Below are positions 1-24,667 of a stretch of DNA of 24,667 bases, one piece after another. Each line of letters starts with the position of its first letter. Position 1 is the first letter of the stretch. Under the pieces are notes generated by a model that saw nothing but the letters and a program-made list of their open reading frames with translations, searched no databases and had not been told where the DNA came from. The stretch covers positions 1-24,667 of the IMG/VR virus record IMGVR_UViG_3300032132_000537; one strand, given 5' to 3'. The stretch is from a virus. The position numbers were made by a program, and so were the translations under genes.

Positions 1-54
1 AACAAAGTCACTATTATTAAGGCTCGCGGCTACTCTAAGATAAAGGAAAACTAA
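1..54 (+). CDS. 3' end of an upstream gene (partial)
   Basis: Frame 1 is open from the first base and ends at TAA 52-54, giving a basic 17-residue tail (NKVTIIKARGYSKIKEN). Its stop overlaps the ATG of the reductase gene by one base (TAATG), the same junction type seen at 2262, 20280 and 22551, which supports it being a real gene end. Nothing in the tail identifies the protein. Confidence 0.5.
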   Translation, partial: NKVTIIKARGYSKIKEN

Positions 55-1946
55 TGACGATTGCACAACTGAATGATCTCGGCCAGACTATTTTTGAGCA
101 AAGGTATGCCTACCCCGGTGAAAAGACTTGGAGAGATCGTGCTAAGGCAGTAGCGTTACATGTAGCGTCTGCTGAAAGCGATAAAGATAAGGAATCAGTG
201 TGCAAGAAATTTTATGATGCTATTGCTTCAGGTGACTTTATTCCTGGAGGTAGGATTCTGTTTGGGTCAGGTAGGAAGGATTACAATCTACTTAACTGCT
301 ACGTACTTCAGCCAGGAGATTCTGTAGCGTCTATTGGTAAATTGATCCAGGACACTTATCGTATTTCGTGTGCTGGTGGAGGGATTGGGTTCAATTTCTC
401 AAAGATTAGACCGCGTGGCGATGATATTCAAAATATTTCTAACTCAGCCCCAGGCTCTGTGTCCGTTATGCGTATGATTAACGAGATTGGGAACCATGTC
501 AGAGCGGGAAAGAATCGCAGAACCGCATTGATTGGTATTCTAGATGTTACTCATCCTGATTTGTTAGATTTTCTTCACGTAAAGTTGGATAAGAAAGAGC
601 TTACCAATTTTAACATCTCAGTTGCCGTTACGGACAGGTTTTTAGAAGCATGTGAGAACAATGAAAATTGGTATTTTACGTTCAACAACAGGAAGTATTA
701 TATTTATTCATTTAATCGTGTTAGTAAAGAAGGTATTGATTTAGTTAATGTTATTGGATTAAATGAAGAGGATGCCCATGAAAGAGCAGTTCAGCATTAC
801 TCAGCAGGAGTAGGAAACACGTTTAATTTTGTGCGGGAAGTTCCTTTGAAGGCTAAGGAATTGTGGAATCAGATTTGGGGGAATGCTGTAGAGTCTGGGG
901 ATCCAGGTATTTACAATATCTCTTTGGCGAATAAATATACTAATGTTTCTTACTTTGAGACTTTAGATTCTACTAATCCATGTGGAGAGATTCCTCTTCC
1001 TAATTTTGGCAACTGCTGTTTAGGTCATATTAATCTTTCTAATATGGTCGAAGATGGGGAGTTTGATTGGAAGCGTTTCGCTGCTTCTGTGAGGACGGGT
1101 ATTAGATTCCTTGATAACGTATTAACTGTTAATTCTTTTCCAATTGAGGAGTGCAGAGAAGTTGCTCATAAGTCTCGTAGGATCGGTCTTGGAGTTTTAG
1201 GATATCATTACATGCTGATTAAGCTAGGTATTAAGTATGGTAGTGATAAGTGTTTAGAGTTTACCGATAGGCTTATGAGCACTTTCCGTGATGAAGCTTA
1301 TAAAACCTCAATTTATATGTCTAGGGATAAAGGGCCTTTCGAAGAGTTTAATGCTTCTAAATATTTGAAAGAGGAATACGCTAGAACCTTACCTGCTAGA
1401 ATTAGAATGCTTATTAGGGAGCACGGTATTAGAAATGCAGTTATGCTAACCGTGGCTCCTACGGGCACTATTAGTATGGTGCATGGGGTTTCCTCAGGCG
1501 TGGAGCCTATTTTCGCTGCCATGTATAAAAGACGTTACCGTGAGAATAATAGTTGGCAAGAGACCGTGGTAGTCGATCCCTTATTTAGAGAGTATTATGA
1601 GAAGGAAATGAGTTTAGAAGACTTTGTAGGAGCCTACGATGTACCTCCAAAACAACACATGGCAGTTCAAGCAGTATGCCAAAGATATATTGATAGCAGC
1701 ATTAGTAAGACTATTAATTTACCTTCTAGTGCTACTGCGGAAGAATTAAGTAATACTGCTTTAGCCTTTGCACCATATTTAAAAGGATTAACTGTCTACA
1801 GAGCAGGGTCCAAAGGTCAGGAGCCTTTGGAGGCTATTCCTTTAAATGAAGAAAATATTCACATTTATATGGGTGTGGAGTCTGTAATAGAAGAGGAAGT
1901 TCAAGATGCGACTTTCTGTTCAATAAATGGAGGTGACTGTGGCTAA
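54..1946 (+). CDS. nrdJ: Adenosylcobalamin-dependent (class II) ribonucleotide reductase
   Basis: Reduces ribonucleotides to deoxyribonucleotides for phage DNA synthesis, using adenosylcobalamin to make the thiyl radical, so it needs no NrdB partner. The 630-residue protein has the class II active-site signature NPCGE at 308-312 (thiyl Cys310, catalytic Asn308 and Glu312), a redox pair likely formed by Cys82 and Cys321/322 (NCCLG), the APTGT phosphate-binding motif at 468-472, the early FIPGGR block near 62-67, and a C-terminal pair Cys622/Cys629 typical of the swinging re-reduction tail. Class I enzymes carry LCxE instead of PCGE. About 45 extra residues (roughly 213-260) lie between the NW at 205-206 and the KAKELW block at 266-271, where class II enzymes usually have a short linker. 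AAGG just upstream of ATG 54 is a plausible ribosome site. It heads a unit with the co-chaperonin gene. Confidence 0.95.
   Translation: MTIAQLNDLGQTIFEQRYAYPGEKTWRDRAKAVALHVASAESDKDKESVCKKFYDAIASGDFIPGGRILFGSGRKDYNLLNCYVLQPGDSVASIGKLIQDTYRISCAGGGIGFNFSKIRPRGDDIQNISNSAPGSVSVMRMINEIGNHVRAGKNRRTALIGILDVTHPDLLDFLHVKLDKKELTNFNISVAVTDRFLEACENNENWYFTFNNRKYYIYSFNRVSKEGIDLVNVIGLNEEDAHERAVQHYSAGVGNTFNFVREVPLKAKELWNQIWGNAVESGDPGIYNISLANKYTNVSYFETLDSTNPCGEIPLPNFGNCCLGHINLSNMVEDGEFDWKRFAASVRTGIRFLDNVLTVNSFPIEECREVAHKSRRIGLGVLGYHYMLIKLGIKYGSDKCLEFTDRLMSTFRDEAYKTSIYMSRDKGPFEEFNASKYLKEEYARTLPARIRMLIREHGIRNAVMLTVAPTGTISMVHGVSSGVEPIFAAMYKRRYRENNSWQETVVVDPLFREYYEKEMSLEDFVGAYDVPPKQHMAVQAVCQRYIDSSISKTINLPSSATAEELSNTALAFAPYLKGLTVYRAGSKGQEPLEAIPLNEENIHIYMGVESVIEEEVQDATFCSINGGDCG
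1929..1933 (+). promoter_or_regulatory. Shine-Dalgarno GGAGG deciding the co-chaperonin start
   Basis: GGAGG lies inside the last codons of the reductase gene, 5 bases before GTG 1939. It is too close to ATG 1927 to serve it, and ATG 1963 and ATG 1993 have only A-rich sequence upstream. GTG 1939 is therefore the best start on spacing. Confidence 0.6.
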
Positions 1947-2262
1947 AGTTAAAGAAAAAATTATGAAAACGGCTAAAGTTAAAGAAAAAACTATGAAATT
2001 AGAGGCATTGGGAAGTAGAGTTTTATTACGGCGGGATACTCCCGCCTCAGTCTCAGAGGGAGGTATTATTCTTGCTACGGGCGCACAAGAGCATCCACTA
2101 GAAGCAGAGATATTTGGAGTGGGTGACGATTGTCTACACCTAAAACGGGGAGATAAAGTCCTAGTTCCTCCACATTCTGGAACTTCTGTAAATTTGAGAG
2201 GTAATGAATTTATTATAATGTCAGAAGAGGAAGTAATGGTGCGAATCCACGAAGTAGACTAA
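1939..2262 (+). CDS. groES: GroES-like co-chaperonin (Cpn10)
   Basis: Expected to form the heptameric lid of a GroEL chaperonin and help fold phage proteins, as T4 gp31 and other phage co-chaperonins do. The core from about residue 19 has the Cpn10 pattern: LGSRVLLRRD at the start, a mobile-loop region ending in GGIIL, a central LKRGDKVLVPP strand, the G-T-S turn, and a closing acidic EEEVMVRI. The chosen start, GTG 1939, has a well-spaced GGAGG and gives 107 residues. A bare Cpn10 would begin at ATG 1993 (MKLEALGSRV). The extra N-terminal segment is a 10-residue repeat, AKVKEKIMKT then AKVKEKTMKL, encoded by a 30-base tandem duplication. The gene overlaps the reductase end by 8 bases. No GroEL gene is in the window, so it probably acts with host GroEL. 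Confidence 0.88.
   Translation: MAKVKEKIMKTAKVKEKTMKLEALGSRVLLRRDTPASVSEGGIILATGAQEHPLEAEIFGVGDDCLHLKRGDKVLVPPHSGTSVNLRGNEFIIMSEEEVMVRIHEVD
1941..2000 (+). repeat. 30-base tandem direct repeat in the co-chaperonin 5' end
   Basis: Two adjacent 30-base units, 1941-1970 and 1971-2000, match at 27 of 30 positions. The differences are T/C at unit position 21 and AC/TT at the last two positions. Each unit contains an in-frame ATGAAA. The repeat also spans the reductase stop codon (TAA 1944-1946), and its second copy supplies the canonical Cpn10 start region. Confidence 0.9.
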
Positions 2263-2723
2263 TGCCTTTCTATATGTTTGAATGTGATGATTGTAAGGTT
2301 TATTGGGAAAAAGAAGCACCCATGAGTAAGCCTCCCAAAAGGAGTAAGTGCTCTATGTGTAATAAACAAAGACCTAGGGTGTATACTGCCCCGTCCATTC
2401 ATTTTAAGGGTATGGATTTTTACACTAATCAAGCTAAGGCAGAAAGATTCCACAGAGATGGTATGGATAAAGAAACTGCTGATAAGTTTTTAAAGTCAGA
2501 GGGCGAATATTCAAAACAGCGAACAAGAGAGAGTGCAAGAGTTTATAAAAGAATGGTTCCTAATTTTGAAAAGATGGTTAAAGAAGGTACTGCACGTAAA
2601 TGCTCGGATAAAGAAACCGCCGCCCGTAAGGAAAAAGCTAGACAAATCACAGTGGACTGGTATAATAGAGCAGGAATGGACCCGTATAAAGATATTAACC
2701 CCAACTTAAACTCAATCTACTAA
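2262..2723 (+). CDS. Small FmdB-like zinc-ribbon protein
   Basis: A 153-residue, lysine- and arginine-rich protein. Its N-terminus (MPFYMFEC) and the two CxxC knuckles, Cys8/Cys11 and Cys30/Cys33, match the FmdB-type putative regulatory zinc ribbon. The rest is charged and probably helical, with no recognised motif, and the C-terminal 30 residues are rich in Asn and Tyr. Small zinc ribbons of this type often sit beside replication or morphogenesis genes in large phages, but their role is not settled, so a DNA- or protein-binding function is only inferred. ATG overlaps the co-chaperonin stop by one base (TAATG), indicating translational coupling. The helicase gene starts 6 bases downstream. 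Confidence 0.75.
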   Translation: MPFYMFECDDCKVYWEKEAPMSKPPKRSKCSMCNKQRPRVYTAPSIHFKGMDFYTNQAKAERFHRDGMDKETADKFLKSEGEYSKQRTRESARVYKRMVPNFEKMVKEGTARKCSDKETAARKEKARQITVDWYNRAGMDPYKDINPNLNSIY

Positions 2724-2729
2724 AAACCA

Positions 2730-4061
2730 ATGAAATACAGTTTCTCAGATAACATCCAAAGAACGATTCTATACTTACTGAAGTCTGATAAAGATTTTTA
2801 CTTGCAAATTGTTAATCTGGTAAAGCCGGAACATTTTGAATTTCCAGTTCACGGAAAGCTATTTTCTCTGACTAGGGAATATTTTGATAAGTATTTGAAA
2901 TTGCCTACGGATGACTTGCTTGTTGAGATGGCTAGGGAGAATAAGTCCCCTTCTGACGACCTCTCGGACTATCAGGATGAGCTTACCTATATTAATGGGC
3001 TTGATGTAAGTGCATTTGATAGTAAGGATTTTCTGCTCGATTATATTGAAGACTTTGCTCGTAAGCAGGAAGTAAAAGGGGCTATCCGTAGGTGCGTAGA
3101 GCTTGTTAAAGAAGACAGATTAGATGAGACTGAGGAGACCATCAGACAGGCTCTTATGGTTTCAAGAACAGTAGATAATGGACAAGAATATTTTTCCTCG
3201 GTTAAGGAAAGATGGAAGCGTCTCCTTTCTAGGAAAGAAACTGATAAATATAGGACTATCTTACCCTCTTGTAATAAGTATTTGGAGGGAGGCCATAATG
3301 CAAAAGAGTTGTGTATGGTCGTCGCCTCTGCTGGCACAGGGAAGAGCCTATTCTTAGTTAATCAGGCAGTAGCTTCCATGATGGAGGATAAGAAGGTTCT
3401 GTATGTCTCCCTGGAGATGTCGGAGGATAAGATTGCAAATAGGTTCGATTCCATCATTACCATGCTACCCGTTTCTAAACTTAAGGAGCCTTCAACTCAG
3501 CTTCAATTAAATGAACGTCTTGGCTTATTTAGAGAGCATTTTCCTAAGTCTCATTTGGTAATTAAGGAATTTCCTACAGGCCAAGCTAATGTAAATACTC
3601 TAAGAGCACTCCTGGTACAATTAAAGAGTTATGACAATTTTGAACCCGATCTTATTATTGTGGATTATTTGGAACTTCTACGCCCAGTACGCCTTATCGA
3701 GCAGGAGTATATGGCTCAACAGAGAATTGCGGAAGAACTTAGAGGACTCGCAGTAGAGTATAACTGTCTTGTGTGGACCGCTTCTCAGGTTAATCGTGAA
3801 GGTAGGAGAGTGAATCTTATCACCGATGCACAGCTTGCTGATTCTTACGGCAAGATTAGGACAGTGGATTGGGCAATCTCTTTGAATCAAACCGAGGAAG
3901 AATATGACAATGGAAAGATGCGGGGTTATGTTATCAAGGCTAGAGATAGTAAGCAGAGGTATGTAATCCCCATGGATGTAAATTATTCCACTCTACGTAT
4001 GACTGAAGGATCCCTAATGCAAGAGAGTGATGAATTAACAGAACTTACCGCAACAATGTGA
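2730..4061 (+). CDS. dnaB: DnaB/gp41-type replicative DNA helicase
   Basis: Hexameric 5'-3' helicase that unwinds the replication fork. In 443 residues, 1-145 match the helical DnaB N-terminal domain, followed by a linker and a RecA-like ATPase core. Visible motifs are the P-loop ASAGTGKS (199-206, Lys205), the catalytic SLEMSEDK block (Glu229), Walker B LIIVD (308-312, Asp312), the sensor motif TASQVNR (350-356) and the arginine-finger segment VIKARDSKQ with Arg405. The length fits the family (T4 gp41 about 475, DnaB about 470). The start ATG 2730 has no clear Shine-Dalgarno site and lies 6 bases after the zinc-ribbon stop, so coupling is likely. The downstream UvsY-like and gp32-like genes give it the company expected for a T4-type replisome. 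No primase or loader is in the window. Confidence 0.93.
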   Translation: MKYSFSDNIQRTILYLLKSDKDFYLQIVNLVKPEHFEFPVHGKLFSLTREYFDKYLKLPTDDLLVEMARENKSPSDDLSDYQDELTYINGLDVSAFDSKDFLLDYIEDFARKQEVKGAIRRCVELVKEDRLDETEETIRQALMVSRTVDNGQEYFSSVKERWKRLLSRKETDKYRTILPSCNKYLEGGHNAKELCMVVASAGTGKSLFLVNQAVASMMEDKKVLYVSLEMSEDKIANRFDSIITMLPVSKLKEPSTQLQLNERLGLFREHFPKSHLVIKEFPTGQANVNTLRALLVQLKSYDNFEPDLIIVDYLELLRPVRLIEQEYMAQQRIAEELRGLAVEYNCLVWTASQVNREGRRVNLITDAQLADSYGKIRTVDWAISLNQTEEEYDNGKMRGYVIKARDSKQRYVIPMDVNYSTLRMTEGSLMQESDELTELTATM

Positions 4062-4065
4062 GGAG
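4061..4065 (+). promoter_or_regulatory. Shine-Dalgarno AGGAG deciding the UvsY-like gene start
   Basis: AGGAG immediately follows the helicase stop codon and lies 4 bases before ATG 4070. This favours ATG 4070 over the in-frame GTG 4058, which overlaps the helicase stop and has no site of its own. Confidence 0.65.
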
Positions 4066-4069
4066 TAAA

Positions 4070-4510
4070 ATGAATAATTTAGAAGCACAACTTAATGATA
4101 TAACAGAAGAAGCTTACCCTGATATTGTAAGGGAGATTACAAAGTTAGATCCCAGTAAAATTGATGATGAATTAGGTAGACAAGCAAGTCTATACTCTTG
4201 GTATTATGGGCTGCTGGCTATGTGTAAGAAAAAGGTAAGAGAAATAGATACAGAGTTTGAAATTTTTGAAGCTTCCGTTAGAAATAGAGAGTATACTAGG
4301 AGAATAGAAGCAGGAGAAAAAGTCACTGAGAAGATAATGGAGTCTTTTGTAAAATGTCACGAAGGTTATTTTACTCTAGCAAGAAAGAAAATTGATCTGG
4401 AAACCAAGTATGACTTATTAAAAGGCATCGTAACCAGCCTATCTCATAAAAAGGATACTTTGATTCAAATGTCTTCGAACGCGAGAGCAGAAAAAAACAT
4501 CTACAACTAG
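4070..4510 (+). CDS. Probable UvsY-like recombination mediator
   Basis: A 146-residue, almost entirely helical, charged protein with no enzyme motif. Its layout resembles T4 UvsY (137 residues): an acidic N-terminus, a central segment with Tyr-Ser-Trp-Tyr followed by basic and acidic helices, and a C-terminal block (KYDLLKGIVTSLSHKKDTLIQ) where phage UvsY proteins have their oligomerisation helix. UvsY loads the UvsX recombinase onto ssDNA covered by gp32. The gene sits between the helicase and gp32-like genes, and a UvsX-type gene starts at 24189, so the partners are present. The resemblance is by eye and weak at residue level. It could also be an unrelated phage replication accessory protein. 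A consensus promoter begins at the base after its stop codon. Confidence 0.5.
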   Translation: MNNLEAQLNDITEEAYPDIVREITKLDPSKIDDELGRQASLYSWYYGLLAMCKKKVREIDTEFEIFEASVRNREYTRRIEAGEKVTEKIMESFVKCHEGYFTLARKKIDLETKYDLLKGIVTSLSHKKDTLIQMSSNARAEKNIYN

Positions 4511-4539
4511 TTGACAATCCATGTCGATTTGACTATAAT
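4511..4539 (+). promoter_or_regulatory. Consensus sigma-70 promoter of the ssDNA-binding protein gene
   Basis: TTGACA at 4511-4516 and TATAAT at 4534-4539 are both perfect consensus hexamers separated by the ideal 17 bases. Transcription would start near 4546. The -35 box begins on the base after the upstream gene's stop codon. It is the only promoter in the window with both boxes intact. Confidence 0.9.
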
Positions 4540-4545
4540 ACTCGT

Positions 4546-4585
4546 AACAGGTTTTACAAACTAAACAACCAAACAGGAGAAACTA
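4546..4585 (+). promoter_or_regulatory. A/C-rich untranslated leader with Shine-Dalgarno AGGAGA
   Basis: From the predicted start site to ATG 4586 the mRNA leader is about 40 bases and dominated by A and C, with no evident hairpin. AGGAGA at 4575-4580 is 5 bases before the ATG, an efficient arrangement. T4 gp32 represses its own translation by binding an unstructured leader, and this leader would suit such control. That regulation is inferred. Confidence 0.55.
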
Positions 4586-5335
4586 ATGGCAATTAATCTT
4601 GATGAACTTCGTCGTAAGCATGAGGAACTTAGCGGTGGCGCTAAGGCTAAGTCTAACCAATCTTTCCTCGATAGCTTTCTTCGTCTCGAAGAAGGTACTA
4701 ATTTGATTCGTATCCTCCCTTGGAAGGATGACGAGAAGCAATTTTACGCAGAGACTAAGATCCACCGCGTAGAAACTAGTGAGGGTGTGATTAGAAACTT
4801 TCACTGTCGCAAGGTACATAACGAGGAGTGTCCTCTTTGTGATACTTACTACGCACTGTGGAATAAGTCCACTGCTCAGGATGATCAATGGGCTAACCTA
4901 GCTAGGAAGATTAAGCCCCGCGAGCGATACTACATGAATGTGGTTGCTCGTTCTGATTCCACTGATCAGCCAGTGAAGATTTTGTCCGTTGGGCAGATGA
5001 TTTTCAAGAAGATCATTGGAACAATTCTTGATGAGGATTTCGGGGATATCACGGATCTTCAAAATGGACACGATTACAAGATCGTGAAGGTGATGGACGG
5101 TCAGTGGCCTAGGTATGACCAGAGCCAGCCTCGACCCAAGCCTGAGCCCGCTGGCTCGGACAAGAGTGTTACTGTGTGGATGGATTCACTCCATAATGTT
5201 CATGGCCTAATTAAGCTTGAAGAGTATGCAGATGTTAAGGAAGTGGCAGAGTCGATCCTCCCGCTCACCGAGGATCGACCCGTTGAATCTTCTGACGATG
5301 AAGAGGATAACGAGTACTTGAAAAAGTTGGTGTGA
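4586..5335 (+). CDS. gp32-like single-stranded DNA-binding protein
   Basis: Coats ssDNA during replication, recombination and repair. Of 249 residues, the basic N-terminus (DELRRKHEEL) fits the cooperative self-association region, and the core has a zinc site His60, Cys74, Cys82, Cys85, which matches T4 gp32 His64-Cys77-Cys87-Cys90 in order and spacing. The C-terminus is acidic (SSDDEEDNE near 235-243), as in gp32, where it contacts other replication proteins. It has its own consensus promoter and terminator, so it is probably made in large amounts independently of its neighbours. Codon choice supports this: most Arg codons are CGT/CGC, while the glycan genes downstream mainly use AGA/AGG. 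Line 4621-4680 holds 28 G/C of 60, against 21 of 60 for 6661-6720. A terminator follows 17 bases after the stop. Confidence 0.92.
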   Translation: MAINLDELRRKHEELSGGAKAKSNQSFLDSFLRLEEGTNLIRILPWKDDEKQFYAETKIHRVETSEGVIRNFHCRKVHNEECPLCDTYYALWNKSTAQDDQWANLARKIKPRERYYMNVVARSDSTDQPVKILSVGQMIFKKIIGTILDEDFGDITDLQNGHDYKIVKVMDGQWPRYDQSQPRPKPEPAGSDKSVTVWMDSLHNVHGLIKLEEYADVKEVAESILPLTEDRPVESSDDEEDNEYLKKLV

Positions 5336-5352
5336 GATAAGATGGTGGTCGG

Positions 5353-5385
5353 AAAGGGAGGCACGTAATGTGCCTCCCTTTTTTT
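5353..5385 (+). terminator. Strong intrinsic terminator after the ssDNA-binding protein gene
   Basis: A perfect 12-base stem (AAAGGGAGGCAC 5353-5364 with GTGCCTCCCTTT 5370-5381) closes a 5-base loop, GTAAT. A run of seven T (5379-5385) overlaps and follows the 3' arm. It would end the gp32-like transcript, separating that unit from the glycan genes, which then need their own promoter or readthrough. Confidence 0.93.
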
Positions 5386-5388
5386 ATC

Positions 5389-5394
5389 TATAAT
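5389..5394 (+). promoter_or_regulatory. -10-like TATAAT five bases before the first glycan gene
   Basis: TATAAT lies directly after the terminator T-run, with five bases (ATTAC) between it and ATG 5400. A start site at normal distance would fall on or next to the ATG, implying a leaderless or nearly leaderless mRNA. No TTGACA-like -35 is present, since that position falls inside the terminator stem, and no Shine-Dalgarno site precedes the ATG. The same spacing occurs at 23579. A phage-specific promoter using only the -10 box is an alternative. Confidence 0.45.
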
Positions 5395-5399
5395 ATTAC

Positions 5400-6587
5400 A
5401 TGACTAAAAAACTTCGAATACTTGTTGTTCCTGCTAATGATGGAGGGTGTGCTTACTACAGAGCAATTATGCCTTTTGAAAAACTTCAAGAACTCTGTCC
5501 TGATCGAGTGGAAGTTAGGATGGATAAAAATCCATTAGGTATAAGTGAAGAGGATGGGAGTTGGAAACTAAACTGGAAATTTGAAAATCTTAAATGGTGT
5601 GACGTAGTTGTAGTTAGTAATATCAGCAATTTTGGAGGGCAGTATACTGCTCGTATAATTGGAAAAGCTAAACAATTTGGCAAGTTTGTGCAGTTTGACA
5701 CAGATGACCTTTTAACAGAGTTGTATGATGATCACAGGCTGAAGCAAGTATATGAGGACAAAGGTCTGGGTGAGATAACCATGCATATGTATCAATCATC
5801 TGATTTAGTAACTGTAACTCAAAGAAAGTTTGCGGATCGGATTAAGCCTTATGTGTCAAGAGCTTTAGCAGTTGTAAAAAATGCTATAGATTATAATCTG
5901 CCTTGCTGGAATATGCCCAGGAAGCCAGATAGTAGAGTTGTTAGAGTAGGGTGGGCAGGAGGTATTCACCACGACCCTGACGTACGTGAATTTGCGGCTG
6001 TCACACATTTAGTTAATCAAAAGGTTGGAAGTGAAAATGTATGGTGGGATTTTTATGGACATCCTCCGAATGTAGAAAAGGATGATTGGCAAATTGATGT
6101 TTGGAAGGGTTATAAAAAACATCTGGTTGGAGCTATGAAGGGTCGTCAAAATTGGACCATTCATAATGCTATGCCTCCTCATATGTATGGTGGTATGTTC
6201 GCTAATATGGATATAGCAATAGCTCCTTTGCAGATGAATGCATTTAATGATTCCAAGAGTGAGATTAAGCTAGCTGAATGTGGTCGGTATGGAGTTCCTT
6301 TGGTGTGTTCTAATGTAGGGTGTTATGATGAGACTATTAAAAATTGGGAAAGCGGCTTTCTTATACCTCCTAAAGCATCTAAGGTAGTTTGGACTAAGGT
6401 GCTTGCTAGAATGATTAAGGAGCATAGTCTGAGAAAGCGTATGGGGAAGAATCTCAAGAACATAACGGATGAATCCTTTGATATTAATAAGGTTGTTCAC
6501 TTACGGTTAGAGCTGTATGAAGAGTGCTTTAAGGCTTTAAAATTTGACCCTAGAGATAATAGAATTGAAACAGATAAAGATAGTTAG
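5400..6587 (+). CDS. GT-B glycosyltransferase (GT4-like)
   Basis: Predicted retaining GT-B glycosyltransferase moving a sugar from a nucleotide-sugar donor, acting in the cytoplasm. The 395-residue protein has an N-terminal Rossmann-like start (LRILVVPANDGG) with a phage-type CAYYR segment, an FDTDDLL acidic motif at 99-105, a second-domain start VGWAGG (183-188), and a donor-binding stretch IAPLQ...SEIKLAECGRYGVP (274-300), where Glu293 is the usual conserved acid before the GVPLV turn. ATG 5400 matches the expected family N-terminus although no ribosome site precedes it. It opens the glycan island immediately downstream of the terminator. Sugar and acceptor cannot be inferred. Its 3' end overlaps the next transferase gene. 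Confidence 0.85.
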   Translation: MTKKLRILVVPANDGGCAYYRAIMPFEKLQELCPDRVEVRMDKNPLGISEEDGSWKLNWKFENLKWCDVVVVSNISNFGGQYTARIIGKAKQFGKFVQFDTDDLLTELYDDHRLKQVYEDKGLGEITMHMYQSSDLVTVTQRKFADRIKPYVSRALAVVKNAIDYNLPCWNMPRKPDSRVVRVGWAGGIHHDPDVREFAAVTHLVNQKVGSENVWWDFYGHPPNVEKDDWQIDVWKGYKKHLVGAMKGRQNWTIHNAMPPHMYGGMFANMDIAIAPLQMNAFNDSKSEIKLAECGRYGVPLVCSNVGCYDETIKNWESGFLIPPKASKVVWTKVLARMIKEHSLRKRMGKNLKNITDESFDINKVVHLRLELYEECFKALKFDPRDNRIETDKDS

Positions 6588-7332
6588 TGGTTGGTCAGAT
6601 CCAGGGGGATCTACGGTTCATTTTATAGAACTTTGTAACTTATTAAATAATAATGGGCTGGATTGTACTTTTTATGGACCTCATAACTGGCATTTAGATA
6701 AATGCAAGTCAGGTACTCTTGATGATGCTTCTTTGGTTAAGGATGATATTTTAATTAGTCATTTTATAAATATAAAAGTTCCTGTAGAAAAACATATTCT
6801 GAGTTGTCACGAAACTAATATATTTCCTCTAAAGGAAAAAGATCTACAGAGTTATGATATCATTCATTTTGTTAGTAATCCACAAAAGAAGTGGCATTCT
6901 GTAAATCATCCTTCCATTATCATCCCCCCTGTGGTTAATAAAATAAAATGGAAAGATCCTGATAATAATGTGGCAGGAGTTATAGGAAATATAGACAATC
7001 ACAAGCAGGTTCATTTGTCTATAAAGAGAGCCATAGAGGATGGCTTTAACAAGGTTTTATTATTTGGAAATAACAATGACCCTGAATATTATAATCAAGG
7101 GATCATGCCTTGGGTGTCCAGACACAACGTAGTTCCCTGTGGTCATGAAGACGATAGGGAGAAGATGTATTCTCAAATATCCGCAGTTTATCATTCCTCT
7201 AAAAGAGAAACCTATGGCCTAGTAGAGGCAGAATGTAAGTTGGCTGGTATTCCGTTTAATGGGCCTAAGAATAATCAAGAAGTACTAGAAAAAGAAGAGA
7301 TTTTGGACAGATGGAAGAAAGTCTTACAGTAA
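6565..7332 (+). CDS. Compact GT-B glycosyltransferase (GT4-like)
   Basis: Second predicted retaining GT-B transferase, 255 residues from TTG 6565 (MKQIKIVSGWSDPGGS). No ATG lies near this conserved N-terminus. TTG 6544 is possible but would add seven residues before the first strand. Features are the glycine-rich acceptor-domain turn SDPGGST (11-17), a second-domain start AGVIGN (137-142), and the donor-site E-x7-E motif Glu215...Glu223 (RETYGLVEAE). GT4 enzymes usually run 350-400 residues, so both domains are trimmed. It overlaps the upstream gene by 23 bases and the next by 22. Its substrate is unknown. Confidence 0.8.
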   Translation: MKQIKIVSGWSDPGGSTVHFIELCNLLNNNGLDCTFYGPHNWHLDKCKSGTLDDASLVKDDILISHFINIKVPVEKHILSCHETNIFPLKEKDLQSYDIIHFVSNPQKKWHSVNHPSIIIPPVVNKIKWKDPDNNVAGVIGNIDNHKQVHLSIKRAIEDGFNKVLLFGNNNDPEYYNQGIMPWVSRHNVVPCGHEDDREKMYSQISAVYHSSKRETYGLVEAECKLAGIPFNGPKNNQEVLEKEEILDRWKKVLQ

Positions 7333-8054
7333 TACTTAATTGCTACAAAAGACCAGAGTATCTAAAAGAGCAGATTGATGCCATTAAAAGGCAAACTAAA
7401 GCTCCGTCACAGATATGGCTGTGGATAAACGCTTGTGAAGAGAATAAGAAGTTTAATCCTTATAGTTTAGGATTAAATAAGATATTTAAGTCAAATACAA
7501 ATTGTAAATATCATGGCAGATTTGCAGTAGCGTTGTTGGCCCAAACAGAGTACGTAGCTTTTTTTGACGATGATACCATCCCTGGTGACATGTGGTTTGA
7601 GAACTGTTTGAACACTATGAAAGAGACTCCTGGTATATTAGGAGGAGCGGGATGTATTTTACATAGTAGGTATTATGTGCAACATCAAAGGATGGGTTGG
7701 CCTGTTAAAAATCCTTCTACTGTCGAAGTAGATCTAGTGGGCCATGCATGGTTTATGAAGAGGGAGCATTTAAATTACATGTGGTATGAAACTCCATTTA
7801 CTTTTGATAATGGAGAGGATATTCAACTATCATATCTTGCAAAGAAATATGGAAATATTAGTACTTATTGTCCACCACATCCAGAGAATAACCAAAAGAT
7901 GCATAGTTCGTTAAAACCAGAGGAATATGGAAATGATGCTAAAGCGTCATCTAACGGATCTCTCATGCCCATTCCAGATTTTTATGCACAACGAGATGCT
8001 TGTATTTCTCACGGTATTGATAATGGTTGGATTACGGTTTTAGGTGTAAAATGA
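7311..8054 (+). CDS. GT-A glycosyltransferase (GT2-like)
   Basis: A 247-residue predicted inverting GT-A transferase using a metal-bound nucleotide sugar. It begins with the family strand LTVILNCYKRPEYLKEQI, carries the DxD-type metal motif FFDDD (Asp86-Asp88), and has the acceptor-side block GHAWFMKREHL (144-154) followed by GEDIQLSY (168-175), where Glu169/Asp170 match the catalytic ED pair of GT2 enzymes. The length is that of a single catalytic domain with no membrane segment, so it is probably soluble. The stop overlaps the epimerase ATG as ATGA. Donor and acceptor are unknown. Confidence 0.85.
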   Translation: MEESLTVILNCYKRPEYLKEQIDAIKRQTKAPSQIWLWINACEENKKFNPYSLGLNKIFKSNTNCKYHGRFAVALLAQTEYVAFFDDDTIPGDMWFENCLNTMKETPGILGGAGCILHSRYYVQHQRMGWPVKNPSTVEVDLVGHAWFMKREHLNYMWYETPFTFDNGEDIQLSYLAKKYGNISTYCPPHPENNQKMHSSLKPEEYGNDAKASSNGSLMPIPDFYAQRDACISHGIDNGWITVLGVK

Positions 8055-9028
8055 TAGGGTTATTTTATGGAACTCGACCTGAATATATTAAATTAAAACC
8101 TCTTTTTGTGGAGCTTACAAAAGAGAATGTGCAGTATAAGTTATTCCAGGTAGGGCAACACGCCTCTTTATTAGACGGATGTAAGTTTGATTACAGGGTT
8201 GAAGTTCGTAATACTACTTCCAATAGACTTAATGATATTATAATTTCAATACTAAATTATAAATTACCTGAAGAGTTAGATTATATAATGGTTCAGGGGG
8301 ATACTACCACTGCGATGGCGATTGCTATGAATGCTTTTAATTGTGAGATTCCAGTGATGCATTTAGAGGCAGGATTGAGAACTTACAACAAGAAAAGTCC
8401 ATTCCCAGAAGAAGTTAATAGAAGACTAATTAGTGTTTTGGCTGAAATTCATTATTGCCCTACGAAGCAGGATATGGCACATTTATTACTTGAAGGCAAT
8501 AAAGATCATATATTTGAAACTGGAAATACAGTTATTGATAATATAAGAGATATGGTTTCTTCTAAGTCTAATGAAGTAATAGTTACTTTACATAGGAGAG
8601 AGAATCAAAAGGATTTGAAGGACTGGTATAAGGTGATCGAAAATCTTGCTTCCTCTTATCCTAATTATTCTTTCGTTTTTCCTATGCACCCAAGCCCAGA
8701 AGTGCAAAAGCATAAGGAAATATTTAAAGAGGTTAGAGTTTGTGATCCTTTTCCTTATGATGAAATGAAGAGGAGAATATCTTCTTGTGCCTTTGCCATT
8801 ACAGATAGTGGAGGGATACAAGAGGAGTGTAGTTTTTTTAATAAGTTATGCTTAGTCTGTAGAACCGTAACAGAACGCCCATCAGGGACCAGTGTTTTGT
8901 GTAGGAATCCTACGGAACTGTTTGATAATTTTAAGAATAACTGTATGAGAGAGTTTAATATTGATTGCCCTTTTGGAGATGGGTATGCCTCAAGAAAAAT
9001 TACTAAAGACATTCTCGGAAGAGTTTAA
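8051..9028 (+). CDS. wecB: UDP-N-acetylglucosamine 2-epimerase (WecB-like)
   Basis: Interconverts UDP-GlcNAc and UDP-ManNAc, supplying ManNAc-type sugars for glycan synthesis. All main non-hydrolysing epimerase motifs are present in order: GTRPEYIK (7-14), GDTTT (83-87), HLEAGLRT (104-111), PEEVNRR (119-125), TLHRREN (179-185), SGGIQEE (253-259) and RTVTERPS (271-278). Catalytic acids Asp84, Glu106 and Glu121 and the His181 region are kept. ATG 8051 overlaps the previous stop (ATGA) and starts at the first strand, so it is preferred over TTG 8027. At 325 residues it is shorter than typical WecB (about 375), mostly through trimmed loops and C-terminus. No ManNAc dehydrogenase (WecC) is visible, so ManNAc itself or a derivative may be the product. 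Confidence 0.92.
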   Translation: MIGLFYGTRPEYIKLKPLFVELTKENVQYKLFQVGQHASLLDGCKFDYRVEVRNTTSNRLNDIIISILNYKLPEELDYIMVQGDTTTAMAIAMNAFNCEIPVMHLEAGLRTYNKKSPFPEEVNRRLISVLAEIHYCPTKQDMAHLLLEGNKDHIFETGNTVIDNIRDMVSSKSNEVIVTLHRRENQKDLKDWYKVIENLASSYPNYSFVFPMHPSPEVQKHKEIFKEVRVCDPFPYDEMKRRISSCAFAITDSGGIQEECSFFNKLCLVCRTVTERPSGTSVLCRNPTELFDNFKNNCMREFNIDCPFGDGYASRKITKDILGRV

Positions 9029-9803
9029 CAAATTCAAAGACAAGCTTTCCAGCAGGGAAAATTTTGCTTTCTCTAGATTTTCAGATGGAGAGTTATTTAT
9101 GCTTAAAGGAGAAAAGCTTGTATTAGAAGGCGACCATTACATTACAGGAGATAAAAAAGGTCCTGGAATATACACTGAGGAAGAGCATAAAAGGTTCGAT
9201 CCCGAAAAAGATAAGTTTTACCAGGATAAACTGGTGGAAGCTTTACAATACAGAAAAAATAATTATTACAAGGGACTTACTGGGATAGTAGATGAAGATA
9301 TTGCTGGAGTAGGCGCATTTCAATTCCAGTTGGATTTATGTGGCGAGGGAGATGAAGAACATTTAAGCTTTTCCAACGTTTTTATAAATAATAATTACCC
9401 CAGGTTTATATCTGAGATAATGCCTATTATCCAAGAACGAGAAGTGGTGTTTATCGTTAATGAATCTGCTACATTAGAATCTTTAAATTTAAATATTATC
9501 AAAGATTTCAGGGTCGGAAGTAATTGCATAATTAACAATTACGGGCTAGTGGAAGAATTAAAGGAATGGATAGGGGATAATGACGTAACAGACACAGTGT
9601 TCTTGTTCTCTGCTTCCACTTTAAGTAACTACATTATTCATGAATGTTTTAAGGAATACGAAAATAATACTTACATAGACATAGGAAGTTCTTTGAATCC
9701 TTGGATGGGTTTAGAAGGATGGAAGTATAGTAGAGCATACTTACAGTACCATATCCTTGGGATGCCAAATAAGTACGGAACACAAGAAGACAAATGGATC
9801 TAA
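8985..9803 (+). CDS. Probable GT-D-fold glycosyltransferase (DUF1792-like)
   Basis: A 272-residue protein whose N-terminal FSRFSDGEL (29-37) matches the R-x-x-DGE signature of the GT-D glycosyltransferase fold first defined in DUF1792 proteins of streptococcal glycan pathways. The C-terminal DIGSSLNPW (232-240) fits the second conserved block of that family. A central segment (153-215) alternates strands and helices as expected for a Rossmann-like domain. ATG 8985 has GGAG (8975-8978) six bases upstream. TTG 8961 and ATG 8979 are in frame but worse placed. It overlaps the epimerase by 44 bases. The fold call is by motif only. Other surface-glycan proteins share R-x-x-DGE, so the transferase role is tentative. 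Confidence 0.55.
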   Translation: MPQEKLLKTFSEEFNKFKDKLSSRENFAFSRFSDGELFMLKGEKLVLEGDHYITGDKKGPGIYTEEEHKRFDPEKDKFYQDKLVEALQYRKNNYYKGLTGIVDEDIAGVGAFQFQLDLCGEGDEEHLSFSNVFINNNYPRFISEIMPIIQEREVVFIVNESATLESLNLNIIKDFRVGSNCIINNYGLVEELKEWIGDNDVTDTVFLFSASTLSNYIIHECFKEYENNTYIDIGSSLNPWMGLEGWKYSRAYLQYHILGMPNKYGTQEDKWI

Positions 9804-10162
9804 TACCCATAACTCCTGAGTATTATGATTTCGTAAGGAATTTAAGGATGCATCCTGAAACGAGGGATGGGTTTTTGGAAGAGGCAAATATATCAACCGA
9901 AGACCAGCAAAGGTATATGGAAAGACACGGTGGTAGTTATTATATTTGTCTATTATATAATGAGCCTGTCGGGTATATTGGAGTAATAGATGATGATATT
10001 AGGATTTGTACGTCTCCTTTACATCAAAGGTGTGGTATTGGTAAGTTCATGTTAAAATCTATAAAAGATTTACACCCTACCGCGATGGGAAGAGTAAAGA
10101 AAGAAAATATTAGTAGTCAACGCTTATTTGATAGTTGTGAAGTGAATTATAAATTAATATGA
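9794..10162 (+). CDS. GNAT-family N-acetyltransferase, compact
   Basis: A 122-residue GNAT fold that should transfer acetyl from acetyl-CoA to an amine. The pyrophosphate-binding loop HQRCGIGKFML (77-87) fits the Q/R-x-x-G-x-G/A motif, preceded by two strands (SYYICLLYNEPVGYIGVI, 48-65) and followed by a helix and the late KKENISSQRLFDSC block, typical of enzymes that acetylate amino sugars. The protein is about 25-40 residues shorter than common GNATs. It lies immediately before a DegT-type PLP protein (ATGA overlap), the usual pairing for making N-acetylated amino sugars: aminate, then acetylate. That sequence of reactions is inferred from context. Confidence 0.8.
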   Translation: MDLIPITPEYYDFVRNLRMHPETRDGFLEEANISTEDQQRYMERHGGSYYICLLYNEPVGYIGVIDDDIRICTSPLHQRCGIGKFMLKSIKDLHPTAMGRVKKENISSQRLFDSCEVNYKLI

Positions 10163-10779
10163 AAATTATAAAACATAATCCATATAAAATAGTTCAAATG
10201 TTTGAAGAGGAGATTGCCGAATATACTGGGGCACCGTTCGCGGTGGCTGTTGATAGTTGCACAAATGCGCTGTTCTTATGTTGTAAGCATTTGAATGTTC
10301 AAGAGGTTATTATACCCAAGAAAACCTATCTCTCTGTGCCTATGTCAATAATACATTCAGGAGGTAAGGTAACTTTTGAGGATCGTAAGTGGTCGGGAGT
10401 ATATCAACTGAAGCCCTATCCTATTTACGATGCCGCAAAAAGGTTTACGTCAGGAATGTATATTCCTGGTAGTTTTATGTGTATCTCTTTTCACATTAAG
10501 AAAACTCTTCCGTTAGGGAAGGGCGGTATGATACTAACCGATAATTATGAAGCTGTTCAGTGGTTTAGAAAGGCTCGATATGAGGGACGTTCTGAGGTAA
10601 ACTATAAAGAAGATAGTATAGAGATGCTTGGGTGGAATATGTACATGACCCCCCAGCAGGCATCACACGGGCTCGCTCTTATGCAGAATTATCCTGAGCA
10701 TGTTCCTGATCTTGGAGAGAATAACGGCTACAGGGATCTAACTAAATTTCCTGTATTTAAGGAGTGTGATATTATATGA
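10159..10779 (+). CDS. Minimal DegT/DnrJ/EryC1-type PLP aminotransferase
   Basis: Related to sugar aminotransferases that put an amino group on a keto nucleotide sugar using PLP and glutamate. In 206 residues it keeps the core large-domain motifs: the VDSCTNAL phosphate-cup segment (31-38), the PLP-ring aspartate in YDAAKRF (Asp91), and the Schiff-base lysine in SFHIKKTLPLGKGGM (Lys115). It then reaches a GWNMYMTPQQA block (158-168) like the family's G-x-N-x-R-M...QAA region and stops soon after. Typical members have 360-400 residues, so the C-terminal small domain is absent. The next ATG overlaps its stop (ATGA) and the frame is intact, so this looks like a compact enzyme rather than a frameshift. 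Whether it is active is uncertain. Confidence 0.75.
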   Translation: MKIIKHNPYKIVQMFEEEIAEYTGAPFAVAVDSCTNALFLCCKHLNVQEVIIPKKTYLSVPMSIIHSGGKVTFEDRKWSGVYQLKPYPIYDAAKRFTSGMYIPGSFMCISFHIKKTLPLGKGGMILTDNYEAVQWFRKARYEGRSEVNYKEDSIEMLGWNMYMTPQQASHGLALMQNYPEHVPDLGENNGYRDLTKFPVFKECDII

Positions 10780-11660
10780 TTACTTTCTTGGCACTAGGAG
10801 AGAGAGGTCGTTTAGGGAATCAGCTATTTCAATATGCGGCACTTAGGTCTTTAGGTTTGAGACAAAATTATGAAGTTAAAATACCCAGACCTTCTAGTAA
10901 GAATTGGCATGGACAGCAGTGTTTGCTGGATAAATTTAATATTAAGGCTGTTTCGCTAGAAGATTCGGATCTTAGTAGCATTACCCGTATGTATTCAGAG
11001 CCTGATTACATGACTTTTGATAATAATTTCTTTCATTTACCAGACAATTTAAATTTAGATGGGTTTTTTCAAAGCACTTTTTATTTTAAAGAATTTGAGC
11101 GTGATATAAAAGAGGAGTTAACCCCGAAGGATGAGTTTTTGTTGAAGGCGAAGGAAGAAATACTTAAAATAAAGAAAGATACTGGCTATGATATAGTAAG
11201 TTTGCATCTGAGGAGAGGAGACAATACTGATAATTCTAACCCTTCCGATGAGCTAAACAGCATGTATGGTAGTAATAATGTCTTTTCTCATGATAGTTTT
11301 TATGGTAAATATTTGAAGAACGCAATGAATCAATTTAAAGGCAAGAGAGTTAAATTTCTTGTGTTCACGGGAGGGGCTAGGTTTACCGATGATAATTCCT
11401 CAGATGTAGAATGGTGTAAAAAGAATTTAGCAGGGGACGAGTTTATTTATTCCGAAGGTCAGTCTAGCATGGGTGATTTTTGCAAGATTATGTCTTGTGA
11501 TCATAACATATTATCTCATGTGAGCAGTTTCGGGTGGTGGGCCGCATACCTTAATAGTAACAAGGGTCGTGTTACGGTAGCACCTGAGAGGTACCACCCA
11601 GACAGGCAAGATTTGACGTATAGAGAAGGCTTTTTTCCTAAGGAGTGGGTCTTAGTATGA
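10776..11660 (+). CDS. GT11-family glycosyltransferase (alpha-1,2-fucosyltransferase-like)
   Basis: Predicted inverting GT-B transferase of family GT11, which moves L-fucose or related sugars (such as colitose) from GDP-sugar donors. The three family signatures are present in 294 residues: GRLGNQLFQYA near the start (11-21), the donor-binding HLRRGD (144-149), and SSFGWWAAYLN (250-260). Length is normal for bacterial GT11. It is a likely user of a GDP-activated deoxysugar, and the GDP-fucose-synthase-like and ColD-like genes in the same island could supply it. ATG overlaps the upstream stop (ATGA). Confidence 0.88.
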   Translation: MITFLALGERGRLGNQLFQYAALRSLGLRQNYEVKIPRPSSKNWHGQQCLLDKFNIKAVSLEDSDLSSITRMYSEPDYMTFDNNFFHLPDNLNLDGFFQSTFYFKEFERDIKEELTPKDEFLLKAKEEILKIKKDTGYDIVSLHLRRGDNTDNSNPSDELNSMYGSNNVFSHDSFYGKYLKNAMNQFKGKRVKFLVFTGGARFTDDNSSDVEWCKKNLAGDEFIYSEGQSSMGDFCKIMSCDHNILSHVSSFGWWAAYLNSNKGRVTVAPERYHPDRQDLTYREGFFPKEWVLV

Positions 11661-12391
11661 AAGCTCCAGAAAAAATCCCAGACGGGATGCAAGATCAATT
11701 TACTATGAATGGGGATATGGCTTTAGTACATCAGTATATTGACCAAGCATCCGAAGAAGTGCAAGAAGAAATATCAGATAAGTACAACTCTAAAGTGTTT
11801 TTTGAGATGGTCGAAAAGGCCACTCTTAAAGAAGTTAGTTATTACTACGATACAGATAAGTATTTGTATGCCGCTTTGGATAATTTTATAGAGGCTGGTG
11901 ACTTAAAAGCGGAGGATCTTAGAGCTTTGGTAATTGGTTCCGTGCAGCCCTGGTATGAAGCCATTTTGTTTTCTTATGGTTTACGAGATATAACTATAAC
12001 AGAATATTCGGATAGGCCAGACTTCATAGATGAGTTACACTACACGCATCCAGACAAGCTGGAGGGGGAATTTGATATTATAATTTCCATTTCTTCGCAT
12101 GAGCATTGTGGTCTTGGTAGATACGGAGATCCTTTGGACCCGAGTGGGGATATAAAAGCTGTAGATGAACTCAGGAACTTTGTAACAGATACCGGAAGGC
12201 TATTTTTAGCAGTACCTGTGGGTAAAGATTCCTTAGTGTGGAACGCACATAGAATTTATGGAAGAAATAGATTGCCTTTATTATTTGGGGAATGGGCTCT
12301 TTCGCGTACTTTCGGTTTTGATGAACAATTGTTGGATGTTTACAGAGGAACAGACGGGTCTTATCAGCCTGTATTCGTGTTAAAAAATTAG
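11657..12391 (+). CDS. DUF268-family protein, methyltransferase-like
   Basis: A 244-residue protein whose C-terminal half carries the DUF268 signature: SSHEHCGLGRYGDPLDP (146-162), a LFLAVPVGKD strand (182-191) and NAHRIYG (196-202). These proteins occur in surface-glycan clusters and resemble class I methyltransferases: the LVIGSVQPWYE segment (91-101) could be the nucleotide-binding strand and loop, though the usual glycine-rich motif is weak. Activity is not established, so sugar methylation is only a guess. ATG 11657 overlaps the GT11 stop (ATGA) and is preferred over GTG 11645. AGGAG lies 11 bases upstream, somewhat far. Confidence 0.72.
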   Translation: MKAPEKIPDGMQDQFTMNGDMALVHQYIDQASEEVQEEISDKYNSKVFFEMVEKATLKEVSYYYDTDKYLYAALDNFIEAGDLKAEDLRALVIGSVQPWYEAILFSYGLRDITITEYSDRPDFIDELHYTHPDKLEGEFDIIISISSHEHCGLGRYGDPLDPSGDIKAVDELRNFVTDTGRLFLAVPVGKDSLVWNAHRIYGRNRLPLLFGEWALSRTFGFDEQLLDVYRGTDGSYQPVFVLKN

Positions 12392-12399
12392 GAGATATA

Positions 12400-12921
12400 A
12401 TGAAATCATTGATATTAACGTGGGAGACTTTTCAGGACCATGAGGTAATTTACCCTTACTATAGATTACAAGAAGAAGGTCAGGTAGATGTGGTGGCTAA
12501 CGTCACTGGTAAAATATTTGGTATTTTAGGGGCGCATGTAATGGCTACTAAAACCATATCTGATTTGACGACGGATCTTATTGAGGAATATGATCTTTTG
12601 GTTATTCCTGGAGGGGTTAAGGCTTTAGAAAAATTGCGGCAGGAGCAGCGGGCTCTTGATTTTATTAACAACTGGGATTCTCACAACAAACCAATAGCCT
12701 CTATATGCCATGGAGGTCAAATGCTCATTTCCTCTAATGTAATTAGAGGTAGGCGTGTTTCAGGATATTACAGCATTAAAGATGATTTGATAAATGCGGG
12801 AGGGTATTATACAAGTGATCCCTACGTTGTGCATGATAATCTTATATGTTGCCCTCATTATGATCATATGGCCGCATGGCTTAAGGCGGCTATTGAGGTT
12901 TGTAATGAGCTACGAGAGTAG
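12400..12921 (+). CDS. DJ-1/PfpI superfamily protein
   Basis: A 173-residue flavodoxin-like protein of the DJ-1/PfpI superfamily, whose members act as glyoxalases, deglycases, hydratases or peptidases. The nucleophile elbow is intact: SICHGGQML with Cys103 followed by His104, VIPGG at 68-72, and the partner Glu15 near the N-terminus. The later segment (GRRVSGYYSIKDDLINAGG, 117-135) follows the PfpI/YhbO subgroup closely. Its place among sugar genes suggests work on a keto-sugar or removal of reactive carbonyls, but substrate cannot be inferred. AGGAG lies just before ATG 12400. Its 3' end overlaps the cupin gene by 17 bases. Confidence 0.88.
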   Translation: MKSLILTWETFQDHEVIYPYYRLQEEGQVDVVANVTGKIFGILGAHVMATKTISDLTTDLIEEYDLLVIPGGVKALEKLRQEQRALDFINNWDSHNKPIASICHGGQMLISSNVIRGRRVSGYYSIKDDLINAGGYYTSDPYVVHDNLICCPHYDHMAAWLKAAIEVCNELRE

Positions 12922-13534
12922 GCTAGTCCATAAACCTTGGGGGTTTGAATATCAGGTCTACAGAAATAGTGATTTAGTCATATGGTTTCTTACTATTAAT
13001 AAGGACCAAGAAACCTCTCTTCACTGCCACAGCAATAAGGACACTGGATTGATTGCTCTTGAAGGCAAGGGGGAATTAGAATTTTTATCAAGTTCCCATG
13101 GATTTAGTTCTCCGTATAAGACCATGATTAGGCGTGGAATATTCCATAGAACAAAAGCTGTAGGAGGTCCTGTTAAATTGTTTGAGGTTGAGACCTCTGG
13201 CGACAGGCATGATCTAATTAGATTGTCGGACAGCTACAATAGAGAATCAAAAGATTATGAAGCAGGACAGGATTACGAGACAGAAAAACTAGATTTTGAT
13301 AGCGAAGGTGTTCAAAGTTTTTGTGGTAGACAATTGGAGATTAAATTAATTTCTTCAAAGGAATCTTTGGAAGATCTTTACCAGCATAATATTTTGGTAT
13401 TTTTAACTGGGGGGATTTTCACTTCAAGTGATCTGCGAGTCCTAAAGCCTGGAGATATTATAAGTGGAAATGTGTTGAAAAAATTAGTTGCTAGGTTTAC
13501 GGTTATTCCCAGCAAAATAATGGTTGTAAAATGA
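12905..13534 (+). CDS. Cupin-domain protein, sugar-isomerase-like
   Basis: A 209-residue cupin beginning HKPWGFEYQVY, an N-terminus common in mannose-6-phosphate-isomerase-like and glycan-cluster cupins. First cupin motif: TSLHCHSNKDTGLI (37-50) with metal ligands His40 and His42. Second motif: the later IFHRTKAVGGPVKLFEVET (79-97) with His81. A DLIRLSDSYNR block (103-113) follows, found in cupins paired with sugar-phosphate enzymes. A C-terminal second barrel half is degenerate. ATG 12905 with GAGG six bases upstream fits the conserved start. GTG 12794 would add 37 hydrophobic residues that are really the neighbouring gene read in another frame. The exact reaction is unknown. The HAD phosphatase gene follows by ATGA overlap, so the two may act on the same sugar phosphate. 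Confidence 0.75.
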   Translation: MSYESRLVHKPWGFEYQVYRNSDLVIWFLTINKDQETSLHCHSNKDTGLIALEGKGELEFLSSSHGFSSPYKTMIRRGIFHRTKAVGGPVKLFEVETSGDRHDLIRLSDSYNRESKDYEAGQDYETEKLDFDSEGVQSFCGRQLEIKLISSKESLEDLYQHNILVFLTGGIFTSSDLRVLKPGDIISGNVLKKLVARFTVIPSKIMVVK

Positions 13535-14019
13535 CGAAGTATATTTTTGATTTGGATAAGACTATATGGGATTGCCATGCTTTTGATGGGTCTTCCCTCT
13601 TTGCAAAACAAATGGTCCCTCCTTTTGTAAGACACGGTGATAAAATATTGGATTCTAAAAATTCTATTTGTGCCCTGTATCCAGGCGTTAGAGAATTTTT
13701 AGAATCCTTAAGGAAATCTTCTCAGGATGTAGGATATTTATCTCTAGGAGGCGGGTTTAACATTTCCATGGATCATCAGCCTTCTGTTTTGCTTTTGAAA
13801 GAGTTTGGTTTGTATGGCCTTTTTAATTCCGATAAGATACTAGACTATTACTTAGATGCAGATCACCAGAAAAAGACTAAAAATAGTTACTTGGCAAAAA
13901 TTGCTCCTTGCGTTTTTCTTGATGATGACGACGTTATGATAAAGGCAGCGAAAAGTGTTAAGGGTGTGAAAGCAGTGGATAGGAAGAGTATACAGGAATG
14001 GACACAAATACTAGATTAG
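13531..14019 (+). CDS. HAD-superfamily phosphatase (MDP-1-like)
   Basis: A 162-residue aspartate-nucleophile phosphatase. Motif I is FDLDKTIWD with nucleophile Asp7 and acid/base Asp9, motif II is the SLGGG region (Ser71), motif III is probably a lysine among 114-117 (KKTK), and motif IV is FLDDDD (Asp131-134) for Mg2+. The small cap and the LYPGVREFLESLR helix match MDP-1- and FkbH-type HADs. In this cluster it probably dephosphorylates a sugar-phosphate intermediate. Start by ATGA overlap with the cupin gene. It overlaps the E1-alpha-like gene by 22 bases. Confidence 0.8.
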   Translation: MTKYIFDLDKTIWDCHAFDGSSLFAKQMVPPFVRHGDKILDSKNSICALYPGVREFLESLRKSSQDVGYLSLGGGFNISMDHQPSVLLLKEFGLYGLFNSDKILDYYLDADHQKKTKNSYLAKIAPCVFLDDDDVMIKAAKSVKGVKAVDRKSIQEWTQILD

Positions 14020-14831
14020 AAATTTACAAAATTGCTGCTTCTTGTAGAGCTTTTGAAGAAGAAGTTTTTAGTAGGGTCAAGAATAAGGAAATAGGTTTTC
14101 CTGTTTATCTTTCGGCTGGTCAAGAATTTATTTCTGCGACGTTGGCTTATGTGAATAAGTCTCAACGCCCTTCTATATTTGCTCAACATAGAGCCCATTC
14201 TACTTACTTATCTTTTGGAGGGGACAGAGATAAACTTATTTTAGAGTTGTTAGGAAGTGCTAAAGGGTGTACTAATGGTATGGGAGGTTCTGCTTCAATA
14301 CATGGCTCAGATATAAGCATGTATGGTCACGATGGGCTTATGGGAAGTCAGGTTCCTATTGGAGTGGGTCATTGTTTTGCTACCAAAAGACCTACTATTA
14401 TTTTTATGGGGGATGCTTCTGCGGAGGAAGATTATGCTTTAGGGGCAATGGGATGGGCCGCAACCAAGAAATTGCCTATTTTATTTGTTGTTGAAGATAA
14501 TAATCTATCTATCCTTACCGAAAAAAAGGTGAGAAGGTCTTGGGATATGTCCAAGGTAGCTAAGGGTTTTGGAATGGAGAGTAGTGATATTTATGACTCC
14601 CCTGACGAGTTGTGCAAATATGTTATAACCGAGAAAAGTGGACCAAGGCTAATAAACGTAGAGACTAATAGAATGTTTTGGCATGCTGGGGCAGGTAAAG
14701 ATTCTGATGATACTTTTGATAGGTTAGAGCATGAAAAGGTGAAATTAGAGTCCTTGGGGGTTTCTGTTTCTTCTATTATTGAGACCGCTAAAGAAGAAAT
14801 ATCTGAACGTTGGAATATGCTTAAAAGGTAG
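13998..14831 (+). CDS. TPP-dependent E1-alpha-like subunit
   Basis: Alpha half of a thiamine-pyrophosphate enzyme of the 2-oxoacid dehydrogenase E1 type. The 277 residues include the HRAHSTYLSFGGD block (64-76, His67 matching human PDH E1-alpha His63), GCTNGMGGS (90-98), GLMGSQVPIGVG (113-124), and the TPP/Mg2+ motif starting GDASAEEDY (138-146) and ending at Asn168-Asn169. It lacks part of the C-terminal region of metabolic E1-alpha (over 320 residues). The beta partner is the next gene, 6 bases away. No E2 or E3 gene is visible, so a full dehydrogenase complex is unlikely from this window. A decarboxylase or two-carbon transfer role in sugar synthesis is the better guess, not shown by sequence. 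Confidence 0.85.
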   Translation: MDTNTRLEIYKIAASCRAFEEEVFSRVKNKEIGFPVYLSAGQEFISATLAYVNKSQRPSIFAQHRAHSTYLSFGGDRDKLILELLGSAKGCTNGMGGSASIHGSDISMYGHDGLMGSQVPIGVGHCFATKRPTIIFMGDASAEEDYALGAMGWAATKKLPILFVVEDNNLSILTEKKVRRSWDMSKVAKGFGMESSDIYDSPDELCKYVITEKSGPRLINVETNRMFWHAGAGKDSDDTFDRLEHEKVKLESLGVSVSSIIETAKEEISERWNMLKR

Positions 14832-14837
14832 AGTATA

Positions 14838-15749
14838 ATGTCTATTACTCTAAGAGATCAGATAAAGTCGATAACTAAAACGCATTTACTGTCTGAAGGC
14901 AGTATAGCCATGGGGCAGTGCCTAACGGCAGTTGGGTGGGTCGGCGGAACCTTGCCTAAGCTCAAAGAGTCCGATGGTATTGTGGAGTTATCTATGGCTG
15001 ATGTTGCTGGTGGCGGTATAGCAGTAGGTGCTGCACTCGCCGGTATTAGGCCAATGTATGTAATTAGGTATCAAGGATTTAATTGGTTTAATGCTCCTAT
15101 GATCATTAATTACGCGGCAAAGTCTAAAGAAATATGGGGGATACCTTGTCCTATATTTGTTAGAAGTATAGCGATGGAAGGAGGTATAGGTCCTGTCGCT
15201 GGTTCTTCACATCACGCTCTTTATTATAGGATGCCGGGTACAAATATTGCATCTCCAATGACTCCTGGGGAATATAGGGAAGTTTATGATTGGTTTATGG
15301 ACAACGAAGAAGTTTTGTACGTGTCTGAACATAGAGGTAGTTATTTAAACACCGAGGAACTACCAGACATTTTAGTGAATGATGCCAAGGTTGTGTTGTT
15401 CCCTATTTCCATTACTAGATTTGCGGCTGTGGAGGCGGCAAAAACATTAAACGAGATGGGTATTCCAACTTCTGTGATACATCTTCCTTGGATTAAACCT
15501 TTGAAAATTAGAACCCCCAACTGGGGAGAAGTTCTAGGTAATGCCGACATAGGGTTGGTAATTGATGATGATTACGAGGATGGTGTTGCAAGGGTTATAG
15601 CTCATAAATTAATGCTTGATAAAAAGGAAGGACTCACCCCGATATATTCCCTAGGGCTTGATAATAGATCAGCGGGGTTTAGTAAAGAGACAGATAACCT
15701 TCCCCCCAATGCGGAGCAGATTGTAGAAAAGGTAATCGAAAAATGGTAA
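14838..15749 (+). CDS. TPP-dependent E1-beta / transketolase-like subunit
   Basis: Beta partner of the preceding gene, 303 residues, with a transketolase pyrimidine-binding domain (about 1-175) and a C-terminal transketolase domain (about 180-303). Human E1-beta TPISEMGFAGIAVGAA aligns without gaps to LSMADVAGGGIAVGAA (51-66). The glutamate that activates TPP in human E1-beta (mature Glu59) is aspartate here, Asp55. Other matches are FNWFNAPMIINYAAK (82-96) and the GIGPVAGSSHHALYYRMPG block. The Asp could still protonate the cofactor but leaves a longer gap, so altered chemistry or low activity is possible. The next gene overlaps the last codons (ATG 15743). Confidence 0.85.
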   Translation: MSITLRDQIKSITKTHLLSEGSIAMGQCLTAVGWVGGTLPKLKESDGIVELSMADVAGGGIAVGAALAGIRPMYVIRYQGFNWFNAPMIINYAAKSKEIWGIPCPIFVRSIAMEGGIGPVAGSSHHALYYRMPGTNIASPMTPGEYREVYDWFMDNEEVLYVSEHRGSYLNTEELPDILVNDAKVVLFPISITRFAAVEAAKTLNEMGIPTSVIHLPWIKPLKIRTPNWGEVLGNADIGLVIDDDYEDGVARVIAHKLMLDKKEGLTPIYSLGLDNRSAGFSKETDNLPPNAEQIVEKVIEKW

Positions 15750-16717
15750 AAATTATAAGTGATTTTGCGGGAGACACTCCTGATGCAATGGCTACGACAA
15801 TGGATCTAGAGAGATTTTCTAGTGATGATAAGAAGGAAATAATTTTTTATGGAATCCATTGCACGCTTAATCGAGATTTACAAGAATTATATAAGGACTA
15901 TGAACGAAAGGTATTAATTGATTTATGGAGCCCGTGTCAATTTAATGGACTCCAACAGCCTGGGAACATAGACGCTCATAAAATGGTGGATTATTTTGAT
16001 GAGGTTTATAGTATTTGTCCATACACAGTAAAGTGGATGAATGAAGTTAATGGATATGATAAGATGAGAGATATAAAGTCTCCATTTAATAAGAAGTTAG
16101 TTCCTGAGCCTAAAGAAAAAGAGTATGATGTATGTTATACTGGAAGTATACATTCCCAAGAATTTGCAGATCTTGTGAATACTATTAGTGAGTTTAACTA
16201 CAGGTTTATTTCTAAAGGAGTGACACAGGGGGACTTTTCTATTGATAAAATAACTGATCTTAGAGTTTCTACCCCTGAAAAAATGAATATAGTTGCAAAG
16301 TCCAAAATAGGTGTCGCTATTAACTTGTTGTATCTCACTCCCGATCAGGTTAATCATTTTTTGTCATACCCTAGGATTAACGAGAACGAGATGTATGAAG
16401 GAGTTTTAAAAGATTCTCATACTGAGAGCTTCTGGACTAGAGCACCCCAGTTTAAAATAAGAATACATGAATACGCAGTTTCTAAAACTTTGATTTTATG
16501 TAAAAGAGATTCTTGGAACGTTATAGAGAGATACTACGTCCCAGATGAAGATTTTCTTTATTTTGAAGATATGCAGGATCTAAGAAGCAAAATTTATGAT
16601 ATATTAGGTGATTGGGATAGGTATCAGTCTATGATAGAGAATGCCTACGAGAAGGTTAATAAGTATTATATGACAGATAAGGTAATACAGGATGTAATTA
16701 AAGGAAATGTTGAATGA
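15743..16717 (+). CDS. CgeB-like GT-B glycosyltransferase
   Basis: A 324-residue protein with GT-B features of the CgeB / glycosyl transferase 1_2 type. The second domain starts at YDVCYTGSIHS (128-138). The donor-binding area is FKIRIHEYAVSKTLILCKR (237-255), with Arg240/Glu243 in the place of the R-x-x-E of related transferases. The C-terminal helices (KIYDIL, Y-x-x-MIENAYEKVNKYY) match the end of CgeB-type enzymes. The N-terminal half is divergent. No signal peptide or membrane segment. It is likely another transferase of the island with unknown donor. It starts inside the end of the E1-beta gene and its stop overlaps the oxygenase-like ATG (ATGA). Confidence 0.7.
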   Translation: MVKIISDFAGDTPDAMATTMDLERFSSDDKKEIIFYGIHCTLNRDLQELYKDYERKVLIDLWSPCQFNGLQQPGNIDAHKMVDYFDEVYSICPYTVKWMNEVNGYDKMRDIKSPFNKKLVPEPKEKEYDVCYTGSIHSQEFADLVNTISEFNYRFISKGVTQGDFSIDKITDLRVSTPEKMNIVAKSKIGVAINLLYLTPDQVNHFLSYPRINENEMYEGVLKDSHTESFWTRAPQFKIRIHEYAVSKTLILCKRDSWNVIERYYVPDEDFLYFEDMQDLRSKIYDILGDWDRYQSMIENAYEKVNKYYMTDKVIQDVIKGNVE

Positions 16718-17634
16718 ATAAAGATTTACATAGGCGAATAGAAGGATTTGATAATTTAGGGGCCTCCTTCCCTCATCAAAGATTGGATAAATTATTAATC
16801 GAATACAAGATACCTGATAATCTACGTATAAATCTTGAGATCGCCGCTCTATGCTTTGTTAATAAGTGCCTTCCCAAGACAGTTCGCCCATGCTTATCCG
16901 AACAAGACGTAGAGAAAGCTTTGGTAAGATATGAGGATGATATTCCTAATATTACTCCTAACGGAATGATGGTATGTAAAAGGCATACTGTTGTGGAGTA
17001 TAATTTATTGGTCTCGGCTTTTATGGATATTTTAAATTCTTTGGGAGCGGGTGAATTGGTGGAATCTTGGCATATTCCTCTTAATCTGAGGGTTAAGTAT
17101 GGTAGGGAGAATAAGGAAAATATGGGTAGACATCACCCTACCGAATTTGTACATTCTGATAGCTGGGCAGGGGAATCAATTCGTAGTGTGACAACTCTTA
17201 TTCCTATATTTGGAGACACAGATAATAATCATGTAACGTTTTATTCCCCCCCTGATGATTTTAAAGATAGTTGGTTAGGAGCACTACCATCTTACGCAGA
17301 CGGGGCAGAGATAGCAAAGAGATATACCAAGGTTCCTGAAGTCCCCAAAAAGGGACATCTTTATCTTCAAGATTTTGGAGGTTTACATTCTTCAACTAGG
17401 AGAGAAAATGCGGGAGTTAGGCTTAGTATTGATACCACTTTCGTTTTAAAGAGACCTCAAGATATTCCAGAGAGAGAACATAAATTTAGATCTAAAGAAC
17501 GAGCCTCCCATGATTTCTTAAGTGGTGTAGGAGCGGAGACGCTATTATATTTTCCAGACGATGTAAGTACTATAGTAGATTGTGAGGGAGGCTTTAAGCA
17601 TTCTTCCAACGCAAAAAAAGTATGCCTAAATTAG
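16714..17634 (+). CDS. Probable Fe(II)/2-oxoglutarate oxygenase-like protein
   Basis: A 306-residue protein not confidently recognised as a named family. A likely double-stranded beta-helix is suggested by an HxD pair, His147-Asp149 (EFVHSDSW), a distal histidine His225 (GGLHSST) and Arg236 eleven residues later (RLSID), the ligand set of Fe(II)/2-oxoglutarate oxygenases. Strands between them (VTTLIPIFGD, NHVTFYSP, KKGHLYLQDFGG) fit that fold. If right, it would hydroxylate or desaturate a sugar or lipid substrate. The N-terminal 120 residues are helical and unassigned. ATG overlaps the upstream stop (ATGA) and the 3' end overlaps the radical SAM gene by 13 bases. A metal-independent cupin-like role is possible. 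Confidence 0.5.
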   Translation: MNKDLHRRIEGFDNLGASFPHQRLDKLLIEYKIPDNLRINLEIAALCFVNKCLPKTVRPCLSEQDVEKALVRYEDDIPNITPNGMMVCKRHTVVEYNLLVSAFMDILNSLGAGELVESWHIPLNLRVKYGRENKENMGRHHPTEFVHSDSWAGESIRSVTTLIPIFGDTDNNHVTFYSPPDDFKDSWLGALPSYADGAEIAKRYTKVPEVPKKGHLYLQDFGGLHSSTRRENAGVRLSIDTTFVLKRPQDIPEREHKFRSKERASHDFLSGVGAETLLYFPDDVSTIVDCEGGFKHSSNAKKVCLN

Positions 17635-19145
17635 ATATATTATTTGTCCATCCTAATGGGGCAAAAAAGATTTATCAGTCGTTAAGTGATAAACGTACGG
17701 CTATAGAGCCTCCCATATGGGCAGCGTTACTGACTAATCATTGCCTTTCGAAAGGTTTTAATAGTGAGATATTAGATTGTGAAGCAGAGGGGTTATCTAC
17801 AGAAGAATCTGCGGAAATAATAAATTCAATTGATAGTAGAATTGTTTGCTTTGTTGTATACGGCCAACAACCCAGTGCGTCCTCTCAAAATATGGTGGGA
17901 GCCACAGACACTAGCAACCGGGTAAAAGAGCTAAACCCTAATATTAAGATATTGTACGTAGGAGGTCATATAGCAGCCTTGCCTTCTCAAACACTCAGTG
18001 ATGAACCTAGTATAGACTTTATCTGTCAAAATGAAGGAGTCTATACTATAAGTACTCTTTTGCAAGTTTCTAATTTGGAGGATGTAAATCAGCTAAAAAA
18101 AGTGAAGGGTTTAGGATTTAGGGATAATGGAGGGACAGTAATCCTAAACCCTCCGTCTCCTATAGTTCCCAAAGATAGGATGGAGGTTGACCTACCAGGG
18201 ATGGCATGGAATTCTCTTCCTTCTCTTTCTAAATATAGAACTGCTGGATGGCACTCTTGGTCTAACGATTCAGAAAAGGCACCTTTTGCTTCCTTGTACA
18301 CTAGCTTGGGGTGTCCTTATAAATGTTCTTTTTGTATGATTAATATAATTAGTAGAACAGACCCTTCTCCAAATGTTGCGAGCGATAAAAGTAACTTCTT
18401 TAGGTGGTGGAGTCCTGATTTTATAATTAATCAATTTGATTATTTGGCTAATCAAGGGGTTAGAAACATTAAGATAGCAGACGAGTTATTTGTTTTAAAT
18501 CCTAATCACTTCATGAAAATTTGTGATTTAATAATTGAAAGAGGTTACAATTTTAACATTTGGGCTTATTCTAGGATTGATACCTGCAAACCAGAGTATC
18601 TGGACACTCTAAAAAAGGCCGGGGTTAATTGGTTAGGGTTAGGTATAGAAAACCCTAATCAGGTTCTTAGAAAAGAAGTCCATAAGGGCAGCTATAAAGA
18701 GGTGAAAATAAACGATATAATAAAAGTGGTACAAGACTCAGGCATAAATGTTGGAGGTAATTATATCTTCGGATTGCCTTTTGACACGGCAGAATCTATG
18801 CAAGAAACTTTGGATTTTTCTTTGCAAAATAAAACTGAAATGGTGAATTATTATTGTGCAATGGCATATCCTGGAAGCCCCCTTCATATAGAGTCCAAGA
18901 ACAAGGGTACCCCCTTACCTTCTGATTATGTCGGCTATAGTCAGCATTCGTACGAAACTTTTAATCTACCCACTGAAACTTTATCGTCTTCTGAGGTTTT
19001 GAGATTTAGAGACCATGCTTGGAATACCTATAATACAGATAAGGATTACTTGAATCTTTTAGAGGATAAGTTTGGCGCAAAAGCTAGGCTCGATATGGAA
19101 GAGACTACAAAAGTGACACTATCTAGAAAGTTATTGGATGATTAA
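17622..19145 (+). CDS. Radical SAM enzyme with N-terminal B12-binding-like domain
   Basis: A 507-residue class B-type radical SAM protein. Residues 1-150 resemble a cobalamin-binding Rossmann domain (DILFVHPNG start, YVGGHIAALPSQTL, DFICQNEG), although the DxHxxG ligand motif is not visible, so cobalamin may bind base-off or not at all. The radical SAM core begins at SLGCPYKCSFCMI, with 4Fe-4S ligands Cys231, Cys235 and Cys238. Later core features are KIADELFVLN, WLGLGIENPNQ and GGNYIFGLPFDT. Relatives methylate unactivated carbons or rearrange sugars, antibiotics and hopanoids. In this island it probably modifies a nucleotide sugar or glycan carbon. No ribosome site precedes ATG 17622, and it is likely read by coupling from the oxygenase-like gene. 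Confidence 0.85.
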   Translation: MPKLDILFVHPNGAKKIYQSLSDKRTAIEPPIWAALLTNHCLSKGFNSEILDCEAEGLSTEESAEIINSIDSRIVCFVVYGQQPSASSQNMVGATDTSNRVKELNPNIKILYVGGHIAALPSQTLSDEPSIDFICQNEGVYTISTLLQVSNLEDVNQLKKVKGLGFRDNGGTVILNPPSPIVPKDRMEVDLPGMAWNSLPSLSKYRTAGWHSWSNDSEKAPFASLYTSLGCPYKCSFCMINIISRTDPSPNVASDKSNFFRWWSPDFIINQFDYLANQGVRNIKIADELFVLNPNHFMKICDLIIERGYNFNIWAYSRIDTCKPEYLDTLKKAGVNWLGLGIENPNQVLRKEVHKGSYKEVKINDIIKVVQDSGINVGGNYIFGLPFDTAESMQETLDFSLQNKTEMVNYYCAMAYPGSPLHIESKNKGTPLPSDYVGYSQHSYETFNLPTETLSSSEVLRFRDHAWNTYNTDKDYLNLLEDKFGAKARLDMEETTKVTLSRKLLDD

Positions 19146-20280
19146 TGACATGTTAAAGAAAATAGAATTTGGAAAACTTGTTATAGGTGATATTGCTAAA
19201 AAGCATTTTGATGATGTTATTAAAAACAATTGGGCATCTAGTGGCCCTAAGGTTAAGTTATTTGAAAAACAGTGGGGAGAGCTATTTGGGTATAAGCACA
19301 ATGTTGCAATGAGTTCAGGGACAGATGCATGTATCCAAGCGTGTCTTTCATTATATAGAAATGGAGCAGAATCTGGAGATGAGGTAATAGTTCCGGCATT
19401 AAGTTTCATAGCAACTTCACATGCAGTTAGAGCCGCAGGGTTTATTCCTGTTTTTGTTGATGTAAAAAAAGAAACCTTGAATATAGATGAGTCTAAAATT
19501 GAGGAATCAATAACCGATAGAACAAGGGCTATCATGGTGGTTCATACAATGGGCAAACCGTGTAACATGGAAGTTATTTGTGATATAGCGTCAAAGTATA
19601 ATTTAGAGGTCATAGAAGATTCCTGTGAAGCTCACGGAGCTAAGTTTAAAGGTAAGCACATTGGGCAGTGGGGATCCATGGCGTGTTTCAGCTTTTACGT
19701 TGCTCACTTAATATGTTGTGGTGAGGGAGGTATGTTGTCGTTTAATTCTGACGATATTTTGCCTTTTGTGGAATCCACGAAGCAACATGGTAGGAGCGGT
19801 TTATACTTTGATCACCCTAACTTTGGCATTAATAGCAAAATGAATGACATGGAAGCTTCTCTAGGGTTGGAGGGTATTGAAACTTTTTGGGATACTTTTA
19901 ATACCAGGAAGGAAAATGTATATTACTTGAGAGATAGACTACAGAAATTTGAGGATCTTGTATGGTTCTCTGAGGAGGACGAAGGAGATGTTAATTGTCC
20001 ACATGGGTTCAGTCTTACTTTAAAACAGGAGGGTTTGCTCGGTAAATTAACAAAGGATCTAGAGGAGTCTAGTATCCACTGGAAAAGAAATTTTGGTAGT
20101 ATTCCAACACAGCACGGATCTTTTGATTATTTGGGTTATGAGTTAGGAGATTTCCCTAACTCTGAGTGGATAGGAGAAAATGGAATTCACGTTGGAGTCC
20201 ATCAGTACCTGTCTGAAAGTGATTTATCCTACATGGGAGATGCACTTGAAAATTCTTTAAATAATATATCGCAGGTTTAA
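19138..20280 (+). CDS. PLP-dependent sugar 3-dehydratase, ColD/DdhC type
   Basis: DegT/DnrJ/EryC1-family fold of 380 residues. The family PLP motifs are SSGTDACIQA (59-68), the ring aspartate Asp161 in EDSCEAHGA, and the SFYVAHLICCGEGGM segment (185-199). The Schiff-base lysine position is histidine, His190, as in ColD (Asp159/His188, same 29-residue spacing) and CDP-sugar 3-dehydrases (DdhC/RfbH). These enzymes remove the C3 hydroxyl of a 4-keto-6-deoxy nucleotide sugar instead of aminating it. Length is ColD-like. The cysteines beside His190 are not clearly the 2Fe-2S ligands of DdhC, so the ColD mechanism, using glutamate, is favoured. The next gene is a GDP-fucose-synthase-like SDR, as colC accompanies colD in colitose pathways. 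The nucleotide carrier is inferred, not seen. Confidence 0.82.
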   Translation: MINDMLKKIEFGKLVIGDIAKKHFDDVIKNNWASSGPKVKLFEKQWGELFGYKHNVAMSSGTDACIQACLSLYRNGAESGDEVIVPALSFIATSHAVRAAGFIPVFVDVKKETLNIDESKIEESITDRTRAIMVVHTMGKPCNMEVICDIASKYNLEVIEDSCEAHGAKFKGKHIGQWGSMACFSFYVAHLICCGEGGMLSFNSDDILPFVESTKQHGRSGLYFDHPNFGINSKMNDMEASLGLEGIETFWDTFNTRKENVYYLRDRLQKFEDLVWFSEEDEGDVNCPHGFSLTLKQEGLLGKLTKDLEESSIHWKRNFGSIPTQHGSFDYLGYELGDFPNSEWIGENGIHVGVHQYLSESDLSYMGDALENSLNNISQV

Positions 20281-21215
20281 TGAAAATTTTAATAACGGGA
20301 TCTAACGGATTTGTGGGTAGAAATTTGGTAAATTATATTACGGATGTAATGCCAGATTCTACGTTACTAACTCCCTCTAAGGAAGTTTTGAACTTAGTGG
20401 ATAAGGATTCCACAAACGATTATTTAGAACTACATCAGCCTGATGTCGTTCTTCACTTGGCAGGCCGAGTCGGCGGCATACTTGATAATAAGACTTATCC
20501 AGCAGATTTCTATTTTCAAAATACGATGATGACCACTCTTTTGATGGATTTATCGTACAGGCATAAGGTCAAGAGATTTGTAGGTTTAGCTGCTGGGTGC
20601 GGGTACCCTGACTTGGAAAATTACGATATAGATGTTCCTCTGAGGGAAGATCAATTTTTTGATGGGTTTCCTGACATGAATTCATATGGATATTCTATGG
20701 CTAAAAAGAACATGATAGTTCAATCCATGGCGTATAGGGAACAATTTGGATTTAATTCAACAGTTTTGCTTCCGGCAAATTTATATGGGCCTCATGATAA
20801 TTTTGATTTAGTATCGTCTCATGTCGTACCTGCACTTGTTAGAAAGTTTGTGGAAGCTGTTAAAGATGAGTCTGATGTTGTAGAGGTATGGGGGGATGGA
20901 AGTGCCTCTAGAGAATTTATATATGTAGAGGACGTTTGTAAAGCTATTGTGGATGTAGCAAATGAATATGATAAAACTGGTCCATTAAATTTAGGAACGG
21001 GCGTAGAGACTACCATCAGTAGTTTAGTAGAAACTATTATAAATGTCACTGGATACAAAGGTACCGTAAAAATAAATTCCAATAGACCAACGGGACAACC
21101 AAGAAGAGTCTATAATATGGATAAGTTTAAGAATGCTATAGGATCTGTTCCTAGTATTTCTCTTGAGGAGGGTATTAGTAAGACGGTGACTTGGTATAAG
21201 GAGAATATATTATGA
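20280..21215 (+). CDS. GDP-L-fucose-synthase-like SDR epimerase/reductase (ColC-like candidate)
   Basis: Extended SDR of 311 residues closest to GDP-L-fucose synthase (Fcl/WcaG), which epimerises and reduces GDP-4-keto-6-deoxymannose. Visible are the NAD(P) loop TGSNGFVG (6-13), AGRVGGILDN (61-70), catalytic Tyr138/Lys142, and LPANLYGPHDNF...SSHVVPA with His181 matching E. coli His179. Cys107 matches catalytic Cys109, but E. coli Ser107 aligns with Ala105, so the usual Ser is missing. Adjacent to the ColD-like gene by a TAATG overlap, it may reduce a 3-deoxy-4-keto sugar to a colitose-like product, as ColC does. Plain GDP-fucose synthesis remains possible. Confidence 0.82.
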   Translation: MKILITGSNGFVGRNLVNYITDVMPDSTLLTPSKEVLNLVDKDSTNDYLELHQPDVVLHLAGRVGGILDNKTYPADFYFQNTMMTTLLMDLSYRHKVKRFVGLAAGCGYPDLENYDIDVPLREDQFFDGFPDMNSYGYSMAKKNMIVQSMAYREQFGFNSTVLLPANLYGPHDNFDLVSSHVVPALVRKFVEAVKDESDVVEVWGDGSASREFIYVEDVCKAIVDVANEYDKTGPLNLGTGVETTISSLVETIINVTGYKGTVKINSNRPTGQPRRVYNMDKFKNAIGSVPSISLEEGISKTVTWYKENIL

Positions 21216-21619
21216 GCAGAAAATACTTACCGACTTTGTCAGAGTTGATTGATAGGTTGTCTATTGTACAGTTGAAGGAAGTATTCATCACAGAGCATAA
21301 GGATGAATATAAGAAAGAAATTCACGATATTATTCACGATATAGATACTATCCTAAAATCAGAATCAGTTAATATGGATGCTGATTCTATAAGAGCTATC
21401 GTGGTATTGGCACAGATGAATCTTCATATTTGGCACAACGAATCAAATTATCGTAAAGGCATTAAAGATGGTAACGACTTGGAGCTAACTCACGGTTTAA
21501 ACGGCATTCGTAATACAGCTAAGAATAGGATACAAGCTCATGCCGGTGGAAGAAAAGATTATAAAATTGATTGCTTGGCTGCGGACTTTAAGGACTGGGA
21601 GGTTAGTTGGAAACTATGA
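21212..21619 (+). CDS. Conserved-looking small helical protein, function unknown
   Basis: A 135-residue charged helical protein, not recognised with confidence. Notable segments are LSELIDRLSIVQLKEVFI near the N-terminus, a central MNLHIWHNESNYRKG (around 69-83) and LNGIRNTAKNRIQ (around 95-107). The W-x-x-E...R spacing faintly recalls DUF4254 proteins found in glycan clusters, but not well enough to assign. No cysteine pair, signal peptide or membrane helix. It sits between two SDR sugar-enzyme genes with ATGA overlaps on both sides, so it is translated with them and may bind or assist one. Confidence 0.75.
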   Translation: MSRKYLPTLSELIDRLSIVQLKEVFITEHKDEYKKEIHDIIHDIDTILKSESVNMDADSIRAIVVLAQMNLHIWHNESNYRKGIKDGNDLELTHGLNGIRNTAKNRIQAHAGGRKDYKIDCLAADFKDWEVSWKL

Positions 21620-22551
21620 AAATTTTAATTACAGGAGGAGCAGGTTATTTAGGTTCTGCCTTAATTTCAGAGTTGATAAAAAAAGACTCTGTGGAGCTTA
21701 CTGTGGTGGACGATCTTTCTTATGGTCAGACCAGCCTAATAAAGTATTGTCGTCACATAAATTTTATTCGTAAAGATGTTTATGATTTAACTTCCGATGA
21801 AATGTCTGGATTCGATTATATTATTCCTTTGGCTGCAATCGTAGGAGCCCCTGCGTGTAAGTTTAATGAAGAGAGAGCGTGGCGTACTAACTGTACTTCT
21901 GTAACTAAAATATTAGAAAATTGTGGAGAGGCTAAGGTAATTATTCCAACCACTAACTCAGGTTATGGGGTGACGAAGGAATACGACGGAGACTTACTGC
22001 ATTGTACTGAGGAGACCGAACTTAATCCTATTTCAGTATATGGAGCGTCCAAAGTTGCGGCTGAAAAAGCTGTGTTGGATTATGGAGGAATATCTCTAAG
22101 GCTAGCAACAGTGTTTGGGCTATCATCTAGAATGCGAATGGATCTATTAGTGAATGATTTTGTGTATAAGGCATGTAGAGATAAATACATAGTGTTATTT
22201 GAAAGCCACTTTAAGAGAAACTATATTCATATTCAGGATGTTGTTGGAGCCTTTATTCACTGTATTGAAAATTATGAAGCTATGAAGGGGCAGGCATATA
22301 ATGTGGGACTTTCTTCTGCTAATATTTCTAAGTTGGAATTATGTAGAAAGATACAAAAGTATATTCCTGATTTTTATATTGAGGAGTCGGACATTAATAA
22401 AGACCCCGATCAAAGAAATTACATAGTTTCCAACGAAAAAATAGAAAAGACAGGGTGGAAACCTGCTTACACTTTGGATGATGGTATTAAAGAAATTATG
22501 AATGCGTATCCTATTATTGAAAAAAGCTTGCAGGCATTTGGTAATCTGTAA
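21616..22551 (+). CDS. NAD-dependent nucleotide-sugar epimerase/dehydratase (extended SDR)
   Basis: Extended SDR of 311 residues with NAD loop TGGAGYLG (6-13), Asp32 after the second strand favouring NAD, the LAAIVGAP stretch (72-79), PTTNSGYG (111-118) in the Ser/Thr position and catalytic Tyr142/Lys146 in VYGASK. The C-terminal part (RNYIHIQDVVGAFIHCI) is the usual substrate-domain signature of UDP-glucose 4-epimerase and NDP-sugar dehydratase relatives. Exact substrate and reaction are not deducible. ATG 21616 overlaps the upstream stop (ATGA). An in-frame TTG 21607 has GGAGG four bases upstream and would add three residues, so it could be the true start. Confidence 0.82.
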   Translation: MKILITGGAGYLGSALISELIKKDSVELTVVDDLSYGQTSLIKYCRHINFIRKDVYDLTSDEMSGFDYIIPLAAIVGAPACKFNEERAWRTNCTSVTKILENCGEAKVIIPTTNSGYGVTKEYDGDLLHCTEETELNPISVYGASKVAAEKAVLDYGGISLRLATVFGLSSRMRMDLLVNDFVYKACRDKYIVLFESHFKRNYIHIQDVVGAFIHCIENYEAMKGQAYNVGLSSANISKLELCRKIQKYIPDFYIEESDINKDPDQRNYIVSNEKIEKTGWKPAYTLDDGIKEIMNAYPIIEKSLQAFGNL

Positions 22552-23558
22552 TGAAAATTTTAGTAACGGGAGGTGCTGGATTTATAGGATCACATCTAAT
22601 CAAAAAATTGTGCAAATCTGGGCACACTGTCGTATGTGTAGACGATTATTCTAGAGGAAAAGAGCGTTTTAAATCTAAAAATACAAAAGTTAAGGTCATT
22701 GAATGTGATCTTAGAAGAATGACCTTTAAGGGTCCAGTAACCCGGAGAGATTATAGAGTATCTTTTGATGATATAGATTTTGTTTTTCATTTGGCGTCAC
22801 AAGTTGGTGGAATTAACGTATACAGGGATAAAAAGTTTGATGTCTTAAAGAATAATGTACAGATTGATCTAAATGTTATAAATGAATGTTTAAAATATAA
22901 TATACCTATTTTTTATGCAAGCAGTGCTCATGTTTATCCTTCTCATCTACAAAGGTCTTATTATGAGGCTTCCTTAAAAGAAGAAGATGCGTGTCCTGCA
23001 AATCCTGAATTGACGTATGGATGGGCAAAATTAACGGGGGAGAGGTTGCTGGAAGCGGCTAATCTTCCACACCTGTCAGCTAGGATAACAGGAGCTTATG
23101 GTCCAGGTCAGAGTTATAACATTGACACAGGGTCTGTGATCCCGGTTCTTTGCAGAAAAGCTTTGGATTATCCTCATTCTCCTTTCACGGTTAAAAGTAC
23201 TGGTAAGGAGTATCGTTCCTATTGTTATATTGACGATGTGGTCGAGTGTATGGTAATTGCCATGGATAAGTTGTGTGAGTCTCGTAAAACCTTCCCTCCT
23301 ATGAACATTGGATCGTCTGAAATAATATCAATTGGTGAGATCGCTGAAAAAATCGCTAACCTTCGTAGTAAGAAAATACAAATTGTTTACGATGAAGATC
23401 ACGTAGCGGACATAAAATGTCAGTGGTGTAATGTAGATAAAGCCAAGGACCTTTTAGGATGGGAGTCTAGTACTCCGTTCGATGAGGGTCTTAAAAAAGT
23501 GTATGCTGATATTAAAGAGCGGTATTATAAAAAATTAGATATACTACAAATGTTATAA
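22551..23558 (+). CDS. GDP-mannose-3,5-epimerase-like SDR
   Basis: Extended SDR of 335 residues: TGGAGFIG (6-13), Asp31/32, HLASQVGGI (80-88), SSAHVYP (124-130), catalytic Tyr156/Lys160 (TYGWAKL), RSYCYIDDVVE and NIGSSEIISI near the C-terminus. The VGGI, SSAxxYP, EEDACPANPE and YGWAKL blocks resemble GDP-mannose 3,5-epimerase, but the catalytic Cys of that enzyme (SSACIYP in plants, Cys145) is His127 here, so it may run a different reaction, such as a 4-epimerase or dehydratase. It closes the island, starting by TAATG overlap with the preceding SDR. Confidence 0.82.
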   Translation: MKILVTGGAGFIGSHLIKKLCKSGHTVVCVDDYSRGKERFKSKNTKVKVIECDLRRMTFKGPVTRRDYRVSFDDIDFVFHLASQVGGINVYRDKKFDVLKNNVQIDLNVINECLKYNIPIFYASSAHVYPSHLQRSYYEASLKEEDACPANPELTYGWAKLTGERLLEAANLPHLSARITGAYGPGQSYNIDTGSVIPVLCRKALDYPHSPFTVKSTGKEYRSYCYIDDVVECMVIAMDKLCESRKTFPPMNIGSSEIISIGEIAEKIANLRSKKIQIVYDEDHVADIKCQWCNVDKAKDLLGWESSTPFDEGLKKVYADIKERYYKKLDILQML

Positions 23559-23579
23559 GGAGAAGGGATCGCTTTTCCT
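23558..23579 (+). other. Hairpin covering a Shine-Dalgarno-like AGGAG
   Basis: AGGAGAAG pairs with CTTTTCCT (8 pairs, one G-U) around a GGATCG loop just after the last SDR gene. There is no T-run, so it is not a convincing terminator. The AGGAG in its 5' arm is over 20 bases before the next ATG (23590), too far for normal initiation. It could protect an mRNA end or be processed. Coordinates may be off by one or two bases. Confidence 0.4.
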
Positions 23580-23584
23580 ATAAT
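23579..23584 (+). promoter_or_regulatory. -10-like TATAAT five bases before ATG 23590
   Basis: TATAAT, then AGAGT, then ATG: the same five-base spacing as at 5389-5400, and the same octamer CTATAATA. No TTGACA-like -35 lies 17 bases upstream. It may start a transcript for the small membrane protein, dUTPase and UvsX-type genes. Confidence 0.42.
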
Positions 23585-23589
23585 AGAGT

Positions 23590-23802
23590 ATGCTAACCAT
23601 TTACCTAATATACCTTCTATATTCTTTAAAAGTAGAACTTGGAGTATTTTGGTATGAGTGGTTACTTTTTGTGTTTTTACTTGCTATCACTCCTTCGTGG
23701 GATTTGGCAAAAATATCATATATAAAGAACCTAAGTGATGCTAAAGCAGATAACAACAAAGCTAAAGATAAAAAAACTTCACCCTTCGGCAAAATTACCT
23801 AA
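23590..23802 (+). CDS. Small predicted membrane protein
   Basis: A 70-residue protein with hydrophobic residues 1-16 and a clear membrane segment at about 20-37 (FWYEWLLFVFLLAI), then a basic, lysine-rich tail (about 42-66). That layout would suit a small phage membrane protein such as a holin or a membrane anchor, but no family is recognised. No Shine-Dalgarno site is adjacent. A TATAAT box five bases upstream hints at leaderless translation. It overlaps the dUTPase gene by about 65 bases, which is longer than other overlaps here and weakens the call. Confidence 0.45.
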   Translation: MLTIYLIYLLYSLKVELGVFWYEWLLFVFLLAITPSWDLAKISYIKNLSDAKADNNKAKDKKTSPFGKIT

Positions 23803-24184
23803 ACAGCAGACTTTTGGCTCTGTAGGGTATGATGTCTACTCGGTAGAAGATGTCACTGTGGAGCCTGGATTTGTGACTATTGTAGGAACAGGTTTGAGCA
23901 TGGAGCCTCCTCCTTGGTATCATATTGAGCTATATGCTAGAAGTTCTTTTGGGAAGGAAGGAATCATCTTACCTAACGGAGTTGGCATTATAGACAAGGA
24001 TTATAGGGGAGAAGTGAAATTGTTGTTATCTAAGATTACTCCTGGCAGCAAATTTTTGCCAAAAGGTACTAGAGTAGGGCAGCTAATTGTTAGAAAGTCC
24101 CACTTTCCAGAGATAGAAGAGGTAGAGATTTTAAATGACACAGAGAGAGGTGAGGGTGGATTCGGTTCCACAGGTAAATGGTAG
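23738..24184 (+). CDS. dut: Trimeric dUTPase
   Basis: Hydrolyses dUTP to dUMP and pyrophosphate, keeping uracil out of phage DNA and feeding dTMP synthesis. All five motifs of trimeric dUTPases are visible in 148 residues: I GSVGYDVYS (27-35), II ARSSFGK (67-73), III GVGIIDKDYRGEV (81-93, Asp86), IV RVGQLIV (112-118), and V ERGEGGFGSTG (136-146) with Arg137 and Phe142 for nucleotide binding. ATG 23738 is taken as start; the codon before it, GTG 23735, is also possible. Neither has a clear ribosome site. It fits with the reductase in nucleotide supply. Confidence 0.95.
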   Translation: MLKQITTKLKIKKLHPSAKLPKQQTFGSVGYDVYSVEDVTVEPGFVTIVGTGLSMEPPPWYHIELYARSSFGKEGIILPNGVGIIDKDYRGEVKLLLSKITPGSKFLPKGTRVGQLIVRKSHFPEIEEVEILNDTERGEGGFGSTGKW

Positions 24185-24188
24185 TCCT

Positions 24189-24667
24189 ATGAAAGCTGAA
24201 GATTTAATTAAGAAGTTGTCGTACGCAGGGTTTAGAATATTGTCGGACAAATCTGATACTGTTTTTGTACCTACAGGTTCATATGCTTTAAACAAGGTAA
24301 TGTCTGGAAGTTATACAGGGGGAGTTCCTGTAGGACAGATCACCCAATTCTTTGGTGAACACTCTACAGCTAAAACAGTGTTTGGCACTTGCGTCCTGGC
24401 ACAAGCTCAAAAGAAAGGATACCACACTATACTTATTGATAGCGAAACTACTTATAATAAGGACTTCGCAGTAAGCCTAGGTATTGATTCTGATAAGCTT
24501 TTAGTTGTGGAGCCTAACACTGTCGAGGACTGTTTTAAGGCTATTGCGGACGTTGTGGCGGCAATAAGAGAGGATGATAAAGATACTCCCATTGTAGTTC
24601 TTTATGATAGTATTGCCGTATCTCCTTCTAAGGCTGAACATGAAGCGGAGGGTTTTGATGGTAATAA
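24189..24667 (+). CDS. uvsX: RecA/UvsX-type recombinase, 5' part (runs off window)
   Basis: Open to the window end, 159 codons. Catalyses strand exchange and supports recombination-dependent replication. The N-terminus leads to TGSYALNKVMSG (29-40), matching the RecA STG...LD entry. The P-loop is GEHSTAKT (56-63, Lys62), where the residue before Lys is Ala rather than the RecA Gly, as in UvsX-type proteins with a non-Gly residue there. DSETTYN (84-90) supplies the catalytic Glu86 (RecA Glu96). The Walker B strand is IVVLYDS. ATG lies 4 bases after the dUTPase stop. The partner mediator candidate is at 4070-4510. Confidence 0.9.
   Translation, partial: MKAEDLIKKLSYAGFRILSDKSDTVFVPTGSYALNKVMSGSYTGGVPVGQITQFFGEHSTAKTVFGTCVLAQAQKKGYHTILIDSETTYNKDFAVSLGIDSDKLLVVEPNTVEDCFKAIADVVAAIREDDKDTPIVVLYDSIAVSPSKAEHEAEGFDGN

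Follow-up and report, generated by a model that had tools for sequence, protein, structure and literature searches.

The locus and its genes

The window analysed here is the whole of the virus record IMGVR_UViG_3300032132_000537, 24,667 bases in length. In scans against PHROGs, Pfam and NCBIfam, its open reading frames (ORFs) include, ahead of a long sugar-gene run, those for a DnaB-type helicase and a phage single-strand DNA-binding protein; a ribonucleotide reductase-like protein was also recognised by eye. Within the run lies a short gene for a compact DegT-family PLP protein, hereafter the mini-DegT or simply the mini, whose start overlaps the upstream stop at 10159-10162 and whose stop overlaps the next start at 10776-10779, both through ATGA (Table 1). 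The earlier note had described an intact frame ending near residue 206, with ATGA overlaps at both ends and with Lys115 and Asp91 in place, and the ORF and its codons agree with that description throughout. The key conserved positions of the mini are Tyr57, Asp91, Ser110, Lys115, Lys121, Arg144 and the Gly158-Met163 loop.

Table 1. Genes and codons at the mini-DegT locus, in positions of the window
Feature	Position	Strand	Basis
UDP-GlcNAc 2-epimerase, WecB type, same sugar-gene run	8051..9028	+	TIGR00236, 221.5 bits, cut-off 210.15
Protein without family assignment, start codon uncertain	8961..9803	+	Clade A homologues two to three genes upstream of mini
GNAT acetyltransferase, 122 aa, overlaps mini-DegT start by ATGA	9794..10162	+	Family scan
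Compact DegT-family PLP protein (mini), 206 aa	10159..10779	+	ORF and PF01041 match
Codon of Asp91, expected partner of PLP pyridine N1, in YDAAKRF	10429..10431	+	Sequence and alignment
Codon of Lys115, putative catalytic lysine, in SFHIKK	10501..10503	+	Aligned to Schiff-base lysine of full-length DegT proteins
Glycosyltransferase family 11, overlaps mini-DegT stop by ATGA	10776..11660	+	Family scans

For the product of the gene at 8961-9803, Pfam, PHROG and NCBIfam gave no match; its homologues stand at position -2 in 28 and at -3 in six of the 68 unique clade A mini loci (clades are defined below), and we take its RFSDGE-like motif to be reminiscent of GT-D glycosyltransferases. The sugar genes further downstream include a DJ-1/PfpI-family protein (12400-12921), a TPP-dependent E1 alpha/beta-like gene pair (13998-15749; pyruvate dehydrogenase E1 family, far below the cut-off) and a B12-binding radical SAM protein related to the HpnJ and BchE types (17622-19145). 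A full-length DegT homologue at 19138-20280 has His at the position of the catalytic Lys (SFYVAHL); its best match is RfbH, with 215.9 bits and below the RfbH cut-off, and the protein looks like a ColD/E1-type sugar dehydratase, not an aminotransferase.

The compact form and its relatives

With 87.6 bits against a cut-off of 19.8, the match of the mini-DegT to the Pfam profile PF01041 is far above chance and, by its sequence, the protein is a member of the DegT/DnrJ/EryC1/StrS superfamily. In this family, fold type I PLP aminotransferases normally have two domains and some 360-400 residues. The mini is not such a 360-400-residue subunit with a C-terminal small domain: it has 206 residues and matches the profile in two pieces, positions 23-94 and 163-237 of 360, so that about 68 internal positions and the C-terminal 123 (238-360) are without counterpart. 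None of the NCBIfam equivalog cut-offs is reached by the window protein, the best score being 55.2 for the LegC family (cut-off 420) and that for PseC 48.6 (cut-off 423.5). A family specific to the compact form was found neither in Pfam and NCBIfam, searched with representatives of the three clades, nor in PHROGs, searched with the window protein; the matches were to general DegT or aminotransferase models only.

Relatives were collected by peptide-pattern scans from three seeds, the window protein (clade A), the 195-aa protein of Synechococcus phage S-SCSM2R (clade B) and the 214-aa protein of Flavobacterium phage immuto (clade C). The best 80 matches were kept of 151, 197 and 507, three counts that may overlap, and because the scans rely on patterns and keep the best 80 per seed, distant or longer forms may be missed. 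Representatives of the other two clades also pass the PF01041 cut-off, as does a mini from a Woesearchaeota contig (L098).

Among the best 80 of the 151 relatives found in viral contigs with the window seed, the short frame is intact in all 80, and 79 of the proteins are 198-216 aa long; the exception (L035), of 248 aa by the first start rule, is longer because a GNAT domain is fused upstream of its mini. After a scripted choice of start codon, in which the nearest Met was taken, 273 of 274 minis measured 193-230 aa and one 170 aa. That set left out ORFs of at least 1100 nt and took in two extra window copies and four phage records. Because long ORFs were dropped at this step, the claim about length also rests on a scan with the family profile and no limit on ORF length, which gave 290 matches among all ORFs of 275 loci and the window. 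Five of these are high-scoring ORFs of more than 240 aa, their extra length being mainly N-terminal, and ten other long matches, all of 78 bits or less, are nine full-length DegT proteins (some cut by contig ends) and an intermediate form described below. Five close pairs of minis differ by 34 synonymous and 5 nonsynonymous codon changes, 60 and 8, 4 and 1, 22 and 6, and 43 and 14, respectively. On account of the hundreds of same-size homologues, the invariant catalytic residues and the mostly synonymous changes, the view that the mini-DegT is a real, selected compact protein is strongly supported. The earlier note had thought that it seemed to be a true minimal enzyme, and had suggested a search for phage homologues of equal length; that it is a genuine compact protein and not a damaged gene is borne out by the narrow length range of 273 of the 274 relatives and their unvarying catalytic residues, and the search returned many viral contigs as well as the annotated phages immuto (214 aa) and S-SCSM2R (195 aa).

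Modelled as a single chain with 101 family sequences given, the window mini has an AlphaFold pLDDT of 96.6 and a pTM of 0.92; the clade B protein, also as a single chain, reaches 96.0 and 0.92, and the order of its elements is the same. GDP-perosamine synthase is both the top Foldseek match of the window model and the best solved-structure match of the family profile by sequence (1.7e-17), and in the viral structure library the top match is A0A5Q2W5Y7, a protein of 316 aa. With VIA-align, residues 4-206 of the window model superpose on the sugar aminotransferase 7b0d with Z 20.8 and 2.5 Å over 195 residues, and the clade B model superposes over its whole length on a sugar aminotransferase with Z 19.8 and 2.4 Å over 186 aligned residues. 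Both models match family structures from end to end, and in them the fold type I large domain is present, minus about 45 residues.

In the alignment with full-length proteins, three parts are absent from the mini: about 25 N-terminal residues forming the arm, the roughly 45 large-domain residues, a stretch in which a strand and the helices joined to it usually lie, and the greater part of the small domain. As aligned, the mini is excised internally and not merely cut off at the C-terminus. The earlier note had reported the C-terminal domain as absent, which is right for most of the small domain; it did not foresee the loss of the arm and of the large-domain segment, and the tail is apparently kept. 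The last residue of the models aligns to residue 360 (window) or 355 (clade B) of Spr1654, taken as alignment end points, and the small domain of Spr1654 begins at residue 277 (available part of PMC5936713). Because the model ends align far past this start, the conserved tail of the mini (Y-x-D-L ... F-K) suggests, as judged from these end points, a relic of the small domain near the active site.

A tree built on 188 shared core columns from 19 minis, 30 full-length DegT proteins (all from the fetched loci) and three intermediates places the minis in one clade, with support 100/99. The intermediate form is 316 aa long and occurs on three contigs (L054:1595-2542, L287 and L288), the first of which also holds a mini, and it groups with the minis with support 99/98. 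Common to the two forms are the internal large-domain gap and the Lys; the intermediate differs in that its PF01041 match runs on through the C-terminal domain, to position 359 of 360, and in that the residue before the GG discussed below is acidic. As the intermediate has the internal gap yet retains the C-terminal domain, it suggests that the internal large-domain loss preceded the other losses.

Identity to the window protein goes down to 33% among the minis. In cellular genomes the compact form is rare, with two cases in 200 Prochlorococcus genus genomes and one in 280 genomes of the class of the Woesearchaeota genome, both groups having been chosen for a known case; the scan of the genome collection gave 28 compact-form loci, of which one is truncated at a contig end. 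Named phages seldom carry it either: it is present in 7 of 50,697 records with each of three queries, and the plasmid search returned one partial match of 26%, annotated as DegT aminotransferase. The protein matched in Marine virus AG-345-F15 is an ordinary full-length DegT.

Active site, gene partners and function

Conservation was counted in an alignment of 221 unique minis, with 30 full-length proteins as the comparison set. The residues K115, D91, Y57, Y82, S110, F111, G122, G143, R144, G158, Y162 and M163 are identical in all 221 minis, and position 35, that of the phosphate Thr, is Thr or Ser in every one. By alignment with full-length relatives and the residue roles given for Spr1654 (available part of PMC5936713), the roles of Schiff-base lysine, N1 aspartate, phosphate serine and aromatic residue beside PLP all fall to invariant positions; read in this way, the residue set of a Lys-type aminotransferase is present throughout, with Schiff-base Lys, N1 Asp and phosphate Ser in 221/221 and Thr/Ser35 in all.

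Other parts of the site are altered. All 221 minis have Lys or Arg at position 121, before the GG, where 29 of the 30 full-length relatives have Glu or Asp. The acid before the GG is Glu205 in Spr1654 and, according to PMC5936713, conserved among all sugar aminotransferases; it is absent from all 221 minis. This diagnostic change of charge leaves room for different chemistry. In Pcryo_0638, O3' of PLP is contacted by Gln159 (available part of PMC8040287); most full-length relatives have Gln, His or Glu at the corresponding position, and the minis Lys (clade A), mostly Val (clade B) or Leu (clade C). Lys94 was tried as a family hallmark and rejected, being invariant in clade A only; most clade B minis have Val there, and those of clade C have Leu. 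Tyr82, Arg144 and Tyr162, in turn, are invariant in minis and variable in full-length relatives. The mini retains the large-domain loop G158-W-N-M-Y-M163, and in related enzymes the large domain also gives residues to the partner's dimer site (available parts of PMC5936713 and PMC8040287). The earlier note had assigned the completion of the dimer site to the C-terminal domain; this holds in part, that domain not acting alone in the related enzymes that these sources cover.

The genes around the mini differ between the clades. Neighbours were counted per unique mini, with ORFs called rather crudely, longest first, and their names are at family level, representatives falling below curated cut-offs (NeuD 152 vs 160.8, GMD 367.1 vs 415). 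In clade A, a GNAT gene stands at -1 in 33 of 68 loci, mostly with the same 4-base overlap, and an acyltransferase of either type lies at most two genes away in 51 of 68; the GNAT-mini fusion of L035 belongs to this clade's set, and the window GNAT itself matches PseH weakly (17.6 bits). In clade C, an acetyltransferase of the NeuD/PglB/VioB family was found in 31 of 56 scanned +1 genes, and 48 of 57 loci have an acyltransferase no more than two genes away. GDP-mannose 4,6-dehydratase (GMD) makes GDP-4-keto-6-deoxymannose. Its gene is the +1 neighbour of clade B minis in 29 of 65 scanned cases, and at the 12 positions within six genes of the mini, GMD-like genes occur in 32 of 66 clade B, two of 68 clade A and none of 57 clade C loci; an acyltransferase was detected within two genes in only eight of 66 clade B loci. 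The mini of L098 (7986-8615), from a contig of a Woesearchaeota chromosome, adjoins a C-5 cytosine DNA methylase gene and, in the six genes scanned, its recognised neighbours were purine-synthesis, transport and DNA-methylase genes, with no sugar cluster evident. The complete 244 kb genome of S-SCSM2R has no PF01041 match other than its mini.

The mini is likely to be an active enzyme. We favour, with some reserve, the reading of a compact, self-sufficient PLP sugar aminotransferase that makes amino sugars for phage-encoded glycans. The reasons are the invariant residues, the predicted fold, the match to GDP-perosamine synthase, the clade-specific sugar neighbours, the fusion in L035 and the lone mini of S-SCSM2R; Lys/Arg121, the unusual O3' residue, the context of L098, the few acyltransferases in clade B, the neighbours' merely family-level names and the likely loss of nucleotide-pocket residues with the small domain count against it. 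From the observed frame, conservation, predicted fold, clade and neighbours we infer PLP binding, dimer, donor, substrate and reaction as follows. PLP would form a Schiff base with Lys115, with Asp91 pairing with the pyridine N1, Tyr57 flanking the ring, and Ser110 and Thr35 binding the phosphate. An amino donor, for example glutamate, would yield PMP, which would then aminate a keto-deoxy sugar, most likely nucleotide-linked; the neighbouring acyltransferase, a GNAT in the window, may N-acylate the amino-sugar product, and phage glycosyltransferases may build the glycan from it. The protein is probably a homodimer, whose sites would be completed by the partner's Gly158-Met163 loop and the retained C-terminal tail. 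GDP-perosamine synthase acts on GDP-4-keto-6-deoxymannose (available part of PMC5936713). Part of the nucleotide pocket of the related enzyme Pcryo_0638 comes from residues that would lie in the domain absent from the mini (available part of PMC8040287), and it is the loss of this nucleotide-holding domain, together with the reversed charge at 121, that makes substrate and reaction doubtful.

By a rival reading, the mini is a PLP enzyme and not a classical NDP-sugar aminotransferase: its open site and the reversed charge at 121 could serve another reaction, such as dehydration or epimerisation, or a substrate lacking a nucleotide or passed on by a partner enzyme. The Lys/Arg at 121 in all 221 minis, opposed to Glu/Asp in 29 of 30 full-length proteins, fits this idea, as do the newly invariant Tyr82, Arg144 and Tyr162, the GNAT fusion in L035 with the tight GNAT overlap elsewhere, and the loss of the small domain, a contributor to base binding in Pcryo_0638 (available part of PMC8040287). 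The catalytic lysine is retained, however, unlike in His-type dehydratases, the best profile match is an aminotransferase and the gene partners suit amino-sugar synthesis; we regard such a different chemistry as possible but unlikely.

A related proposal, equally tentative, takes the minis as a clade, mostly viral, of fold type I PLP enzymes of about 195-215 residues that lost the large-domain segment first and then the arm and small domain. Its electrostatically rewired site, with Lys/Arg before the GG and the new invariant Tyr82, Arg144 and Tyr162, might aminate keto sugars with no need of the usual nucleotide clamp; the substrates might be handed directly between the dehydratase or epimerase and a fused or overlapping acyltransferase.

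The mini might instead be a subunit or regulator that depends on a full-length DegT or on a separately encoded C-terminal domain. Full-length DegT genes do coexist with it in immuto, LR756511, LR756502 and the window, and the L054 contig pairs it with the form of intermediate size. Yet the complete S-SCSM2R genome encodes no other PF01041 protein, although a host enzyme might fill the role, and the window's full-length relative has His for Lys. A separate gene for the C-terminal domain was sought with a profile of eight full-length sequences in all ORFs of the fetched loci; the 41 matches all fell in ORFs of at least 300 aa, none in a shorter one, and dependence of this kind seems improbable to us.

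Catalytic residues of this kind are usually lost in dead relatives. The mini has lost most of its small domain and lacks the usual residue at the O3' position, which could be taken to mean that it is a catalytically inactive, structural PLP-fold protein, but Lys115, Asp91 and Ser110 stay invariant down to 33% identity with the window protein, and we regard this reading as improbable. That the gene reflects a sequencing error or is the decaying remnant of an ordinary DegT gene, as the size of the mini-DegT alone would speak for, is next to impossible given the equal length in many independent contigs and in annotated phage genomes (214 aa, 195 aa) and the predominance of synonymous changes in close pairs.

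Relation to known systems

Current annotation names the minis as full-length enzymes, AHBA synthase in S-SCSM2R and WecE in immuto, and such names conceal how the compact form differs. In searches of titles and abstracts, with most subscription papers outside their reach, no description was found of a truncated or half-size DegT or of a viral DegT protein, and a search on phages and perosamine, again of titles and abstracts, gave none of a compact DegT protein. Hundreds of sequences from uncultured viruses contain the compact form, often next to other sugar-building genes, and our results suggest that, among uncultured aquatic viruses, many have an amino-sugar pathway in a version of their own. 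A selected half-size clade would aid in defining how small a working fold can be, and the compact form is a possible ready scaffold for making amino sugars.

The nearest solved relative is the GDP-perosamine synthase of Caulobacter crescentus (3bn1/3dr7), the best profile and Foldseek match, with which the mini shares the core fold and the catalytic Lys, Asp and Ser. That enzyme has 364-391 aa with the arm and full large and small domains, whereas the mini is about 170 residues shorter and has a basic residue before the GG; the enzyme's substrate supplier, GMD, often adjoins clade B minis (29/65 at +1) but not those of the window's clade (2/68 within six genes). The aminotransferases PseC, PglE, WecE and ArnB pair with the acetyltransferases PseH, PglD or WecD. 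The mini is half the size of these enzymes and its NCBIfam scores are far below their curated cut-offs; it has in common with them the pairing of aminotransferase and N-acetyltransferase genes, PseC is among its best NCBIfam matches (48.6 bits), and the NeuD/PglB/VioB family stands beside the minis of clade C.
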